From Parafrankia elaeagni (GTDB lineage: Bacteria > Actinomycetota > Actinomycetes > Frankiales > Frankiaceae), in assembly GCF_000374165.1 (NCBI RefSeq), contig NZ_KB893725.1, positions 1 through 64,000 of the forward strand: DNA of 64,000 nt. The letters are read 5' to 3'. This document shows, piece by piece, positions 1 through 64,000 of the stretch. A program made the translations under genes and the position numbers. Positions within the stretch are counted from its first letter, which is position 1; every line of letters begins with the position of its first letter. The notes under the pieces are model-generated. The model was not told the DNA's origin. It saw nothing but the letters and a program-made list of their open reading frames with translations, and did not search any database.

Positions 1-164
1 CCTCTCGATCCGTCAAGGCTCCGGGCAGGACGGACACAGGTGGCCCTTTAGGCACGCGAACGCAGCACTCGACCGCGCGGCGAGAAACCAGACACAGTGT
101 CAGATCACCCGATGCGACCCACAGGTGTCGGACCACGACCAGCCAACCCGGCGCTGGAGCGCTC

Positions 165-183
165 GTGACGGCCGCTCCGTCAC
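165..183 (-). terminator. Candidate hairpin at the end of the leftward operon
   Basis: A 7-bp inverted repeat (GTGACGG, 165-171, and CCGTCAC, 177-183) with a 5-nt loop spans the stop codon of the CoA-transferase gene. No U-tract follows on the minus strand, so termination is only a suggestion. Confidence 0.3.
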
Positions 184-1406
184 ACCACCTTGTCGGCACG
201 GAGGGCGACGATCTCGTCCGCCGAGTATCCGAGCTCGGCCAGGACGGCGTCGGTGTGCTCCCCGAGCGCGGGCACCGCGCCCATCGGCGGGGACCACTCG
301 GCCGCGATGGGCGGCGGGAGCAGTGCGCGCACGGTGCCGGTGGGAGTGGCCACGTCCTGCCAGCGGTCCCGGGCGACGAGGTGCGGGTGGTCCAGGACCT
401 CCTGGACGCTGTTGAGGCGGGCGTTGCCGAGCCCCGCCTCGTCGAGGATCTCCTGCGCCCGTGCCAGGGTGAGGCTCTTCGACCAGGCCGAGATCACGGC
501 GTCCAGCTGGGTGCGCTCGCGGACGCGGTCGGCGTTGCCGGCGTAGGCCGGGTCGTCGGCGAGGTCGGGGCGGCCGAGGACCTGGCGGGCCAGGCGCTGC
601 CACTCCCCGTCGTTCGTGGTGCCGAGCACGACTGTCTGCCCGTCGGCCGTCGGGTACGCCCCGTAGGGGGCGACGGCGGGCGAGCCGACGCCGGCCGGCT
701 CCTGCTCGACGCCGGTGCCCATGGTGAAGTTGAGCGGGTAGCCCATCCACTCGGTGACGACGTCGAAGAGGCTGACCGCGATCGCCGAGCCGCGCCCGGT
801 CTCCCGCCGGGCGTAGAGGGCGGCGAGCACCGAGGTCAGGGCGTACATACCGGTGGCGAGGTCGACGAGAGGAATGCCGGCCTTCGCCGGCCGCCCGGGC
901 TCGCCGGTGATCGCGCAGGAACCGCCCTCGGACTGCACCAGCAGGTCGTAGGCGCGCTTGTGGGAGAGCGGGCCGCCCTCGCCGTAGCCGGAGATGTCGA
1001 CCGCGACGAGCCGCGGGTGGCGCGCGGTGACCTGCTCGGCGGCCAGGCCGCGCCGACTCGCCGCGCCGGGCGCCAGGTTCTGGATGAGGACGTCGGCGCG
1101 GCTGAGCAGGCGTTCCAGTGCCTCGGCGCCGCGGGGGTCCGTCCAGTTGAGGGCGAGCGACTCCTTGCCGCGGTTGCACCAGACGAAGTGGGCCGCCATG
1201 CCGTTCAGAGCCTTGTCGTAGTGGCGGGCGAAGTCTCCGCCGCGGGGGTTCTCGACCTTCACCACCCGGGCGCCCATGTCGGCCAGGTGGCGGGTGGCGA
1301 TCGGAGCGGCGACGGCCTGCTCCAGTCCGACGACCAGCAGTCCCTCCATCGGGCGCCGGCCGCCCCCCGTCGCCCCGTGACGTTCCCGCTCGTCTGTCGC
1401 GGTCAT
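180..1406 (-). CDS. Family III (CaiB/BaiF) acyl-CoA transferase
   Basis: A 408-residue cytosolic CoA-transferase, expected to move CoA between an acyl-CoA and a free acid (or to act as a racemase/CoA-transferase on 2-methyl acyl-CoAs). The family's catalytic aspartate is seen in the motif LVDLATGM, and the N-terminal MEGLLVVGLEQ strand and ADVLIQN segment are typical. The ATG at 1406 is chosen because a clear CGAGGAGG ribosome site lies just upstream. A longer in-frame opening to 1727 is arginine- and proline-rich low complexity and is not believed. It is last in a leftward operon after two acyl-CoA dehydrogenases and an enoyl-CoA hydratase, but a 263-nt gap with a strong hairpin precedes it. 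The substrate is unknown. Confidence 0.88.
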   Translation of the reverse strand: MTATDERERHGATGGGRRPMEGLLVVGLEQAVAAPIATRHLADMGARVVKVENPRGGDFARHYDKALNGMAAHFVWCNRGKESLALNWTDPRGAEALERLLSRADVLIQNLAPGAASRRGLAAEQVTARHPRLVAVDISGYGEGGPLSHKRAYDLLVQSEGGSCAITGEPGRPAKAGIPLVDLATGMYALTSVLAALYARRETGRGSAIAVSLFDVVTEWMGYPLNFTMGTGVEQEPAGVGSPAVAPYGAYPTADGQTVVLGTTNDGEWQRLARQVLGRPDLADDPAYAGNADRVRERTQLDAVISAWSKSLTLARAQEILDEAGLGNARLNSVQEVLDHPHLVARDRWQDVATPTGTVRALLPPPIAAEWSPPMGAVPALGEHTDAVLAELGYSADEIVALRADKVV

Positions 1407-1606
1407 GGCGGCCTCCTCGGGCTGAGCCAGCAGCGTCCGGATGACGCCTGGCGGGACGCACTGCCGCCGGCCGGGACGGAGGCCCTGCCCGGCAGCCCGT
1501 GCGATGGGACGCGTGGGGAAACCCTGGCGGCCAGCAACCCCCCTGCGGGGGATGCCCCGGGGCTGGAGCTGTGGACGCGGTCCCGGGCGGCGCGGTCCCG
1601 GGCGGC

Positions 1607-1630
1607 CTGGCGCCGGGCACCCGGCGCCAG
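1607..1630 (-). terminator. Perfect 11-bp hairpin between hydratase and CoA-transferase genes
   Basis: CTGGCGCCGGG (1607-1617) and its exact complement (1620-1630) are separated by 2 nt, 40 nt downstream of the enoyl-CoA hydratase stop. It could attenuate or partly terminate leftward transcription before the CoA-transferase gene. A second small hairpin (CCCCC-TGC-GGGGG, 1539-1551) lies further on. Confidence 0.45.
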
Positions 1631-1669
1631 GGACCGGAGCCGGGCACCCGGGACCGCGGAGGCGGGCGG

Positions 1670-2461
1670 CTAGTCGGCCTTCTTGATCGCCGTCTTCATC
1701 TGGTCGAGATTGACCAGCACCGGCCACCCGCCGACGCTCAGCGCGTTGCCGTGCCCGGTCTGGTGGATCTCGAACACGGACTGGATCGCCGCGTAGAAGC
1801 CCTGGACGTCCAGCGTCTGGTTGACCGCGCGCTTGGCCTGGCGCAGCCCGAAGCTCGGCATCGTGGCGATGTGCTCGGCGAGCGCCCGGACCTGCGTGTC
1901 CAGCTCCGCGCGGGGCACGACCCGATTCACCATGCCGACCTGCTCGGCCTCGGTCGCGGTCACGGCCCGGCCGGTGAACAGGATCTCCTTGGCCTTGCGC
2001 GGGCCCAGTTCCCAGGTGTGGCCGTGGTACTCGACGCCGCCGATGCCCATGGCCACGACCGGGTCGGAGAACAGCGCGTCGTCGGCCGCGACGATGAGGT
2101 CACACGGCCAGGCCAGCAGCAGCCCGCCGGCGATGCACCGGCCCTGCACCGCGGCGATGGACGGCTTCGGGACATTGCGCCACCGCAGCGAGAACTCGAG
2201 GTAGCGGCGCGCCTCGATCCGGTAGATGTCCTCCAGGGTGATCTTCTCGGGGACGGGCTCGTTCGACTTCAGGTCGTGGCCCGCCGAGAAGTGCTTCCCC
2301 TCGGCCCGCAGGATGATGACGGCGACGTCGTTGTCGGTGGCAGCACGCGTCCAGGCCTGGTCGAGCTCCTCGAGGAGCTCCGCGTTCTGGGCGTTCGCCG
2401 CTTCAGGACGGTTGAGAGTAATCGTCGCGATCCGGTCGGCGACGTCGTAGTCGATGTACAC
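1670..2461 (-). CDS. Enoyl-CoA hydratase/isomerase (crotonase family)
   Basis: A 263-residue crotonase-fold protein, probably hydrating a trans-2-enoyl-CoA in beta-oxidation. The oxyanion-hole motif FSAGHDLK and the second conserved segment AAVQGRCIAGGLLL are present. The usual catalytic-loop glutamate region is atypical (VVAMGIGGVEYHGH), so isomerase, hydrolase or lyase activity is also possible. It starts with GTG at 2461, supported by a GAGGAG site in GGAGCTGAGGAGCTGGT. Only 9 nt separate it from the stop of the upstream acyl-CoA dehydrogenase, so the two are surely co-transcribed. Confidence 0.85.
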   Translation of the reverse strand: MYIDYDVADRIATITLNRPEAANAQNAELLEELDQAWTRAATDNDVAVIILRAEGKHFSAGHDLKSNEPVPEKITLEDIYRIEARRYLEFSLRWRNVPKPSIAAVQGRCIAGGLLLAWPCDLIVAADDALFSDPVVAMGIGGVEYHGHTWELGPRKAKEILFTGRAVTATEAEQVGMVNRVVPRAELDTQVRALAEHIATMPSFGLRQAKRAVNQTLDVQGFYAAIQSVFEIHQTGHGNALSVGGWPVLVNLDQMKTAIKKAD

Positions 2462-2470
2462 ACCAGCTCC

Positions 2471-3646
2471 TCAGCTCCGGGGCAGTCCGAGCACCCGCTC
2501 GGCGATGATCGTGCGCTGGATCTCCGAGGTGCCTCCCGCGATGGTCCCGGCGAAGGAGCGCAGGTAGCGCTCGAACCACCCGGACGAGAAGGCCTCGAGG
2601 CTCAGGTGAGCGTACGGCGCGGCCACCACCGGATGGACCAGTGCGTCCGCCCCGGCGGATTCCATCGCCTGCTCCGAGGCCTTCTGCACCGCCTCCGAGC
2701 CCAGCAGCTTCAGCACCGACAGCGCGGCGACGTCCTGCTCGCCGCGCGCGGCGCGGGCCAGCGCCGCCGAGCCGAGCAGGCGCAGCGCCTGCAGGTCCAT
2801 GACGAGGCGGGCGTAGGCGTCGGCGCCGAGGACGTCGGCCGGGTGGAAGTCGCGGGCGAGGTCCTCGAGCCGTTCGGCGAAGCTCAGCCACAGCAGGGTC
2901 CGCTCGTGCCCGAGCGAGCCGTTGGCGACGTGCCAGCCGTTGTTGAGCGCGCCGACGAGGTTCTCGGCGGGCACCCGGACGTCGTCGAAGAAGACCTCGT
3001 TGAAGTCGACGTCGTCACGGTCGACCACCGAGCCGAACGGCCGGCGGGTCACCCCGGGGGTGTCGGTCGGGATCAGCAGCACGCTGATCCCCTTGTGCTT
3101 CGGCGCGTCCGGGTCGGTCCGCACGAAGGTCAGCAGGACGTCGGCGTCGTGCGCGCCGGACGTCCAGATCTTCTGGCCGTTGACGACGAAGTGGTCACCG
3201 TCGAGGACGGCGCGGGTGCGCAGCGAGGCGAGGTCGGACCCGGCGCCGGGCTCGCTCATCCCGAGCGCCGCGGTGATCTCGGCGCGCAGGATCGGCACCG
3301 CCCAGCGCCGCTTCTGCTCCTCGGAGCCGAAGGAGAGCAGCGAGGCGGCGATGATGCCCAGGCCCTGTGGGTTGAAGCTGTGGTAGATCCGCCGCCGGCT
3401 GAGCTCCTCCAGGTGCACGTACTGCTCGACGATGGAGGCACCCCGCCCGCCGAACTCGGGGGTGTTGCCGGGCAGCAGCCAGCCGGCGTCGAACAGCAGC
3501 CGCTGCCAGCGCCGGGCCCAGTCGGGCACGTGGGCGCTGGAGTAGGCACGCTCGGTGGTCTCGGCCTCGGTGGGCAGGTTCGCGTCGAGGAAGGCCGCGA
3601 ACTCGGCGCGGAAGCTCTCGACGTCGGCGTCAAATGTGAGCTGCAC
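2471..3646 (-). CDS. Acyl-CoA dehydrogenase (larger partner of a pair)
   Basis: A 391-residue FAD-dependent acyl-CoA dehydrogenase that should introduce an alpha,beta double bond into an acyl-CoA and pass electrons to ETF. The flavin-binding stretch LGMSEPGAGSDLASL and the C-terminal FAGTIAGGTSEIQRTIIAERVLGL signature are complete. The GTG start at 3646 overlaps the end of the neighbouring dehydrogenase gene by 17 nt. Such adjacent, unequal pairs in actinobacteria form alpha2beta2 heterotetramers (ChsE1-ChsE2 type), in which each subunit supplies part of the active site. The pair is the first half of an operon ending in a hydratase and a CoA-transferase. Confidence 0.9.
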   Translation of the reverse strand: MQLTFDADVESFRAEFAAFLDANLPTEAETTERAYSSAHVPDWARRWQRLLFDAGWLLPGNTPEFGGRGASIVEQYVHLEELSRRRIYHSFNPQGLGIIAASLLSFGSEEQKRRWAVPILRAEITAALGMSEPGAGSDLASLRTRAVLDGDHFVVNGQKIWTSGAHDADVLLTFVRTDPDAPKHKGISVLLIPTDTPGVTRRPFGSVVDRDDVDFNEVFFDDVRVPAENLVGALNNGWHVANGSLGHERTLLWLSFAERLEDLARDFHPADVLGADAYARLVMDLQALRLLGSAALARAARGEQDVAALSVLKLLGSEAVQKASEQAMESAGADALVHPVVAAPYAHLSLEAFSSGWFERYLRSFAGTIAGGTSEIQRTIIAERVLGLPRS

Positions 3647-4628
3647 GGTACTCCTCGGCGATCAGTGCCCGGTGTTCGGCGGCCCCGCCGAGCAGCAGCC
3701 CGCCCGCCACCGCCCGCTTGAGCGCGAACTGCAGGTCGTTCTCCCAGGTGAAGCCCATGCCGCCGAACAGCTGCAGGCCGTTGCGGACGACGACGGACTG
3801 GCATTCGCCGGCCGCCGCCTTCGCCATCGACGCCGCGAGCCGGCGTCGCGGGTCGTCGGCGGCGATCGTCAACGCGCCGAAGTAGGCCAGCGCGCGGGCC
3901 CGCTCCAACGCCACGTGCATGTCGACGGCCTTGTGCTTGACGGCCTGGAAGGAGCCGATCGGCGCGCCGAACTGCTCGCGGGAGCGGATGTGGTCGAGCG
4001 TGAGGTCCAGGATGCGGCGGCAGGCGCCGACGATGGTGAGCGCGAGCCCGGTGAGGGCCAGGTCCCGGGCCGGGCGCGGGTCGACGGCCAGCCGCGCGTC
4101 GGCGGCGACCCGGACGCCGGGCAGCGTGACACTGGCGACGTGCAGGGTGGGGTCGAAGACCGGCAGCCTGGTCACGACGGCCTCGGAGCCGGGGATGGAG
4201 AAGACACCTGCCTCGGTGACCACGGCCAGCCAGTCGGCGCGGTCGCCGTCCAGGACGTGACGCGCCGAGCCGTGCAGGACCCAGCCGTCGCGGTCGCGGT
4301 GGGCGGTGACGCCCTCCAGCAGGGCGGAGCCGGTCTGCCCGGGCTCGGCGACACCGGGCGCGAGCGGCGCGAACCAGGTGGTCGTCGCGAGGAAGGGAGT
4401 GGGGTCGACGGCACGGCCGAGCTCCTCGAGGAGGATGGCCAGCTCGACGGCCTCACCGGGCTCGACCAGCTCCGTCCAGCCGAGGTCGGTGTAGGTGCGC
4501 CACAGCGGGGCGGGGTCGGCACCGTCGTCGGCGACCGCGCGGACCAGCTCCGGCGGGCACTCCCGGGTCAGGACCTCCCGGGCCGTCTTCTGCCACAGCC
4601 GCTGGTCGGAGTCGAACTCAAAGAGCAT
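3630..4628 (-). CDS. Acyl-CoA dehydrogenase (smaller, degenerate partner)
   Basis: A 332-residue acyl-CoA dehydrogenase-like protein with a shorter, divergent FAD region. The conserved parts include the LGACRRILDLTLDHIRSREQF-type helix (here VGACRRILDLTLDHI), QAVKHKAVDMHVALERAR and the C-terminal LQLFGGMGFTWENDLQ segment. It lacks the standard SEPGAGSD loop, as expected for the beta subunit of a heteromeric dehydrogenase. The ATG at 4628 has a GAGGAG site 6 nt upstream. First gene of the leftward operon; its promoter region contains the 19-bp operator-like palindrome at 4848-4866. Confidence 0.87.
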   Translation of the reverse strand: MLFEFDSDQRLWQKTAREVLTRECPPELVRAVADDGADPAPLWRTYTDLGWTELVEPGEAVELAILLEELGRAVDPTPFLATTTWFAPLAPGVAEPGQTGSALLEGVTAHRDRDGWVLHGSARHVLDGDRADWLAVVTEAGVFSIPGSEAVVTRLPVFDPTLHVASVTLPGVRVAADARLAVDPRPARDLALTGLALTIVGACRRILDLTLDHIRSREQFGAPIGSFQAVKHKAVDMHVALERARALAYFGALTIAADDPRRRLAASMAKAAAGECQSVVVRNGLQLFGGMGFTWENDLQFALKRAVAGGLLLGGAAEHRALIAEEYRAAHI

Positions 4629-4955
4629 GCCCGGCTCCTCGGAAGAACGTCACATCGGCTCCTCGCGGTAGATGCACCCCGTCGTGTACCGCACCTGGAC
4701 GTGCGCCCGCCCGCGGTGGGACCCGCGGTGGGATTCGGGCACGGCCCGGGACCGACGGCCCCCCGCCGACGTTCCCAACATCCCAGAGTCGGTTTGCAGG
4801 TTCCAGGTAAGGTCCGACCCGCCTGTAGCCATTCGGGGCGAACTGGTGCGAGAATACCATTCTCGCCGGCCGAAACCACGGTCTCGTAGCCAGTACGTGT
4901 GGCCTACCACCACGGTTGGCCGGATGTACCGGCAGCAGTGCAGTACGTTCTGAAC
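4629..4955. promoter_or_regulatory. Divergent promoter region, dehydrogenase operon / TetR gene
   Basis: This 327-nt non-coding stretch separates two divergent transcription units. It holds the operator-like palindrome at 4848-4866 and a small GTTC-T-GAAC repeat (4947-4955) touching the TetR start codon. The strand composition is less GC-rich than the flanks. I see no gene in it. Confidence 0.6.
4848..4866. promoter_or_regulatory. Operator site A: GCGAGAAT-ACC-ATTCTCGC
   Basis: A perfect inverted repeat with 8-bp arms and a 3-bp spacer, the best copy of the GAGAAT-N3-ATTCTC element found in several promoters of this island. It lies between the TetR-family gene and the dehydrogenase operon, where an autoregulating repressor would bind. 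Assignment to that regulator is inference. Confidence 0.7.
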
Positions 4956-5705
4956 ATGGCCCAGAAGACGGAGCTGCCCGTGACCATGCCTAAGGAAGAG
5001 CCGGCCTGGAAGCAGCGCGCCGTCGAGCGCTCCACGCGGGCCGCCAAGCTCCGCGCCGAGCAGCGCGTCGTCCAGTTCCTGGACGCGGCCCAGGCGATCA
5101 TCGCGGAGAAGGGCTCGCTCGACCTGACGGTACAGGAGGTCGTGGACCGGTCGCGCCAGTCGCTGCGTAGCTTCTACCAGCACTTCAGCGGCAAGCACGA
5201 GCTGCTGCTCGCATTGTTCGAGAACGCGCTCAGCGAGTCCGCCGAGGAGATCAGCGAGGCTGCCGCCGACGAGCCCGACCCACTGGTCCAGCTGCGCATC
5301 GCCGTCCGCCTCCTGTTCGAGCAGAGCCATTCCGACCAGGCCCGGCAGCGCCGGCCGCTGTTCACCGACTTCGCGCCGCAGCTGCTGATCTCGCATCCGG
5401 CCGAGGTGAAGGTGGCACACGCCCCGCTGCTCGCCGTGATCACCGAAATGATGACCCGGGCGGCGGCGAGCGGTCAGCTCCGCTCCGATCTCCGGCCGCG
5501 CCGCGCGGCGGCAATGGTGATGCAGACCGCGATGTTCCTTTCGCAGTCAAACGGTGTCGCCGCGGGTGAGCACGCCCACCCGATCACCGCCGACGAGGTC
5601 TGGGCATTCTGCCTGACCGGCTTCAACGGCTCAGCGAACAACTCCGTCAACGGCTCCGCGGCGTCCAACGGCTCCGCGGCGTCTAACGGCTCCGCGGCGT
5701 CCTGA
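4956..5705 (+). CDS. TetR/AcrR-family transcriptional regulator
   Basis: A 249-residue TetR-type regulator. The helix-turn-helix lies near residues 58-80 (TVQEVVDRSRQSLRSFYQHF), followed by an all-helical ligand domain. The ATG at 4956 (MAQKTEL) is preferred. No strong ribosome site is visible, and an ATG at 4986 is an alternative. It is transcribed away from the acyl-CoA dehydrogenase operon, with the operator palindrome between them. That position and the repetition of the element in neighbouring promoters suggest it represses this catabolic island and is relieved by an acyl-CoA (inference). The C-terminus is odd: an NGSAAS repeat encoded by three 18-bp tandem units. Its last 23 nt overlap the convergent MeaB gene. 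Confidence 0.88.
   Translation: MAQKTELPVTMPKEEPAWKQRAVERSTRAAKLRAEQRVVQFLDAAQAIIAEKGSLDLTVQEVVDRSRQSLRSFYQHFSGKHELLLALFENALSESAEEISEAAADEPDPLVQLRIAVRLLFEQSHSDQARQRRPLFTDFAPQLLISHPAEVKVAHAPLLAVITEMMTRAAASGQLRSDLRPRRAAAMVMQTAMFLSQSNGVAAGEHAHPITADEVWAFCLTGFNGSANNSVNGSAASNGSAASNGSAAS
5649..5702 (+). repeat. 18-bp tandem repeat, three copies
   Basis: Three units of AACGGCTCCGCGGCGTCC, one with a single substitution, end at the TetR stop codon and encode (NGSAAS)3. The convergent MeaB stop codon (5683-5685) lies inside the third part of the array. Confidence 0.9.
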
Positions 5706-6555
5706 CCAGAAACTCGGCCGCCGAGTAGGGGTCGCGCCGGCCGGCGGCCACCTCGGCGGCGAGGCCGGCCAGATCGGGGTGCTCGCGCAGGCGGGTCTGC
5801 GCGAGCGACAGGATCTGGGCATGCGCCCGGGCCGTGCGCCTGGCCGGCGTGTCGGTGCGGTGGTGGGCGTCGATCGCCTCGGCCAGGGCGGCGATCCCCT
5901 CCCCCTTCGACGCGACCAGGGTCAGGACGGGGACGTCGATCTCCTGGTGCAGGTCACGGACGGTCTGGTCGGCACCCTCGCGGTCGGCCTTGTTCACCAC
6001 GATGATGTCGGCGACCTCCAGCAGGCCCGCCTTGGCGGCCTGGACGGCGTCGCCGGCGCCGGGCGTCAGCACGACCAGCGTCGGGTCGGCGACCGCGGCG
6101 ATCTCGATCTCGGACTGGCCGACCCCGACGGTCTCCAGCAGTACCAGGTCGTAGGACAGCGCGGCGAGGACCCGGACGGCGGCGGGGACCGCCGCGGACA
6201 GCCCGCCCAGGTGGCCGCGGGCCGCCAGCGAGCGGATCAGAACACCCGTGTCGGTGGTGTGCGCGGCCATCCGGATCCGGTCGCCGAGCAGTGCCCCACC
6301 GCTGTAGGGCGACGACGGATCGACGGCGAGCACCGCCACCCGCAGCCCGCGCTCCCGGTAGGCGCCGACCAGCGCGCCGATCGTGGTCGACTTCCCGGCG
6401 CCGGGCGGGCCGGTCACCCCCAGCACCCGGATCGGCGCCGATTCCAGCACCGCGAGCAGCTCGTCGCGCCCGACCCCCTCGACCATGGTGAGCAACCGGC
6501 CGACCGCGCGCAGTGAACCTGCGCGCGCGGCGGCCACAGTCTCCAGAATGGTCAT
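5683..6555 (-). CDS. meaB: MeaB/ArgK-family G3E GTPase, B12-mutase chaperone
   Basis: A 290-residue P-loop GTPase of the MeaB/ArgK family, which loads, gates and protects adenosylcobalamin in acyl-CoA mutases. Walker A is GPPGAGKST (residues 49-57), the switch region is DPSSPYSGGALLGDRIRM, switch II is ETVGVGQSE and the base-recognition motif is NKAD. The ATG at 6555 (MTILETV) matches the usual N-terminal helix of the family. An upstream TTG would add a low-complexity extension. Its probable client, the two-subunit mutase at 15.3-17.2 kb, is about 9 kb away rather than adjacent. Its 3' end overlaps the convergent TetR gene. Confidence 0.9.
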   Translation of the reverse strand: MTILETVAAARAGSLRAVGRLLTMVEGVGRDELLAVLESAPIRVLGVTGPPGAGKSTTIGALVGAYRERGLRVAVLAVDPSSPYSGGALLGDRIRMAAHTTDTGVLIRSLAARGHLGGLSAAVPAAVRVLAALSYDLVLLETVGVGQSEIEIAAVADPTLVVLTPGAGDAVQAAKAGLLEVADIIVVNKADREGADQTVRDLHQEIDVPVLTLVASKGEGIAALAEAIDAHHRTDTPARRTARAHAQILSLAQTRLREHPDLAGLAAEVAAGRRDPYSAAEFLVRTPRSR

Positions 6556-6702
6556 CGGGCTGCGCCGACCCGGCCGGGGCACGAACCCGCCGCGCGCGGC
6601 CGGACCGACGGCCGCGTCAACGGCCGCGTCGCGACACAGTCCCGCGAGAACCGGGAACGACAACTGCCGTGAGGCACCGCTCTATTGATCGGGATCGCAT
6701 TC

Positions 6703-6720
6703 ATGAGAATGTTAGTGTTC
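6703..6720. promoter_or_regulatory. Operator site B (half-site)
   Basis: TGAGAATGTTAGTGTTC has one good arm (GAGAAT) and a degenerate second arm. It lies between meaB and the divergent SDR gene. CATTC-N4-GAATG (6698-6711) overlaps it. This is weaker than the other sites of the element. Confidence 0.4.
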
Positions 6721-6758
6721 CAGATCGAGAGCATGACTAGCAAGAGAGGGAAACGTTA

Positions 6759-7523
6759 ATGCAGATCAGCGGAAACTCCGCCCTCGTCGTCGGTGGCACC
6801 GGCGGCCTCGGCGAGGCCACCGTCCGTCGTCTCCACGCCGCGGGCGCGAAGGTCGTCGTCGCCGACGTCGCGGACGAGAAGGGCAAGGCGCTGGAGGCGG
6901 AGCTGGGCATCCGCTACGTCCACGTGGACGCCACCTCCGAGGAGGACATCCTCGCCGCGATCGCCGAGGCGAAGACGCTGGGCCCGCTGCGGATCTCGGT
7001 CGACACCCACGGTGGCCCGGCCGGCGGCGGCCGCCTCGTCGGCAAGGACGGCTCGCCGCACAGCCTGGACACCTTCCAGACGACCGTCACGTACTACCTC
7101 ACCGCGGTGTTCAACGTGACCCGGCTGGCGGCTGCCGCCATCGCCCAGGAGGAGCCGCTCGAGGACGGCACCCGGGGCGTCATCGTCAACACCGCGTCGA
7201 TCGCCGGCTTCGAGGGCCAGATCGGCCAGATCGCGTACGCGGCCGCCAAGGGTGGCGTCATCTCCATGACGCTGGTCGCCGCGCGTGACCTCTCGCCGCT
7301 GGGCATCCGGGTGAACGCGATCGCTCCGGGCACCATCCTGACGCCGGCCTACGGCAAGGCCGGCGACAAGCTGGAGGCCTACTGGGGCCCGCAGATCCCC
7401 TTCCCGAAGCGCATGGGGCAGTCCCCCGAGTACGCGCTGCTCGCCGAGCAGCTCATCGTCAACGACTACCTCAACGGCGAGGTCATCCGCCTCGACGGCG
7501 CCCTGCGCTTCCCGCCGAAGTAG
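6759..7523 (+). CDS. Short-chain dehydrogenase, 3-hydroxyacyl-CoA dehydrogenase type
   Basis: A 254-residue SDR resembling the HSD17B10 / 3-hydroxy-2-methylbutyryl-CoA dehydrogenase group, likely oxidising a 3-hydroxyacyl-CoA with NAD+. The nucleotide motif GGTGGLG is at residues 12-18 and the catalytic set is Ser147, Tyr160 and Lys164 (IAYAAAK). The structural NxAG motif after beta-4 is replaced by THGG (83-86), which is unusual. The ATG at 6759 follows an AGAGAGGG ribosome site. It is very similar in layout to the SDR at 25.6 kb, and both end in LDGALR. It is monocistronic, ending at a strong convergent terminator. Confidence 0.85.
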
Positions 7524-7541
7524 GTTTCGGCACCCCACGGC

Positions 7542-7580
7542 CCGGCCGGGGCCCCGATGCGACACCGGGGCCCCGGCCGG
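7542..7580. terminator. Bidirectional terminator hairpin
   Basis: A perfect 15-bp inverted repeat (7542-7556 and 7566-7580) with a 9-nt loop lies between the convergent SDR and acyl-CoA dehydrogenase genes. There is no T-run, as is common in high-GC actinobacteria. Confidence 0.75.
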
Positions 7581-7602
7581 CGCGGTCAGGCCTGTCGGCC
7601 CG

Positions 7603-8691
7603 TCAGGCCTCCAGCCCGATGATCCGGGTCGCGATGATGTTCTTCTGGATCTGCGACGTCCCGCCCATGACGCTCTGGGACCGGCTGTACAGGTAGGTGC
7701 CCAGCAGCTCGGGGTCGCGGGTGCCCCCCGCGTCCAGCGAGGCGTGGCCCACCGACTGCTCGACCCAGGTCATCAGCAGCTTGTCCAGCGAGCCGTCCGG
7801 GCCGTGGCTGAGCCCGTCGAGCTGCTCGGACAGCCGGCGCCGCACGTGCAGGCGGAGCATCTCGGTCTGCACGGCGGCCCACCGCAGCGACTCGGACGGC
7901 TCCCCGTCGAGGCGCGCGACCAGGTTGCGCACGGTCTTGCCGTACCGCGCGGTGAACCCCAGGGTGGAGGGCTCCCGCTCGTGGCTGACGACCGTCATGG
8001 CCAGCTTCCAGCCCTCGCCGGGCGCGCCGACCATCTGGTCGGCCGGCACGGTCGCCCCGTCGAACAGGACCTGACCGAACTCCTTGGTCACGCCGCTGAT
8101 CATCGGCAGCGGGCGCTGCTCGATGCCAGGCTGGTGCATGTTCACGATGAACCCGGAGATGCCCTTGTGCCGCGGGACGTCCGGGTTGGTACGGGCGAGC
8201 ACGAGGCACCAGTCGGCGTCGTCGGAGTAGCTCGTCCAGATCTTGTGGCCGTTCAGGACGTAGTGGTCGCCCTCCAGGGTGGCCGTGGTGGTCAGCGAGG
8301 CCAGGTCGGAACCGGCACCGGGCTCGCTGAACCCCTGGCACCAGCGCTCCGTCCCGTTGATCATCCCGGGCAGGAAGCGCTGCCGCAGCTCCTCGCTGCC
8401 GTGCCGGCCCAGGCCGATCACCAGGTAGCCGAGGCTCGGCCGGGCCGGGGCGCCGGCGCGGGCCAGCTCCTCGTCGACGATCACGTCGTAGACGGGGGGC
8501 AGCTCCTGCCCGCCGTACGCCTTCGGCCACGACGTCCCGAAGAACCCGCCGGCATGGAGGGCCTGGTGCCACTCGGCCGCCTTGGCCCAGTACTCGTCCC
8601 CCGAGGTCGGGAACTTCTTCGCGTTCTCGCCCAGCCAGTCCTGCAGCCGCGCGCGGAAGGCGGCCTCCTCCGGCGAATCACGAAAGTCCAA
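7603..8691 (-). CDS. Acyl-CoA dehydrogenase (larger partner, second pair)
   Basis: A 362-residue FAD acyl-CoA dehydrogenase. The flavin-binding loop GFSEPGAGSDLASLTTTA and the C-terminal QSVMGGTSQIQKNIIATRIIGL signature are intact. The TTG start at 8691 is supported by a GGAGGAG ribosome site. It overlaps the preceding, smaller dehydrogenase gene by 14 nt, repeating the architecture at 2.5-4.6 kb. This again suggests an alpha2beta2 enzyme, in this case fed by the acyl-CoA ligase encoded first in the operon. It would remove two hydrogens from an acyl-CoA made by that ligase; the substrate is unknown. Confidence 0.9.
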   Translation of the reverse strand: MDFRDSPEEAAFRARLQDWLGENAKKFPTSGDEYWAKAAEWHQALHAGGFFGTSWPKAYGGQELPPVYDVIVDEELARAGAPARPSLGYLVIGLGRHGSEELRQRFLPGMINGTERWCQGFSEPGAGSDLASLTTTATLEGDHYVLNGHKIWTSYSDDADWCLVLARTNPDVPRHKGISGFIVNMHQPGIEQRPLPMISGVTKEFGQVLFDGATVPADQMVGAPGEGWKLAMTVVSHEREPSTLGFTARYGKTVRNLVARLDGEPSESLRWAAVQTEMLRLHVRRRLSEQLDGLSHGPDGSLDKLLMTWVEQSVGHASLDAGGTRDPELLGTYLYSRSQSVMGGTSQIQKNIIATRIIGLEA

Positions 8692-9628
8692 GGCTGATCT
8701 CCTCCAGAGAGACGGGCAGCAGCGCGCCGGACGTCAGCACGCGACGCAGGAAGACGTGGGCGAGGCACTCCCAGGTGTTGCCGATGCCGCCGTGCACCTG
8801 GATCGAGGTCTCGCAGATGGTCCGCGCGGCGCGCTCGGTGTAGACCTTCGCGACTTTGCCGGCCCGCAGCGCCTCGTCCGGGCTGAGCTCGTCGACGGCC
8901 CAGGCGGCGTACCGCAGGACGCTGACCGAGCCCTCGATCAGCGCCAGGCTCTCGGCGAGCAGGTGAGCGACGGCCTGGAACGAGCCGATGGTCTTGCCGT
9001 ACTGGGATCGCACCTTGGCGTAGTCGCAGGCCAGCGCGTACGTGCCACGGGCGGCGCCGAGGATGTCCGCGGTCGTGACGACGAGAGCCAGTGCCTCCCA
9101 GCGCTGCACCTCCTCCGCCGGGATCTCGCCGACGGGCTCGAACGGCCCGCTGACCGCGGCGCTGGTCCGGGTGAGGTCGATCCCGTACACCGGCTCGCCG
9201 ACCGTGGCCGTGCCGACACCGACGCTCCCGGCAACCGCGCTCCCGGCACCCGCGCTGCCAGCGCTGGTCCCGAGGATGCCGAGGGCCGTGCCCAGACCGC
9301 GGGCGTCCACCGCCTCCCCGCCGACGGCGAGCGCGGTCGGCTCCCCCTCCACGCCCAGCTTCGCCCGCAGGTCATCGGCCAGCACCGGGCCGAGGAACGG
9401 GACGTCCACCAGCCCGCGGGCGAACTCCTCGACGACCAGGGCGACCTCGACCCCGGAGGCGCCGTCGGTGCGCAGCGACCGCCAGCCGGTGGCCGCGACC
9501 GCCTTCTCCAGCCGCTCGACCCGCTCGGTGTCCTCGAGGTCGAGGACGGATCCCGGGCCCAGGTCGTCGGCCAGCCGGGCGGCCGCGGTGCGCAGCTCAC
9601 GCTGCTCAGTGGTCAGACGTACGTCCAT
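8678..9628 (-). CDS. Acyl-CoA dehydrogenase (smaller partner, second pair)
   Basis: A 316-residue divergent acyl-CoA dehydrogenase subunit. Recognisable parts are ILGAARGTYALACDYAKVRSQ and the C-terminal IQVHGGIGNTWECLAHVFLRR segment. It has no canonical SEPGAGSD loop and a Gly/Ala-rich insert near residues 117-140, so it probably serves as the non-flavin or half-site subunit of a heteromer. The ATG at 9628 has AAGGAG upstream. It overlaps both neighbours (14 and 23 nt), indicating translational coupling. Confidence 0.84.
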   Translation of the reverse strand: MDVRLTTEQRELRTAAARLADDLGPGSVLDLEDTERVERLEKAVAATGWRSLRTDGASGVEVALVVEEFARGLVDVPFLGPVLADDLRAKLGVEGEPTALAVGGEAVDARGLGTALGILGTSAGSAGAGSAVAGSVGVGTATVGEPVYGIDLTRTSAAVSGPFEPVGEIPAEEVQRWEALALVVTTADILGAARGTYALACDYAKVRSQYGKTIGSFQAVAHLLAESLALIEGSVSVLRYAAWAVDELSPDEALRAGKVAKVYTERAARTICETSIQVHGGIGNTWECLAHVFLRRVLTSGALLPVSLEEISLGLS

Positions 9629-11009
9629 AGCGCTCCTTGAGAACTCGCCGCAGTACCTTGCCCGAGGGCAGGCGGGGGATGTCGGCCACGAACACGACCT
9701 CGCGGGGTCGCTTGTAGGAGGCGAGCCGCTCGCCGACCCAGGAGACGAGCTCCGCCGCCTCGACCGGCCCGCTGGTCGTGACGGCGGCGACCAGGGCCTC
9801 GCCGTCGGCCGGGTCGGGAATGCCGAACACCGCGCAGTCGATCACCGCGGGATGGGCGTGCAGCACGCCCTCGACCTCGGCGGGGGCGACCTGGAACCCG
9901 CGGATCTTGACCATCTCCCGGACCCGGTCGGTCAGCCGCAGCCAGCCGCCGTCGTCCAGGCTGCCGACGTCGCCGGTGCGGTACCAGCCATCGTCGAACG
10001 CCTCGGCCGTGGCCTCGGCGGGCAGGTAGCCGGCCATCAGCGAGTCGGCGCGGGCCTGGATCTCGCCGGTCTCCCCGGGGCCGAGCACGGCCCCGCTCTC
10101 CAGCGACACCACCCGCAGCCGCACGCCGGGCACCGCCTGCCCGACGCTGTCGAGCCGGGCGCCGTCGAGCGGACTGCAGGTGATGACCGGCAGCTCGCTG
10201 GCCCCGTAGGCGGGGACCCAGCCGACGCCGGTGCGCCGGGTGACCGTCTCGGCGACGCTCGCGGTGACCGGGGTGGCGCCCCACATGATGTACCGCAGGG
10301 ACGACAGGTCGTACGACTCGAGTGCGGGGTGCGAGGCGAGCGCCAGCGCGATCGGCGCGACCGCCATCTCCACGGTGATCCGGTCGCGCTCGATCGCGCG
10401 CAGCATCAGCTCCAGGTCGAACCGGCGGTGCAGGCGCAGCCAGGCGCCGGTCTCCAGCGCGGTGACGATGTTGAGCAGGCCGAGGATGTGCGACGGCGGG
10501 GTGGTGATCTGGATCCGGTCGGCGGCGGTCAGGCCCAGCGCGGTGCGCCAGTGACCGACCGCGGCGGCGAAGGAGCGGCCCGTGTGCCGGACGGCCTTCG
10601 GCAGGCCGGTGGTGCCCGAGCTGAAGACGAGCAGCGCGTCGGCGTCCGGGTCGGTGGCGGGGAACGGGCCGCCGGCGTCGGGGAAGGGCTCGTCCAGGTG
10701 CCACATCGGCAGCAGGGCGCCGAGCGCCTCCTGGTCGCCGATCGCCCGCTCGGCTCCGGTGATGGCCAGCGCGTGCTCGATCTCGACCTGTTTCCAGGAC
10801 GGGCTGAGCAGTACGATGGCCGCTCCCAGCCGCCATGCGGCCCGGACCGCGACAACGAACTCCGGCCGGTTCGAGGCCATGAGCGCCACCCGCTCACCGG
10901 CCCGCACCCCGTGCTTCGCCAGCGCCGTGGCCATCCCGTCCGTCAGCGCCTCGATCCGTGCCAGGCTGTACTCCCGTTCGTCGAAGACGAGCGCAGTCCG
11001 TTCACTCAC
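9606..11009 (-). CDS. AMP-dependent acyl-CoA synthetase
   Basis: A 467-residue ANL-superfamily ligase that would activate a carboxylic acid to its CoA thioester with ATP. The P-loop-like motif VFSSGTTGLPKAV, the A5-type motif YGASELP, the hinge YRTGDVGSLDDGGWLRLTDR and the catalytic lysine region LPSGKVLRR are all present. The GTG start at 11009 follows GAGAGGAG. First gene of an operon with the second dehydrogenase pair. Its promoter faces the reductase gene at 11155 across operator site C. It is shorter than typical FadD proteins (about 500-550 residues), with a compact N-terminus. Confidence 0.88.
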   Translation of the reverse strand: MSERTALVFDEREYSLARIEALTDGMATALAKHGVRAGERVALMASNRPEFVVAVRAAWRLGAAIVLLSPSWKQVEIEHALAITGAERAIGDQEALGALLPMWHLDEPFPDAGGPFPATDPDADALLVFSSGTTGLPKAVRHTGRSFAAAVGHWRTALGLTAADRIQITTPPSHILGLLNIVTALETGAWLRLHRRFDLELMLRAIERDRITVEMAVAPIALALASHPALESYDLSSLRYIMWGATPVTASVAETVTRRTGVGWVPAYGASELPVITCSPLDGARLDSVGQAVPGVRLRVVSLESGAVLGPGETGEIQARADSLMAGYLPAEATAEAFDDGWYRTGDVGSLDDGGWLRLTDRVREMVKIRGFQVAPAEVEGVLHAHPAVIDCAVFGIPDPADGEALVAAVTTSGPVEAAELVSWVGERLASYKRPREVVFVADIPRLPSGKVLRRVLKERYGRTSDH

Positions 11010-11102
11010 TGGCGCTCCTCTCGAACGGTCACCGCGCGGGTCGGAAGGTCACCACGCGAAGCAGCTGCGCACGGGGGCGCCGCTGCGGCCCCACTCGCGT
11101 TC

Positions 11103-11117
11103 GGAAATTATATTCTC
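11103..11117. promoter_or_regulatory. Operator site C: GGAAAT-TAT-ATTCTC
   Basis: A 15-bp copy of the GAGAAT-N3-ATTCTC element with one perfect arm and one arm with two changes. It lies between the divergent ligase/dehydrogenase operon and the reductase gene, 38 nt before the reductase start, in an AT-rich patch suited to a promoter. Confidence 0.6.
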
Positions 11118-11154
11118 ACCCAAGTAGAATCTTCATACCAGAAGGAGGCCGTTG

Positions 11155-12186
11155 ATGCCGAGACCCCCTCTGTTCCAGAGGGCGACCGTCACCCGGGTCA
11201 TCCGCGAGACCGCCGACACCCGCACCTTCGTCATCGCCCCCAGCAGCGGGCCGTTCACCTACCGGGCCGGGCAGTTCGTCACCTTCCGGCTCCAGATCGA
11301 CGGTGAGGAGCTGCTGCGCTCGTACTCGATGTCGAGCGCCCCGGAGACCGACACCGAGATGATGACGACCGTCAAGCGGGTGCCCGGCGGCCGGGTCTCC
11401 AACTGGCTGATCGACAACGTCTCCCCCGGCGACGAGGTCGAGATCACCGAGCCGCACGGCGTCTTCTGCCTGCGGGACACCGACGTCCCGCTGCTGGGCT
11501 TCTGCGGCGGCAGCGGCATCACTCCCGTGCTGTCGCTGGCGAAGAGCGCGCTGGCCGGTACGAAGCGCCGTGTCCGCCTGCTGTGCGCCGACCGCGACCA
11601 GCCGTCGATGATCTTCGAGGCCGCCCTGGCGGACCTGGTCGCGCAGTACCCGGACCGGCTCACCGTCGTGCGCCACCTCGACACCGACAGCGGGTACGTC
11701 GACGCCGCCGGCGTCGCCGCGTTCGTCGGTGCGGACACCGACGCCGACGTCTACGTCTGCGGGCCCGAGCCCTTCATGGACCTCGTCGAGAACTCCTTCC
11801 CCGGGCCGGGGAAGGTCTTCACCGAGCGTTTCGGCGCGGCCGCGGTCACCGCGCCCGCCACCGAGGCCGCGGTCGAGGCCGGTGGCCCGGCGGCCACAGC
11901 CACGGCGGAGCTCGAGGGCACGGTCACGATCCACCTGCGCCGCAAGAAGATCGTGGTGCCGCGCCGCCCCGGCGAGACGCTGCTGGAGAGCGCCCGGCGC
12001 GGCGGGCTGGCGCCGCCGTTCTCCTGCGAGTCCGGCACGTGCGCCACCTGCATCGCCAAGCTCGAGGAGGGCAGCGCCACCATGCGCGTCAACGAGGCCC
12101 TGACCGAGGAGGAGGTCGAGGAGGGCTACGTCCTCACCTGCCAGGGCGTGCCGGGCTCGGCGTCCGTGGTCGTCCGCTACGAGTAG
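11155..12186 (+). CDS. Oxygenase-type NAD(P)H reductase, FAD + 2Fe-2S (KshB/PaaE-like)
   Basis: A 343-residue electron-transfer reductase: an FAD domain (RSYSMSS, residues 55-61), an NAD(P) domain (GGSGITPV, 118-125) and a C-terminal plant-type ferredoxin domain with Cys291, Cys296, Cys299 and Cys329 (CX4CX2CX29C). This order is that of phenylacetyl-CoA epoxidase reductase PaaE and 3-ketosteroid 9-alpha-hydroxylase reductase KshB, so it should feed electrons to a Rieske or di-iron oxygenase. No such oxygenase is encoded in the window. The ATG at 11155 is preferred because GAAGGAGG ends 6 nt upstream. A linker rich in Ala between the domains is unremarkable. Operator site C precedes it. Confidence 0.9.
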   Translation: MPRPPLFQRATVTRVIRETADTRTFVIAPSSGPFTYRAGQFVTFRLQIDGEELLRSYSMSSAPETDTEMMTTVKRVPGGRVSNWLIDNVSPGDEVEITEPHGVFCLRDTDVPLLGFCGGSGITPVLSLAKSALAGTKRRVRLLCADRDQPSMIFEAALADLVAQYPDRLTVVRHLDTDSGYVDAAGVAAFVGADTDADVYVCGPEPFMDLVENSFPGPGKVFTERFGAAAVTAPATEAAVEAGGPAATATAELEGTVTIHLRRKKIVVPRRPGETLLESARRGGLAPPFSCESGTCATCIAKLEEGSATMRVNEALTEEEVEEGYVLTCQGVPGSASVVVRYE

Positions 12187-12202
12187 TGACCCGACCGCCG
12201 CC

Positions 12203-12226
12203 GACCGGGCCGTCCGAGGCCCGGTC
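12203..12226. terminator. Terminator hairpin after reductase gene
   Basis: GACCGGGCC (12203-12211) and GGCCCGGTC (12218-12226) form a perfect 9-bp stem with a 6-nt loop, 16 nt beyond the reductase stop. The remaining 218 nt to the convergent antitoxin gene show no gene. Confidence 0.6.
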
Positions 12227-12444
12227 CGGCAGCGGGCGACCACGGCGCTGCGGCGTCGGCTGGCGATCCGCAACCGGGCGTGACGACGCCAACAGCGTCA
12301 CCGTCTCCGACGACCTCCTGGAACGCTGCTTCGCCCACTTCCAGGAACCCGTGGGCGGGGGGGGAACGCGTTATCTTCCAGTCCAGCGTCCCCGCAGATC
12401 AAGGATGATCTGATCAAGGTGATGCCTGGTGCAGTTCGTGACTG

Positions 12445-12780
12445 TCACGCGGCAGGTGTGTCGGCGCCCCGCAGGATATAGATGTCGTCACCGAAGACGG
12501 CGGTGATCTGGATCTGTCCGCCGAGAGCCTGGACGTAGCGGGCGATGACGTCGACGGTGGAGACCTCGCCGCGTTCGATCTGGGAGACCCGGCTCTTGCT
12601 GACACCCATGCGCTCGGCGACGTCGGTCTGGGTCAGGCCGAGAAGTCTGCGGCGTTCGGCGAGCCGGTGGCCGTCGATGTAGGCCTGGTTACGCCGGTGA
12701 GCCTCGGACAGGGCCTGGTCGCCGCCGGCGTCGGCGACCAGGCCGGCGCGGACGTCGTCCCACCGGGGAAACCTGGTCAT
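12445..12780 (-). CDS. HigA-type antitoxin, XRE-family HTH
   Basis: A 111-residue protein with a central helix-turn-helix of the Cro/CI type (LLGLTQTDVAERMGVSKSRV) followed by SQIERGEVSTVDVIARYVQALGG-like residues typical of XRE regulators. It directly follows a RelE/HigB-like toxin gene with the ATGA 4-nt overlap. This is the inverted toxin-first order that marks HigBA modules. It should bind and neutralise the toxin and repress the shared promoter. The ATG at 12780 is set by the overlap; a longer in-frame reading to 12861 would lie inside the toxin gene. Confidence 0.88.
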   Translation of the reverse strand: MTRFPRWDDVRAGLVADAGGDQALSEAHRRNQAYIDGHRLAERRRLLGLTQTDVAERMGVSKSRVSQIERGEVSTVDVIARYVQALGGQIQITAVFGDDIYILRGADTPAA

Positions 12781-13148
12781 GAGCTGCCCTCCTCGGCTTC
12801 CCGTTCTTTCACGTACTCGACGTACAGCGTCTCCGCCTGTGGGATCGCCGTGCGGTACCACCCGGACCAGTTGCCCGACTTGTCGCCGCCGACCAGCAGA
12901 ATCGCGGAGCGCCAGGGGTCGAAGACGAAGAGGATGCGGATCTCCGAGGAGCCCGCGGAACCGGGCCTGAGCTCCTTGAGGTTGTGGATCTCCGAACCGA
13001 CCAGACGGTCGACCAGCGGTCGGCCCAGGCTTGGCCCGGCATCGGCCAGCCGGTCAATCGCGTCGACGACGAGGGCCTTCGACCTCGGGTCGAGCCCGCC
13101 GGCCCAGGTCAGAAACTCGTCGGTGACGCGGACCTCCCACTCGTCCAC
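12777..13148 (-). CDS. HigB/RelE-type toxin (phage Gp49-like)
   Basis: A 123-residue basic protein of the HigB/Gp49 toxin family, ribosome-dependent mRNA interferases. Supporting features are the EVRVTDEFLTWAGGL start, the LKELRPG segment, the core strand EIRILFVFDPWRSAILLVGG and the C-terminal KSGNW motif. It starts with GTG at 13148 and overlaps the antitoxin gene by 4 nt. The 28 nt between it and the CoA-transferase stop contain an AT-rich GCTAAAC element that could hold its promoter. The pair is inserted at the end of a catabolic operon and is likely mobile cargo or a stabiliser. Confidence 0.85.
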   Translation of the reverse strand: MDEWEVRVTDEFLTWAGGLDPRSKALVVDAIDRLADAGPSLGRPLVDRLVGSEIHNLKELRPGSAGSSEIRILFVFDPWRSAILLVGGDKSGNWSGWYRTAIPQAETLYVEYVKEREAEEGSS

Positions 13149-13176
13149 GACCGGAGTTTAGCAAATCCTCTACGCC

Positions 13177-14229
13177 CTATGCCGTGCCGGTGAAGTCGCC
13201 GTGTTCACCGAGGTGGGGTGGGGGGCCGTACTCCGGCTCGTAGCCGGCGACCCGGATGGGGCTGGCGACCAGCCGGAAGTCGCCGGCCTGCACGACCATG
13301 TCCGGGGTGCGTTCGAGTGCCTCGGGCAGCGAGCGGACCTTGGCCGCCGGGACGCCGAGGCGCTTCAGGCGCGTCTCCCAGCTCTCCGCCGTGTCGGCGG
13401 CGAGGGCCTTGGTGACCACGTCGAGCACCTCCTCGCGCCGGGCGGCCCGCTCCGCCATCGTCGCGAAGCCCGTCACGCCGGCCTCGGCGGAGAACTTCCT
13501 CCAGAAGCCGTCGTGGGTGACGAACAGCGCCAGGTGGCCGTCGGCGGTGGGGAACAGCTGCGCGGGCACGTAGTAGGAGTGCGCGCCGTTCGGCAGCCGG
13601 CGCGGTTCGACGCCGTCGTTGAGGTAGGCGGACGCCCGGTAGTTGAGCTGGGAGAGCATCACGTCGCGCAGCGAGACGTCCAGCTGCCCGCCGCGGCCGG
13701 AGACGATCTGGGCGAGCAGGGCGAGCGCCGCCGTCATGCCGGTCGAGTTGTCCGCCGCGGAGTAGCCGGGCAGGGTCGGCGGGCCGTCGGGATCGCCGGT
13801 CAGCGAGGCGACCCCGGTGGCGGCCTGGATGACGTAGTCGAACGCCGGGTCGTCGCCGGCGTTCAGCCCGAAGCCGGTCAGCGCCACGCAGACGATCTTC
13901 TCGTTGTACCGGCGCAGCGCCTCGTAGGTCAGGCCGAAGTTCCGGATGGCCGACGGCTTGAGGTTGACCAGCAGTGCGTGCGCGTCGGCGGCGAGCTCGC
14001 CGAGCCGGGCCTGCCCCTGCTCGCTGGTCAGGTCGAGGCGGATGCTGCGCTTGCCCCGGTTGAGGCTGGCGAAGTAGGCGTCGCTGACCTGCCGGGAGAG
14101 GTCACCGCCCGGCGGCTCCAGCTTCGTGACCTCCGCCCCGAGGTCGGCGAGCAGCATCGTCGCGTACGGGCCCGCGAGGATGTGGCCGACCTCCAGGATG
14201 CGGATGCCGGCGAGCGGTCCCGCGCTCAT
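13177..14229 (-). CDS. Family III CoA-transferase (CaiB/BaiF)
   Basis: A 350-residue CoA-transferase. The N-terminal GIRILEVGHILAGPYAT, the ADLGAEVTKLEPP strand and SLNRGKRSI are diagnostic. The catalytic aspartate is in YSAADNSTGM. At 350 residues it is slightly short for the family (about 380-410). The ATG at 14229 overlaps the LLM gene stop by 4 nt (ATGA), so the two are coupled. It could activate an acid using an acyl-CoA donor, or act as an alpha-methylacyl-CoA racemase. The order mutase genes, LLM enzyme, CoA-transferase suggests one leftward operon. Confidence 0.88.
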   Translation of the reverse strand: MSAGPLAGIRILEVGHILAGPYATMLLADLGAEVTKLEPPGGDLSRQVSDAYFASLNRGKRSIRLDLTSEQGQARLGELAADAHALLVNLKPSAIRNFGLTYEALRRYNEKIVCVALTGFGLNAGDDPAFDYVIQAATGVASLTGDPDGPPTLPGYSAADNSTGMTAALALLAQIVSGRGGQLDVSLRDVMLSQLNYRASAYLNDGVEPRRLPNGAHSYYVPAQLFPTADGHLALFVTHDGFWRKFSAEAGVTGFATMAERAARREEVLDVVTKALAADTAESWETRLKRLGVPAAKVRSLPEALERTPDMVVQAGDFRLVASPIRVAGYEPEYGPPPHLGEHGDFTGTA

Positions 14230-15182
14230 CTGACTTCGGCCGCGAGGGCGGCGATCACTTCCCGTGTCCGGCGCTTGGAGGCGACGAGCTCGTCGCGGTT
14301 CTCCCCGATCGGCAGCAGGCGCACGGACAGGTCGGTGACGCCCGCGTCGGCGAAGCTGCGGAACCGGGCCAGGATGGCCTTCTCGTCGCCGACGGCGGCG
14401 ATGTCCCCGACGTTCGTCGCGTCGCCCTGGTCGAGCAGGCGCTGGTAGTTCGGGGAGACCTCGGCCTCGCCGAGGATGCGGTTGGCCCGCTCGCGGGCCC
14501 GGTCGACGTCCTGCGGCGCGCACAGGCAGACCGGGATGCCGGCGACGATGCGGGGCGCCGGGCGGCCCGCCTCCTCGGCCGCCTTGGTGATGCGGGGCGC
14601 GACATGGTCGGCGACCGCGCGCTCGTCGGCCAGCCACAGCACGGTGCCGTCGCCCTGCTCACCGGCGATGCGCAGCATGACCGGGCCGAGCGCGGCGAGG
14701 AACACCGGCAGCGGGGCGACCGGGCCGATCTCCATCGGGTTGTGGACGGTGAAGGTGTCGTTCTCGACGTCCACCGGCCCCGGCCCGCTCAGGGCGGCCT
14801 TGAGGACCTGCAGGTAGTCACGGGTGAACGCGGCCGGCTTGTCGTAGGGCAGGCCGAGCATGTCCCGCACGATCCAGTGGTGTGACGGGCCGACGCCGAG
14901 CGCGAGCCGCCCCCCGGTGGCCGCCTGGGCGGACAGGGTCTGGCGCGCCAGCGCCACCGGGTGCTGCGGCTGCAGCGGCACGACCGCGGTGCCGAGCTCG
15001 ATCCGCTCGGTGCGCGCACCCATCAGCGCCACCGCGATCAGGGCGTCGAAGTCGGACGGCACCTGGGGGATCCAGGCCGTGTCCATTCCCGCGCCCTCGG
15101 CCCACAGGACGTCGTCGATCATCCGCCCGACCTTGCGCGCGGAGTCACCCCGCTCCGGTCCGATCATCACGCCGACCCGCAC
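14226..15182 (-). CDS. LLM-class F420-dependent oxidoreductase
   Basis: A 318-residue luciferase-like (TIM-barrel) oxidoreductase with actinobacterial F420-dependent features: VGVMIGPERGDSARKV at the N-terminus, the LGTAVVPLQPQHPVALARQ strand and the GGRLALGVGPSHH loop. It probably reduces or oxidises an unsaturated or carbonyl intermediate with coenzyme F420. It starts with GTG at 15182; a GTG-ATG ambiguity exists a few codons on. Upstream is a direct repeat of CGATGTCA (15193-15200 and 15207-15214). Translationally coupled to the CoA-transferase. Confidence 0.85.
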   Translation of the reverse strand: MRVGVMIGPERGDSARKVGRMIDDVLWAEGAGMDTAWIPQVPSDFDALIAVALMGARTERIELGTAVVPLQPQHPVALARQTLSAQAATGGRLALGVGPSHHWIVRDMLGLPYDKPAAFTRDYLQVLKAALSGPGPVDVENDTFTVHNPMEIGPVAPLPVFLAALGPVMLRIAGEQGDGTVLWLADERAVADHVAPRITKAAEEAGRPAPRIVAGIPVCLCAPQDVDRARERANRILGEAEVSPNYQRLLDQGDATNVGDIAAVGDEKAILARFRSFADAGVTDLSVRLLPIGENRDELVASKRRTREVIAALAAEVR

Positions 15183-15192
15183 TGGACCCTCC

Positions 15193-15214
15193 CGATGTCA
15201 TTACTTCGATGTCA
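15193..15214. repeat. Direct repeat CGATGTCA upstream of LLM gene
   Basis: Two exact 8-bp copies with a 14-bp period sit 11-32 nt before the LLM start codon. This is a possible regulator site, or chance. Confidence 0.3.
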
Positions 15215-15251
15215 CGCCCACCCGCACGCCCGTCCGGCGGCACGGGGTGCG

Positions 15252-15653
15252 TCAGGGCGACGTGGACGCCGCGGTGAGTTCCCGGACCCGGCTGACGACC
15301 TCGTCCAGCGGGGTGCCGGTGGGGAAGACGGCGGCGGCGCCGGCCTCGAGCAGGCGCGGGACGTCCGCCGGCGGGATGGTCCCGCCGACCACGACGGCGA
15401 TGTCGCCGGCGTCGGCGGCCCGCAGCGCCTCGACGGTGCGGGTCGTCAGCGCGATGTGCGCTCCGGAGAGGATGCTCAGGCCGACCAGCGCGACGTCCTC
15501 CTGCAGCGCGATCGTGACGATGTCCTCGATCCGCTGGCGGATGCCGGTGAAGACGACCTCGAAGCCGGCGTCCCGCAGCGTCCGCGCGATGATCTTCGCG
15601 CCGCGGTCGTGCCCGTCCAGGCCGGGCTTGGCGACCAGTACCCGGGCCGGCAT
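15252..15653 (-). CDS. B12-binding small subunit of acyl-CoA mutase
   Basis: A 133-residue cobalamin-binding domain. It contains DGHDRG (the DxHxxG cobalt-ligand motif, Asp13, His15, Gly18), the LVGLSILSGAH segment and VVGGTIPPAD, all parts of the base-off/His-on B12 fold. It corresponds to the C-terminal domain of methylmalonyl-CoA mutase and to the separate IcmB/HcmB-type subunits. The ATG at 15653 overlaps the last base of the large-subunit stop codon (TGATG), so the two subunits are made together. Confidence 0.92.
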   Translation of the reverse strand: MPARVLVAKPGLDGHDRGAKIIARTLRDAGFEVVFTGIRQRIEDIVTIALQEDVALVGLSILSGAHIALTTRTVEALRAADAGDIAVVVGGTIPPADVPRLLEAGAAAVFPTGTPLDEVVSRVRELTAASTSP

Positions 15654-17230
15654 CAGAACACCACCGGCTGCTGGAACTCGCCCCAGACCGCCTTGAGGGT
15701 GGCGACCATCTCGCCGACCGTGCAGTAGGCGTTGGCGCAGTCGATCAGGTTGTGCATCAGGTTCCCGGTCCCCTCCGCGGCGCGGGCCAGCGCGTCGAGG
15801 CTGGCCTGCACGGCCGCGCCGTCGCGTTCGTCCTTCACCTTGGCCAGCCGCTTGAGCTGCCGCTCGCGGCCTTCCGCGTCGAGCTCGTAGGTGGCCAGGT
15901 CGGGCGCCGGCTCGTCGGCGACGAACCGGTTCACGCCGACGACCGGCACCGTTCCGCTCTCGATGTCCTTGTGTAGCTGGTAGGCCTCGTCGGCGATGAG
16001 GCCCTGCAGGTAGCCGTCCTCGATGGCGCGGACCATGCCGCCGTGCTGCTCGAGATCGTCCATGATCTCGATGATGCGGGCCTCGGTGGCGTCGGTGAGC
16101 GCCTCGACGAAGTACGAGCCGCCGAGCGGGTCGACGGTGCGGGTCACGCCGGTCTCCAGCGCCAGGATCTGCTGGGTGCGCAGCGCCAGCGTCGCCGACT
16201 CCTCGCTGGGCAGCGCGAACGGCTCGTCCCAGGCGGCGGTGAACATCGACTGGACGCCGCCGAGCACCGAGGCCATCGCCTCGTAGGCGACCCGCACGAT
16301 GTTGTTCTGCGCCTGCGGCGCGTACAGCGACGCCCCGCCGGCCACACAGCCGAAGCGGAACATCGATGCCTTGTCGGCGGTCGCGCCGTAACGCTCGCGG
16401 ACGATCGTCGCCCAGCGCCGCCGGCCGGCCCGGTACTTGGCGATCTCCTCGAAGAAGTCGCCGTGGGTGTAGAAGAAGAAGGAGACCTGCGGGGCGAACT
16501 GCTCGATCGTGAGCCGGCCCCGCTCGATCACGGTGTCGCAGTAGGTCACGCCGTCGGCGAGGGTGAACGCCATCTCCTGCACCGCGTTGGCGCCCGCGTC
16601 GCGGAAGTGCGCGCCGGCGACGGAGATGGCGTTGAAGCGCGGCACCTCGGCGGCGCAGAACTCGATCGTGTCGGCGATCAGGCGCAGCGACGGCTCCGGC
16701 GGCCAGATCCACGTCCCGCGGGAGGCGTACTCCTTGAGGATGTCGTTCTGGATCGTGCCGGTCAGCTTCGCGCGGGGCACCCCCGCCTTCTCCGCGGCGG
16801 CCACGTAGAACGCCAGCAGGATCGCGGCGGTGCCGTTGATGGTGAAGCTGGTGCTGATCCTGTCCAGCGGGATGCCGTCGAAGAGCACCTCGGCGTCGGC
16901 GAGGGTGTCGACGGCGACGCCGACCCGGCCGACCTCCTCGGTGACCTCCGGGTCGTCGGAGTCGTACCCGCACTGGGTCGGCAGGTCGAGTGCGACGGAC
17001 AGACCGGTGCCGCCCTGGTCGAGCAGGTAGCGGTAGCGGCTGTTGGACTCCTCGGCGGTGCCGAAGCCGGAGTACTGGCGGAAGGTCCAGGTGCGCCCCC
17101 GGTACCCGGACGCGTAGTTGCCGCGGGTGAACGGGAACCTGCCTGGCTCCGGTGGTTCGGCCCCGCGGTCGGCGGGCCCGTACAGCGCGCTGACCGGCAG
17201 GCCGGAGTTGGTCTGGAAAGAATCGCTCAT
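15653..17230 (-). CDS. Large subunit of a divergent B12-dependent acyl-CoA mutase
   Basis: A 525-residue TIM-barrel protein of the methylmalonyl-CoA mutase family, catalysing carbon-skeleton rearrangement of an acyl-CoA with the B12 subunit encoded next. Family landmarks are YRGRTWTFRQYSGFGTAEESN, GTIQNDILKEY and DPLGGSY. Position 53 is Tyr and 171 is Arg, the pair that in methylmalonyl-CoA mutase binds the substrate carboxylate (isobutyryl-CoA mutase has Phe/Gln). However, the conserved RxHxQT block is RFGCVA (residues 292-297), LHTN is MFTA, and the Tyr before catalytic His208 is Ala207. The substrate is therefore probably a carboxylated acyl-CoA other than plain methylmalonyl-CoA. The ATG at 17230 lacks a strong ribosome site. 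Confidence 0.88.
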   Translation of the reverse strand: MSDSFQTNSGLPVSALYGPADRGAEPPEPGRFPFTRGNYASGYRGRTWTFRQYSGFGTAEESNSRYRYLLDQGGTGLSVALDLPTQCGYDSDDPEVTEEVGRVGVAVDTLADAEVLFDGIPLDRISTSFTINGTAAILLAFYVAAAEKAGVPRAKLTGTIQNDILKEYASRGTWIWPPEPSLRLIADTIEFCAAEVPRFNAISVAGAHFRDAGANAVQEMAFTLADGVTYCDTVIERGRLTIEQFAPQVSFFFYTHGDFFEEIAKYRAGRRRWATIVRERYGATADKASMFRFGCVAGGASLYAPQAQNNIVRVAYEAMASVLGGVQSMFTAAWDEPFALPSEESATLALRTQQILALETGVTRTVDPLGGSYFVEALTDATEARIIEIMDDLEQHGGMVRAIEDGYLQGLIADEAYQLHKDIESGTVPVVGVNRFVADEPAPDLATYELDAEGRERQLKRLAKVKDERDGAAVQASLDALARAAEGTGNLMHNLIDCANAYCTVGEMVATLKAVWGEFQQPVVF

Positions 17231-17338
17231 CGTCGTGTCGTTACCTTCTGGAGACGGAACGTCAACACCGACCCCGGGCCCGGCGGGCGGCTTGCGCCGC
17301 TCCCCCCGGGCCCGCGCCTGGACCTCGGGCAGCTGGTG

Positions 17339-18772
17339 CTATCGCAGCTGGTCCTTCATAACTTTCCCTGACGCGTTCAGCGGCAGGCTCTCCAGGAACT
17401 CGACGGACCTGGGCACCTTGAAACCGGCCATCTTCCCCCGACTCCAGGTGATCAGCTCCTCCTGGGTGACCGGCCCGCGCCGGACCACGAAGGCCCTGCC
17501 GACCTCGCCGAGGCGCTCGTCGGGCACGCCGATCACAGCCGCCTGCGCGACCGCGGGGTGCTCCAGCAGGAAGCCCTCGATCTCCGCCGGGTAGGCGTTG
17601 AAACCGCCGACGATGAACATGTCCTTCTTGCGGCCGACGATCCGCAGGTAGCCCCGCTCGTCGAGGGTGCCGAGGTCACCGGTGTGCAGCCAGCCGTCGG
17701 CGTCGATCGTCTCCGCGGTGGCGGCCGGGTCGTCGAGATAGCCCTGCATCACCGTGTAGCCGCGGATCAGCACCTCGCCGTCGGCCGCGATCGAGACCTC
17801 GACGCCGTCGCAGGCCTTCCCGACCGTGGTCGCGATGTCCTCGAAGGAGTCACCGGGCCGCGAGGCCGTGGCGGTGCCCGCCTCGGTGAGCCCGTAGCCG
17901 GTCATGATCGACCGGAACGGCAGCTCCTCCTTCATCCGCCGGATCAGCTCGACCGGGATGTCGGCCGACCCGGTGACGGCGCACCGCAGCGAGGACAGGT
18001 CCGCGTCACCCTGGGCCGCGAGCAGCGAGTGGTAGAGCGTCGGCGGCCCCGGGAGCATGGTGATCCGCTCCCGCTCGATCAGCGCCAGCAGCCGGTCCAT
18101 CTCCAGGACCGCCATCGGCACGATCGTCGCGCCCCGGATCAGGGCGGCGACGATCCCCGCCTTGTACCCGAAGTTGTGGAAGAACGGGTTGACGATCAGG
18201 TAGCGATCGCCCTCCCGCAGATCCGCCTGGTTGCACCACTCCTCGTACAGCCGCAGCGTCTGCGCGTGGTTCATCATGACGCCCTTGGGCCGCCCGGTCG
18301 TCCCCGAGGTGAACAGGATGTCGGCGATCTCCTCGCCGTCCACCACCACCGGCTTCTCCAGCGGCGTGCCCCGGTCGAGGAAACCCGACCTGATGTCGAC
18401 CGCGGGAACGGCGGTGACGCCCTCGTAGGACTGGCCGAGGAAGCCCTCCTGCACCAGGACCATCTTCGCCCCGCTGCGGGTGAGGATGTCGTTGGCCTCC
18501 TCGGCCTTGTAGCGGGTGTTCACCGGGACGAGGACGCCGCCGGCGGTCAGCAGCCCGAAGGCCGCGATGATCCACTCGGCGGAGTTCGGCGCCCAGATCG
18601 CGACCCGGTCACCCTTGCCGACGCCCGCCTGCGCGAACGCGCCCGCGGCCGTGCGGACACGGCCGACCAGCTCGGTGAAGGTGAGGCGCAGCTCACCGTC
18701 GACGACCGCCTCGGCAGCACCGAAGCGGTCGGCGGCGCTCAGCACCATCTCCGGGATGGTCGACCAGGTCAT
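17339..18772 (-). CDS. FadD3-family acyl-CoA synthetase
   Basis: A 477-residue ANL ligase, close in sequence pattern to mycobacterial FadD3, which activates the steroid ring fragment HIP. Shared features recalled from FadD3 include NPFFHNFGYKAGI, AVTGSADIPVELI, ILFTSGTTGRPKGVM and the ending LNASGKVMKDQLR. The P-loop, aromatic core TGYGLTEAG, hinge HTGDLGTLDERGYLRIVGRKKD and catalytic Lys are complete. The ATG at 18772 overlaps the amidohydrolase gene stop (ATGA), so both form one operon with the operator at 19970. A substrate like HIP is plausible but not shown; other bulky cyclic acids are possible. Confidence 0.85.
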   Translation of the reverse strand: MTWSTIPEMVLSAADRFGAAEAVVDGELRLTFTELVGRVRTAAGAFAQAGVGKGDRVAIWAPNSAEWIIAAFGLLTAGGVLVPVNTRYKAEEANDILTRSGAKMVLVQEGFLGQSYEGVTAVPAVDIRSGFLDRGTPLEKPVVVDGEEIADILFTSGTTGRPKGVMMNHAQTLRLYEEWCNQADLREGDRYLIVNPFFHNFGYKAGIVAALIRGATIVPMAVLEMDRLLALIERERITMLPGPPTLYHSLLAAQGDADLSSLRCAVTGSADIPVELIRRMKEELPFRSIMTGYGLTEAGTATASRPGDSFEDIATTVGKACDGVEVSIAADGEVLIRGYTVMQGYLDDPAATAETIDADGWLHTGDLGTLDERGYLRIVGRKKDMFIVGGFNAYPAEIEGFLLEHPAVAQAAVIGVPDERLGEVGRAFVVRRGPVTQEELITWSRGKMAGFKVPRSVEFLESLPLNASGKVMKDQLR

Positions 18773-19947
18773 GCGTCGATCAGCCTGGCGAGGTTGCCGC
18801 CCATGATCTTCGCCTTGTCCTCGTCGCTGAGGTTCGCCAGCACGTCGACGTAGCTCACCGGGTCACCCAGGCCCTCGGGGTGCGGGAAGTCGGAGCCGAA
18901 GAGCACCCGCTCGATGCCGAGCAGCTCGCCGAGCTTGGCCATGTCCTCCTCCCAGAAGGGGCTGACATGGATGTTGCGGCGGACGACCTCGACCGGGTTC
19001 TCGAGGAACTGCTGCGGGTACTTCTTGTAGACGTCCTTGAGCTCGCCGAGCAGCGGGGCGACCCAGGAGGCGCCGTTCTCGACGACGGCGATCTTCAGGT
19101 CCGGGAACCGGGACAGCGCGCCGTGGCAGACCAGCGCCGCCACCGTGTCCTGGATCGGGCGCCACTGGCCGATCATCCGGAACGCGTCCGGCTGGAACGG
19201 CAGGTACTCGCGGGTCTGGCCTTCCCAGTCCTGGGTGTAGCGGTTGTAGCCGCTGTCGGACGAGTGCAGGCCGACCAGGATCTTGTGGTGCACCACCCGC
19301 TCCCAGAACGGGTCGAACTCGGGCAGGCCGAACGACCGCGAGCCGCCGTAGCCGGGCACCGGCGCCGGGCGGATCAGGATGGCGCGGGCGCCGCGCTCGA
19401 CGACCCACTCCAGCTCCTCGATCGCCTTCTCGACGATCGGCAGCGTGATGACCGGGGTGGTGAAGATGCGGTCCTCGTAGTTGAACTTCCACGTCTCGTA
19501 CAGCCACTCGTTGAGCGCGTGGATGACGACGTGCGTCAGCTCCGGGTCGTCCCGCATGCGCTCCTCGATGAGGCTCGCCAGCGTCGGGAACATCAGCGTC
19601 CGCTCGATGCCCTGCTCGTTCATCAGCTCGAGACGGGACTTCGGCTCGCGGAACGCCGGAATGGAGCGCATCGGCTTGCCGATGATCTCACGGTAGGACT
19701 TGCCCTCGGGGTTGCCGAGGCGGAAGAAGTCCTCCTGCGCACCCGGGCGGGCGACGACCTCGAAGGTCGGGTTGGGGATGTACTCGCTGATCTGACCCCG
19801 GATCGCGATCTTCGTACGCCCGTCGATCTGGACGTACCGGATCGCACCCTTGAACTCCTCCGGGAGGTGCTTGGTGAACGCCTCCTCGGTCTCGTACAGG
19901 TGGTTGTCCGCGTCAAAGATGGGGTACGGCGGCACGCGCGTAGGCAT
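18769..19947 (-). CDS. Amidohydrolase 2 family metal-dependent hydrolase/decarboxylase
   Basis: A 392-residue amidohydrolase-2 (ACMSD-like TIM-barrel) protein. Visible metal-site features are FDADNHLYE near the N-terminus (DxxxH type), the GLHSSDSG segment, HVSPFWEED and the C-terminal FGSDFPHPEG aspartate motif. Members hydrolyse C-C bonds or decarboxylate cyclic acids, so ring opening or decarboxylation in this pathway is a reasonable inference. The ATG at 19947 follows a GGGAGGA site 5 nt upstream; a longer reading to 20049 is rejected. First gene of the operon with the FadD3-like ligase, controlled through operator site D. Confidence 0.86.
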   Translation of the reverse strand: MPTRVPPYPIFDADNHLYETEEAFTKHLPEEFKGAIRYVQIDGRTKIAIRGQISEYIPNPTFEVVARPGAQEDFFRLGNPEGKSYREIIGKPMRSIPAFREPKSRLELMNEQGIERTLMFPTLASLIEERMRDDPELTHVVIHALNEWLYETWKFNYEDRIFTTPVITLPIVEKAIEELEWVVERGARAILIRPAPVPGYGGSRSFGLPEFDPFWERVVHHKILVGLHSSDSGYNRYTQDWEGQTREYLPFQPDAFRMIGQWRPIQDTVAALVCHGALSRFPDLKIAVVENGASWVAPLLGELKDVYKKYPQQFLENPVEVVRRNIHVSPFWEEDMAKLGELLGIERVLFGSDFPHPEGLGDPVSYVDVLANLSDEDKAKIMGGNLARLIDA

Positions 19948-19969
19948 GAGATCCTCCCTTACTGATAAG

Positions 19970-19984
19970 GAGAACCCTATTCTC
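19970..19984. promoter_or_regulatory. Operator site D: GAGAAC-CCT-ATTCTC
   Basis: A 15-bp copy of the island's element with one mismatch between the arms, 23 nt before the amidohydrolase start codon. Confidence 0.65.
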
Positions 19985-20064
19985 TTCCCTGCCCCGCCGC
20001 AATGTCTACCGCCGGTGCCAGGGTCCTCCACGGCCACCGGGCCTGTCACTGGGCGCCACCGGGC

Positions 20065-21597
20065 CTATCGCCGGGCGAGGCCGCGGCGCAGGACGGCCTT
20101 CTGGATCTTACCGCTGGGGGTGCGTGGGAAGTCCGCCGTCCCGAGAACCTCCTCCGGCCACTTCTGCCGGGCCAGGCCGGCCCGCTCGAAGTGGGCACGC
20201 ACCTCCTCCAGCGTGGGCAGGACGGCGCCGGCCTGCAGCCGCAGCACCGCCGCCGCGTGTTCCCCGAGCCGGGCGTCGGGTGCGGCGACCACGGCGGCCT
20301 CCGCGACACCGGGCATGGTCAGCAGCACCTCCTCGACCTCCAGCGCGCTGATGTTCTCCCCGCCGCGGATGATGAAATCCGCCTTGCGGTCGACAATGGT
20401 GAGGTAGCCGTCCTCGTCGAGCACGCCGACGTCACCCGTGCGGTACCAGCCCTCGGCGTCGAAGACCTGCGCCGTCAGCTCCTCGTCGAGATACCCCAGG
20501 CACAGGTCGGGCCCGCGGCTGAGGATCTCGCCGTCCGGCTCGAGGCGGATCTCCACCCCCGGCAGCGGGTCGCCGTCGGTGAACAGGCGCTTGGCCTCCG
20601 GGGCGGTGTAACGCGACCCGGTGATCGAGGGATGCTCGGTGCTGCCGTAGGAGCGGAACACCGTCATCCCCAGCCCGGCCAGCCGGGTGGTGACCGCGGC
20701 CGGAACCGAGGAGCCGCCGAGGCCCGCGTACCTCATCCCGGCCAGGTACTCCGGGGTGAAGTCGGGATGGTCGAGCAGACTCGTGACGAAGTAGGTGGCG
20801 CCGCCGCCGACGGTGAGGCCGTCGGTGCGCATCAGCTCCAGCGCCTTCCCCGGGTCCCAGACGTCCGCCAGGTTGATCGGGCGGCCGTCCAGCACCGGGA
20901 TCAGGAACGCGTTGAGCATGCCGATGAAGTGCCCGACCGGAGCGGCGGTGAGCTGACGGCCGCGGTCGGGCGGGTAGAGCCCGGCGAGCTGGCGGGTCTC
21001 GAAGCCCAGGGTCTGGTGGCTGTGGATGACGCCCTTGGGGTCGCGGGTCGTCCCGGAGGTGAACGCGATCACCGCGGGCGACGCCGGGTCCGTCGCGACG
21101 ACACCGGCCAGCGGCTCGTCGGCGAGCAGGTCGTCGAAGTCGCGGCCGACCACGCCGACCACGGGGACGCCGGCGCACAGGTCGGGCTGGAACTCCATCC
21201 GCCCGAAGCCCTCCGCCGTGACGAAGACCTTCGGCGCGGTGCGCTCCAGGATGTAGCCGAGCTCTTTGCGGCCGTAGAAGTGCACGACGGGGACCACAAC
21301 CGCCCCGAGCAGCGCCGAGGCCCAGAAGGTCGCGGCCGCCTCCATCCAGTTCGGCAGCTGGAACACCACGACGTCGCCGGGGCCGACGCCCCGCGCGCGC
21401 AGCCCGGCCGCGAGCCGGCGGGCGACCCGCTCGACGTCGGCGAAGGTGCCGCTCCACGGCCGGACCGCCGAGTGCACGCGGAACTGCGCGTCCGGCGCCG
21501 CCGCCAGGCCCGCGGCGAGAATGTCGCCCAGCGTCTCCTGTGTCCACCAGCCTTCGGACTCGTACCGTTTGACCAGGTCGGGGGGGACCGTGCGCAT
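20065..21597 (-). CDS. AMP-dependent acyl-CoA ligase
   Basis: A 510-residue ANL ligase resembling cyclohexanecarboxylate/long-chain CoA ligases. It has the motif IAFTSGTTRDPKGVIHSH, the aromatic motif SYGSTEHPS, the hinge YRTGDVGVLDEDGYLTIVDRK and the catalytic lysine stretch FPRTPSGKIQK. The ATG at 21597 is chosen over a GTG at 21627 because GGAG is present only upstream of the former. It is transcribed divergently from the enoyl-CoA hydratase gene, with three operator-like sites between them. It is one of three different ligases in the regulon, suggesting that several acids or successive intermediates are activated. Confidence 0.88.
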   Translation of the reverse strand: MRTVPPDLVKRYESEGWWTQETLGDILAAGLAAAPDAQFRVHSAVRPWSGTFADVERVARRLAAGLRARGVGPGDVVVFQLPNWMEAAATFWASALLGAVVVPVVHFYGRKELGYILERTAPKVFVTAEGFGRMEFQPDLCAGVPVVGVVGRDFDDLLADEPLAGVVATDPASPAVIAFTSGTTRDPKGVIHSHQTLGFETRQLAGLYPPDRGRQLTAAPVGHFIGMLNAFLIPVLDGRPINLADVWDPGKALELMRTDGLTVGGGATYFVTSLLDHPDFTPEYLAGMRYAGLGGSSVPAAVTTRLAGLGMTVFRSYGSTEHPSITGSRYTAPEAKRLFTDGDPLPGVEIRLEPDGEILSRGPDLCLGYLDEELTAQVFDAEGWYRTGDVGVLDEDGYLTIVDRKADFIIRGGENISALEVEEVLLTMPGVAEAAVVAAPDARLGEHAAAVLRLQAGAVLPTLEEVRAHFERAGLARQKWPEEVLGTADFPRTPSGKIQKAVLRRGLARR

Positions 21598-21642
21598 GCC
21601 ACGAGCTCCGATCTCTGCCGCGATCACCTGTGCACGCAGGGC

Positions 21643-21695
21643 GATAATGGTACTCTCAATTGTAAAGAATTCTATTCTCAGATAACTATATTCTC
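21643..21695. promoter_or_regulatory. Operator cluster E: three copies in tandem
   Basis: Three 15-bp copies of the element lie in the divergent ligase/hydratase promoter: GATAAT-GGT-ACTCTC (21643-21657), AAGAAT-TCT-ATTCTC (21665-21679) and GATAAC-TAT-ATTCTC (21681-21695). The block is strikingly AT-rich against its surroundings. Cooperative binding is inferred from the 16- and 22-bp spacing. Confidence 0.65.
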
Positions 21696-21712
21696 AAGGT
21701 GGAGCGGGGTCC

Positions 21713-22444
21713 ATGATTGATCTTGAGCTCGAGGACGGGCTCGCCGTCATCACGATCGACCGACCCGAGGCCCGCAACGCCATCTCGCTGGCCACCATGG
21801 GCGAGCTGGAGAAGGCTCTCGACGCCGCCGAGGGCGCCGGCGCGCTGGTCATCCGAGGCTCCGGCGACCGGGCGTTCGTCTCCGGCGGTGACCTCAAGGA
21901 GCTCGCGGCCCTGCGGACCGAGGACGAGGCGGCCGCGATGGCGCTGCGGATGCGTGCCATCTGCGACCGGCTCGCCGACTTCCCCGCTCCCGTGATCGCC
22001 GCCGTCAACGGGCATGCCCTGGGCGGCGGAGCCGAGGTCGCGGTGGCGGCGGACATCCGCGTCGCCGCCGACGACATCAGGATCGGTTTCACCCAGTCAA
22101 CTCTGGCGATCATGCCCGCGTGGGGTGGCGCCGAACGGCTCGCCGCACTGGTCGGCCCGGGCCGGGCCCTGCTCCTCGCCGGCACCGGCCAGACCCTGAC
22201 CGCGCCCGAGGCGGAGCGCCTCGGCCTGCTCGACCAGGTCCTGCCCCGCGCCGACTTCGACGCCGGCTGGCGGGCTCTCGCCCACTCCCTCACCGCTGCC
22301 CCCGCCCGAGCGATCAAGCATGTCATCGGGCGTCCCGGTGCCCCGGTGTCCGCCGAGGAGGCGGCCCGGACGTTCGCGCGGCTGTGGGTGGACGACGCGC
22401 ACTGGGCCGCCGTCGAGCGTGCGACCGCCAAACGCTCCCGCTGA
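21713..22444 (+). CDS. Enoyl-CoA hydratase/isomerase
   Basis: A 243-residue crotonase-family protein. The oxyanion motif FVSGGDLKEL, the NGHALGGGAEVAVAADIRVA segment and the following IGFTQSTLAIMPAWGGAERL loop are conserved. The canonical first Glu of enoyl-CoA hydratases is not obvious here, and GFTQSTLAIMPAWGG resembles isomerase/lyase branches. ATG at 21713 with GGTGGAG upstream. It is expressed from the operator cluster at 21643-21695 and ends at a very strong hairpin. It probably acts on an unsaturated intermediate of the same pathway. Confidence 0.86.
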   Translation: MIDLELEDGLAVITIDRPEARNAISLATMGELEKALDAAEGAGALVIRGSGDRAFVSGGDLKELAALRTEDEAAAMALRMRAICDRLADFPAPVIAAVNGHALGGGAEVAVAADIRVAADDIRIGFTQSTLAIMPAWGGAERLAALVGPGRALLLAGTGQTLTAPEAERLGLLDQVLPRADFDAGWRALAHSLTAAPARAIKHVIGRPGAPVSAEEAARTFARLWVDDAHWAAVERATAKRSR

Positions 22445-22460
22445 CACCGTCGAACAGCCT

Positions 22461-22501
22461 CGCGGCCGTGGGGGGACGGGGCCCGTCCCCCCACGGCCGC
22501 G
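22461..22501. terminator. 20-bp perfect bidirectional terminator hairpin
   Basis: The 20 nt at 22461-22480 are exactly complementary to 22482-22501, with one intervening base. It separates the convergent hydratase and CoA-transferase genes and should stop transcription from both sides. Confidence 0.8.
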
Positions 22502-22507
22502 TGCCGA

Positions 22508-23716
22508 TCAGGTGACCGCGCCGGCGGTCTTCAGCTCGATGATCCGCTCCCAGTCGAGACCGAGCTCCATGAGGATCTCCTCGGTCTGCGCCGCGAACTC
22601 CGGCGCCGGGCCGAGCTGGGGCGCGCCGACGTCGAACTGCACCGGGCTGGAGACCACCTCCATCTCACCGGCGGCGGACAGCAGGTACTCGTTCGCCCGG
22701 ATCTGCGGGTCGCTGCCGACCTGCAACGAGTCCTGCACCGGCGCCCACGGGCCGGACAGCGTGCCGAGGCGCTCGGTCCACTCCGCCAGCGTGCGGGTCG
22801 CGAACACCTCGCGGAGGATCTCGACGGCCTCCGCGGTGTGCTTCGCGATCTCCTCGGCCGAGGAGAAACGCGGGTCGTCGATCAGCTCCGGCCGGTCGAT
22901 GTGCCGGCAGACGTCCGCCCAGTACCGCCCCGGCTGCAGCATCACCAGTGACAGGAAGCGGTCGTCCGAGGTGCGGTAGAGGCCGGACAGCGGGTTGCTC
23001 GGCGACCCGTGCCCGCCCGGCTCCGGTGCCTGCAGTGCCTCGTCCAGCAGCAGCGACAGCGCGATCGTCTGGCCCATGGCCCACAGACCGCTGCCCAGCA
23101 GGGAGACGTCGACGACCGACGGCTCGCCGGTGCGCTCGCGCCTGAACAGGGCCGCCGCGATGCCGCCGGCGAGGTTCGTGCCGGAGATCGTGTCGCCGTA
23201 GGCCGGGCCGGGCGGTGGCGTCATGCCCTTGTGGCTGCGCGGCGTGATGCTGGCCGCGGACGACGCCCGCGCCCAGAACGCCGTCATGTCGAAGCCGCCC
23301 TTGTCGGACTCCGGCCCGCGCGGGCCGAGCGCGCTGCCCCGAGCGTAGATGATCTTCGGGTTGAGGGCGCGGATGTCCTCGACGTCGATGCCGAGCTTCT
23401 GGCGCGAACGCGGCAGGAAGCTGGTGAGGAAGACGTCGGCGCGCCGGACCAGCTCGTCGAGGACCTCCTTGCCCTCCACGCTGGCCATGTCGAGGCCCAG
23501 GCTGCGCTTGCCGCGGTTGGCGTGCCAGATGTTCGGGTTCGGGCCGTCGCCGACCTTGAGGTTGCCGGTCTGCTTGAGGCCGCGCTGCGGGTCACCGGTC
23601 ACGGCGTGCTCGACCTTGATGACCTCGGCGCCCCAGTCGGCGAGGACCCCGCCCGCCGAGGGCACGAACCCGTACATCGCGACCTCGAGAACGCGGATCC
23701 CCTCAAGTGGCTTCAT
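22508..23716 (-). CDS. Family III CoA-transferase (CaiB/BaiF)
   Basis: A 402-residue CoA-transferase. It begins LEGIRVLEVAMYGFVPSAGG; contains ADWGAEVIKVEH, HANRGKRSLGLDMAS and the presumed catalytic aspartate in GPAYGDTISG. It is closely similar in plan to the CoA-transferase at 26.7 kb, and both have an extended GP(A/G)(Y/F)GD motif and the NPLSGLYRTSD segment. The ATG at 23716 follows GGGAGGA. Operator site F lies about 170 nt upstream. The two paralogues may serve alternate acids or form heteromers, as with some catabolic CoA-transferases. Confidence 0.88.
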   Translation of the reverse strand: MKPLEGIRVLEVAMYGFVPSAGGVLADWGAEVIKVEHAVTGDPQRGLKQTGNLKVGDGPNPNIWHANRGKRSLGLDMASVEGKEVLDELVRRADVFLTSFLPRSRQKLGIDVEDIRALNPKIIYARGSALGPRGPESDKGGFDMTAFWARASSAASITPRSHKGMTPPPGPAYGDTISGTNLAGGIAAALFRRERTGEPSVVDVSLLGSGLWAMGQTIALSLLLDEALQAPEPGGHGSPSNPLSGLYRTSDDRFLSLVMLQPGRYWADVCRHIDRPELIDDPRFSSAEEIAKHTAEAVEILREVFATRTLAEWTERLGTLSGPWAPVQDSLQVGSDPQIRANEYLLSAAGEMEVVSSPVQFDVGAPQLGPAPEFAAQTEEILMELGLDWERIIELKTAGAVT

Positions 23717-24022
23717 GTGCCATCCTCCCCGATCGCCATGCTCAGCACGAACTCCTCCAGACCACCACTGCGACTCCCGGGCACCCGCCGACCGGCGCGC
23801 CACGGTGCCGGCCCCGACCACCACTGATCAGCGGTGGTCGACCCCGTGGGACGGGGCTCTGGCGGCACCCGGAAAGGATGCCCGAAAGTTACATTCTCAG
23901 AACACGGGAATCAACCAACAGCACTACGAGAACCACCGGCTCAGCCCGGGTGCCGGCGCCGTGCGGGGCGCCGTCCTGGGCGCCCGCACCCGGGTCCGCC
24001 GGTCGGCCGCGCCGCGGGCGTC
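23717..24022. promoter_or_regulatory. Non-coding stretch with operator site F
   Basis: 306 nt between the CoA-transferase start and the end of the reductase-like gene. It contains operator site F (23884-23898) and a local AT-rich tract at about 23885-23940. I see no credible gene. Confidence 0.5.
23884..23898. promoter_or_regulatory. Operator site F: GAAAGT-TAC-ATTCTC
   Basis: A copy of the island's element with a perfect right arm and a left arm matching at four of six positions, upstream of the CoA-transferase gene at 23716. Confidence 0.5.
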
Positions 24023-25066
24023 TCAGCCCAGCCCGGTCGCGAAGATCTGCGGCAGCTCGATCGAGGTACGGATGCCCGGCGCGGCGGCCACGACGACCGG
24101 CACCGCGTTGACCGCCCGGTTGGCGGTGTACGCCGGGGAGACCTCCGCCATCCGTTCCAGCGGGGTCGGGAACCGCAGGTCGATGTCGAGCGGCGCGTCG
24201 CCCTCGACGGAGATGTGCCACCCGGTGTCACGCAGGTCCCACGCCGGTTCCAGGTCGGTGGTGCAGTACCAGTTGGCCCGGAAGCTCATGACCTCGCGGC
24301 CGCCCCGCATACCGGAGACCGTGAGCCGCTGGGCCGCGACCGTACCCGGCTCGATCGTCCCCGCGGCGATGTGCACGGGTCGTGGTGAGACACCGACCTC
24401 GCCGGAGCCCTCCACCGAGTCCAGCGGCATTCCCAGCGTCTCGGCGACGAGCTCCAGCGACGGCCCGAAACTGATCACGCCGTGGGCCAGCCGGGCCTCG
24501 TCGACGCTCGCCGGCGGCTGGCCGAAGCCCATGACGTCGAACAGCAGCCCGGGCGAGTTCCGCTTGGACAGGTCCGCGAACTCCTGGATGACGAGCCGGT
24601 CCAGCCGGCGCTGGATCGACGACAGCGCCAGCGGGATCGCCTCGGAGATGAACCCCGGGCTGCTCCCGGTGCTGTGCACGGACGTCCCGCCCTGCTCGCA
24701 GGCGGCCTCCACCTTCTTCCGCACATCCGGGTCGATGTTCGCCAGTCGGTGGAACTCTCCGCGGGTCGTGACGATGTTGGCCCCCGAGGCGAGGATCCGG
24801 CTCACCTCGTCGGCGTCGAAGTACCGGGGCATGTAGAGGACGCAGTCGGCACCGAGCGCGAGGATCTCCTCGACATCCCGGGTGGCTGTCACGCCGGTCG
24901 CGTCGACCCCGCACAGGTCGCCCGCGTCGCGGCCCGCCTTCTCCTCCCCGTGCACCAGCACACCGGCTAACGCGAGACCTGGGTGCTGGATCACCGCCCG
25001 CAACGCGTAGGTACCGATGTTGCCGGTGGCCCACTGAACAACCCGCAGCTGACCCACGTCTGCCAT
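24023..25066 (-). CDS. DapB-like NAD(P)-dependent dehydrogenase
   Basis: A 347-residue protein with a dihydrodipicolinate-reductase-like Rossmann N-terminus (VVQWATGNIGTYALRAVIQHP) and a C-terminal domain typical of 2,4-diaminopentanoate dehydrogenase-related actinobacterial proteins (TGSSPGFISEAIPLALSS). Many genes of this type sit in acyl-CoA or steroid catabolic islands, but their reactions are mostly unknown. The ATG at 25066 (MADVGQLRVVQW) is chosen to keep the nucleotide-binding strand near the N-terminus; upstream residues look non-coding. It is probably monocistronic. Confidence 0.8.
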   Translation of the reverse strand: MADVGQLRVVQWATGNIGTYALRAVIQHPGLALAGVLVHGEEKAGRDAGDLCGVDATGVTATRDVEEILALGADCVLYMPRYFDADEVSRILASGANIVTTRGEFHRLANIDPDVRKKVEAACEQGGTSVHSTGSSPGFISEAIPLALSSIQRRLDRLVIQEFADLSKRNSPGLLFDVMGFGQPPASVDEARLAHGVISFGPSLELVAETLGMPLDSVEGSGEVGVSPRPVHIAAGTIEPGTVAAQRLTVSGMRGGREVMSFRANWYCTTDLEPAWDLRDTGWHISVEGDAPLDIDLRFPTPLERMAEVSPAYTANRAVNAVPVVVAAAPGIRTSIELPQIFATGLG

Positions 25067-25597
25067 CCCCAATCGACTCGTCGATCTGTCGGACACGGCA
25101 CCGTGCCCGACGCCAGCGGAACATCCGGGCATCGCGCGGGATCGGCCGAGCGCTGGCTGGCGGGCAGCACGGACCTGCGGTCGCTGTGGTGGCGCGGCGT
25201 CCGCCGGTGCGGCCGTCCTGGTGCGCTGGTGCGCTGCGGGCCGGCTGCCCCGTGCGCGGGCGCCTCGTGCATCGGCGCTTCACGCATCAGCGTTCACGCA
25301 TCGGCACCCTGTGCGTCGCGGTGCACCATGCGTCGCGGTGCACCGCGCCGGGCGGCGCCCTGTGCTTTGCGCCACAGCCTAAGCTCGTTCTGACCTGGGC
25401 GTCAATATTGTCGACAGCGGCCGGCCACTGCCCTGTGGCGGGCCCAGAACCGGTCAGACCAGGCGGGTACCGGCGCGGCGTGAACGCCTCGGCGCTCGGC
25501 GGCCGCAGCAGACAATCCACCGTGTCGCCGTGGCCACCGGCGTGTGCGCACCGGGGTGCGCGACCGCCCGCCCGCGCATCATCACGCTGGAGGATTC
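25067..25597. other. 531-nt intergenic region with short repeats
   Basis: No convincing gene. The central part is built of variants of GCATCGGC and GTGCGTCGCG words. It includes a direct repeat of 16 bp (25312-25327 and 25329-25344, one base apart). The SDR-proximal part contains an AT-rich patch around CAATATTG (25403-25410) that may mark its promoter. Confidence 0.6.
25312..25344. repeat. 16-bp direct repeat, two copies
   Basis: TGCGTCGCGGTGCACC occurs at 25312-25327 and again at 25329-25344, separated by one A. It lies in a non-coding region. Confidence 0.85.
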
Positions 25598-26362
25598 GTG
25601 CAGCTCAACGGACAGTCGACACTGGTGACAGGCGGAGCGTCGGGCCTCGGCCTGGGCACCACGCGGGTCCTGCTGGAGCGCGGCGCGTCGGTCACCATCG
25701 TCGACCTGCCCTCCTCCCCGGGCAAGGAGGTCGCCGCGGAGCTGGGCGTGCGCTTCGTCGCCGCGGACATCACCGACACCGACCAGTTCGAGGCGGCGCT
25801 CGACGCGGCCGCGGCCGACGGCCCGCTGCGCGGGGTCGTCCACTGCGCCGGCCGCGGCGGTGACCGGCTGCGCATCCTCGACCGCGAGGGCCAGCCCGGC
25901 GCGATCGACAGCTACGCCGACATCATCCGGATCAACCTGGTCGGCACCTACAACGTCGTGCGGCTCGCCGCGGCGCGGATGGCGCGCAACTCCGAGCTCC
26001 TCGACGGCGACCGCGGCGCGGTCGTGCTGACGGCGTCGGTCGCCGCGTTCGAGGGCCAGATCGGTCAGACGGCCTACGCCAGCGCGAAGGCGGGCGTGCG
26101 CGGCATGACCATCGTCGCCGCCCGCGACCTGGCCAGCTGGGCGATCCGGGTGAACACCATCGCGCCGGGTGTCTTCGAGACGCCCATGCTCGGGCGGCTG
26201 CGGGACGACATCCGCGACGGACTGGCCGCCGGTGTCCCGCACCCGAAGCGCCTCGGCACACCGGCCGACTTCGGCCGCCTCGCCACCGACCTGCTGGAGA
26301 ACGGCTACATCAACGGCGAGGTGATCCGCCTCGACGGCGCGCTGCGGATGGCACCTCGCTGA
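25598..26362 (+). CDS. Short-chain dehydrogenase, 3-hydroxyacyl-CoA dehydrogenase type
   Basis: A 254-residue SDR: TGGASGLG at residues 11-18, CAG at 83-85, and catalytic Ser147, Tyr160, Lys164 (TAYASAK). Length, active-site spacing and the FEGQIGQ and LDGALR motifs match the SDR at 6.8 kb, so the two are paralogues. This one keeps the ordinary structural motif. The GTG start at 25598 is fixed by GGAGGA 4 nt upstream; an ATG at 25544 gives an unlikely His/Pro-rich extension. It likely oxidises a 3-hydroxyacyl-CoA. The stop codon lies in the first unit of a 17-bp tandem array. Confidence 0.86.
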   Translation: MQLNGQSTLVTGGASGLGLGTTRVLLERGASVTIVDLPSSPGKEVAAELGVRFVAADITDTDQFEAALDAAAADGPLRGVVHCAGRGGDRLRILDREGQPGAIDSYADIIRINLVGTYNVVRLAAARMARNSELLDGDRGAVVLTASVAAFEGQIGQTAYASAKAGVRGMTIVAARDLASWAIRVNTIAPGVFETPMLGRLRDDIRDGLAAGVPHPKRLGTPADFGRLATDLLENGYINGEVIRLDGALRMAPR

Positions 26363-26418
26363 CCGCGGCCCCTCGCTGACCGCGGCACCTTGTCGACCGC
26401 GGCACCTCGCTGACCGCG
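26351..26418 (+). repeat. 17-bp tandem repeat, four copies
   Basis: Four units of GCACCTCGCTGACCGCG (units 1 and 4 identical, 2 and 3 slightly changed) begin in the last codons of the SDR gene and run past its stop. Confidence 0.88.
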
Positions 26419-26726
26419 GCGTCCTGCGTCAGCGGTGCCTGGCCTCCGCGGCGCGGGCGTGAGAGTGTCGTCACAGACGTGACGACGGTGTGACAAGCCG
26501 GTCCTGACCGCACCCGTGCCAGGCCTGACCGCGGGCGAGTCCTCCGCCCGCACTGCTGGTGACCGCAGTTCGAGATCGCCAGATCAGCGGCTATGGCCCA
26601 GCCTCCCGCGGGCTGGGCGCGGCCCGCAGACCTGGACCGGCCCCTGCGAACCTGGTATCGACGTCAATGTTAAATATTCGTCGGCCGGCCGAACCCTCGA
26701 CCGCGGGCGCGAGCAGGAGGATGGTC
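26363..26726. other. 364-nt intergenic region before CoA-transferase
   Basis: It contains the rest of the 17-bp array and, at 26659-26683, an AT-rich imperfect palindrome (CGACG and CGTCG arms, 15 nt apart) that may carry the promoter of the following operon. No gene is seen. Confidence 0.45.
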
Positions 26727-27944
26727 ATGACACCGGTCATGCAGGGCGTCCGGATTCTCGAGGTCGCAGAGCACACGTTCGTCCCCGCCGCCTCGGCCCT
26801 CCTGGCCGACCTCGGTGCCGACGTGATCAAGATCGAGCACGTCGAGCGCGGTGACGCCATGCGCGCCCTGGCCTCCTCGGGGATCGCCGTCGTCCCGAAG
26901 GACGTCCACGTCCTGCTCGAGCACTCCAACCGGGGCAAGCGCAGCCTCGGCCTCGACCTCACCTCCGAGGCGGGGCGCGACATCCTGTACCGGATCGCCG
27001 CGACGTCCGACGTCTTCCTGACGAACAAGCTGCCGAGCGTGCGCACCAAGCTGCACGTGGACGTCGACGACATCCGCACCCACAACCCGAAGATCATCTA
27101 CGTGCGCGGCACCGGTCAGGGTGAGCGGGGGCCGGACGCGGACCGCGGCTCGTACGACTCGCTGGCGTTCTGGGCCCGCTCCGGCGTCGCGGTCGGGATC
27201 ATGCGGCCCGAGTACGGCCACGTGCCCGTACCGCCCGGGCCCGGCTTCGGGGACTCCATCGGCGCGATGACGATCGCCGGTGGCATCATGGGCGCGTTGT
27301 TCCACCGGGAGCGCACGGGCGAGGCCACCACGGTGGATGTCTCGCTGCTCTCCTCGGCGGTGTGGTCGATGGGCCAGGCCATGGCGCTGTCGCTGCTGCT
27401 CGGCGTGCCGTGGACGCCCCCGCCGGCGGACCAGCAGCGGATGAACCCCCTCAGTGGCAACTACCTGACCTCCGACGGCCGCTGGCTCTCCTTCACCTGC
27501 CTGCAGGCCGGAAAGTACTGGGCGCCGATGTGCGAGGTGATCGAGCGCCCGGATCTCGTCACCGACCCACGCTTCGCCGACCACGCCTCGCTGCTGGCCA
27601 ACAGCGGGGAGGCGATCGCCATCCTGGTCGAGGTCTTCGCCGCGCGCCCGCTCGCCGAGTGGCGCGAGCGGCTGGCGACCTTCGTCGGCCAGTGGACCGT
27701 CGTCCAGGACACCCTGGAGGCCGCGGCGGACCCGCAGTCGATCGCCAACAGCTATGTCCAGGAATGCACGACCGCGGACGGGATCCCCTTCCAGCTCAGC
27801 ACCGTGCCGGTGCAGTACGACGAGCAGCCGGCACCGCCGCGCCGCGCGCCGCAGTTCAACGAACACGGCGACGAGATCCTCGCCGAGCTGGGCCTGGACC
27901 AGGAAGCCGTCCTGGATCTGAAGATCCGTGGCGTCGTCGCGTAG
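26727..27944 (+). CDS. Family III CoA-transferase (CaiB/BaiF)
   Basis: A 405-residue CoA-transferase opening a rightward operon. The MQGVRILEVAEHTFVPAASA start, ADLGADVIKIEH, NRGKRSLGLDLTSE and the catalytic aspartate in GPGFGDSIG are present. It is a paralogue of the gene at 22.5-23.7 kb. The ATG at 26727 is preferred to one at 26721 because AGGAGG ends 6 nt before it. The following SDR starts 33 nt after its stop. It probably supplies a CoA thioester to the SDR, hotdog and thiolase-like proteins downstream. Confidence 0.89.
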   Translation: MTPVMQGVRILEVAEHTFVPAASALLADLGADVIKIEHVERGDAMRALASSGIAVVPKDVHVLLEHSNRGKRSLGLDLTSEAGRDILYRIAATSDVFLTNKLPSVRTKLHVDVDDIRTHNPKIIYVRGTGQGERGPDADRGSYDSLAFWARSGVAVGIMRPEYGHVPVPPGPGFGDSIGAMTIAGGIMGALFHRERTGEATTVDVSLLSSAVWSMGQAMALSLLLGVPWTPPPADQQRMNPLSGNYLTSDGRWLSFTCLQAGKYWAPMCEVIERPDLVTDPRFADHASLLANSGEAIAILVEVFAARPLAEWRERLATFVGQWTVVQDTLEAAADPQSIANSYVQECTTADGIPFQLSTVPVQYDEQPAPPRRAPQFNEHGDEILAELGLDQEAVLDLKIRGVVA

Positions 27945-27976
27945 CACTCACACCAGACACGATCAGGAGACAGAAG

Positions 27977-28804
27977 ATGACGCTGTTTGACGCCTTCCGC
28001 TTCGACGGCAAGCGGGTCGTGGTCGTCGGGGGCGCGACGGGCATGGGTGCCGCGGCTGCCGAGCTGGCCGTCAGCGCCGGCGCCGAGGTAGTGGTGCTCG
28101 ACTACGCCGACATCAAGCTCGACGGTGTCCAGGCGATCCACGTCAACCTCGCCGAGTCCGCCTCGATCGACGCCGCGCTCGCGCAGCTCGACGGGCCCGT
28201 GCACGCGCTGATCTCCGCCGCCGGTGTCGCCGACGGCACACCAGGCATCGAGAAGATCAACTTCATCGGGCACCGCTACCTCATCGACCGGCTGCTCGCC
28301 GCCGGCCAGCTGCCCAGCGGCTCCGCGATCGGTTTCATCTCCTCCGCCGCGGGTCTCGGCTGGGAGGCCAACCTCCCGCAGCTCAAGGAGTTCCTGGCCA
28401 TCACCGACTTCGACGAGGCCTCGAAGTGGGCCGTCGAGAACGGCAAGGCCGACTACATGAACAGCAAGCAGGCCGTCTGCGCCTATGTCGCCACCCAGGC
28501 GCTGCCGCTGCTCAAGCAGGGCATCCGCATCAACGCGATCTGCCCCGGCCCGACCGACACCCCGCTGGCGCAGGACAACAAGGAGACCTGGCTGGGCTTC
28601 GGCGCCGACTACCGGGCCGAGGTCGGCATCGAGGCCGCGACCTCGCTGGAGCAGGCCTACCCGCTGCTGTTCCTGGTCAGCGCCGCCGCCTCGGCGATCA
28701 GCGGCATCACGATCGTCACCGACTCCGGCTACTTCTCCTCCGGCCTCACCGAGACCTACCCGGCGGCCACCCCCATCGTCCGTTACCTGTCCGGCCGCAG
28801 CTAG
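27977..28804 (+). CDS. Short-chain dehydrogenase, 3-alpha-HSD / coniferyl-alcohol dehydrogenase type
   Basis: A 275-residue SDR with the nucleotide motif GGATGMG (residues 18-24), AAG at 81-83, and Tyr160/Lys164 in ADYMNSKQA. The segment after the catalytic Ser (SSAAGLGWEANLPQL) and the spacing to the Tyr resemble 3-alpha-hydroxysteroid dehydrogenase/carbonyl reductase and coniferyl-alcohol dehydrogenase families. It would interconvert a secondary alcohol and a ketone. The ATG at 27977 has AGGAGA upstream. Second gene of the operon after the CoA-transferase. Confidence 0.83.
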   Translation: MTLFDAFRFDGKRVVVVGGATGMGAAAAELAVSAGAEVVVLDYADIKLDGVQAIHVNLAESASIDAALAQLDGPVHALISAAGVADGTPGIEKINFIGHRYLIDRLLAAGQLPSGSAIGFISSAAGLGWEANLPQLKEFLAITDFDEASKWAVENGKADYMNSKQAVCAYVATQALPLLKQGIRINAICPGPTDTPLAQDNKETWLGFGADYRAEVGIEAATSLEQAYPLLFLVSAAASAISGITIVTDSGYFSSGLTETYPAATPIVRYLSGRS

Positions 28805-28893
28805 TCCAGCGGGCCGGTCTCCTCGGCCTGGCATGACGCCCGGCCGAGGGACCCGGCCAGGGGGCCCGGAAAGGGACCTCGGAAAAGGGACGG

Positions 28894-29685
28894 ATGACGA
28901 CAACAAGCAGTGACGGCCTGCGGCGCGACGGGCATATCATTCTCGAACTGGGATTCGAGGCCGCGCGGGTCGGCGACGAATTCCACGGAACGGCGGCCGT
29001 CGTTCCGGAAATGTTCGCGCCCGGCACGTCCAGCGTGCGGACGTCCATTCTCGCGACCTGGGCGGACGTGGTCGCGGGACGCACGATGATGGGTTACATC
29101 GCTCCGCGGGTCCCGGTCACGCTCGACCTCGACATTCACGTCCACCGTCCGCTGCGGGAGACCGAGCGGATCGACGCCACCGGCCGGCTGGTGAAGAACG
29201 GCCGGTCGGTCGCCGTCATCGAGATCGACTTCACCGGGGCGGACGGGGAGAGCCTCGCCCTCGGCGTGGCGTCCTTCATGGCCGCCCCGGATCCGTCCGT
29301 GCTGCTGACCCCGGAGATGTCCCGGGAGCCGGACGTCTCACTCCCCCGGCAGCGGCTGCGCGAGCCCTTCGCCCGGCGCGCCCGGTGCGAGATCCGTGAG
29401 CCCGGCGTCGCCGTGCTGCCGCGGACCGACGACGGGCTGAACGCCGCGCGGACCCTCAACGGCGGGCTGATCGCGCTCGCCGCCGAGGAGGCGGCGCTCT
29501 CGCTCACCCCGGGAACCTCCCTGTCGCTGCTGGCGCTGCGGTACCTGCGCCCGGTGCGCACCGGGCCCGCCGTGGCGACGGCGACCGTACGATCCGGTCT
29601 CGGCCGGGTCGAGGTCCGGGACGCCGGCGACGACCGGCTCGCCGTCTACGCGACCACCAGGGCCTTCCCCGTCTCGGCGGACTGA
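28894..29685 (+). CDS. Hotdog-fold acyl-CoA thioesterase/hydratase-like protein
   Basis: A 263-residue protein that appears to contain two hotdog halves (roughly residues 15-130 and 155-262). The first has PEMFAPGTSSVRTSILATWADVVAG and VTLDLDIHVHRPL, typical of PaaI/thioesterase folds. It could hydrolyse an acyl-CoA or act as an enoyl-CoA hydratase. Its position before a DUF35-thiolase fusion recalls the ChsH1/ChsH2-Ltp2 arrangement of steroid catabolism. ATG at 28894 after AAAAGGGA. Its stop lies within a 19-bp tandem repeat. Confidence 0.72.
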   Translation: MTTTSSDGLRRDGHIILELGFEAARVGDEFHGTAAVVPEMFAPGTSSVRTSILATWADVVAGRTMMGYIAPRVPVTLDLDIHVHRPLRETERIDATGRLVKNGRSVAVIEIDFTGADGESLALGVASFMAAPDPSVLLTPEMSREPDVSLPRQRLREPFARRARCEIREPGVAVLPRTDDGLNAARTLNGGLIALAAEEAALSLTPGTSLSLLALRYLRPVRTGPAVATATVRSGLGRVEVRDAGDDRLAVYATTRAFPVSAD

Positions 29686-29717
29686 TCGACACGAGCGGGA
29701 CTGATCGACACGAGCGG
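29680..29717 (+). repeat. 19-bp tandem repeat, two copies
   Basis: GACTGATCGACACGAGCGG is repeated exactly at 29680-29698 and 29699-29717. The first copy contains the hotdog gene stop codon. Confidence 0.88.
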
Positions 29718-29766
29718 GACTGGCCACCCGGGCGGGACCGACCACACGAGAGGACGAAGAGCAGGC

Positions 29767-31392
29767 ATGCGCCCACTTCCCGAGATCACCCCAGCGACCG
29801 AGTGGTTCTGGAAGTCCGGGGCTGACGGGAAGCTGCGGGTCCAGGGCTGCAACGACTGCGGCCAACTCGTGCACCCCCCCGTACCCATCTGCCCGCGGTG
29901 CCGCAGCCGCTCGCACGCGCCCACCGAGGTCTCCGGCCGGGCCACCGTCGTCGGGTTCACGATCAACGCCCAGCAGTGGTCACCCGCGTTCAAGCCGCCC
30001 TACGTGATCGCGAACGTGGCCCTGACGGAGGACGCCGGAGTCCGGCTGACCACGAACATCACCGGCTGCGAGCCGACGGACGTCCACATCGGGCAGGAGG
30101 TGGCCGTCCGCTTCGAGCAGCACGAGGACGTCTGGCTCGCCCTGTTCGAACCGACCGGCGGCACCGACCCGACGGACCGCGTCGGCGAGCCCGACCTGCC
30201 CGCCCCCCGCGCGCCGCTGAGTGCCGACCGCTTCGAGCACCGCGCGGTCCTGTCCGGGATCGGCCGGTCCCGGATCGGCCGGCGGCTGATGGTCGATCCG
30301 CTGGAGCTCACCGTCGACGCCTGTCTGAAGGCCGTCGCGGACGCCGGCCTCACCCTCGACGACATCGACGGTCTGTCCACCTACCCCGGGCCGACCGCGA
30401 TGGGGATGAGCGAGGGCGGCGTGACCGCCGTCGAGGAGGCCCTGCGGCTGCACCCCACCTGGACGAACGGTGGCGGTGACCTGCCCGGACCGGGCGGTTC
30501 GGTGATCGCGGCGATGCTGGCGGTCGCCTCCGGGCTGTGCCGCCACGTGCTGTGTTTCCGGACCGTGTGGGAATCGACCTACCGGGCCCTCGGGCTGGGC
30601 GCGCCCGGCGGGCGGTCCTCCAACTCCAGTTCGCTGTGGCGCGCGCCGTTCGGAGCGATGTCCGCCGCGAACTGGATCGCGATGAACGCGAACCAGTACT
30701 TCCACCGGTACGGCGCCGACCGGGAGATGCTCGCCGCGATCGCGCTGAACGGCCGCGCGGGCGCCGCCCTCAACCCGAACGCGATCTACCGCGACCCGCT
30801 CACCCTCGACGACTACATGTCGGCCCGGATGGTCACGACCCCGTTCGGCCTGTACGACTGCGACGTGCCGTGTGACGCCTCGATCGCGGTCGTCGTCTCC
30901 GACGCCTCCGTCGCCGGGGACCTGCCGAAGCCGGCGATCCGGGTGGAGGCCGTCGGCACACAGATCCTGGAGCGGGTCTCCTGGGACCAGGGGATCATCA
31001 CCCACGAACCGCAGGTCCTCGGCCAGGCCGCCCACCTGTGGACCCGGACCGACCTGCGCCCCGCGGACGTCGACCTGGCCCTGGTCTACGACGGCTTCAC
31101 CTTCAACGCGATCTCCTGGCTGGAGGGGCTCGGCTTCTGCGGCATCGGTGAGGCGCAGGACTGGCTGGACAAGGGCCGGCGCATCGCGCTGGACGGCGAG
31201 CTGCCGCTGAACCCGCACGGTGGCCAGCTGTCCGAAGGCCGCACCCACGGCTACGGCTTCTTCTACGAGGCGGTGACCCAGCTGCGGCACGAGGCCGGCG
31301 AACGCCAGGTGGCCGACGCCCGGACCGCGGTCGTCACCTCCGGCGGCGGCACCCCCTCCGGCGTCCTGCTGCTCCGGCGCGACGGCGTCTGA
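29767..31392 (+). CDS. DUF35 zinc-ribbon/OB domain fused to Ltp2-type thiolase/aldolase
   Basis: A 541-residue fusion. Residues 1-135 form a DUF35 acyl-CoA-associated domain with zinc ligands Cys28, Cys31, Cys42 and Cys45. Residues about 155-541 form a thiolase-superfamily (lipid-transfer protein/SCP-x-like) domain. The thiolase part lacks an evident nucleophilic Cys and has the ending HGGQLSEGRTHGYGFFYEA seen in Ltp2-like retro-aldolases. In steroid degraders, Ltp2 needs a separate DUF35 domain (on ChsH2) to cleave the side-chain aldol; BbsA/BbsB is another DUF35-thiolase partnership. Here both are one chain. It probably cleaves a beta-hydroxy- or beta-keto-acyl-CoA. A P450 gene follows 19 nt later. 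Confidence 0.85.
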   Translation: MRPLPEITPATEWFWKSGADGKLRVQGCNDCGQLVHPPVPICPRCRSRSHAPTEVSGRATVVGFTINAQQWSPAFKPPYVIANVALTEDAGVRLTTNITGCEPTDVHIGQEVAVRFEQHEDVWLALFEPTGGTDPTDRVGEPDLPAPRAPLSADRFEHRAVLSGIGRSRIGRRLMVDPLELTVDACLKAVADAGLTLDDIDGLSTYPGPTAMGMSEGGVTAVEEALRLHPTWTNGGGDLPGPGGSVIAAMLAVASGLCRHVLCFRTVWESTYRALGLGAPGGRSSNSSSLWRAPFGAMSAANWIAMNANQYFHRYGADREMLAAIALNGRAGAALNPNAIYRDPLTLDDYMSARMVTTPFGLYDCDVPCDASIAVVVSDASVAGDLPKPAIRVEAVGTQILERVSWDQGIITHEPQVLGQAAHLWTRTDLRPADVDLALVYDGFTFNAISWLEGLGFCGIGEAQDWLDKGRRIALDGELPLNPHGGQLSEGRTHGYGFFYEAVTQLRHEAGERQVADARTAVVTSGGGTPSGVLLLRRDGV

Positions 31393-31411
31393 CCCTGACA
31401 TAGTGTGCGCC

Positions 31412-32599
31412 ATGACGGAGTTAACCTGGAATCCCTACGACAAAGTGCTTCACCTCGCGCCCTACGATGTCTGGCGCGAGCTGCGCGACGAAGCGCCGGT
31501 CTACCGGAACGATGAACTGAATTTCTACGCGTTGTCGCGGTACGACGACATCGAGGCCGCCCACCGCGATCCGCAGACCTATAGTTCGGCGTACGGCACC
31601 GTTCTTGAGATCATGTCTCCGGAGCCGATGCAGACCGGCCACATGATCTTCCTCGACCCGCCGACGCACACCGAGCTGCGGACCCTCGTCTCCCGGGCGT
31701 TCACTCCCCGGCGGATCTCCGCCCTCGAGGACAGCATCCGGGCCCTGTGCGCGGAGATGCTCGACCCGCAGATCGGTGGCGACGGTTTCGACTTCGTCCA
31801 GGATTTCGCCGCCGAGCTGCCATCCAAGGTGATCTCCGAGCTGATCGGCATCGACCCGGCGGACCGCGAGGAGATGCGCCGCCTCATCGATCTGACCTTC
31901 CACATCGAGGAGGGCGCCGGCATGGTCAACGACGTGTCGTTCGGCGCCCAGATCGAGATGCATGCCTATCTGACCGAGCAGCTCGAACTGCGCCGCTCCC
32001 AGCCGCGCGACGACATGATGACCAGCCTGGTCCAGGCGGAGATCGTCACCGACAACGGGGTCCGCCGCCTCTCCAACCAGGAGGCCGCCGACTTCGCCAA
32101 CCTGCTCATCAGCGCCGGCACCGAGACGGTCGCCCGCCTGCTCGGCTGGGCCTGCTCCGTGCTCGCCGAGCATCCCGACCAGCGGGCCGAGCTCGTCGCG
32201 GACCCGTCGCTGATCGGCAACACGGTCGAGGAGCTGCTGCGCTACGAGGCACCCTCCCCCGTCCAGGGCCGCACGCTCACCACCGACGTGGAGCTGCACG
32301 GCACCCGGATGCCGGCGAAGTCCCGGGTCCTGCTGATCACCGGCTCGGGCGGCCGCGACGAGCGCAAGTACCCCGACGCGGACCGGTTCGACATCCACCG
32401 CCGGTTCGACAGCCATGTCTCACTTGGCCACGGGGTGCACTTCTGCCTCGGCGCCGCGCTCGCCCGACTGGAGGCGCGGGTCGCCCTGGCGGAGACCCTG
32501 CGCCGCTTCCCCGAGTGGGGCGTCGACCACGAGCGCGCGGTGCGGCTGCACACCAGCACCGTGCGTGGCTACGAGAAGCTCCCCATCACCCTGGGTTGA
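31412..32599 (+). CDS. Cytochrome P450
   Basis: A 395-residue soluble bacterial P450. The heme loop is LGHGVHFCLGAAL with the thiolate Cys345, the I-helix has SAGTETVARL and the K-helix ExxR motif is EELLR. MIFLDPPTHTELRTLVSRAFTP is the usual B'-C region. ATG at 31412; a GTG at 31403 would add three residues. It hydroxylates an unknown hydrophobic substrate and needs a ferredoxin partner, none of which is encoded nearby. It is last in the CoA-transferase operon and ends before a strong bidirectional hairpin. Confidence 0.92.
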   Translation: MTELTWNPYDKVLHLAPYDVWRELRDEAPVYRNDELNFYALSRYDDIEAAHRDPQTYSSAYGTVLEIMSPEPMQTGHMIFLDPPTHTELRTLVSRAFTPRRISALEDSIRALCAEMLDPQIGGDGFDFVQDFAAELPSKVISELIGIDPADREEMRRLIDLTFHIEEGAGMVNDVSFGAQIEMHAYLTEQLELRRSQPRDDMMTSLVQAEIVTDNGVRRLSNQEAADFANLLISAGTETVARLLGWACSVLAEHPDQRAELVADPSLIGNTVEELLRYEAPSPVQGRTLTTDVELHGTRMPAKSRVLLITGSGGRDERKYPDADRFDIHRRFDSHVSLGHGVHFCLGAALARLEARVALAETLRRFPEWGVDHERAVRLHTSTVRGYEKLPITLG

Positions 32600-32629
32600 T
32601 CCCCCGGCGGGCACTGCCCGGCCGGCGCT

Positions 32630-32660
32630 GCCCGGCAGCCGGGCAGCCCGGCTGCCGGGC
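32630..32660. terminator. Bidirectional terminator hairpin, 15-bp arms
   Basis: GCCCGGCAGCCGGGC (32630-32644) and its exact complement (32646-32660) lie one base apart between the convergent P450 and SDR genes. Confidence 0.75.
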
Positions 32661-32675
32661 TGCCGGCCGGTGCCG

Positions 32676-33587
32676 TCACTCGTCGCCGAGAGCCACCGGC
32701 CTGCCGGTCGCGGGGTCGACCGCGGCGAGGACGTGCGCCGGGGCGTGGTTCGACCAGCCGACCTTGGGCCAGTTCAGCCAGCCGGACGACGCATAGGTGC
32801 CGCCGTCGGGGTGCAGCGTCGTCCCGGTGACGTAGGCGGACAGTGCGGAGGCGAGGAAGACCACGCAGCCGGACACGTCCGTGACGTCGCCGGGCCGGCC
32901 CATCGGGATCCCGACCCGGACACCGACGGGCGTCGAGTAGGCGTTGTCGCCGCCCCCGGACATCTTCTGCATGTTCGGGGTCGGGGTGTAGTCCGGGGCG
33001 ACGTTGTTGACCCGGATGCCGCTCGGGGCGACCTCCACGGCCAGGGTGCGGCCGAACTGCTCGACGGCGGCCTTCGCCGCGGCGTAGACGGCGAAGCCGG
33101 GCGCGGCACGGTGCGCCTCGACCGTGGTCAGGTTGACGATGCTGCCGCCGCGCCCACCGGCCTGCATCCGCGGCACGGCCAACGAGCAGGTGTGCAGGAT
33201 GTGCGTCAGGTTCTGCCGGATCAGCGCGTCCCAGCCCTTCGGCCGGGTCTCGACGAACGGCGCCCGGAAGGTGCCGCCGACCACGTTGACCAGGGTGTCG
33301 AGCCGGCCCCAGGCCTCGTCGACCGCGGTGAACAGCCGCGTGAGCTCCTCGGGGTCACGCGCGTCGCCGTGGTGCACGATCGCGTCGGCGCCCTGCTCCT
33401 TCAGCGTGGCCCGCAGCGCCTCGACGGCGGGCCCGTCGATGTCGATGACCGCGAGCCGTACGCCGTTGGCGGCGAGGTCCGTGGTGACTGCGCCCCCGAT
33501 CCCGCCCGCTCCGCCACTGATGACGGCGACCGTGCCCGCCAACCCACCGCGATCCTCGAACCAGCCCACGCCGGACCTCGCCTCCAC
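32676..33587 (-). CDS. Short-chain dehydrogenase/reductase
   Basis: A 303-residue classical SDR with the nucleotide motif SGGAGGIG near residues 24-31, NVVGG and the active-site VYAAAKA. It has a C-terminal extension of about 40 residues (NHAPAHVLAAVDPATGRPVALGDE), longer than the common 250-residue form. The GTG at 33587 is the only in-frame candidate close to the fold, with no clear ribosome site. It is downstream of the LLM gene, 60 nt away on the same strand, and possibly co-transcribed. Its substrate is unknown. Confidence 0.82.
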   Translation of the reverse strand: MEARSGVGWFEDRGGLAGTVAVISGGAGGIGGAVTTDLAANGVRLAVIDIDGPAVEALRATLKEQGADAIVHHGDARDPEELTRLFTAVDEAWGRLDTLVNVVGGTFRAPFVETRPKGWDALIRQNLTHILHTCSLAVPRMQAGGRGGSIVNLTTVEAHRAAPGFAVYAAAKAAVEQFGRTLAVEVAPSGIRVNNVAPDYTPTPNMQKMSGGGDNAYSTPVGVRVGIPMGRPGDVTDVSGCVVFLASALSAYVTGTTLHPDGGTYASSGWLNWPKVGWSNHAPAHVLAAVDPATGRPVALGDE

Positions 33588-33625
33588 TCCATGTCAGATG
33601 CACATCGGTCGCGCCTGCGCGGCGC

Positions 33626-33655
33626 GGTCAGATCAGGTCAGGTCAGGTCAGGTCA
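33626..33655. repeat. GGTCA pentamer array, six units
   Basis: Five exact GGTCA units and one GATCA run without gaps across the stop codon of the LLM gene (33648-33650). Such arrays are prone to slippage. Confidence 0.85.
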
Positions 33656-34553
33656 GGAAGGTCTCGCCGAAGGCCTCGACGAAGGCGATGGTCTCGGCGG
33701 CGGAACGGGTGCGGGACGAGATCACCGTCCAGGTCACACCGGCCTTCTCGATCTCGGCGAGGGCCTCGCGATGGCGGTCCACGTCGGTGGTGACGGCCTC
33801 GGCGGAGGTCACGCCCGAGTAGGAGTAGGACACGTCGATCAGGTCGGTGCGGCCGTTCGCCGCGGCGGTGTCCCGCATCTCGCGGATCATGCCGCCGAGG
33901 TCCGCGAGAGACCCGATCGAGACCGTCCGGGCGGTGGTCGACAGCTCCGGGCCGCCGCCCATCGCCATCCAGCCCTGCCCGCGCGCGGCCACCCGCCGGC
34001 GGCTCAGCTTCGAGTTGCCGCCGATCCAGATCGGAATCGGGTCCTGGACGGGCCGGGGCTGTGCGATCACGTTGCGGGCGTCGAAGTGCAGGCCCTTGAA
34101 GCTGAACGGCTCGCCGGACCAGTGTAGCGGCAGGACGTCGAGGATCTCGTCGAACAGGGCGTTGCGCTCCTCGAAGTCCACCCCCAGCGCGTAGAACTCG
34201 GACTTCTGGTAGCCCGTGCCGATACCCAGCGTGAACCGGCCGCCGGAGACCTTGTCGACGGTCGCCGCCGCCTTGGCGAGCAGGAACGGGTTGCGGTAGG
34301 GGGCGACCGACAGGTGGGTGAGCAGCCGCAGCCGCTCGGTAACGGCGGCCACGTAGCCCAGGCCGACGAACGGGTCGAGGCTCTGGTGCCCGCCGTTCTC
34401 CAGCCAGCGGGCGCCGGGAACCGGGTGCTCGGTGAGGGACAGCGCGTCGAACCCGGCCTTCTCGGCGGCCCGGGCGACATCCCCGAGCGGTCCGGGGTCG
34501 AGGAAGTCGCCGCTGGTCCCCGACGTCTCCGGGTAATGAAAGATGTAGCGCAT
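33648..34553 (-). CDS. LLM-class F420-dependent oxidoreductase
   Basis: A 301-residue luciferase-like oxidoreductase. Typical strands are ARAAEKAGFDALSLTEHPVP, RLRLLTHLSVAPYRNPFLLA and GGRFTLGIGTGYQKSEFYALG, plus the PIWIGGNSKLSRRR segment. It probably uses F420 or FMN on an unsaturated or carbonyl substrate. ATG at 34553. A 22-bp palindrome (34606-34627) lies 53-74 nt upstream and may control it. The last codons are encoded by the GGTCA array. Confidence 0.85.
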   Translation of the reverse strand: MRYIFHYPETSGTSGDFLDPGPLGDVARAAEKAGFDALSLTEHPVPGARWLENGGHQSLDPFVGLGYVAAVTERLRLLTHLSVAPYRNPFLLAKAAATVDKVSGGRFTLGIGTGYQKSEFYALGVDFEERNALFDEILDVLPLHWSGEPFSFKGLHFDARNVIAQPRPVQDPIPIWIGGNSKLSRRRVAARGQGWMAMGGGPELSTTARTVSIGSLADLGGMIREMRDTAAANGRTDLIDVSYSYSGVTSAEAVTTDVDRHREALAEIEKAGVTWTVISSRTRSAAETIAFVEAFGETFLT

Positions 34554-34605
34554 CGTGTCGTCGCCCTGTCCGTGCGTCGCGGCGTCCGTCTTTGCTCTGC
34601 CTCTC

Positions 34606-34627
34606 GTGTCTACCAGAAAGTAGACAC
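34606..34627. promoter_or_regulatory. 22-bp operator-like palindrome GTGTCTAC-N6-GTAGACAC
   Basis: Perfect 8-bp arms (34606-34613 and 34620-34627) with a 6-nt spacer. It lies upstream of the LLM gene and downstream of the response-regulator gene. No T-run follows on the minus strand, so an operator fits better than a terminator. Confidence 0.55.
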
Positions 34628-34713
34628 CGACGTCAGAAATGCGCGCCCGACCGGGTAGGAGACAGGCGGGTGGGGGGCGGGCGGGCGCGAACCGCCGGGC
34701 GGATCGCCGCAGG

Positions 34714-35424
34714 TCAGGGCTGGAAGCGGTAGCCCATGCCGGGCTCGGTGGTCAGGTGGCGCGGCCGGGTCGGGTCCGGTTCGAGTTTGCGGCGCAGCCG
34801 GTTGATGTAGAGCCGCAGCGACGAGGTGTCGTCCGGGTAGGTCGGGCCCCAGACCTCGCTGACCAGCGCGCGACTGCTGACCAGCTTGCCCGGGTCGCGG
34901 GCCAGTGCGTCGAGCAGTCGCCATTCGGTCGGCGTCAGATGCACCGGCGGCACGCCGTCCCCGCGGGCGGTCACCGACCGGGCGGCGAAGTCGACGCGGT
35001 AGCCGCCGACGTCCACCGCCGGCCCGGTCTCGGCCGCCGGGGACCGCCGGCTCACCGCGCGCATGCGGGCGAGGAGCTCCTCGACGGAGAACGGCTTGGT
35101 GACATAGTCGTCGGCACCGGCGTCCAGAGCGGCGATCTTCTCCGGCCCGGACGTCCGGCCGGACAGCACGATGATCGGCACCCGGGTCCACCCCCGCAGA
35201 CCGCGGATGACGTCGATGCCGTCCATGTCGGGCAGGCCGAGGTCCAGCACCACGAGATCGGGCGGATGCCCGGCGGCCTCGGACAGCGCCTGCCCGCCGT
35301 CGACCGCCGTCCGCACCTCGTAGCCCCGGGCGCGCAGCGTGATCCGCATCGCCCGCAGCAGCTGGGGCTCGTCGTCGACGAACAGCACCCGCACGCCGGG
35401 CCGCGGCCCGGACCCGTCGCCCAT
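34714..35424 (-). CDS. OmpR/KdpE-family response regulator
   Basis: A 236-residue two-component response regulator: a receiver domain with acidic pocket Asp17/Asp18, phosphoacceptor Asp61 (VVLDLGLPD) and Lys110 (VTKPF), then a winged-helix DNA-binding domain ending in EPGMGYRFQP. The sequence style (RPRHLTTEPGMGYRF) is KdpE-like. No sensor kinase or kdp potassium genes are nearby, so it is an orphan. The ATG at 35424 is chosen so the receiver strand follows directly; an in-frame extension to 35559 is low complexity. Confidence 0.88.
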   Translation of the reverse strand: MGDGSGPRPGVRVLFVDDEPQLLRAMRITLRARGYEVRTAVDGGQALSEAAGHPPDLVVLDLGLPDMDGIDVIRGLRGWTRVPIIVLSGRTSGPEKIAALDAGADDYVTKPFSVEELLARMRAVSRRSPAAETGPAVDVGGYRVDFAARSVTARGDGVPPVHLTPTEWRLLDALARDPGKLVSSRALVSEVWGPTYPDDTSSLRLYINRLRRKLEPDPTRPRHLTTEPGMGYRFQP

Positions 35425-35591
35425 CAGCCACAGCTCCCGTCCCGCGCCCGTCGATCCAGCATGCCAGGGCGGCCGGGGCCGCTCACCCGACAGCTCGGGC
35501 TGGCAGGAGTTCGCGGAGGCTGTGGTCCGATGGCGAGGCCCGCAGGCCCGCAGGCCCACGGGCCCGACGGCCCGACGGCCCGGCGCCGCTG

Positions 35592-35696
35592 TCCTCGGGC
35601 TACGCCAACGCGATCAACCGCCGAGGCCAGGTCGTCGGCTTCACGAGCCCGCAGGGCGGGCGCCGGATCCCCCTGCTCTGGCAGGCTGCCGTCTGA
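35592..35696 (+). pseudogene. Remnant of a HAF-repeat protein
   Basis: In the plus frame ending at TGA 35694-35696, the translation contains YANAINRRGQVVGF and RRIPLLWQ. This matches the HAF repeat pattern of secreted proteins (A-INxxGQVVGxS...AFLW). There is no start codon, upstream residues are Pro/Arg-rich, and the fragment overlaps the 3' end of the monooxygenase gene. It looks like a fossil of about one repeat. Confidence 0.45.
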
Positions 35697-37128
35697 CGTC
35701 GCCGGTCGCGCCCGGCCCGGTCCCCCCCGGCGGCCCGGCCGGAACCACGGGCTCGGGCCGCCCCGCGGGCTCGCGCGACACCGCAGGTTCGGCCGGTTCG
35801 ACCGGTTCGGCCGGCCTCCCGGACCCCGCCGGCGCAGCGGGCCGGGTCGCGTCGGCGGGCAGCGGGCGGGCGGGCAGGACCGGCTCACCGCGCCGGCGGG
35901 CCAGATACCACCGCAGGCCGGTGTCGAGCGCGCGCTGGGCCCGGCGCACCACCGGCAGCTGCATCGCCCGGTGGATCTGGTAGCGCCACGGGGGCTGGTC
36001 GCTCTGGCGGACCGCCATCGCGTACGCGAACTCGACCGGATCGGGGCCGCCCGCGCCCGCCGGCATCCGGTCGAGCAGCGCGTCGACCCGTTCGAACCAG
36101 GCCATGCTCGTCCGCGCGCGGGCCTGCAGCGGAGCGAGGGCGGCGTGGCCGTCCCGGTCGAACTGGGCGAGCGCCCCGGGGACGTCGTCGTGCTCGTAGA
36201 GCATCTGGGCGAGCATGACTCCGTCCAGCATCGCCAGCGCGGTGCCGGAGCCGAGGGTGAAGTGGGTGGTGTGGGCGGCGTCGCCGAGCAGCACCGTGTT
36301 GCCGGCGTACCAGCTGCGGTTGCTGATTTGGGCGAAACGCTGCCACCGGGCGGGGCGGCCGGGGTGGTCGATCAGGCCCTGTCCGCCGAGCGGGCCGGCG
36401 AAGATCTCGCTGAGGCGCCGGCGTACCTCGCCGGCGTCCGCGGTGGCGAACCCCAGCCGCTCCCAGGTACCCGGCGCGCATTCGACGATGCAGGTGCTGA
36501 TGTCCGCGCTGGACGGGTAGGCGTGGAACCACACCCAGCCCGCCGGAGTGCGCTCGAAGGCGAAGGTGAAGTTGTCGAAGCGCCGCGGTGTCCCCAGCCA
36601 GATGTACTGGTTCGCGCCGAGGTCGGTCCGGGTGCCGAACTGGCCGTCGAACATCGTGCGCAGCTGGCTGTTCGCGCCGTCGGCGGCGACGACCAGGTCT
36701 GCGTCCGGGCGGGACGGCGTCCCGACCCCGCCGAGGGCTCCCAGGTCGGCCAGGTCGGTCAGGTCCGCGATCTCGCGCCGGTGTTCGACGTGCACCCCGA
36801 GCTCGACGGCCCGCCGGGTGAGGATCTCCAGCAGGGCCGACCGCTGCACGCTGAACCCGTAGCCGGCGAAGTGCGCGACCCGGCCCGGGCCGAGACTGAT
36901 CCGCTGCTCCTGCCAGAGCGCGGACGCGGCCCGGATCTCCCGGGCGCTGTCCGCGTCGTTACGGAACAGGACGTCGAGCAGGTTGTCCCAGTAGACGACG
37001 CCCCAGCCGTACGTGGCGGCCGGGGAGTCCCGGTCGATCACCGTGATCTCGTGGCCGGCGTCCCGGCGCATGGCGGAGATGGCGAAGTAGAGGCCGGCCG
37101 GCCCCCCACCCACGCAGACGATCCTCAC
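35641..37128 (-). CDS. FAD-dependent monooxygenase, salicylyl-CoA 5-hydroxylase type
   Basis: A 495-residue class A flavoprotein monooxygenase. The dinucleotide motif CVGGGPAGLYFAIS is at the very N-terminus, followed by the TYGWGVVYWDNLLD loop, and the second FAD motif is VLLGDAAHTTHFTLGSG. This N-terminal signature is characteristic of salicylyl-CoA 5-hydroxylase and anthraniloyl-CoA monooxygenase relatives. The GTG at 37128 follows AGGGGGG. The last about 90 residues are Pro/Ala/Gly-rich and probably disordered. Two 15-bp direct repeats lie upstream. It is downstream of and co-directional with the Gly/Trp peptide gene. Confidence 0.82.
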   Translation of the reverse strand: MRIVCVGGGPAGLYFAISAMRRDAGHEITVIDRDSPAATYGWGVVYWDNLLDVLFRNDADSAREIRAASALWQEQRISLGPGRVAHFAGYGFSVQRSALLEILTRRAVELGVHVEHRREIADLTDLADLGALGGVGTPSRPDADLVVAADGANSQLRTMFDGQFGTRTDLGANQYIWLGTPRRFDNFTFAFERTPAGWVWFHAYPSSADISTCIVECAPGTWERLGFATADAGEVRRRLSEIFAGPLGGQGLIDHPGRPARWQRFAQISNRSWYAGNTVLLGDAAHTTHFTLGSGTALAMLDGVMLAQMLYEHDDVPGALAQFDRDGHAALAPLQARARTSMAWFERVDALLDRMPAGAGGPDPVEFAYAMAVRQSDQPPWRYQIHRAMQLPVVRRAQRALDTGLRWYLARRRGEPVLPARPLPADATRPAAPAGSGRPAEPVEPAEPAVSREPAGRPEPVVPAGPPGGTGPGATGDVRRQPARAGGSGARPAGS

Positions 37129-37185
37129 GAGCCCCCCTGACCTGCGTAGAAGATGCTGCCGAAGAAAGATGCCGCCACACAGCGA

Positions 37186-37217
37186 TGAACAGAGACGGCA
37201 GCTGAACAGAGACGGCA
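37186..37217. promoter_or_regulatory. Direct repeat TGAACAGAGACGGCA upstream of monooxygenase
   Basis: Two exact 15-bp copies with a 17-bp period (37186-37200 and 37203-37217) lie 58-89 nt before the monooxygenase start. They are likely a regulator-binding site, since the same-face spacing of about 1.6 helical turns is regular; the binder is unknown. Confidence 0.45.
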
Positions 37218-37262
37218 AAGGCCGTGCAGCTCGGATGATGATCACCGACCTGCACGACCGTG

Positions 37263-37306
37263 GGCGGGCCGCGGGGAAACGGGGCCCGCCTCGGGGCTCA
37301 CGCCCC
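37263..37306 (-). terminator. Two hairpins after the Gly/Trp peptide gene
   Basis: GGCGGGCC/GGCCCGCC (37263-37270 and 37283-37290) and GGGGC-TCAC-GCCCC (37293-37306) lie 60-100 nt downstream of the peptide stop on the minus strand. They may end that transcript before the monooxygenase gene. Confidence 0.45.
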
Positions 37307-37320
37307 TGACTCGCCTTCTC

Positions 37321-37357
37321 GGGAGAGTGCGGTCACGCCCGGGAGAGTGCGGTCACG
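37321..37357. repeat. 17-bp direct repeat with 20-bp period
   Basis: GGGAGAGTGCGGTCACG occurs at 37321-37337 and 37341-37357, just beyond the stop of the Gly/Trp peptide gene. Confidence 0.85.
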
Positions 37358-37366
37358 GCGCCGGGC

Positions 37367-37549
37367 TCACCAGCCCCAGCCGCCGCCCCAGCCCCAGCCG
37401 CCCCAGCCCCAGCCGCCCCAGCCGCCCCAGCCCCAGCCACGGCCCCAACCGCCGCCGCCACCACCACCGACGATCAGCACGCCGGCACGGGTCGAGTCTC
37501 GGAACGAGCCCTGGGCCTGGATCGCCGGTGCTTCGTATGTCGCCCTCAT
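37367..37549 (-). CDS. Lasso-type RiPP leader joined to a Gly/Trp-rich tail
   Basis: A 60-residue peptide. Residues 5-20 match the lasso-peptide leader pattern YxxPxLx3Gx5T exactly in spacing (Tyr5, Pro8, Ile10, Gly14, Thr20), the part recognised by the RRE/B1 protein. After RAGVLIV the tail (residues 28-60) is only Gly and Trp with one Arg: ten Trp at 35, 39, 41, 44, 47, 49, 52, 54, 58 and 60. There is no Asp/Glu to close a lasso ring, so the product must be something else. ATG at 37549 with a GTGAGGAG ribosome site supports translation. No lasso B or C protein is seen nearby; the only co-directional neighbour is the flavin monooxygenase. Confidence 0.7.
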   Translation of the reverse strand: MRATYEAPAIQAQGSFRDSTRAGVLIVGGGGGGGWGRGWGWGGWGGWGWGGWGWGGGWGW

Positions 37550-37913
37550 CGCGTACTCCTCACGTCCGAGTCACCTCACGTGATCTCCGGCTGGCCGGGC
37601 ACCCGTAGCCATCCGACCTCGAAGGCCGACGATGGGTAGCACCCGTCCGATCTCTATCGTGCCCCCATCCGGTTCAGTGACGGTTCAGTCTCGTGACGTC
37701 ACCATTCCGGTTCTGGTGTCACCACAAGCGACGATTTCGCCGCCCGGGAATCCCCGGCTCCTCCGGGCCGGAGCACGGGTTGGGACCGGCCCTCCAGGGA
37801 AGGCCGTCGCGAACGCCGGAAACAACGCCGGGAACACTGCCGGGGACGCGACCGCTCGCCCGATCGCGACCACTCGCCCGGATCGCGACCGCTCGCCGAT
37901 GAGGAGCGCTGCC
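37550..37913. other. 364-nt divergent intergenic region, peptide / NADH dehydrogenase
   Basis: No gene is seen. It should hold the promoters of the leftward peptide gene and the rightward NADH dehydrogenase gene. Short repeated words (GGTTCAGT twice near 37672-37692; GATCGCGACC and CACTCGCCCG near 37860-37895) are present. An in-frame extension of the dehydrogenase into this region reads as low-complexity sequence. Confidence 0.5.
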
Positions 37914-39440
37914 ATGAGGAACTCGCCGACCGTCGCCCGCCTCATCCGCCAGGCCGAGCGCTGGCGCCAGACCGGGTCCGGGCCGACGGCAGCGACCACG
38001 GCACGGACCACGGACACGAACGCCGCCCCCGCCGAGACCACGACCGCGACCGCGAGCCCGCGGGAGGCCGCCAGTTCGCGGGAGGTCACGACCTCGCGGG
38101 AGGCCAGGTCCGCCCTCGCCGGGCGCGGTTCAGGCCGGCCGCGGGTGGTTGTCGTCGGCAGCGGCTACGCGGGTCTCGGCGTGCTCCGCTACCTGGAGGC
38201 TCGGCTGCCCGCGGGCGCGGCGGAACTCGCCGTCGTCTCCCCCGTCGACCATCTGCTCTACACCTCGCTGCTGCCGCAGGTCGCCGCCGGGGACATCGAG
38301 CCGCGGCACCTGGCGGTGTCCGTCCGCGGGACCCTGCGGCGGACGGTGTCCCACCTGGGCCATGCCACCGAGATCGACACCCGCGGCCGGACGGTCACCG
38401 TGCTCAGCCGGGCGGGCACGCCGTTCACACTGGGCTGGGACCGGCTCGTCCTCGCTCCCGGTGCCCACACCCGGACCTTCGACATCCCCGGTCTGGCCGA
38501 GCACGGGCTCGGGATGAAGAACCTGGCCGAGGCCGTCTACCTGCGCGATCACGTCCTGCGTCAGCTCGCCTACGCCGATGCCAGCGCCCAGGAGGCCGAG
38601 CGCCGGGCGCGCTGCACCTTCGTCGTCGTCGGCGCCGGCTACACCGGGACGGAGCTGGCCGCGCAGATGCGCCGGTTCACCGTCAAGGCGCTGGAGCAGT
38701 TCCCGCGGCTGCGGGTCGACGAGGTGCGCTGGCTGCTGGTCGACCTCGCCGACCGGGTCCTGCCCGAGCTGGACGAACATCTGGGCGACGGCGCGTCGAA
38801 GGTGCTGCGGGAGCGGGGGGTGGAGGTCCAGCTGTCCACCTCGGTCCGCGAGGTCCGTCCGGATGCGGTCACGCTCACCACCGGCGAGGTCGTGCCGGCC
38901 CACACACTGGTCTGGTGCGCGGGGGTGACCCCGAACCCGCTGGTCCGCGCACTCGGGACGGAGACCGTGCGGGGCCGCATCGTCGTCGACGACCAGTTCC
39001 GGGTGCCCGGCCTGCCCGGGGTGTTCGCGCTCGGGGACGCCGCCGCGGTGCCGGACACGACCCGCGGCGGCGTCCCCGCCGGGCAGACCGCACAGAACGC
39101 CGTCCGGCAGGGCACCGCCGCGGGACGGAACATCGCCGCCTCGCTCGGCTTCGGCGAGATGCGGCCGTACCAGCACCGCGACCTGGGCTTCGTCGTCGAC
39201 CTCGGCGGGGCGGACGCGGTCGCCAACCCGCTGGGCCTGAACCTCTCCGGCCTGCCCGCCGCGGCCGTCACCCGCGGCTACCACCTGATGGCGCTGAGGT
39301 CGGCGACCAACCGGGCCTACGTGGCCGCCGACTGGTTGCTCAGCGCCCTGCTGAAGCCGCGGACCGTCCAGCTGGGTTTTCTGCCGCCACCGCAGGCCAC
39401 GATCGCCGAGGTGGAGCAGACCGAGCTCTACCCATCCTGA
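37914..39440 (+). CDS. Type II NADH dehydrogenase-like FAD oxidoreductase
   Basis: A 508-residue NDH-2-type flavoprotein passing electrons from NADH to quinone at the membrane face without proton pumping. The FAD motif VVVVGSGYAGLG and the NADH motif FVVVGAGYTGTELA are present, with PVDHLLYTSLLPQVAAG and GVFALGDAAAVPD as expected. The ATG at 37914 has GAGGAG 7 nt upstream. The first about 65 residues are Thr/Ala-rich and precede the fold; a further upstream start is unlikely. C-terminal amphipathic helices are plausible. It is transcribed alone. Confidence 0.87.
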   Translation: MRNSPTVARLIRQAERWRQTGSGPTAATTARTTDTNAAPAETTTATASPREAASSREVTTSREARSALAGRGSGRPRVVVVGSGYAGLGVLRYLEARLPAGAAELAVVSPVDHLLYTSLLPQVAAGDIEPRHLAVSVRGTLRRTVSHLGHATEIDTRGRTVTVLSRAGTPFTLGWDRLVLAPGAHTRTFDIPGLAEHGLGMKNLAEAVYLRDHVLRQLAYADASAQEAERRARCTFVVVGAGYTGTELAAQMRRFTVKALEQFPRLRVDEVRWLLVDLADRVLPELDEHLGDGASKVLRERGVEVQLSTSVREVRPDAVTLTTGEVVPAHTLVWCAGVTPNPLVRALGTETVRGRIVVDDQFRVPGLPGVFALGDAAAVPDTTRGGVPAGQTAQNAVRQGTAAGRNIAASLGFGEMRPYQHRDLGFVVDLGGADAVANPLGLNLSGLPAAAVTRGYHLMALRSATNRAYVAADWLLSALLKPRTVQLGFLPPPQATIAEVEQTELYPS

Positions 39441-39474
39441 GTTCTGGCCGGCTCCGCGGGGCCGCGGGCTCGTT

Positions 39475-39519
39475 CCCGCGGGAACCGGGCCCGCGGGAAC
39501 CGGGCCCGCGGGAACCGGG
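39475..39519. repeat. 15-bp tandem repeat, three perfect copies
   Basis: CCCGCGGGAACCGGG is repeated at 39475-39489, 39490-39504 and 39505-39519. The array abuts the glycerophosphodiesterase stop codon. Each unit contains the palindrome CCCGCGGG, so the array may also act as a convergent terminator. Confidence 0.9.
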
Positions 39520-40743
39520 TCAGCGGCCGGCGACCTCGGAACGGGCGACGACGCCGATGTCCGGGTTGTCGGTGAACACCCCGTCGATGCCGGCACGCAG
39601 GTAGGCGACCTGCTCGTCGATGGCGCGGCCGTAGTCGCTGGTGACGGTCCCCCGGCGCAGGCCCGGCGGCAGGAACTGGTTCTCCGCCCGGAACGTGTAC
39701 GGGTGGACCAGCAGCCCGGCGGCGTGCGCGTCACGGACCAGAGCCGTCGGGGCGGCGAGCTTGCCGTCCGCGCCGACCGGGATGACCTGGCCCTTCTCCG
39801 GGCCGACGCCGTTCGCGTAGGCCGCGATGCCCTTCAGCCCGGCGGGGGTGATCAGGTCGGCGTAGGTGCGCGGGTCGCCGGCGGCGGCCAGGTCGTAGGG
39901 CGCCCCGGCCGAGCTCAGCAGCTGCACCGCGTTCGTCCGCAGGCCGCGGCGGCGCAGGTCGCCGAGGTTCTTCGTCTCGAACGACTGGACGAACACCGGC
40001 GCGGTGCGGGTGTTCAGCCCGTTGCGGTGCAGGATGTCCAGCAGCCGCTGCTCGAGGGCCAGCCCGGCCTGCTGGAAGTAGGTCGGGTGCTTGGTCTCCG
40101 GGTAGACGCCGATCTCGCGGCCGAGCTCCGACGACAGGCGGCGGCGCAGCTCCAGGACCTCGATGAAGGTCGGGATCTCGTACCGGCCGTCATACAGCGT
40201 GTTCTCCTGCCGGACCGCGGGCAGTCGCTCCTTCGCCCGCAGCTTCTTCAGCTCGGCGAGGGTGAAGTCCTCCGTGAACCAGCCGGTGACGGCGACGCCG
40301 TCCAGCTGCTTCGTCACCCGGCGGGCGGCGAACTCGGCGCGGTCGGCGACGTCCGTCGTGCCGCCGATCTCCGGCTCGTGCCGGCAGACGAGATGACCGT
40401 CCTTCGTCACCACCAGGTCCGGCTCGACGAAGTCGGCGCCCATCCGCGCGGCGAGCTCGTAGGAGGCCAGGGTGTGCTCCGGGCGGTAGCCCGACGCACC
40501 GCGGTGGCCGATCACCAGCGTCCGGTTCCCGCGGCCGGGACCGCCGGGGCGCCCGTCCGCCGGCGCGCCGGACCCGGCCGGAGCAGCCGAGGCGGCCGAG
40601 GCGGTGGCCACGACCAGCGGCGCGGCGGCGAGACCGGCGATCAGTCCGCGCCGGCCCACCCCCCGCCGGGACTGCGCCGACGGGTCGGCCGAGGGGTCAC
40701 CGGCCGGTTCGCTGCCGCGAACATCCTGCCCGCGAGGCTCCAC
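39520..40743 (-). CDS. glpQ: Secreted glycerophosphodiester phosphodiesterase
   Basis: A 407-residue GDPD-family enzyme that hydrolyses glycerophosphodiesters to glycerol-3-phosphate and an alcohol. The catalytic set is seen as His80-Arg81 (GHRGASGYRPEHT), Glu107/Asp109 (FVEPDL) and His122 (CRHEP). A Tat-like signal with Arg pairs (SRRGVGRRGLIAG, residues 25-37), a hydrophobic stretch and an ASAAPA cleavage region indicates export. The GTG at 40743 is supported by GGAGGA; an upstream in-frame extension is dismissed. It matches the periplasmic GlpQ form rather than the cytosolic UgpQ form. It is convergent with the NADH dehydrogenase gene. Confidence 0.9.
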   Translation of the reverse strand: MEPRGQDVRGSEPAGDPSADPSAQSRRGVGRRGLIAGLAAAPLVVATASAASAAPAGSGAPADGRPGGPGRGNRTLVIGHRGASGYRPEHTLASYELAARMGADFVEPDLVVTKDGHLVCRHEPEIGGTTDVADRAEFAARRVTKQLDGVAVTGWFTEDFTLAELKKLRAKERLPAVRQENTLYDGRYEIPTFIEVLELRRRLSSELGREIGVYPETKHPTYFQQAGLALEQRLLDILHRNGLNTRTAPVFVQSFETKNLGDLRRRGLRTNAVQLLSSAGAPYDLAAAGDPRTYADLITPAGLKGIAAYANGVGPEKGQVIPVGADGKLAAPTALVRDAHAAGLLVHPYTFRAENQFLPPGLRRGTVTSDYGRAIDEQVAYLRAGIDGVFTDNPDIGVVARSEVAGR

Positions 40744-40832
40744 AGATCCTCCAGCGCGGCGACGGCGTCCGTCGCCGGCGGCGCGCGCCACCAAGCGAAG
40801 CAATCACGGAGAACGCGGGAACGGATCAGACA

Positions 40833-40993
40833 TGACGGCCCGGGGTCGGGCGGACGGCGACTACGCCAACCGCAACAACGGAGCCCCGACACAGGTGGCC
40901 GACATCCGCCAGACGGGTGTTCTGCATGACATTCAGGTGAACACCCTCCGTACTGTCGCGGCGGCGACACCGGCAGGCCGTTCCGTGCCCTGA
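40833..40993 (+). CDS. Possible small hypothetical protein
   Basis: A 53-residue reading frame (MTARGRADGDYANRNNGAP...) ending 7 nt before the next gene's start. The Asn-containing composition and balanced codons look more protein-like than most shadows, but no ribosome site lies at the right distance and no family is recognised. It may be a leader peptide for translational coupling or merely non-coding. Confidence 0.25.
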
Positions 40994-41000
40994 TGATCGC

Positions 41001-42116
41001 GTGGTGCGCCTGACCCGCGTCCTCGGACCCGCGCTGGCACTCCTGCTCGTCGCGGGAGTCGCCGCGCTCGCGGTCGTGCCTCGCCTCGGCGCGGGCGGCG
41101 GCGACGAGCTGGTCACCGTCCGCGCCCTGGTCGGATCGGAGAAGCGGTCGTTCCTGACCGATCCCGACGTCACCAGGGCGCTGGCGGACGCCGGCTACCG
41201 GCTGACCGTCGACATCGCCGGCAGCCGCGACATCGCCACCCGGCCGGACCTGAGCGGTTACGACCTCGTCTTCCCCGCGAACACCCCGCAGGCCGACCGC
41301 ATCCGCCGCGATCACAACCTGACCCGCTCGCACCAGCCGTTCTACTCGCCGATGGCGATCGCCACGTTCGGCCCGATCGCCGAGCTGCTGACCCGGGCCG
41401 GCGTGGTCCGCGCCGAGGGCGATGTGCGCTTCTTCGACATGCGCGCCTACCTGGACCTGGTCGCGGCGGGCCGGCGCTGGTCCCAGCTGCCGGGCGCCGA
41501 CACCGTGTACGCCACCGACCGCTCGGTGCTCATCGGGTCGACGGACGTCCGCACCTCGAACTCGGCGGCGTTGTACCTGGCGCTCGTCTCCTACGTGGCG
41601 AACGACGACCAGGTGGTCACCGATCCGGCCAGGGCCGACGAGATGGCCGCCCTCGCCGCCGATCTGTTCCTGCGGCAGGGCTATCTCAACAGCACCACCG
41701 CGGAACCGTTCGACGAGTACCTCTCCATCGGCATGAGCAAGGCGCCACTCGTCATGATCTACGAGGCGCAGTTCCTGGAACGGGTCCGCGCGAACGACGG
41801 CTCGATCACCAGCCAGATGCTGCTTCTCTACCCGACGCCGACGATCTACGCCCGGCACACCGTGGTGCCGCTCACCGACGCCGGGGACGCGGTCGGCCAG
41901 CTGCTGACCACCGACCCGGGGCTGGTGCGGCTCGCCGTCCGGCACGGCTTCCGGCCCAGTGACCCGGCCGCCGCGGGCCAGGAACGCGGGCAGAGCGCCG
42001 CGAACACCGGCTCCGGGCCGCCCGAGCTGATCGACGTCGTCGAGCCGCCCAGCCAGGAGATCTCCGAGCGGATGATCGGCCGTATCGAGGAACGCTACCG
42101 GGGAGGCACCGGATGA
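41001..42116 (+). CDS. Membrane-anchored binding-protein-like domain
   Basis: A 371-residue protein with one N-terminal hydrophobic segment (VLGPALALLLVAGVAALAVV) acting as anchor or signal, followed by an extracellular domain of periplasmic-binding-protein type (VRALVGSEKRSFLTDPDV; DLVFPANTPQADRI). GTG at 41001 or 41004 is the start; the ribosome site is weak. The stop overlaps the ATG of the next gene by 4 nt. It is encoded immediately before a lipoprotein with binding-protein and VWA domains and an XpaC-like gene, a grouping seen with toxic-anion-resistance/TelA loci. Its ligand is unknown. Confidence 0.72.
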   Translation: MVRLTRVLGPALALLLVAGVAALAVVPRLGAGGGDELVTVRALVGSEKRSFLTDPDVTRALADAGYRLTVDIAGSRDIATRPDLSGYDLVFPANTPQADRIRRDHNLTRSHQPFYSPMAIATFGPIAELLTRAGVVRAEGDVRFFDMRAYLDLVAAGRRWSQLPGADTVYATDRSVLIGSTDVRTSNSAALYLALVSYVANDDQVVTDPARADEMAALAADLFLRQGYLNSTTAEPFDEYLSIGMSKAPLVMIYEAQFLERVRANDGSITSQMLLLYPTPTIYARHTVVPLTDAGDAVGQLLTTDPGLVRLAVRHGFRPSDPAAAGQERGQSAANTGSGPPELIDVVEPPSQEISERMIGRIEERYRGGTG

Positions 42117-43765
42117 TCCACCGCCCGATCCCGGGCCGGCTGCGGCGGAGCGCGGCCGCGTGCCTGGCGGTCCTCGTGGTCCTCGCCGTCCTCGCCGGTG
42201 CCGGAGCCTGCACCGGCGGGGACGAATCCCCCACCCGGCCGGACGGGACCGGCGGGCCCGGCCGGGTCGGCGGCACGCTGCGCATCCTGGCGGGTTCGGA
42301 GCTGCGGGACCTCGGCGGGATCCTCGAGGACTTCCAGCGCGAGAGCGGCGTCGAGGTCACCCTGGAGTACGCCGGGACCCTGGACGCCGTCGACCGGATC
42401 GCGGGCGGGCGGGCCGACGCCGACGCGGCGTGGCTCGCCTCCGACCGCTACCTGCACCTCGCCCTCGACGACCCGAAGACCGTCGTCGCCCGGTCGACCA
42501 CGATGATGTCCCCGGTGGTCGTCGGCGTGCGACCCGAGCTGGCGCAGCGGTTCGGCTGGGTCGGCAACTCGTCCGTGACCTGGGCGGACGTCGCGGAGAA
42601 GGTCGCGGTGGGTGAGCTCACCTACGCGATGACCAACCCCGCCGCCTCCAACTCGGGCTTCTCCGCGCTGACCGGCATCGCCGCCGCCCTCGCCGGCACC
42701 GCCGACGCCCTCACCGTCGACGACATCCGGCCCGACGCGCTGACGTCCTTCTTCTCCGGGCAGGTCCTCACCGCCGGCAGCTCCGCCTGGCTGACGGACG
42801 CCTTCGTCCGGTCGGCGACCCCCGTCGGCGCGATGATCAACTACGAGTCGGAGATCCTCGCGCTCAACGCCGACAGGCTTCGCTCGACACCGTTGACGAT
42901 CATCTACCCGCGGGACGGGATCATCACCGCCGACTACCCGCTGCAGCTCCTGCGGGCCGACCGCCGGGCCGCCTACGACGCGCTCGTCAGCTGGCTGCGC
43001 ACACCGGACGTCCAGCGCCGCCTCGCGACCGAGACCCACCGGCGCCCCGCCACTCCCGGTGTGCGGATCGACCCCGCGCCGTGGCCGACCGGGCCGCTGC
43101 CCGCCGAACTGCCCTTCCCCGCCACCCGCGCCGTGGCCGACCAGCTCCTGACCGCCTACCTGGGCCGTTTCCGCCGCCCCGCGCACGCGATCTTCGTCCT
43201 GGACGTCTCCCCGTCCATGGAGGGGGAACGGCTCGCCCTGCTGCGCTCCACGCTCGCCGGTCTGGCCGGTGCCGACGACTCGCTGGCCGGGCGGTTCACC
43301 CGGTTCCGCGAGCGGGAGCGCGTCACCCTGATCACCTTCAGCGGGGTGGTGCACCGCACCCAGGAGTTCACCGTCACCGACCCGGCGCCCGGCTCCCGCG
43401 ACCTGGCGGCGATCACCGCCGCCGCCGACGGCCTCACCCTGGGCTCCGGCACCGCGATCTACACCGCGCTGAACGCGGCCTACCGCTACGCGTCCGACGC
43501 CGTGGGGGACGACCCGAGCCACCTGACCTCGATCGTGCTGATGACCGACGGGGAGAACAACCAGGGCGAGACGGCGGACGCCTTCCGCGCCGCCTATCGG
43601 GCGCTCCCCGACACCGCGCGGGCGGTGCGGACCTTCTCCGTGGTCTTCGGGGATGCCCAGATCGACGAGATGCGCGCCATCGCGGACGAGACGGGAGGCG
43701 CGATGTTCGACGCGCGGTCGTCCTCCCTCTCCGAGGCGTTCCGTGAAATACGTGGCTATCAGTAA
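42113..43765 (+). CDS. Substrate-binding plus VWA domain lipoprotein
   Basis: A 550-residue exported protein. The hydrophobic signal ends in LAGAGAC, a near-lipobox, so it is probably lipid-anchored. A periplasmic-binding-like domain covers about residues 50-340 (GGTLRILAGSELRDLGG; NPAASNSGFSALTGIAAA), followed by a von Willebrand A domain with MIDAS residues in DVSPS (Asp364) and TDGEN (Asp479). The 4-nt overlap with the previous gene shows tight coupling. This kind of protein usually accompanies XpaC/TelA-like partners and may sense or bind a ligand at the cell surface in a metal-dependent way (inference). Confidence 0.84.
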   Translation: MIHRPIPGRLRRSAAACLAVLVVLAVLAGAGACTGGDESPTRPDGTGGPGRVGGTLRILAGSELRDLGGILEDFQRESGVEVTLEYAGTLDAVDRIAGGRADADAAWLASDRYLHLALDDPKTVVARSTTMMSPVVVGVRPELAQRFGWVGNSSVTWADVAEKVAVGELTYAMTNPAASNSGFSALTGIAAALAGTADALTVDDIRPDALTSFFSGQVLTAGSSAWLTDAFVRSATPVGAMINYESEILALNADRLRSTPLTIIYPRDGIITADYPLQLLRADRRAAYDALVSWLRTPDVQRRLATETHRRPATPGVRIDPAPWPTGPLPAELPFPATRAVADQLLTAYLGRFRRPAHAIFVLDVSPSMEGERLALLRSTLAGLAGADDSLAGRFTRFRERERVTLITFSGVVHRTQEFTVTDPAPGSRDLAAITAAADGLTLGSGTAIYTALNAAYRYASDAVGDDPSHLTSIVLMTDGENNQGETADAFRAAYRALPDTARAVRTFSVVFGDAQIDEMRAIADETGGAMFDARSSSLSEAFREIRGYQ

Positions 43766-44546
43766 GCGCATTGCTTCCTGGCTGGGTTCGGCCCGGAACA
43801 CGGCCGGCTGCGCCGCGGGGCTGTGCGGGATCGCCCTCGGTGCCACCGGTGTGGTGCCCGCCCCGTACTGGCCCCTCGCCACCGCCGCGCTCTACGCCGC
43901 GGGCGCCCTCGCCATGCCGGCCCGCCGCCCCACGCGCCCGGTCCCCCGCCCGCCAGACCCCCGCGGCCCCTCGGACGTGCCGGCGCGGCACGAAGCGGCG
44001 CGACACCAGGCGACACAGCACCAGGCGACACAGCACGAGGCGGAGCGGCACGAGGCGCGGGACAGCGGTGGACGGGCCCAGGTGCGGGACGTCCTGGACG
44101 CGCAGATCGCCAGGCTGGCCGGGCGGTCCACCCCCGTGGAGCCGGACCTGGTCTCGGCGGTGCGCGATCTCGCCGACGCGGTCCGTGAGTTCCTTGACGA
44201 CCCCGGGCTCGCGGGCCGGTCCCACGGCCCGGCGGACAGCGCGGGCCGTGCCATCGAGCGAACAGTCCGCGATCATCTGCCGGGGGTGCTCGACGAGTAC
44301 CTCGCCCTGCCGCGCCTGTACGCCACGCTGCACCGGCGCCCCGACGGCCGTACCCCGCACCAGGCCGCGTTCGACCGGCTCACCCTGCTCTCCGCGGTCG
44401 TCCACGCGGTCACCGCGGCGGCCTGGCGCGGCGACGAGGGGGCTGTCCGGGCCCAGGCGGAACGCCTCGCCCGGGAGCCGCTCCTGGCGCGGGACGAGCA
44501 GCCGCCGGACGGCGGCCCCGACGCCCCCGCGCCTCCCGGAGCCTGA
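43743..44546 (+). CDS. XpaC-like membrane protein
   Basis: A 267-residue protein starting GTG at 43743, overlapping the VWA gene by 23 nt. Two hydrophobic segments near residues 21-58 (CGIALGATGVV; LATAALYAAGALAM) are followed by a polar linker with ARHQATQHQATQHEAERHEA repeats and a helical domain. The segment HLPGVLDEYLALPRLYATL resembles the YLPTTLKLLEKY region of XpaC (5-bromo-4-chloroindolyl phosphate hydrolysis) proteins. The similarity is by pattern only. It is the third gene of the surface operon; no TelA-type gene follows. Confidence 0.6.
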   Translation: MKYVAISKRIASWLGSARNTAGCAAGLCGIALGATGVVPAPYWPLATAALYAAGALAMPARRPTRPVPRPPDPRGPSDVPARHEAARHQATQHQATQHEAERHEARDSGGRAQVRDVLDAQIARLAGRSTPVEPDLVSAVRDLADAVREFLDDPGLAGRSHGPADSAGRAIERTVRDHLPGVLDEYLALPRLYATLHRRPDGRTPHQAAFDRLTLLSAVVHAVTAAAWRGDEGAVRAQAERLAREPLLARDEQPPDGGPDAPAPPGA

Positions 44547-44855
44547 CGCGGCCCGGTTCCCCGCGCCCCGCGCCCCGTAACCCCGGACGTCGACAACCCC
44601 GGACGTCGACGCGGCAGCCGGCGCGCCCGACGGCGGGACGTCCCACGACCGCGCGCCCGCCGGCGGTAAACCCGAAGGCGCGCTGACCGGAGGCGCGCCT
44701 ACCGGAGGCGGAGCGGGCCGGAAATCGGAGCGGGCCGGATCAGGCTGGGATCGTGTGATCTCACCGGTGCTGACCGGGAGGGCCCTGCCGGCTCCGCCGG
44801 GTGATCGGGCAGGATATGTACAGGTAGCGCCGCCCGGCGCGGAACGAGACCAGGG
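44547..44855. other. 309-nt intergenic region with tandem and dispersed repeats
   Basis: No gene is seen. It contains the 16-bp tandem pair at 44579-44610 and a direct repeat of CGGAGCGGGCCGGA. The promoter of the following membrane protein gene should lie at its right end. Confidence 0.5.
44579..44610. repeat. 16-bp tandem repeat, two perfect copies
   Basis: AACCCCGGACGTCGAC is repeated at 44579-44594 and 44595-44610, 32 nt after the XpaC-like gene. Confidence 0.9.
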
Positions 44856-46781
44856 ATGCTGACGACCTACCTGCTGGGCCTGGGATCCGCGGTGTGCTTC
44901 GGCGTCGCCGCAGTGATCCAGCAGCGCGTGGCCTTCCACGCGCCGCCCGAGGACGTGCTGCGGCTGCGGCTGCTGCTGTGGCTGGTCCGGCGTCCGATGT
45001 GGGACCTCGGTGTGCTCCTGTCCGCGGTCGGGACCTTCGCGTCCGCGGCCGCGCTCGCCCGGTCGACCGTCGCCTTCGTCGCGCCGCTGCAGGTCTGCCA
45101 GCTGCTCTTCGCGCTGCCGCTGGCCGCGTTCTGGGCGCGAAGACGGGTCCCGCGGCGGGACTGGCTGGCCGCAATGGCGACCGCGCTCGGCCTGGCCACC
45201 TTCCTCCTCGCGGGTGATCCGCACCAGGGCGAGGTCGAAGCGGCGACAACGCTCGGCTGGATCCTGACCGGTGGCTCGATCGGCGGCCTGGCCGCCTGGT
45301 CGGTGCTCGGCACCCGCCGGCTCGACCCGGCGCGCCGTGCCACCCTGCTCGCCGGCGGCGCGGGCCTGCTCTCCGCCCTGCAGGGCGCCCTCATCGGGAG
45401 CGTCGGCCGGCTGGTGGAGACGTCCGGCATCGGGGCCGTCCCGACGTCCTGGCAGACCTATGCGGTCGTCGTGGTGGCGCTGAGCAGCGGCCTGCTGCTG
45501 CAGAGCGCCTACGAGATGGCCCCGCTGCCCGCCTCCCTGCCCGCCGCGGTCAGCCTCGAGCCCCTCGGCGGCGTGGCGATCGGAGTCTTCCTGCTCGGCG
45601 GCATGCTCCGCCTCAACCCGCTCGCCATCGCCGGTGAGATCGCGGGTCTCGCCATCATGATCCTGGGTGTCCGGGCCCTGGCCGCCTCGCCGCTGGTCAC
45701 CGGGCAGCTCTCCCGGCTGCGCGCGCGGACGTCCCAGGGCCAGCTCTCACGGCTCGAGGACCTGCTCCACCGCGATCTGGAACTGCTGCGCGATGACCTG
45801 ATCCGTGGGCGCCGCGCCAGCACCGACCGGGCGCAGCGCCGCCAGTGCCGGCGGCTGCACAACGACCTGGACCGCATCCACTGCGAACTCGCCCGGCTCG
45901 TCGACGACCGGGACCATCTCGATTCCCGCATCCAGACGATGCGCGCGGGCGGGCGGTCCGACGGCCACTGCACCACGGCCGTGGCGGGCGTTCCGGGGAC
46001 GACGCCGGCGGAAGACGCCCCTGCGGGCGAGACCGTTCCCAACGGATCCGTTCCCAACGGATCCGTACCAGGCGGGCTCGAGCCAGGCGGGCTCGAGCCA
46101 GGCAGCAGTGCACGATCAGCGGAACCCGGCACGCTCGGGACCTCGCTCAGACGGCTCTCGGCCCGGGTTCGGCTGCGGACGGCCCTGGCGGCCCCTCCCG
46201 TCGAGCCCACCCCGTCCCCGCGGGACACCACGCCCGCCCCCGGCGGCCGGACAGCGGCCATTGCATCCACCGGCGTCGCGGAGCCCAGCGAGGCGACCAC
46301 CGGGATGAGAGGCCGTGGCCGGCGATCGGGCGCGGGTCGCCCGTCGGCCCGCGTCCCGCGCGGAACAGCACCCCGACCGGTCAGGACGCCCGGAGGCGCC
46401 ACTCCCCCCGCCGCCCCACACCCGCACCGGGCCCAGCCGGTGACGCCGGGTTCGTCCGCCGCGCCCCCGCGGGCCGGTCGGGTTTCGGCCCGCGCAGGTC
46501 GGGCCGAGCCAGCGCAGCCAGGCAGTCCGCCCCGCCCGCAGCGCACCCCCACGGGCGCCTCCGCGCCTGGGCCGGCCGCCTCGCCGCCGCCCCCGGCGAA
46601 CGGTCCGGCGGCCGGCCGGCCCGACGCGTCTCCGGATGTCGTCAGCGATCATGATCTCGCCGCCTCGCAGCGGGCGCTGGACGCCCGTGCGGACGCCCTG
46701 CTCTCCCAGGCCGAGGAGCTTTCGGTGAAGGCCGAGACCGTCCTGCGCTCACTGGCCGGACGTCCACCGGCGGCACCCTGA
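44856..46781 (+). CDS. DMT-like multi-pass membrane protein with long disordered tail
   Basis: A 641-residue protein. Residues 1-285 contain about nine hydrophobic segments in the pattern of drug/metabolite (EamA-like) transporters. A charged, coiled-coil-prone section follows at about 300-370 (LEDLLHRDLELLRDD; RRLHNDLDRIHCELARLVDDR). Residues about 375-590 are Pro/Ala/Gly/Arg-rich with NGSVPNGSVP and LEPGGLEPG repeats, and a final helix of about 40 residues (LDARADALLSQAEEL) ends the chain. The tail is unusual for a transporter and suggests a scaffolding or regulatory cytoplasmic part. ATG at 44856. No partner gene is coupled. Confidence 0.72.
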   Translation: MLTTYLLGLGSAVCFGVAAVIQQRVAFHAPPEDVLRLRLLLWLVRRPMWDLGVLLSAVGTFASAAALARSTVAFVAPLQVCQLLFALPLAAFWARRRVPRRDWLAAMATALGLATFLLAGDPHQGEVEAATTLGWILTGGSIGGLAAWSVLGTRRLDPARRATLLAGGAGLLSALQGALIGSVGRLVETSGIGAVPTSWQTYAVVVVALSSGLLLQSAYEMAPLPASLPAAVSLEPLGGVAIGVFLLGGMLRLNPLAIAGEIAGLAIMILGVRALAASPLVTGQLSRLRARTSQGQLSRLEDLLHRDLELLRDDLIRGRRASTDRAQRRQCRRLHNDLDRIHCELARLVDDRDHLDSRIQTMRAGGRSDGHCTTAVAGVPGTTPAEDAPAGETVPNGSVPNGSVPGGLEPGGLEPGSSARSAEPGTLGTSLRRLSARVRLRTALAAPPVEPTPSPRDTTPAPGGRTAAIASTGVAEPSEATTGMRGRGRRSGAGRPSARVPRGTAPRPVRTPGGATPPAAPHPHRAQPVTPGSSAAPPRAGRVSARAGRAEPAQPGSPPRPQRTPTGASAPGPAASPPPPANGPAAGRPDASPDVVSDHDLAASQRALDARADALLSQAEELSVKAETVLRSLAGRPPAAP

Positions 46782-47003
46782 TCCCGGACCGCGGATCCGC
46801 GGGATCGCGCGGGCCTGTCGCTGTGGTCCAGGTCACCTGAACGGCGCGTTACCGGAAGAAAGACCGGAGGCCGGACTAGTTGTATGCTGCAGCCAAATTG
46901 CCAGGACGAACGGCTTGGCGGATCATGCGACTGGACGGTACCGCGGCCCCGGCGGCGGCGGCATCCGTTCCAGCAGACCGACCTCAGGAAGAGCACCACG
47001 CGC

Positions 47004-47630
47004 ATGGACGAGACCAAGGCACCCACCGACCAGCAACGTCCGGCGGGCCACGAGCATCCGGCGGGCCCCGAGCGCCCACAGAGCCCCGAGCATCCGGAGA
47101 ACCGCGAGTACCAGGTGGCACAGCTCGCCGACGATCTCGCACGCCTGCTCCGGGGCCTCGCCCGCGCCCGCAGCCAGTACCTCGCCCGCGCCCGGGACGA
47201 TGTCGAGTGGGCCGCGCAGATCCTGATCTCGCACCTGGCCGCGAACGGCCCGAAACGGCTCGGCGCCCTCGCCGCGTCCGTCCAGTCTGATCCGTCCACC
47301 GTCAGCAGGCAGGTCTCGGCGCTCGTCCGGGCCGGCTATGTCGAGCGGCGCGCCGATCCGGATGACGGGCGCGCCGTGGTCCTGGACGTCACCGAGGCGG
47401 GCCGGGAGGTCTACCGAGACCACATCGAGATCCGCAACCGGCGTTACGAGGACATGCTCGCCGGCTGGAGCAGCGAGGACCTGGTCACCTTCACCACCCT
47501 GCTGCGCAGGTTCGGGGACGAGATGGAGGTGCACCAGCCCACCTGGGTCTCCCGACCCGAGACCACTCGACTCAGCCGGGAGACGTCCGCCCAGGGCAGA
47601 CCCGCGCCGCAGGAGGCACACCACATATGA
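47004..47630 (+). CDS. MarR-family transcriptional regulator
   Basis: A 208-residue winged-helix regulator. The DNA-binding part reads GPKRLGALAASVQSDPSTVSRQ followed by VRAGYVERRADPDDGRAVVLDVTEAG, the standard MarR wing. It has a polar 40-residue N-terminal extension of HPAGPERPQ-type repeats. The ATG at 47004 is chosen because AGGAAGAG precedes it; the reading further upstream is not needed. It overlaps the following DHA2 efflux gene by 4 nt (ATGA), so it almost certainly controls that pump, most likely as a ligand-relieved repressor. Confidence 0.9.
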   Translation: MDETKAPTDQQRPAGHEHPAGPERPQSPEHPENREYQVAQLADDLARLLRGLARARSQYLARARDDVEWAAQILISHLAANGPKRLGALAASVQSDPSTVSRQVSALVRAGYVERRADPDDGRAVVLDVTEAGREVYRDHIEIRNRRYEDMLAGWSSEDLVTFTTLLRRFGDEMEVHQPTWVSRPETTRLSRETSAQGRPAPQEAHHI

Positions 47631-49576
47631 CCGCCGACACGACGACCGCGGCGCAGGCACCGGCACCGGCACCGGGCGGGCTCACCCACCGCCAGATCAT
47701 GACCATCGTCACGGCACTGCTGCTGGGAACCTTCCTCGCCGCGCTCGACCAGACAGTGGTCACGACCGCCATCCGGAGCATCGGCGACGACCTGCACGGG
47801 CTGTCCGCCCAGGCCTGGGTCACCACGGCGTTCCTCATCACCTCGACGGTCACCACCCCGCTCTACGGCAAGCTCTCGGACATCTACGGGCGCAAGCCGC
47901 TGTTCATGATCGCCATCTCGGTCTTCATCGTCGGCTCGGTGCTGTGCGGGATCGCGTCCGACATGTACGTGCTCGCCGGCTTCCGCGCCTTCCAGGGACT
48001 CGGCGCGGGCGGCCTGTTCTCGCTGGCGATGTCGATCATGGCGGACATCGTGTCGCCGCAGCAGCGCCCCAAGTACATGGCCTACTTCATGGGGACCTTC
48101 GCGACCTCCAGCGTCGCCGGGCCACTCATCGGCGGGTTCCTGTCCGGTCGCGACAGCCTGCTCGGGCTCGCCGGATGGCGCTGGATCTTCTGGATCAACG
48201 TCCCGATCGGACTGGCGGCGCTCGTGGCCGTCAACCGGGTCCTGCGGGGAGGCCGCAGCCGGGGCGACTCCCGCATCGACTGGTGGGGAACCGTCGCGAT
48301 CATCGCGGCGGTCGTGCCGCTTCTCCTCGTCGCCGAACAGGGACGCGACTGGGGCTGGGGCTCCCCCCTCTCCATCGCCTGCTATGTCATCGGCGTACTC
48401 GGCCTCGCGTGGTTCATCGTCGCCGAACAGCGCATGGGCGACGACGCACTGATCCCCCTGCGGCTGTTCCGGGCCCGCGCGTTCTCCGTCGGCTCGGCGC
48501 TGTCGGTCGTCCTCGGCATCGCGATGTTCGGCGGTCTCGCGACCATTCCCCTCTACCTGCAGATCGTCAAGGGCGCGTCACCGACCGAAGCCGGCCTGCT
48601 GATGCTCCCCCTGATGACCGGCATCATGACGGCGTCCATGATCTCCGGGCGCCTGATCGCCCGCACCGGCCACTACCGCCCCTACCCGATCATCGGCGCC
48701 GCGGCGATGATCGCCGCGTTCCTCCTGCTCTCCCGGATCGGCGCCGACACACCGCTGTGGCAGACGAGCCTCATGATGGCGCTGTACGGCCTCGGGCTCG
48801 GCCAGAGCATGCAGACCCTGGTCGTCGCGCTGCAGAACTGCGTGGCCCCCCGGGACATCGGCGTGGCGACGGCGTCCGCCACCTTCTTCCGGCAGATCGG
48901 CGGCACCCTGGGAACCGCGGTCTTCCTGTCGATCCTCTTCGGCGCGGCACCCGCCCAGATCGCGGACGCCTACCAGGACGCACAGGGCAGCTCCGCGTTC
49001 ACCGCGGCCGCCGCCGCCCACCCCGACCAGCTCCGCCAGGTCACCTCCAGCGGATCCCTCGACGACTCCGCGTTCCTGCAGGAGATCGACAAGGCGCTCG
49101 CCCACCCGTTCATGGTCGGCTTCTCGAACTCGATGGACCTGGTGTTCCTGGTCGCCGCCGCCGTCATCGCGGTCGGCCTGGTGCTGGCGGTGGTCCTCCC
49201 CGAGGTCCCGCTGCGGACCGTCTCCGGGCTCGAGGCCGCCCGCGCCGAGGCAGGCCGCGCGGCGGCAGCAACCGCAGCCACGGCGGTCGCGGAAGCTGGC
49301 AGCGCCTCAGCCGCGGAGGCGACAGGTGACGCAGCGGGCCGCACGGCGGTGCCCGGCTCCGACCCGACCCCGACCCCAGCCCCGGCCCCGGCCCCGGCCG
49401 AGAAGACCCTCGTCGGAGGGACCTCGCTGGGCGGAGCGGCCCGGCCATCCCGCGAAGCCGGAGGAACCGAGGAACCGGCAGGAGTCCGGGAGCCAGCGGA
49501 ATCCGAGGGAGCCAGCGGCGCCGCGGAGGCCGGGGACGTCGCGCCGCGTGGTGCTCAGGCAGGAAGCGCTTCCTGA
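47627..49576 (+). CDS. DHA2-family MFS multidrug efflux transporter
   Basis: A 649-residue 14-helix major facilitator (EmrB/QacA type). Motif C-like and A-like sequences are present: LDQTVVTTAIRSIGDDL, GKLSDIYGRKPLF and GFRAFQGLGAGGLFSL. It should export drugs or other hydrophobic compounds using the proton gradient. The last about 110 residues are Ala/Pro/Gly-rich and cytoplasmic. Translationally coupled to the MarR gene. Its 3' end overlaps the convergent HxlR gene by 22 nt. Confidence 0.92.
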   Translation: MTADTTTAAQAPAPAPGGLTHRQIMTIVTALLLGTFLAALDQTVVTTAIRSIGDDLHGLSAQAWVTTAFLITSTVTTPLYGKLSDIYGRKPLFMIAISVFIVGSVLCGIASDMYVLAGFRAFQGLGAGGLFSLAMSIMADIVSPQQRPKYMAYFMGTFATSSVAGPLIGGFLSGRDSLLGLAGWRWIFWINVPIGLAALVAVNRVLRGGRSRGDSRIDWWGTVAIIAAVVPLLLVAEQGRDWGWGSPLSIACYVIGVLGLAWFIVAEQRMGDDALIPLRLFRARAFSVGSALSVVLGIAMFGGLATIPLYLQIVKGASPTEAGLLMLPLMTGIMTASMISGRLIARTGHYRPYPIIGAAAMIAAFLLLSRIGADTPLWQTSLMMALYGLGLGQSMQTLVVALQNCVAPRDIGVATASATFFRQIGGTLGTAVFLSILFGAAPAQIADAYQDAQGSSAFTAAAAAHPDQLRQVTSSGSLDDSAFLQEIDKALAHPFMVGFSNSMDLVFLVAAAVIAVGLVLAVVLPEVPLRTVSGLEAARAEAGRAAAATAATAVAEAGSASAAEATGDAAGRTAVPGSDPTPTPAPAPAPAEKTLVGGTSLGGAARPSREAGGTEEPAGVREPAESEGASGAAEAGDVAPRGAQAGSAS

Positions 49577-50370
49577 ACCGCGGGCAGCGTCTCCTGCGCT
49601 GCCGGCACACCCTGCCGCACTGCTGCCGGCACGACGTCCCGCGCGGAGGGCGCGGAGGGCGCGGAGGGCGCGCTGGTCTGGGTGCGGCGTTGCCGCCCCC
49701 GGCCCAGGCTCTCGGCGAAGACGCCCGTGTTGAACCAGTCCGGGAACTCCCGCACCAGGCCGGCCGGGCCCAGCATGCGGACCTGCCCGTTGGTCCGCAG
49801 CTCCCGGAAGGACGCCATTCCCATCAGCCAGCGGAGCAGATGCGCCGTCTCGGCCTCGAGCGTCAGGTCGTCGTCACGGCCGGGAGCCTCCCGGCACACC
49901 GTGACCGCACCGTCATCGATGTCAAGCCAGCCTTCGGCCGCGCCCGCGCCGGTGAGCACCAGGTGGACCACGGTCCGCCGCTCCGGCAGCACCCCGGCGA
50001 TCGCGCACTGGTGCAGACGCCACATCAGGCCCAGGCCGTCGCACTCCTCGTCCGTCGGATCGCCGAACATCCACTCGGCCGCCCACTGGCCGATCGCCCA
50101 CACCACCGGTGACAGCGCCTGCCCCGCCTCGGTCAGCGAGTACCGCACCTGCTGGCCGCGCGGGGCCGGCGCGCGGCGGACCAGCCCACGGCGTTCGAGC
50201 ATGCGCAGCCGCTGAGCCAGCAGCGTCCGGCTCAGCCGGGGCAGCCCACGGTGGATCTCGTTGAAGCCGCTAGCCCCCACACCCAGCTCGCGGATGACCA
50301 GGGGCGTCCAGCGGTCACCGACGATCTCGACGCCCAGCGCTATCGGACAGTACTCGACGTGGCGGCCCAT
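49555..50370 (-). CDS. HxlR-family transcriptional regulator
   Basis: A 271-residue regulator whose N-terminal about 105 residues are the HxlR winged helix, beginning CPIALGVEIVGDRWTPLVIREL with the conserved Cys and ending in RYSLTEAGQALSPV. A C-terminal SCP2-like/ligand half (GWLDIDDGAVTV) follows. The ATG at 50370 is preferred. The tail encodes APSAPSAPSA through three 9-bp repeats (49643-49669). It is divergent from the methyltransferase gene. Several GTAC-centred palindromes in the gap (50404-50480) resemble HxlR-type sites. Confidence 0.87.
   Translation of the reverse strand: MGRHVEYCPIALGVEIVGDRWTPLVIRELGVGASGFNEIHRGLPRLSRTLLAQRLRMLERRGLVRRAPAPRGQQVRYSLTEAGQALSPVVWAIGQWAAEWMFGDPTDEECDGLGLMWRLHQCAIAGVLPERRTVVHLVLTGAGAAEGWLDIDDGAVTVCREAPGRDDDLTLEAETAHLLRWLMGMASFRELRTNGQVRMLGPAGLVREFPDWFNTGVFAESLGRGRQRRTQTSAPSAPSAPSARDVVPAAVRQGVPAAQETLPAVQEALPA
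49643..49669. repeat. 9-bp tandem repeat, three copies
   Basis: GCGGAGGGC is repeated exactly three times inside the 3' part of the HxlR gene, encoding Ser-Ala-Pro units. Confidence 0.85.
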
Positions 50371-50412
50371 GCCCCGATGCTCGCACCGCCTCCCCGCCGC
50401 AGGGAGTACACA

Positions 50413-50480
50413 TCCGGTACCGGACAACACAGAGCGACGACTGTCGCCCGGCCGACTCCGACCAGTACGAGATCCGTACT
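50413..50480. promoter_or_regulatory. GTAC-centred palindromes between HxlR and methyltransferase
   Basis: TCCGGTACCGGA (50413-50424) is a perfect 12-bp palindrome, and AGTACG-AGATC-CGTACT (50464-50480) has perfect 6-bp arms. GTAC cores are characteristic of HxlR-family operators, so autoregulation and control of the methyltransferase are plausible. Confidence 0.5.
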
Positions 50481-50560
50481 CGTCGGCCGACCTCCACCCG
50501 ACGCATGCTGGCTGCGTGCGCCGCCACCATCACGGACGGCGACCGACTCGAGGAGTTGGC

Positions 50561-51388
50561 ATGCCCACCACCCAGACCTCACCGGACCTGGCCGCCGTCA
50601 CGGAACGCCAGCGGCAGACCTGGTCCAGCGGGAACTTCGCGAAGGTCGCGGCCCGCATCGTGCTCAGCAGCGAGCTGCTCGCCGACGCCGCCGACCTGCA
50701 CGCCGGCTGGCGCGTGCTGGACGTCGCCTGCGGCACCGGCAACGCCGCGATCGCCGCCGCCCGCGCCGGCGCCCAGGTCGTCGGCATCGACTACGTTCCC
50801 CAGCTGCTGGCGGACGCCGAGGCACGGTCCCGCGCCGAAGGTCTCGACGCCGAGTTCCGGGTCGGCGACGTCCAGCACCTGCCGGTGCCCGACGGCAGCT
50901 TCGACGCGGTCCTCAGCGTCTTCGGCTCGATGTTCGCGCCCGACCACCGGCGCACCGCCGCCGAGATCGTGCGCGCGGCGCGCCCCGGCGGGATCGTCGG
51001 CCTCGCCTCGTGGACGCCCGACGGCTTCGTCGGGGAGATGTTCCGGGTCATCTCCACGTTCGTCCCGCCGCCGGCCGGAGTCAGTTCCCCGCTGCTGTGG
51101 GGAACCCGCCCACACCTGGACGACCTTTTCGGCAACGCGATCGCCACGGCGGAATCCGTCGAACAGACGTGTACCTTCCGCTTCGCGTCCGCCGAGGAGT
51201 TCGTCGCCTTCTTCCGCCGCTGGTACGGCCCGACCTTCAAGGCCTTCGAAGCCCTTGATCCGGCCGGGCGCGACCAGCTCGCAGCCGAGCTCACCGACCT
51301 GGCCCGCCGCTGGGACCGCTACGGCGGAAGCGAGAACGCGGTCGCCCTGCCCTCGACCTATCTCCAGACAGTCATCACCCTCCGTTAG
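50561..51388 (+). CDS. Class I SAM-dependent methyltransferase
   Basis: A 275-residue methyltransferase of the UbiE/Methyltransf_11 type. Motif I is VLDVACGTGNAAIAA (residues 52-66), motif II AQVVGIDYV and motif III QHLPVPDGSFDAVLSVFGSMFAPDH. ATG at 50561 with GAGGAG 5 nt upstream. It is expressed divergently from the HxlR regulator, suggesting joint control. The substrate (a small metabolite or antibiotic-like compound) is unknown. Confidence 0.9.
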   Translation: MPTTQTSPDLAAVTERQRQTWSSGNFAKVAARIVLSSELLADAADLHAGWRVLDVACGTGNAAIAAARAGAQVVGIDYVPQLLADAEARSRAEGLDAEFRVGDVQHLPVPDGSFDAVLSVFGSMFAPDHRRTAAEIVRAARPGGIVGLASWTPDGFVGEMFRVISTFVPPPAGVSSPLLWGTRPHLDDLFGNAIATAESVEQTCTFRFASAEEFVAFFRRWYGPTFKAFEALDPAGRDQLAAELTDLARRWDRYGGSENAVALPSTYLQTVITLR

Positions 51389-51527
51389 TCGCGTGGACGG
51401 GTCTGACCGGCCGGGTGCGTCTCCTCAAGGCCGTGCGAGGGCCTCGCCGTCCGCAGGCCGGTCAGGCGGCGGCCCAGCACCGGCCCGCAGCAGTCCGCGG
51501 CGGCCGCTGGCTCGGCCCGGTCACGCC

Positions 51528-52112
51528 TCATGGCTTCGACGCCACCACGACAAACGCCGTCTCAGCGAAGAAGAACTCGCCGGCGGCCCGCGCCGTGCAC
51601 AGCTGTTCCTGCCATTCGTCGACCTCGCTCACGGTGACCGAACCGAGACCTCGTTCGGCACTTCGACGGACCGCCGTCATCACCTCGTCCAGGCGGGCAC
51701 TCCTCGCTTCGGACAGTTCGGCGTGAACCGTCGTGAAAGCCCGTACCGATTCGAGACTCAGCGGACTCCGCCGAACCAGTCCGGCCAGCTTCCGGCCCAT
51801 CCAGGGATCAGCGGCGGCCATGTGCTCGTAGAGCACCGGCAGATCCGCATAGGTCTGCAGCACCCGGCGGGTGAGATCCCGACTCTCGACCGCTACCACT
51901 ATCGACTCGAAGTCGGTATGGCCCAGCACCGCCCGCCCGCCTGGTCGCAGAACCCGGGCGACATCACGGAGCAACGCCGACGGGTCGACCAGGCACTCGA
52001 GCACGTTGTGCGACACCACGCAGTCGCAGTGTTCCCCCCGAAAGGGCAACTCCGGAAAGGACGAGATCGACGAGGAGGCTGTGCAGCGATCCGCCCGCAT
52101 CCGAACATTCAC
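51528..52112 (-). pseudogene. Truncated SAM-dependent methyltransferase
   Basis: The 194-residue reading frame begins in mid-domain: LPFRGEHCDCVVSHNVLECL and LLRDVARVLRPGGRAVLGHT are motifs II/post-I to III of a class I methyltransferase. The SAM-binding motif I (GxGxG), about 90 residues, is missing, and the sequence upstream does not supply it in any frame I could read. The remainder, with its ETAFVVVASKP ending, is intact. Likely a decayed gene, though a small non-SAM-binding product cannot be excluded. Confidence 0.6.
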
Positions 52113-52340
52113 CCGTCACAGTCGCCCCAGTCTCGGTCAACGGCCCCGCCCAGCAGCGTCACCTTCAGGGCCTACTACCAACCCCGGCGTCGATCTGCCC
52201 ACCGGCGACATCCTCCTCGCCTCGTCCGCGACGCGCTGACCGACCCGGAAACTCTGCTGGGAGCGGCCAGCGCCGGCCGGACCTGCGGTTTGATGGAAAG
52301 GCCTCCGCGCGGAGCACGCGGGGTCTACGCTCAGCCCTCG

Positions 52341-52736
52341 ATGGCGATACGCGACAAACTTGCCTCTCGTGCCCAGCCCTATCTGGAACCCGGTGAACAG
52401 GTCCGGCAGGTGTTCAGAGCCCAGACTCGATCGCAGTTGCTGGTCGTTCTGATTCCCGTGTTCCACTTCATGATCGGCCGCCGGATCGTTGTCGTCACCG
52501 ATCGCAGCGTCACAGTGCTGCGTGCCCGGCGCCTGATGCCCAGCAGACCCACGGGCGACACACCACTGGCCCGGCTACCGCGGCGAACCCGCTTCGGTGA
52601 GATGGAAGGCGTGTTCTGGGGCAGCACGTCCGCGACGGGCGAGCAGCTGTGGATTGCCAGCCCCTTCCACAAGGACGTTGCGCAGGCGGACCGGGAACGA
52701 CACCGACCTCCTCGTCACACGCCCCCTGATCCCTGA
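52341..52736 (+). CDS. PH-like domain protein (conserved actinobacterial hypothetical)
   Basis: A 131-residue protein starting MAIRDKLASRAQPYLEPGEQ. It has a hydrophobic hairpin (LLVVLIPVFHFMIGRRIVVVTDR) and the ending FHKDVAQADR. This pattern, with the LARLPRRTRFGEMEGVFWG turn, is that of a widespread actinobacterial bacterial-PH-like family of unknown function. ATG at 52341. The C-terminal RHRPPRHTPPDP differs from the typical ending and may follow a small frame change. It is convergent with the hydrolase gene. Confidence 0.7.
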   Translation: MAIRDKLASRAQPYLEPGEQVRQVFRAQTRSQLLVVLIPVFHFMIGRRIVVVTDRSVTVLRARRLMPSRPTGDTPLARLPRRTRFGEMEGVFWGSTSATGEQLWIASPFHKDVAQADRERHRPPRHTPPDP

Positions 52737-52807
52737 CCCGCGTCAGCTGCAGGCCCGCCTGAGTCGAGAAGGTGTCACCCGGGTTGGCAGTACCCGAAGG
52801 CGCTGAC

Positions 52808-52846
52808 CGTCAGCGTCCGCAAGGGCATCCCTAGCGGACGCCGACG
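52808..52846. terminator. Convergent terminator hairpin
   Basis: CGTCAGCGTCCGC (52808-52820) pairs with 52834-52846 with a single mismatch across a 13-nt loop that itself contains GGG-CAT-CCC. It lies between the PH-like and hydrolase genes. Confidence 0.6.
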
Positions 52847-52864
52847 GCGTCATCCCTGCAGCGG

Positions 52865-53629
52865 TCAACGTGCCCCGGCCGCGACGGCATCGCCGACGAG
52901 ATGGCGGGCGAAGAAACGTTCAGCGCTGCCCATTTCGAATCTGGGCAGGTCGACATGCCGACCGGAGTTGGCGTGCAGCGTCTTCTCCGGGGAGGCTATG
53001 GTGTCGAACAGGGCGAGGCCGGCCGCGCGCGGCACGATCTCGTCGTCCCACTGGAGCAGAAACTGCACGGGGATGGTGAGGCGCGAGGCCGCATCGGTGA
53101 GGACGTCGTAGCCGACGAGGCCGAGAACGGCCGCGGTGATCCGCGGTTCGGCGGCGACCAACGGCATGCCGATCATGCTGCCGAGCGAGACGCCCCAGTA
53201 CCCCACTGGTCCGTCGGCGCCGATCCGGTCGAGGCTCTGAAGAGCGTTCAGGGTGGCCTGCCACTCGGGAACAGCCTGCGCGGCACGGACGGCGTTGTCC
53301 TGAGCGATCAGCTCGCCGACGGGCTCGCCAGCCGTCATCCGGCTACGCAGCTGCACGGCGAACTGCTCGTCCTGCGCGGTTCTCGGGCGGTCGCCGTGTC
53401 CGGGAGCGTCGATCGCCGCCGCGGCGAAACCGAATTCCGTCACATACCGGTGGGCACGGGCCAGCAGGCCGGGGGCACACTTGTGCTGACCGCCGCCGTG
53501 CCCGAGCAGTATCAGTGGGCGCGGGCCGAACGCGTCAGCCGGCGACCAGAGCACACCGGGAATGCCGTCAAGGACGAACCGACCTTCCGAAACACCGGTC
53601 GAGGTCGTCGTCTCCGAGGTGAAACGCAT
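52865..53629 (-). CDS. Alpha/beta hydrolase (dienelactone hydrolase-like)
   Basis: A 254-residue serine hydrolase. The oxyanion strand LILLGHGGGQHK, the nucleophile elbow GVSLGS, an acidic residue in LLQWDDEIVP and His in NSGRHVDLP complete a plausible triad. It could cleave an ester or lactone of an unknown compound. The ATG at 53629 follows a purine-rich GAAAGG stretch; the sequence just upstream is less GC-rich and probably carries the promoter. It is monocistronic and convergent with the PH-like gene. Confidence 0.84.
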   Translation of the reverse strand: MRFTSETTTSTGVSEGRFVLDGIPGVLWSPADAFGPRPLILLGHGGGQHKCAPGLLARAHRYVTEFGFAAAAIDAPGHGDRPRTAQDEQFAVQLRSRMTAGEPVGELIAQDNAVRAAQAVPEWQATLNALQSLDRIGADGPVGYWGVSLGSMIGMPLVAAEPRITAAVLGLVGYDVLTDAASRLTIPVQFLLQWDDEIVPRAAGLALFDTIASPEKTLHANSGRHVDLPRFEMGSAERFFARHLVGDAVAAGAR

Positions 53630-53903
53630 GAATTTTATTGCCTTTCGGGATGCCTTGGGCGCTCCCGACGGCCACCTGGGTCAGATGAACCATTCCGCGG
53701 GACGGAAGGAGAGCACCCGGTCGGATTCAGCGGTAACGGGTCTCACCTCCTCAGGCCGATTCACGGACGCTGTGACGTTACCAGAGAACAGGGGGTGCCG
53801 GGAACGATGTGCCGGGGACGAGAAACGTGTGCCGGGGACGAGAACGGTGGACCGCACCCGCAGCGTCCACAGGGCCGCCCCCACCCCCGCCGCCGACCAC
53901 CGG

Positions 53904-54980
53904 TCAGGCCGGCTCGCGGCGCGGGCGGTGCGCGAGGGGCGGTTCGACCAGACGGCCGCCGTCGGTCCAGGCCCCGGACTGCTTGACCGTGCGAAAGACC
54001 GGTGAGATCTCCAGGGTCTGGATACCGTCGAGCTGGCCGACACGGCGGGTGGTGAAGGCGTAGAGATCGGCCAGATCGCGGCAGGCGACGGAGGCCACCA
54101 GGTTGTGCCGGCCGGACCTGGCCGCGGCGAACGCGACCTCCGGCAGGTCGGCGAGCGCCTGGCCGGTCTCGTGCAGCCGTGCCGGGCTGACTCCCAGGTA
54201 GAGGTGGGCCTTCGCGTGGTAGCCGAGCCTGGTCATGGCCAGGTCCATGTCGAGGTGCATCGTGCCGCTCCGCAGCAGCGCGCCGAGCCGGCGGGTGACC
54301 CGGCCCTCGCTCATCCCCGCCGCGGCGGCCAGCTCCGCGTAGCTCGCGCGGCCGTCGCGGGCCAGTGCGGCGACGATCGCCTCGTCGGCTGGTTCCAGCG
54401 GCACGGGCCGCGGCGCGGGGACGGCGGGCGACGGGGTGGCGGCAGCACGCAGCGCGGCTGTCTCACCGGTGTCCAGATACCCGGCCAGCGCCCCCCAGTC
54501 GTCGGAGCGCTGGCCGGCGAAGTAGTGCAGCAGCACGGAGGCCTCGACGTTCAGGACATGGGTCGCGCGGGGCAGCCGGTGGGTGAGCAGGGTGTCGCGC
54601 TGCTCGGCCGACAGCGACCGGATCGCGAATGTCACCTCGGACCCGCCCGCGGACAGGACCACCCACGCGATGTCGTCGCGCCACGCCAGCGCCGCGGCCA
54701 GCGCCTCGGCGCTGTCCGGACGGCAGTGCACCCGGACGCTCCACGGGTGCTCGCCTGTCGTGGCCGGGTTCAGCACGCCGAAGATCCGCAGGATCCCGTC
54801 CCGGCGCAACGCGCCGTAGCGTCGGGCGACCGTCCGTTCGGGCAGGCGCAGCGCGGCGGCGATCCGCGCGAAGGGCGCTCTCGGCGCGAGCTGCAGGGCA
54901 CGGATGATCCGGAGGTCGTCTGGGTCGGTCACCTCGTTTCGAACCAGTGCCGTGTCGGATTCCCGCAGGACAGCCGTCAT
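53904..54980 (-). CDS. Double Lrp/AsnC-family transcriptional regulator
   Basis: A 358-residue regulator made of two Lrp/AsnC units: HTH 1 in DPDDLRIIRALQLAPRAPFA..., effector (RAM-like) part near ISPVF-type strands, then HTH 2 in LEPADEAIVAALARDGRASYAELAAAAGMSEGRV and a second effector part. The two-module Lrp form is common in actinobacteria. The ATG at 54980 is chosen; the very long frame continuing upstream to 56996 is antisense to the transporter and is not credible. It is divergent from the DHA2 transporter and therefore probably regulates it. Confidence 0.85.
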   Translation of the reverse strand: MTAVLRESDTALVRNEVTDPDDLRIIRALQLAPRAPFARIAAALRLPERTVARRYGALRRDGILRIFGVLNPATTGEHPWSVRVHCRPDSAEALAAALAWRDDIAWVVLSAGGSEVTFAIRSLSAEQRDTLLTHRLPRATHVLNVEASVLLHYFAGQRSDDWGALAGYLDTGETAALRAAATPSPAVPAPRPVPLEPADEAIVAALARDGRASYAELAAAAGMSEGRVTRRLGALLRSGTMHLDMDLAMTRLGYHAKAHLYLGVSPARLHETGQALADLPEVAFAAARSGRHNLVASVACRDLADLYAFTTRRVGQLDGIQTLEISPVFRTVKQSGAWTDGGRLVEPPLAHRPRREPA

Positions 54981-55130
54981 CACGGATGGAAATCTACACA
55001 ACGCACCCCGTCGGACGGTTCGTTCCCAGGCGGTGGGCAGAGTGGGACCGGCGTCGCGGGGCGGTCCCGCGGACGAGGCCGCCCCGGTCACGGGGCCGGC
55101 GCCCGGCCCGGAGGGGACGTGTGAGGGTCG

Positions 55131-56708
55131 ATGGAACGCAGATGGTGGACGCTGGTCGCGGTGCTGGCGTCGACGTTCATGCTCCTGCTCGACATCACGA
55201 TCGTCGTCGTGGCGTTGCCCGACATCCAGCAGGAGCTGAACACCAGCTTCAGTGACATGCAGTGGGTCGTCGACGCCTACGCGCTCACCCTCGCCGCGCT
55301 GCTGCTGACCTCCGGCTCGCTCGCCGACCGGTACGGCCGCCGACTGCTGTTCCTCATCGGCCTGGGCGTCTTCACCGCCGGCTCCGCGCTGTGCGCGGCG
55401 GCGCAGACGCCGTTGATGCTGATCGGATCCCGGGCACTGCAGGGTGTCGGCGGGGCGATCCTGTTCGCCACGTCGCTCGCGCTGCTCGCGATGAACTTCC
55501 ACGGCCGGGAGCGCGGCATCGCGTTCGGCGCGTGGGGCGCGGTCGCCGGCGTGTCGACCGCGCTCGGGCCGATCCTCGGCGGTCTGATCACCAGCGGAGT
55601 GAGCTGGCGGGGCATCTTCTGGGTGAACCTGCCGATCGGTGTGGCCGCGATCGCGATCGCGCTGCGGAAGGTGGACGAGTCGCGCGCCCCGCATGCCCAC
55701 CGGCCGGACCTGGCCGGGTTCGCGACGCTGACCTCGGGGCTGGTCGCGCTCGTCTACGGGCTGGTCCGGGCCAGTACGGACGGCTGGGGCGACGCCGGCG
55801 TGATCATCTGTCTCGTCCTGGCGGCGGTGCTCCTCATGGCATTCACCGTGGTCGAGACGCGGGTGGCGCACCCGATGTTCGACCTGTCGCTGCTGCGGAT
55901 CCCGACGTTCCTCGGCGGCTCGGTCGCCGCGTTCGCGATGAACGGCTCGCTGTACGCGATGCTGCTCTACCTGACGATCTACCTGCAGAACGACCTCGGC
56001 TACTCGGCGCTCGGGGCCGGCCTGCGGATGGTGGTCCTCTCCGCGACGGCGATGGTCGTGTCGGCCGCGGCGGGGCGGTTGTCGACAGTCGTGCCGGTCC
56101 GCTGGCTCATCGGCCCGGGCCTCGCGCTCGTCGGTGCCGGGCTGCTGCTGATGGCGGGCCTGGATGCCGGGTCCGACTGGACGCACCTCGTTCCGGGTCT
56201 CGTCGTCGCGGGCGCCGGGTCGGGTCTGGTGAACCCGCCACTGGCCTCGACGGCTGTCGGCGTCGTGCACCCGTTCCGGTCCGGCATGGCGTCGGGAGTG
56301 AACACCACGTTCCGCCAGGTCGGTATCGCGGTCGGCACCGCCGTCTACGGCTCGATCTTCACCGCCCGGCTCGCGCACGGCCTCGAAGACCGGCTCGCGG
56401 GCGTCCCGGCGCTGGCCGGGCAGACGGACCAGATCGCCGACGCGGTGCACGGCGGCGGCGCGGGCCAGGTGATCGGCGCCGCCCCGGCAGCGGCCCGGCC
56501 CGTACTGACCGACGCGATCCACGCCAGCTTCGCCGGCGCGCTGAACGACCTGCTCATCACGGCTGGCGTCCTGGCGATCCTCGGCGGTGCCCTGGCCCTC
56601 GCCCTGATCCGCGGCAAGGATTTCGCGACCGTCCCCCAGCAGGCCCCGAGGACCGGCGTGGGCCCGCCCGAGAGCGAACCACAACAGAACATCACGTCGA
56701 TCCGTTAA
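55131..56708 (+). CDS. DHA2-family MFS transporter
   Basis: A 525-residue 14-helix efflux-type transporter. It has LLLDITIVVVALPDIQQEL, WVVDAYALTLAALLLTSG, ADRYGRRLLFLIG and the motif C-like GPILGGLITSGVSWRGIF. It should export a drug or metabolite. The ATG at 55131 follows a GAGGGG-containing leader. It is divergent from the double Lrp regulator across a 150-nt promoter gap. Unlike the 47.6-kb transporter it has no long disordered tail. Confidence 0.92.
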   Translation: MERRWWTLVAVLASTFMLLLDITIVVVALPDIQQELNTSFSDMQWVVDAYALTLAALLLTSGSLADRYGRRLLFLIGLGVFTAGSALCAAAQTPLMLIGSRALQGVGGAILFATSLALLAMNFHGRERGIAFGAWGAVAGVSTALGPILGGLITSGVSWRGIFWVNLPIGVAAIAIALRKVDESRAPHAHRPDLAGFATLTSGLVALVYGLVRASTDGWGDAGVIICLVLAAVLLMAFTVVETRVAHPMFDLSLLRIPTFLGGSVAAFAMNGSLYAMLLYLTIYLQNDLGYSALGAGLRMVVLSATAMVVSAAAGRLSTVVPVRWLIGPGLALVGAGLLLMAGLDAGSDWTHLVPGLVVAGAGSGLVNPPLASTAVGVVHPFRSGMASGVNTTFRQVGIAVGTAVYGSIFTARLAHGLEDRLAGVPALAGQTDQIADAVHGGGAGQVIGAAPAAARPVLTDAIHASFAGALNDLLITAGVLAILGGALALALIRGKDFATVPQQAPRTGVGPPESEPQQNITSIR

Positions 56709-56956
56709 ATAGCTACAAAGAACCGCCAGATTGATCGATGATTGTCTCGTTGTCAACCCGAAGGGTGATCGGACTCTGTTCACATCGCAAGGTGACGCCT
56801 GTGGCGGCGATTCCGCGCACACTGAGGGCACGATGCACCCCGCAACCTGCCAGCGGATCACGAGACTCCGCGGGGAGCGGGCACACGACAGGTGCGTCAT
56901 GCTGTGGCGTCGCGGCGCGAATCCACAGCTGGCGTAAGGCGATACGAGGAGGTCAG

Positions 56957-57625
56957 GTGTCGACGCAGTCCCCGCCCCCACTGGATGCGGCGTCACACGC
57001 GGGGCCCGGTGAGCCCGTGGTGGTCCTGCCCTCGGTGGCCGACTCCCGGCTCGCGCGGCAGCTCGCGTTCATCCTGGAGATCGACAAGCTCAAGTCGGTG
57101 GTCCGGCGCAGCCGCCTCGCCGACGGCTCCCGAGCCGAGAACGATGCCGAGCACTCCTGGCATCTCGCCATGATGGCCGTGCTTCTCGGCGAGTACGCCG
57201 AGGAGGAGGTGGACACCGGCCGAGTGCTGCGCATGCTGCTCGTTCACGACCTCGTGGAGATCTACGCCGGGGACACCTTCGTCTACGACGCCACGGCCAT
57301 CGCCGAGCAGGAGGCCCGGGAGCGGGCGGCGGCCGACCGGCTGTTCCCCCAGCTTCCCCGCGACCAGGCGGTCCAGCTCCGCTCGCTGTGGGAGGAGTTC
57401 GAGGCCCGCCGCACCCCGGACGCGCGCTTCGCCCGGGCGTTGGACCGCCTCCAGCCCCTGATCCTGAACTACGCGACGGGCGGCGGAAGCTGGCTGGCGC
57501 ACGGGGTACGCGCCGAGGACGTCCTGGCACACCAGCGGGTCGTCTCCGAGGGCTCGCAAGCCCTGTGGGAGTACATCACCCACCTGGTGGGTGACGCCGT
57601 CCGCCGCGGGTACCTGGCGGCCTAG
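56957..57625 (+). CDS. HD-domain phosphohydrolase (YfbR-like)
   Basis: A 222-residue HD-domain protein related to the YfbR/HDDC2 5'-deoxynucleotidase group. Metal ligands are seen in AEHSWHLAMM (His66) and LVHDLVEIYAGD (His97, Asp98, Glu101), with a later Asp in RALDRLQPL. It probably removes phosphate from a deoxynucleotide or a related monophosphate. GTG at 56957 with a GAGGAGG site 4 nt upstream; the 248-nt region before it is less GC-rich and non-coding. It is convergent with the helicase operon. Confidence 0.86.
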   Translation: MSTQSPPPLDAASHAGPGEPVVVLPSVADSRLARQLAFILEIDKLKSVVRRSRLADGSRAENDAEHSWHLAMMAVLLGEYAEEEVDTGRVLRMLLVHDLVEIYAGDTFVYDATAIAEQEARERAAADRLFPQLPRDQAVQLRSLWEEFEARRTPDARFARALDRLQPLILNYATGGGSWLAHGVRAEDVLAHQRVVSEGSQALWEYITHLVGDAVRRGYLAA

Positions 57626-57675
57626 CCACGCCGAACACAGGCGGTGGGCCGACGCCGGCCGCACGGCGCCACCTG

Positions 57676-57723
57676 GTGCTGTGCGGCCGCGGAGCGCGCG
57701 TGCTGTGCGGCCGCGGAGCGCGC
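57676..57723. repeat. 24-bp tandem repeat, two perfect copies
   Basis: The 24-bp unit at 57676-57699 is repeated exactly at 57700-57723, ending one base before the helicase stop codon (57725-57727). Confidence 0.9.
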
Positions 57724-57724
57724 G

Positions 57725-59074
57725 TCAGGCCTGGACGCGGCTGGACGCCAGATGAGCGAGAACAGCCTGGTTGGCGGCCCAGCCGTCCGGGAACCGAACC
57801 GGCTCCCCGAGGTGCACGGGATCGCTGGTGGGGTGGGCGTCGAGCAGGTCCCGGATGCCGGCCCGGGCGACGACCAGGCAGGCCTGCCGATGCCGGGAGG
57901 CCAGGACGCACAGCCGGCCGGCTTCCAGGTGGAAGGCGGTGGCGTCGCGCCGGCCGGAGAGCGGATGCAGGATCACGGTGACCTCGTACTCCCGGCCCTG
58001 CAGGCGGTTGGCGGTGTCCACCACGATCCGGTCGTCGCCGAGAGCCGCGCGGATGGCCACCACCTGATCCCGGTGGGCGGCTCCGACCGCGACCCGGTCC
58101 GCGGTGACCAGGGTCTCCTCGCCACCGGATCGGGCGACCGTGCCCCGCTCGAGAACCCGTCGGGTGAGGGCCGCGACGGCCGCGACGGCTTCGGCGTCCG
58201 TGCGCACGGTGTGGCGGGCGGGGAGTTCGAGCAGCCCCCAGCCGGTGCCCGCGGCGATGTCGAGGACCTCGTCCACCGGCCGGTCGCCCCGCCCGGGGAG
58301 CACCAGGCCACGTTCCCCGAGGTCGGTGCCTGTCCGGAACCCGGTGAACGGGTAGAAGGCGTCGGCGACCACGGCCTGGGCGGTGCGCGGCAGGCGCCAC
58401 GACACCGGCAGGCGGTGCACCGGCAGGTCGGGGTTGGTTCGCTGCAGTACGGCGACGGCGCTCTGCATCGGGTTCCAGACCAGGCCGTGCCAGCGGTCGT
58501 TGGTGACCGTGGAGAACGGGTCGAGCTGACCCGGGTCGCCGACGAACAGTGCCCGTTCGAACCGGGAGGCCATGGCCAGCAGCGTGTCCGACCGCATCTG
58601 GTACGCCTCGTCGATGATCGCCCAGGGCCACGTCCCGTCCCGGACGTACGTCCATTTCGCCGCTGTCGAGATGGTCACGGCCGGTTCGCCGAGTCCACCG
58701 ACGTCGCTCGCGGTGACCACGTTCGTGAGCTCCGCCAGGCGGGGGGACGGGACGTAGCCGGCGCGGCCGAGGCGTCCGATCCGGGCGCCGGGCAGCTCCG
58801 CGGCAAAGCGCGCCGACAACCGCTCGACGAGGTCGTCGACCTGTTCGTTGGTCTGGGCGACGATCATCAGCGGTTCGCCGGAGGCGGCGAGGACAGCGGC
58901 GGTCCGGACTACGAGGGTCGACTTCCCGGCACCGGGCGGCGAGTCGACGATGACGCCACGGTGACACCCCGACGCCAGATCGTCCAGGATCCCGCGGATG
59001 GCCTGCTCGGCCTCGGCGGCCGCCGAACGGCCGGCCGCCGCCGAGCGCCCAGGCCCGGCGGAGAGGGTCGTCAT
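57725..59074 (-). CDS. SF1-type ATPase/helicase (AAA_19/Dna2-like)
   Basis: A 449-residue P-loop ATPase. Motif I is SPPGAGKST (residues 45-53, Ser in place of the usual first Gly), the DExx box is IIDEAYQ, motif III is GDPGQLDPF, and later motifs are SWRLPRTAQ (motif IV/R-finger region) and DTANRLQGREYEV (motif V). This fits superfamily 1 helicases, a compact Dna2/UPF1-like type without long insertions. ATG at 59074, overlapping the upstream gene by 4 nt. It is the last gene of an operon with a nuclease and an unknown protein, and probably unwinds or translocates on DNA for that complex. Confidence 0.86.
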   Translation of the reverse strand: MTTLSAGPGRSAAAGRSAAAEAEQAIRGILDDLASGCHRGVIVDSPPGAGKSTLVVRTAAVLAASGEPLMIVAQTNEQVDDLVERLSARFAAELPGARIGRLGRAGYVPSPRLAELTNVVTASDVGGLGEPAVTISTAAKWTYVRDGTWPWAIIDEAYQMRSDTLLAMASRFERALFVGDPGQLDPFSTVTNDRWHGLVWNPMQSAVAVLQRTNPDLPVHRLPVSWRLPRTAQAVVADAFYPFTGFRTGTDLGERGLVLPGRGDRPVDEVLDIAAGTGWGLLELPARHTVRTDAEAVAAVAALTRRVLERGTVARSGGEETLVTADRVAVGAAHRDQVVAIRAALGDDRIVVDTANRLQGREYEVTVILHPLSGRRDATAFHLEAGRLCVLASRHRQACLVVARAGIRDLLDAHPTSDPVHLGEPVRFPDGWAANQAVLAHLASSRVQA

Positions 59075-60618
59075 TCCCAGACCTCCGCGGTGTCACGTTC
59101 GGTCGGCTCGTAGGGCTCGGGCGGACCGCCGTGCGTCCACGGGGTGTCCGCGGCGTCCGGCATGGCGACGGAGCGGACTCCGTCGGCGAGGACCGCGCTG
59201 TAGCAGAGGGTCTCACCCGCCTCCGGAACCGAGCCCGGGGCGGGAGCCGCGGACCGGCCCATTCCGCTCTGCGCCTCCAGAGTGATCAGAATCGCGCCCG
59301 TGGCGCCCCGGCCGCCGTCCGCGCCGGTGCCGATGTCCGCGACAGTGTCGCCGCCATCCCCAGGGGAATCAATCGCGACGATGAGGCATTCCTGCTTCCG
59401 CCGGCTGCTGGCGACGACGCGGGTACCGAGGGCGAGGCGGACCGGGTCCTCCGTCCGCACGGTGAGCAGGGGGCGGGTGACGAGCCGGCCCTTGCCCCGG
59501 CCGTTGGGGACACGCCGGTCGCGGTCGACGGCGAGAACGGTGCCCTGGAAGGCCTCGCCGGTGACCCGATGGTCGGCCATGACCAGCGGGTCGTCGAAGG
59601 CGCGTTCGGCGTCGTAGGCGGACTGGGCCGCTTCGATGCGGTTCAGCCGCCGCGCGGCCGCGACCGCGCCGTCGAGGCGGGCCTGCGGCAGGCCCTCCTC
59701 GGCCATGTAGGTGTGGAATCCCGTGTAGCGGGCGCGGTCGGTCTCCCAGCGGCCGGCGACCGACGCGCCGGGCGGTAGCTGGCGGAGCAGGTCGAGGGCG
59801 CGCCAGACCAGGTCCCAGGTCGGCTGGAGCTGGCCGCGCAGGACGTCCCGCAGACGTGCCAGCACCGTCGGCAGCGCGGCGGGATCGGTCACCGCGTCGT
59901 AGGCGGCGATCGCGGGGGCGAGGATGTCGTTGTCGAAGCCGGGGTCGGTGGTGGGGCCCGCCGGCGGGCTGTGCGCCGGGTCCTCGGCGAGGCGGGCGGA
60001 CGTCGGACCGTCCCGGCCGGGAGGCGGGTCGATCCAGCCCATGGCGGCGGCGAGGTTCGCGTCCTCGAGGGCGCTCTGCCCGGTCGCCCAGTGCAGGGAG
60101 AGCAGGTCGGTGACGGCCCGGGCCAGCGAGGAGCCGGGGATCTCCGCCCGCTCGGCGAAGAAGGTGAGCCACCGCCCGAGCAGGGGAACGCTCGGCGGGA
60201 CGGCGTAGTCACCGTCGGTGGCACGGAAGCGGGTGGAACGACCGAACAGCCGCAGGAAGGCGAGGCCCGCCGGGTTGGGCAGGATCAGCTGGGGGGCGTC
60301 GTGGGCCCGCGGCCCGTTCGCGAGCTCCTCGGCGTCGGCGGCGAAGCCGAGGACGTGCGGCAGGACGATCTCGGCGAGGTCGGCCGCGAAGGCGAAGCGC
60401 AGGTCGCGGTTGCGCGGCTGGGGCACGACGAGGAGGGTCGGGTCGGCCTGGCGGGTCCCGACGAGCGCGGCGAGCGGGGCGTTCGCCTCACCGGCCAGCG
60501 TCAGCGGGACGAGGACGAGCGGACGCTCGGACAGGTGCACATGACGCACGGTGGCGATCGGCGCGGCCGTCCCGGTGGCGGCGGCGAGCGCGCGGGCGTA
60601 CGAGCTGATCGCGCTCAC
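59071..60618 (-). CDS. Unrecognised 515-residue protein between nuclease and helicase
   Basis: Starts GTG at 60618 and is coupled to both neighbours by 4-nt overlaps (GTGA and ATGA). I do not recognise a family. It has a beta-rich N-terminus (LVLVPLTLAGEANAPLAALVG; TLLVVPQPRNRDLRF), a helical middle (LLRQLPPGASVAGRWETDRAR; RRLNRIEAAQSAYDAE) and a C-terminal section resembling an OB or beta-barrel (LLTVRTEDPVRLALGTRVVASSRRKQ). No catalytic motif is obvious. Its fixed position between a Cas4/Dna2-like nuclease and a helicase suggests a structural or DNA-recognition subunit of one machine. Confidence 0.72.
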   Translation of the reverse strand: MSAISSYARALAAATGTAAPIATVRHVHLSERPLVLVPLTLAGEANAPLAALVGTRQADPTLLVVPQPRNRDLRFAFAADLAEIVLPHVLGFAADAEELANGPRAHDAPQLILPNPAGLAFLRLFGRSTRFRATDGDYAVPPSVPLLGRWLTFFAERAEIPGSSLARAVTDLLSLHWATGQSALEDANLAAAMGWIDPPPGRDGPTSARLAEDPAHSPPAGPTTDPGFDNDILAPAIAAYDAVTDPAALPTVLARLRDVLRGQLQPTWDLVWRALDLLRQLPPGASVAGRWETDRARYTGFHTYMAEEGLPQARLDGAVAAARRLNRIEAAQSAYDAERAFDDPLVMADHRVTGEAFQGTVLAVDRDRRVPNGRGKGRLVTRPLLTVRTEDPVRLALGTRVVASSRRKQECLIVAIDSPGDGGDTVADIGTGADGGRGATGAILITLEAQSGMGRSAAPAPGSVPEAGETLCYSAVLADGVRSVAMPDAADTPWTHGGPPEPYEPTERDTAEVWE

Positions 60619-61844
60619 CCGTCGGCACCGCCGAGCGGCAGGGGCGCGCCGGCCAGCGCCTCGGCGTACATCCTGGCGGTGATCCGCAGGCGTTCGGCGG
60701 CTTCGGCCTGGTCCTCGGCCGGCGCGCGGGTGCCGTGGGCGAGGCCGAGCGCCTCGGTGACGGTGTCGATGCCACCGAGGTCCTCGCGCACGCTCGCGCC
60801 GAGGGCGGCCGTGCGGCCGGCGGCCTCGTGCCGGCAGCGGAACGCGAGCTCGCAGGTGGACAGGCAGTCCGGTGTGTAGCGGGCGTCGAGCAGGTCGAGT
60901 CCCGCGGTGAGCTCGGTGGCGGGCCGGGTCGGCGCACCGTCCGGGCCGGCGGCGAGGTCGAAGGTCAGGCCGGCGGGCAGGTCGTCGAGCAGAGCCTCGA
61001 TGGTGGCCAGCCGGGTGAGCTGATGCTCGAGTCCGAGCAGCTGCCGCCGGACGTCGACCCTGGTCGCCAGGGGCGCGTTGGAGAAGTCGCGGGGGCACAC
61101 GAGGACCACATCGTGGGAGACGGTGGCCGGCGGGACGACCGGCATCATCGGCACGGTCGGGACGACCTCGCGAGCGCGCAGCATCCGGCGCAGTGCCAGC
61201 ACGTAGACGGCGGCCTGGACCGCGGCGGCCGCGACCTTCTCCCCGTCGGCCTGCCCGTCGACGACCGGGAACGACTTGATCTCGACGATGTGGAACTGCC
61301 CGTCGGGGCGGATCACCAGCAGGTCCGGTTCCAGGTGGACGTCCTGCCCGCCGACGGGCAGCGCCAGCAGCGGATGGGCGACGAGAACGATCCCGTGCGG
61401 GTCCGGGCGCAGCGCGGCGACCGTCCGGTCCAGCCGGTCCGCGAGGTTCTCCGCGGCCGGGCGGACCCCCCCGCCCTGCTCGGCGGACGCGCCGAGGTCG
61501 ACGACGGTGACACCGGGGGAACCCTCGGGGCCGGGATCGAACCCCAGGCAGTCCGCCAGGAGACGGAGCAGATCGGTGCCACCGTCGTTCCTGACCCGGG
61601 CCTCGAAGGCGTTGCCGCGGATGATCGCGAACTGGGACTGGCCGAAAGGGGCCGCGAAGCCGATGTGGCGGGACAGGCCGTCCTTGTCCACCCCGGCGGC
61701 GTCGAGGACGGCCCGCCGGTTGCACCCTGGGTTACGGGTCAGTGCCGCGATGGTGCGCGCGTCGTGGCGCCGGCGGGCGGCGGAGCCTCGGATGAGGTCG
61801 AGGCGCGCCTCGGTCCGGTTCTGCTCTGACCCCCGGTTCTGCAC
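60615..61844 (-). CDS. PD-(D/E)XK nuclease with four-Cys (Fe-S) signature
   Basis: A 409-residue RecB/Cas4/Dna2-type nuclease. The catalytic core is Asp174 (EPDLLVI), then Glu188-x-Lys190 (VEIKSF). One Cys lies N-terminal (Cys41, NPGCNRR) and three are clustered near the C-terminus (Cys327, Cys331, Cys337, CX3CX5C). This is the spacing style of 4Fe-4S nucleases such as Cas4, AddB and Dna2. It probably cuts single-stranded DNA. The GTG at 61844 has AAGGTGG upstream; a longer reading to 62210 merges with another gene. No other Cas protein is near. It begins the nuclease/unknown/helicase operon. Confidence 0.82.
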   Translation of the reverse strand: MQNRGSEQNRTEARLDLIRGSAARRRHDARTIAALTRNPGCNRRAVLDAAGVDKDGLSRHIGFAAPFGQSQFAIIRGNAFEARVRNDGGTDLLRLLADCLGFDPGPEGSPGVTVVDLGASAEQGGGVRPAAENLADRLDRTVAALRPDPHGIVLVAHPLLALPVGGQDVHLEPDLLVIRPDGQFHIVEIKSFPVVDGQADGEKVAAAAVQAAVYVLALRRMLRAREVVPTVPMMPVVPPATVSHDVVLVCPRDFSNAPLATRVDVRRQLLGLEHQLTRLATIEALLDDLPAGLTFDLAAGPDGAPTRPATELTAGLDLLDARYTPDCLSTCELAFRCRHEAAGRTAALGASVREDLGGIDTVTEALGLAHGTRAPAEDQAEAAERLRITARMYAEALAGAPLPLGGADG

Positions 61845-61938
61845 TGACCCACCTTCGTGACGGCCGTCGTCGCGGAGCAACCGCGGGCAACGATGCCGTC
61901 GACGGGGGCGTCCGTCCAGTCTTGTGCCGGCATGTCGG

Positions 61939-62192
61939 TCAATGAGTTCGTGGCCGGGGCCGGGCGCAGGCGTCCTTGAGGGCGTCCGCGAGGATGCCGA
62001 AGGAGTCGAGCGTGCCGCCGGGCGCGCCGTCGATCTCGGGGAGGTTGTCGGTGGTGACCCTGCGCTCGCCGAGGACGCCGCGCAGGTCGGCGACGAGCTG
62101 GTTGCGCCCGCCGGCCTGCGTGAACAGCGTGGTCCCGGTGAAGTAGGGTCCGCTATCGCCTTCTTTATCTTGTCCTGATCCTTCGCGGCCAC
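61939..62192 (-). pseudogene. Small gene with apparent frameshift
   Basis: From a GTG at 62192, supported by GGGAGAGGA, translation gives VAAKDQDKIKKAIADP. It then loses frame near 62146-62150 (GGGTCC run), and the following frame continues YFTGTTLFTQAGGRNQL...LKDACARPRPRTH to the stop at 61939. One extra base in the C/G run would restore a protein of about 85 residues. It is either a real frameshift mutation or an error in the sequence. The function is unknown; it lies just upstream of the nuclease gene and may be its first operon member. Confidence 0.5.
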
Positions 62193-62277
62193 CGGTGATT
62201 CCTCTCCCATAGGACGACGAGTACGGGAGGAGCATTACCGAGGTCCAGCGAGATCGCCGACCCGGAACAATGCGCGA

Positions 62278-62317
62278 GATCCGGGAGAACAATGCGGGAC
62301 GAGCTTTCTCCCGGATC
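62278..62317. promoter_or_regulatory. 12-bp perfect inverted repeat between MMPL and small gene
   Basis: GATCCGGGAGAA (62278-62289) and its exact complement TTCTCCCGGATC (62306-62317) with a 16-nt loop. It lies downstream of the MMPL stop and upstream of the small gene. It could be a terminator or an operator; there is no T-run. Confidence 0.5.
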
Positions 62318-62343
62318 ACGCGGCGACATCTCCGGAAAGGATT

Positions 62344-64000
62344 TCAACGGACGAGCGGCGCTCCGGATCCGCCGGCGACGCGCCCGCCGTCCGAGCCGCC
62401 CGAGGCGGCGGAACCACCGGAGGCGGCCGACCCGCCGGCCCCGGACCCGGCCCCGGACCCGGCGGTGGTCCCCTTTCCCTTACCGGCAGGGGCCCCTGAC
62501 GCGCCCTGCCCGCGACGGGTGGTGCGCTCCGCCTGCCAGCGCTGGCCGAGGTGGACGGAGGCGGGCAGAATCGCCGCGCGCACCAGGACTGCGTCCACCG
62601 CCAGGCCGATCGCCAGGCCGAAGCCGAGCATCTTCAGGGTGCGGGGTGGCTGCGCGACGACGGCGAGGAACACGAAGACCATCACGAAGTTCATGGTCAG
62701 GACGACGTGGCCGAGGTCGGCGTGCCCGCGGCGAACGGCGTCGCGGCCGTCGCGGATCGGGTCGGGCCGGGCGCCGTCCCGGCGGCGGGCGACCAGCCGG
62801 GCGGCACGCCGAAACGCTCCCCCGTCCCCGGCGCCGGTCTTCGCGGGCGGATCCGCGGAGCCGCCCTCACGCAGCCGCATGAGCAGGATGAGGTTCATCG
62901 CCGGCCCGAGCCCGAACACCGAGATCATGACCGGGACGAGGACGAACGGCTCGACGGGGCTGGTCATCACCCCCAGCCGCCGGGCCAGGTCGGGGTCCTG
63001 GAACAGGACCCGCAGCAGGCCGGCGGAGGCGAGGACGCTCAGCACGCCGGCCGCGCCGAGCACGACGGCGAGCACCGGCGAGCCCGCCACGGCGTACACC
63101 ACCAGCCCGATCGTGAGCAGGACGATGGCGAGGAACAGCGGCAGGGTGGACCGGAACTCGTCCGCGGCGTCGTCGAACATGGCGGTCGGGCCACCGACCG
63201 CGGCGGTCGTGACGGTGCCGCGCAGCGCGGCGGGCAGCACCTCGTCCCGCAACTGTCGGACCAGGTCGCTGGTCTGGGTGGTGCGGGGGCCGTCGGCGGG
63301 CAGCACCCGGATGACCGCCGGTCCGCGTGTCGGGTCGTCCAGGGAGACCTCCGACGTCCGCACGCCCGGCACACCGCGGAGCACCGCGGCGACGGTGCGC
63401 GGTTCGGTGGTCCGTTCGGTGGGGTCGCGGGGCTGCCCCCTGTCCACGGTGACGAGGATCGGGCCGTTGATGCCGGCGAAGAAGCCTTCGCTCGCCAGGT
63501 CGTAGGCGCGCCGGGTGGTCATCGAGGTGGGGTCGGTACCCGAGTCACCGCCACCGATCCGCAGGCCGGACGTCTGGTTGCCCAGCGTCATGAGCAGGAC
63601 GCCCGCCGCGACGACGATGAAGGCCGGGTAGCGGCCGACCTGCGCCGCCCACCAGGACCGCAGGCCGGGCCGCCGGGCGAGCCCGGCGCCGGCCATGGCC
63701 AGGTAGTGCCGTTCGGCCCAGCCGAGCAGCCGGGCGCCGCCCGTCGCGAGCAGCGCGGGAAGCAGGGTGAGCAGGGTGAGCACGGCCAGGGCCGTGCCTC
63801 CCGCGGCGGCGAGCGCCAGACCGCCGAACGGGCTGGGGCGCAGGGCCGCGAGGGCGAGCATCGCGAGACAGAAGCCGAACCCGCCGACGACGACCGCGGC
63901 ACCGGAGCGGGTGGTCGCGACCGCCGCGGCCTGAGCCCGGTTCCTGCCGCTCAACAGCGCCGACTGGGCCCGGTGCACGGCGACGATCGCACCGCCCAGG
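62344..64000 (-). CDS. MMPL-family RND transporter (partial, runs off the window)
   Basis: At least 551 residues of an MMPL/RND-type lipid or hydrophobe exporter; the N-terminus lies beyond position 64000. Membrane blocks are clear (VVVGGFGFCLAMLALAAL; LPLFLAIVLLTIGLVVYAV; MNFVMVFVFLAVVAQP), as are the GGPTAMFDDAADEF periplasmic segment and the LGFGLAIGLAVDAVLVRA helix with its conserved Asp. Such proteins export mycolic-type lipids, siderophores or other envelope compounds in actinobacteria. The C-terminus is a Gly/Ser/Ala-rich tail with GGSAASGGSAASGGSDGG repeats. Its cargo is not evident. Confidence 0.88.
   Translation of the reverse strand, partial: LGGAIVAVHRAQSALLSGRNRAQAAAVATTRSGAAVVVGGFGFCLAMLALAALRPSPFGGLALAAAGGTALAVLTLLTLLPALLATGGARLLGWAERHYLAMAGAGLARRPGLRSWWAAQVGRYPAFIVVAAGVLLMTLGNQTSGLRIGGGDSGTDPTSMTTRRAYDLASEGFFAGINGPILVTVDRGQPRDPTERTTEPRTVAAVLRGVPGVRTSEVSLDDPTRGPAVIRVLPADGPRTTQTSDLVRQLRDEVLPAALRGTVTTAAVGGPTAMFDDAADEFRSTLPLFLAIVLLTIGLVVYAVAGSPVLAVVLGAAGVLSVLASAGLLRVLFQDPDLARRLGVMTSPVEPFVLVPVMISVFGLGPAMNLILLMRLREGGSADPPAKTGAGDGGAFRRAARLVARRRDGARPDPIRDGRDAVRRGHADLGHVVLTMNFVMVFVFLAVVAQPPRTLKMLGFGLAIGLAVDAVLVRAAILPASVHLGQRWQAERTTRRGQGASGAPAGKGKGTTAGSGAGSGAGGSAASGGSAASGGSDGGRVAGGSGAPLVR

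Follow-up and report, generated by a model that had tools for sequence, protein, structure and literature searches.

A lasso-type leader with a Gly/Trp tail in Frankiaceae: a candidate cyclase-free RiPP family paired with an FAD monooxygenase

The window, a stretch of 64,000 nucleotides from Parafrankia elaeagni (contig NZ_KB893725.1, here G000:C56 of genome G000), encodes a peptide that joins a lasso-type leader to a tail of Gly and Trp (GW), and a gene for an FAD-dependent monooxygenase lies directly downstream on the same strand (Table 1). The reading that we favour, with moderate confidence, is a linear, cyclase-free RiPP derived from lasso peptides, whose leader would be removed in trans by the lasso proteins B1 and B2 and whose Trp residues would be hydroxylated by the neighbouring FAD enzyme. 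This reading is based on the linkage to the FAD gene, on a TGAACC box that is shared with lasso operons, and on the retention of B1 and B2 where the lasso precursor has been lost.

An earlier note, made from the sequence alone, had credited the gene with a good ribosome-binding site, and the last base of a GAGGAG is indeed located six bases 5´ of the ATG. GGAGGA precedes four of the six Parafrankia orthologues and GGAAGGGG precedes the other two. The note had further described a precise fit of the leader to the lasso pattern YxxPxLx3Gx5T. Tyr5, Pro8, Gly14 and Thr20 agree with this pattern, whereas the 'L' position is occupied by Ile10. The lasso type of the leader, which it had also proposed, is borne out by the family NF033521 (lasso_leader_L3), which matches the peptide with 22.4–23.1 bits, above the curated cut-off of 19; Pfam DUF5972 scores 18.8 bits, below its cut-off of 22.6. 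The NF033521 leader family is already named by NCBI. Known lasso precursors carry YxxPxL at -17 to -12 and Thr at -2 (PMC10368454). Numbered in the same manner, the Tyr of the window peptide would stand at -17 and the Thr at -2, and the core would start from Ala22. The unusual tail was read correctly: the 33 residues from 28 to 60 comprise ten Trp, one Arg and otherwise Gly. No Asp or Glu was observed beyond residue 18, so the peptide has no acceptor at core position 7–9, as the note had pointed out.

Table 1. Positions of the GW precursor gene, its control elements and the adjacent monooxygenase gene in the window.
Feature	Position	Strand	Details and basis
Promoter box TGAACCGTCACTGAACC, direct repeat of 11-bp period	37671..37687	minus	Shared pattern TGAACC-N5-TGAACC
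Ribosome-binding site GTGAGGAG	37556..37563	minus	Sequence
GW precursor gene, 60 aa	37549-37367	minus	ATG at 37549, TGA stop; translation MRATYEAPAIQAQGSFRDSTRAGVLIVGGGGGGGWGRGWGWGGWGGWGWGGWGWGGGWGW
Lasso-type leader, residues 1-21 (MRATYEAPAIQAQGSFRDSTR)	37487..37549	minus	NF033521 match at residues 5-23; predicted cleavage site
Predicted core: hydrophobic AGVLIV followed by the Gly/Trp tail (ten Trp), residues 22-60	37370..37486	minus	Translation and family alignments
Hairpin between GW precursor and FAD oxygenase genes	37263..37290	minus	Sequence; putative role
FAD-dependent monooxygenase, VioD / salicylyl-CoA-5-hydroxylase type	35641..37128	minus	GTG start at 37128, ORF open to 37245

Homologues that keep both the leader and the GW tail, for which the earlier note had proposed a search, form a family that spans the Frankiaceae, which are soil and plant-symbiont bacteria. 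Orthologues are present in all seven Parafrankia genomes, and true GW peptides, read one by one, occur in 25 of the 36 Frankiaceae genomes. A single-sequence search gave a match in 26 of the 36 at E 0.1 and a profile search in 29 at E 0.01; the matches beyond the 25 GW genomes are weak or ordinary lasso precursors and were left out of the count. G035:C812 is a lasso precursor (GHFGWGYD), and the weak match G023:C117 and the matches in G012, G025 and G027 are not GW genes. Outside the family, a class-wide profile search (394 genomes including the 36 Frankiaceae, with scoring limited to 16 candidates in each) recovered no GW peptide in 358 genomes; its sole match there, in G336, was ruled out as an ordinary lasso-type precursor with an Asp. 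Several draft contigs end within GW repeats (G005:C289, G008:C11 and C379, G010:C200 and C291, G034:C9), and GW genes are therefore probably undercounted. Conversely, L028 and L023 look like a single gene divided between two contigs. The g7 loci L180, L181, L184, L185 and L193 carry paired GW genes, which are separated by ~320–350 bases in four loci and by 3.1 kb in L184. A variant in L025 (G002:C44, 2340-2525) has GHHGGWGW-type repeats, whose His pairs might bind metal. Among the matches listed from the open PMC literature, we found neither a published account of the GW family nor the combination of a lasso-like leader, a GW tail and a flavin monooxygenase.

A conserved neighbour was also found, namely the adjacent flavin monooxygenase. 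Homologues of its gene occur in 24 of the 36 Frankiaceae genomes. At E 1e-20 each of these has a single copy, apart from G032, which has a second one of 37% identity. In 19 of these 24 genomes a complete GW gene is located directly upstream, in surroundings that otherwise differ. The contig end cuts the upstream GW tail in G008 and G010, the upstream ORF of G034 is Gly/Trp-rich without a readable leader, and the contig of G035 begins 184 bases ahead of the FAD gene, so that an upstream GW gene cannot be read. The FAD gene of G020 is present with no GW gene found in that genome, and in G015, G017 and G019 GW peptides are present with no FAD match found. When the neighbours in 31 loci were grouped into 70 clusters, only the FAD enzyme was present in all three genera; two others were present in two genera. 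In the part of the neighbours that was searched against families, no oxygenase was recognised beside the GW genes L025, L175, L177, L182, L183, L188 and L189–L192.

The closest solved relative of the FAD enzyme by sequence is VioD (E 4.2e-36), which was deposited as a probable tryptophan hydroxylase. An AlphaFold2 model of the enzyme (mean pLDDT 83.4, pTM 0.85) is likewise closest in the PDB to VioD (E 5.9e-33, TM 0.77 and 0.85, 24–26% identity in the fold alignment), followed by kynurenine (KMO) and pyridine hydroxylases. VioD hydroxylates an indole ring. Its substrate is a small molecule in violacein synthesis, in contrast to the role proposed for the FAD enzyme. The FAD enzyme scores 162 bits on the VioD profile NF053547 and 315 bits on the salicylyl-CoA 5-hydroxylase profile NF006101, below their equivalog cut-offs of 620 and 1078, respectively, and 31.5 bits on the QhpG profile (cut-off 240). 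Of cross-linking, hydroxylation and membrane insertion, which the earlier note had offered as possible chemistry for the tail, we infer that hydroxylation has the strongest support. Another flavoprotein monooxygenase, QhpG, the peptidyl-Trp dihydroxylase of quinohemoprotein amine dehydrogenase, is known to hydroxylate Trp in a protein (PMC7876137). As described, the Trp that QhpG modifies lies in an enzyme subunit and is the precursor of a tryptophylquinone, whereas the GW substrate would be a Trp-repeat RiPP, and the similarity is low. Hydroxylation of Trp has also been proposed in a lasso-type pathway for RES-701-4, which contains 7-hydroxy-Trp. Unlike the GW peptide, RES-701-4 is a true lasso with a single C-terminal Trp, and the proposed enzyme, ResE, is described as having no known domain (PMC7280977).

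Because the salicylyl-CoA 5-hydroxylase profile scores above VioD, a small aromatic substrate is possible for the FAD enzyme. In that case the GW peptide would be linear, cut by B1/B2 and exported, and the FAD enzyme would be co-regulated only, a reading that we regard as unlikely. An LLM oxidoreductase and, as read by eye, a P450 and a thiolase-like gene near the window GW gene are consistent with it. However, Frankia and g7 loci do not share these degradation-type neighbours, in all three genera it is the FAD gene alone that comes after the GW gene, and G020 is the single FAD genome that is clearly without a GW gene. Still less probable is a tail that is oxidatively cross-linked (Trp-Trp or Trp-backbone) instead of hydroxylated, with the FAD enzyme and a P450 as interchangeable cross-linkers. 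P450-made Trp cross-links occur in other RiPPs, and in G000 and G001 the second GW gene (L027 = G000:C54 and L026 = G001:C126) is followed on the same strand by a cytochrome P450 gene in place of the FAD gene. Against cross-linking, the structures closest to the FAD enzyme are the simple aromatic hydroxylases VioD and KMO, and the two genomes that show the P450 pairing have the same surroundings there.

The enzymes that would process a hydroxylated, linear GW peptide are encoded elsewhere in the genome, where the earlier note had suggested looking for an RRE/B1 or a peptidase. Both B1 (NF033530, 104.1 bits, cut-off 70) and B2 (NF033537, 109.5 bits, cut-off 33) exceed their curated cut-offs at G000:C36, which is unlinked to the GW precursor. 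In the 32 genomes that were laid out, the Frankiaceae lasso locus has the order AfsR-like regulator, precursor, cyclase, B1, B2 and ABC exporter, and the precursor cores of complete loci, for example GRWGWGRDWLWRSF, have Gly1 and Asp8. The P. elaeagni locus has no cyclase between the regulator and B1, and a Frankiaceae lasso cyclase query found none in this genome at E 1e-10. A canonical lasso peptide was rejected for the window GW gene because it has no Asp/Glu acceptor and no cyclase. Of five NF033521 matches in the genome, only the window GW gene is above the cut-off; a GW paralogue comes next (17.7 bits), and the remaining three score 12.9 bits or less. By NF033521, then, no leader-bearing substrate other than GW peptides is evident for B1/B2. 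A second PqqD-like gene (G000:C86) was set aside; it is located amid transposase-like genes, with no lasso genes noticed.

Loss of the lasso precursor with retention of B1/B2 is common to several genomes. In nine (seven Parafrankia, G030 and G033) both precursor and cyclase are missing from the locus, while the regulator, B1 and B2 are retained; in G005 the exporter is lost to the contig end. The cyclase query gave no match in six of these nine and one weak match each in G003, G005 and G006 (E 1e-12 to 1e-14, ~30% identity), which is located away from the lasso-locus contig and has general asparagine-synthase-like motifs. In six Frankia (G007, G010, G011, G016, G017 and G018) B1/B2 are kept, and either no lasso precursor was found or there is only a relic that lacks the acceptor Asp. 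The cyclase ATP motifs SGGxDS or GGDE are altered in five of these six (in G010 and G017 by no more than an Asp-to-Glu change) and are intact in G011. All 15 genomes in which the lasso precursor is missing or decayed and B1/B2 are retained encode GW peptides. The peptides also accompany intact cyclase motifs and a normal lasso precursor in, for example, G008, G029 and G034, which speaks against their being a mere substitute for the lasso pathway. G009 has a normal lasso precursor and a cyclase motif that reads SGGLSS. In Parafrankia, purifying selection acts on both B1 and B2 (B2 of P. elaeagni versus G002: dS 0.53, dN 0.11). The literature matches listed contained no relevant report of lost lasso cyclases. 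Lasso-type precursors with Gly/Tyr/Arg/Phe-rich cores were observed in the genus g6 (L221 in G027, L128 in G025, L132 in G023), where the cyclase is missing in G025 and G027, and the G023 core has no Asp/Glu though the cyclase motifs are intact. This pattern may be a second departure from lasso chemistry.

GW genes and lasso operons share a promoter box. The exact pattern TGAACC-N5-TGAACC occurs in 55 copies in 1,188,023 bases of 68 loci and in none in the reversed sequence; since each locus was selected for its GW or lasso gene, the flanks serve as background. Twenty-nine copies stand ahead of GW genes (including L189 and L190) and 26 ahead of lasso precursor/cyclase operons, of which 25 lie between the regulator and the next gene and one lies ahead of the G035 lasso precursor. 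When one mismatch was allowed within 350 bases upstream, the box was found ahead of 40 of 42 GW entries (35/36, with one gene probably entered twice, and 5/6 further genes) and at all 24 non-Parafrankia lasso loci, compared with 21 of 4000 random windows, in which real boxes were left. The two GW entries without a good box are G008:C11 (two mismatches) and the second gene of the G032 tandem pair (four). None of the seven Parafrankia B1/B2 operons has the relaxed box. A sigma-70 promoter scan found nothing. The classical site of SARP regulators consists of heptamers repeated every 11 bp, a type of site common to AfsR and PhoP (PMC10972967, PMC4415409). A tandem TGAACC array with five exact box copies in ~105 bases (L128, G025:C56, 8955-9059) stands ahead of the precursor of a locus without a cyclase. 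In the window, a glycerophosphodiester phosphodiesterase gene (39520-40803) is located near a box that resembles a PHO box, and a phosphate link is possible.

The GW gene is under coding constraint. Differences at codon positions 1/2/3, summed over pairs of the seven Parafrankia orthologues, number 42/58/178 in the leader and 111/27/225 in the tail, the alignment of which is uncertain because of the repeats. For the genes of P. elaeagni and G006, dS is 0.89 and dN is 0.05. With dN far below dS in both leader and tail, the gene is under purifying selection in Parafrankia, and this result, together with the third-position bias and the orthologues in every genome of the genus, indicates that the gene is not a product of chance. 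It is very improbable that GW genes yield no product and are simply lasso precursors in decay or low-complexity noise: the repeat tail varies in length and lasso genes are decaying in several Frankia, but the low dN, the box retained in nearly all GW entries and the three GW genes of G030 stand against it.

Two further features downstream of the gene, to which the earlier note had drawn attention, carry no weight. The bordering direct repeat is exact, although it spans 18 bp (37320-37337 and 37340-37357) instead of 17, and it is absent downstream of six Parafrankia orthologues and at six other loci checked. Found, among these loci, only in its own genome, it is probably incidental and was rejected as a functional element. 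A hairpin does follow the GW gene, although the 110 bases 3´ of it fold no better than shuffles (z -1.2). The corresponding z is -1.65 to +1.07 in the seven Parafrankia, -2.5 and -3.1 in two Frankia, and -0.96 to -4.83 across seven g7 genes; in the three paired g7 loci that were folded (L180, L185 and L193), a strong hairpin comes after most of the GW genes. Given this variation among genera, the hairpin was rejected as a general feature.

Under the favoured reading of a linear, hydroxylated RiPP, we infer the following route. A SARP/AfsR-type regulator, or PhoP with its similar site, would turn on the GW gene via the TGAACC repeat. B1 would bind the YxxPxI leader and the adjacent monooxygenase would hydroxylate Trp side chains in the Gly/Trp tail, B2 would cleave between residues 21 and 22, and the product would leave the cell through the MsbA-like exporter whose gene shares an operon with B1 and B2. 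In paeninodin, B1 binds the leader and presents it to B2 (PMC5067487), and actinobacterial FusB1 is described as having relaxed leader specificity (PMC13381572). The GW system has its leader family, B1 and B2 in common with lasso peptides of albusnodin/ikarugamycin-type cyclase clusters and its promoter box with Frankiaceae lasso operons. It differs in the Gly/Trp tail without an Asp/Glu acceptor, in the lack of a cyclase at the P. elaeagni lasso locus and in a precursor encoded outside the B1/B2 operon. The linear polyphosphorylated peptides (LPPs) of Bacillota are similar in having a lasso-like YxxP leader, a discrete RRE, an exporter, no macrolactam cyclase and a linear product. As described, however, LPPs employ a SpI-type signal peptidase, an HprK-like kinase and an NTP transferase, whereas the GW system retains B2 and is partnered with a flavin monooxygenase (PMC13381572). 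The C-terminal end of the G028 lasso precursor, GVIIIGGGGGGWGW, is much like the start of a GW core, for example GFIIIGGGGGWGWGG in G004, within the bounds of low-complexity sequence. This resemblance suggests that GW peptides descend from lasso precursors whose ring segment was lost and whose tail expanded.

More tentatively, the family may represent a new Frankiaceae RiPP class of Gly/Trp polymers with hydroxy-Trp or tryptophylquinone, in which lasso machinery is re-used in trans after cyclase loss and the product would be a secreted redox-active, pigment-like or adhesive material. If it does hydroxylate Trp, the FAD enzyme would act as a peptidyl-Trp hydroxylase at multiple sites and could serve to produce hydroxy-Trp peptides. 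Since the precursors, the processing enzymes and the tailoring enzymes are scattered and joined by one promoter box, cluster-based RiPP mining could miss such systems. If the favoured reading is true, a single bacterial family would have converted its lasso pathway on more than one occasion to the making of a cyclase-free RiPP, with the RRE and the peptidase retained and an oxygenase recruited.
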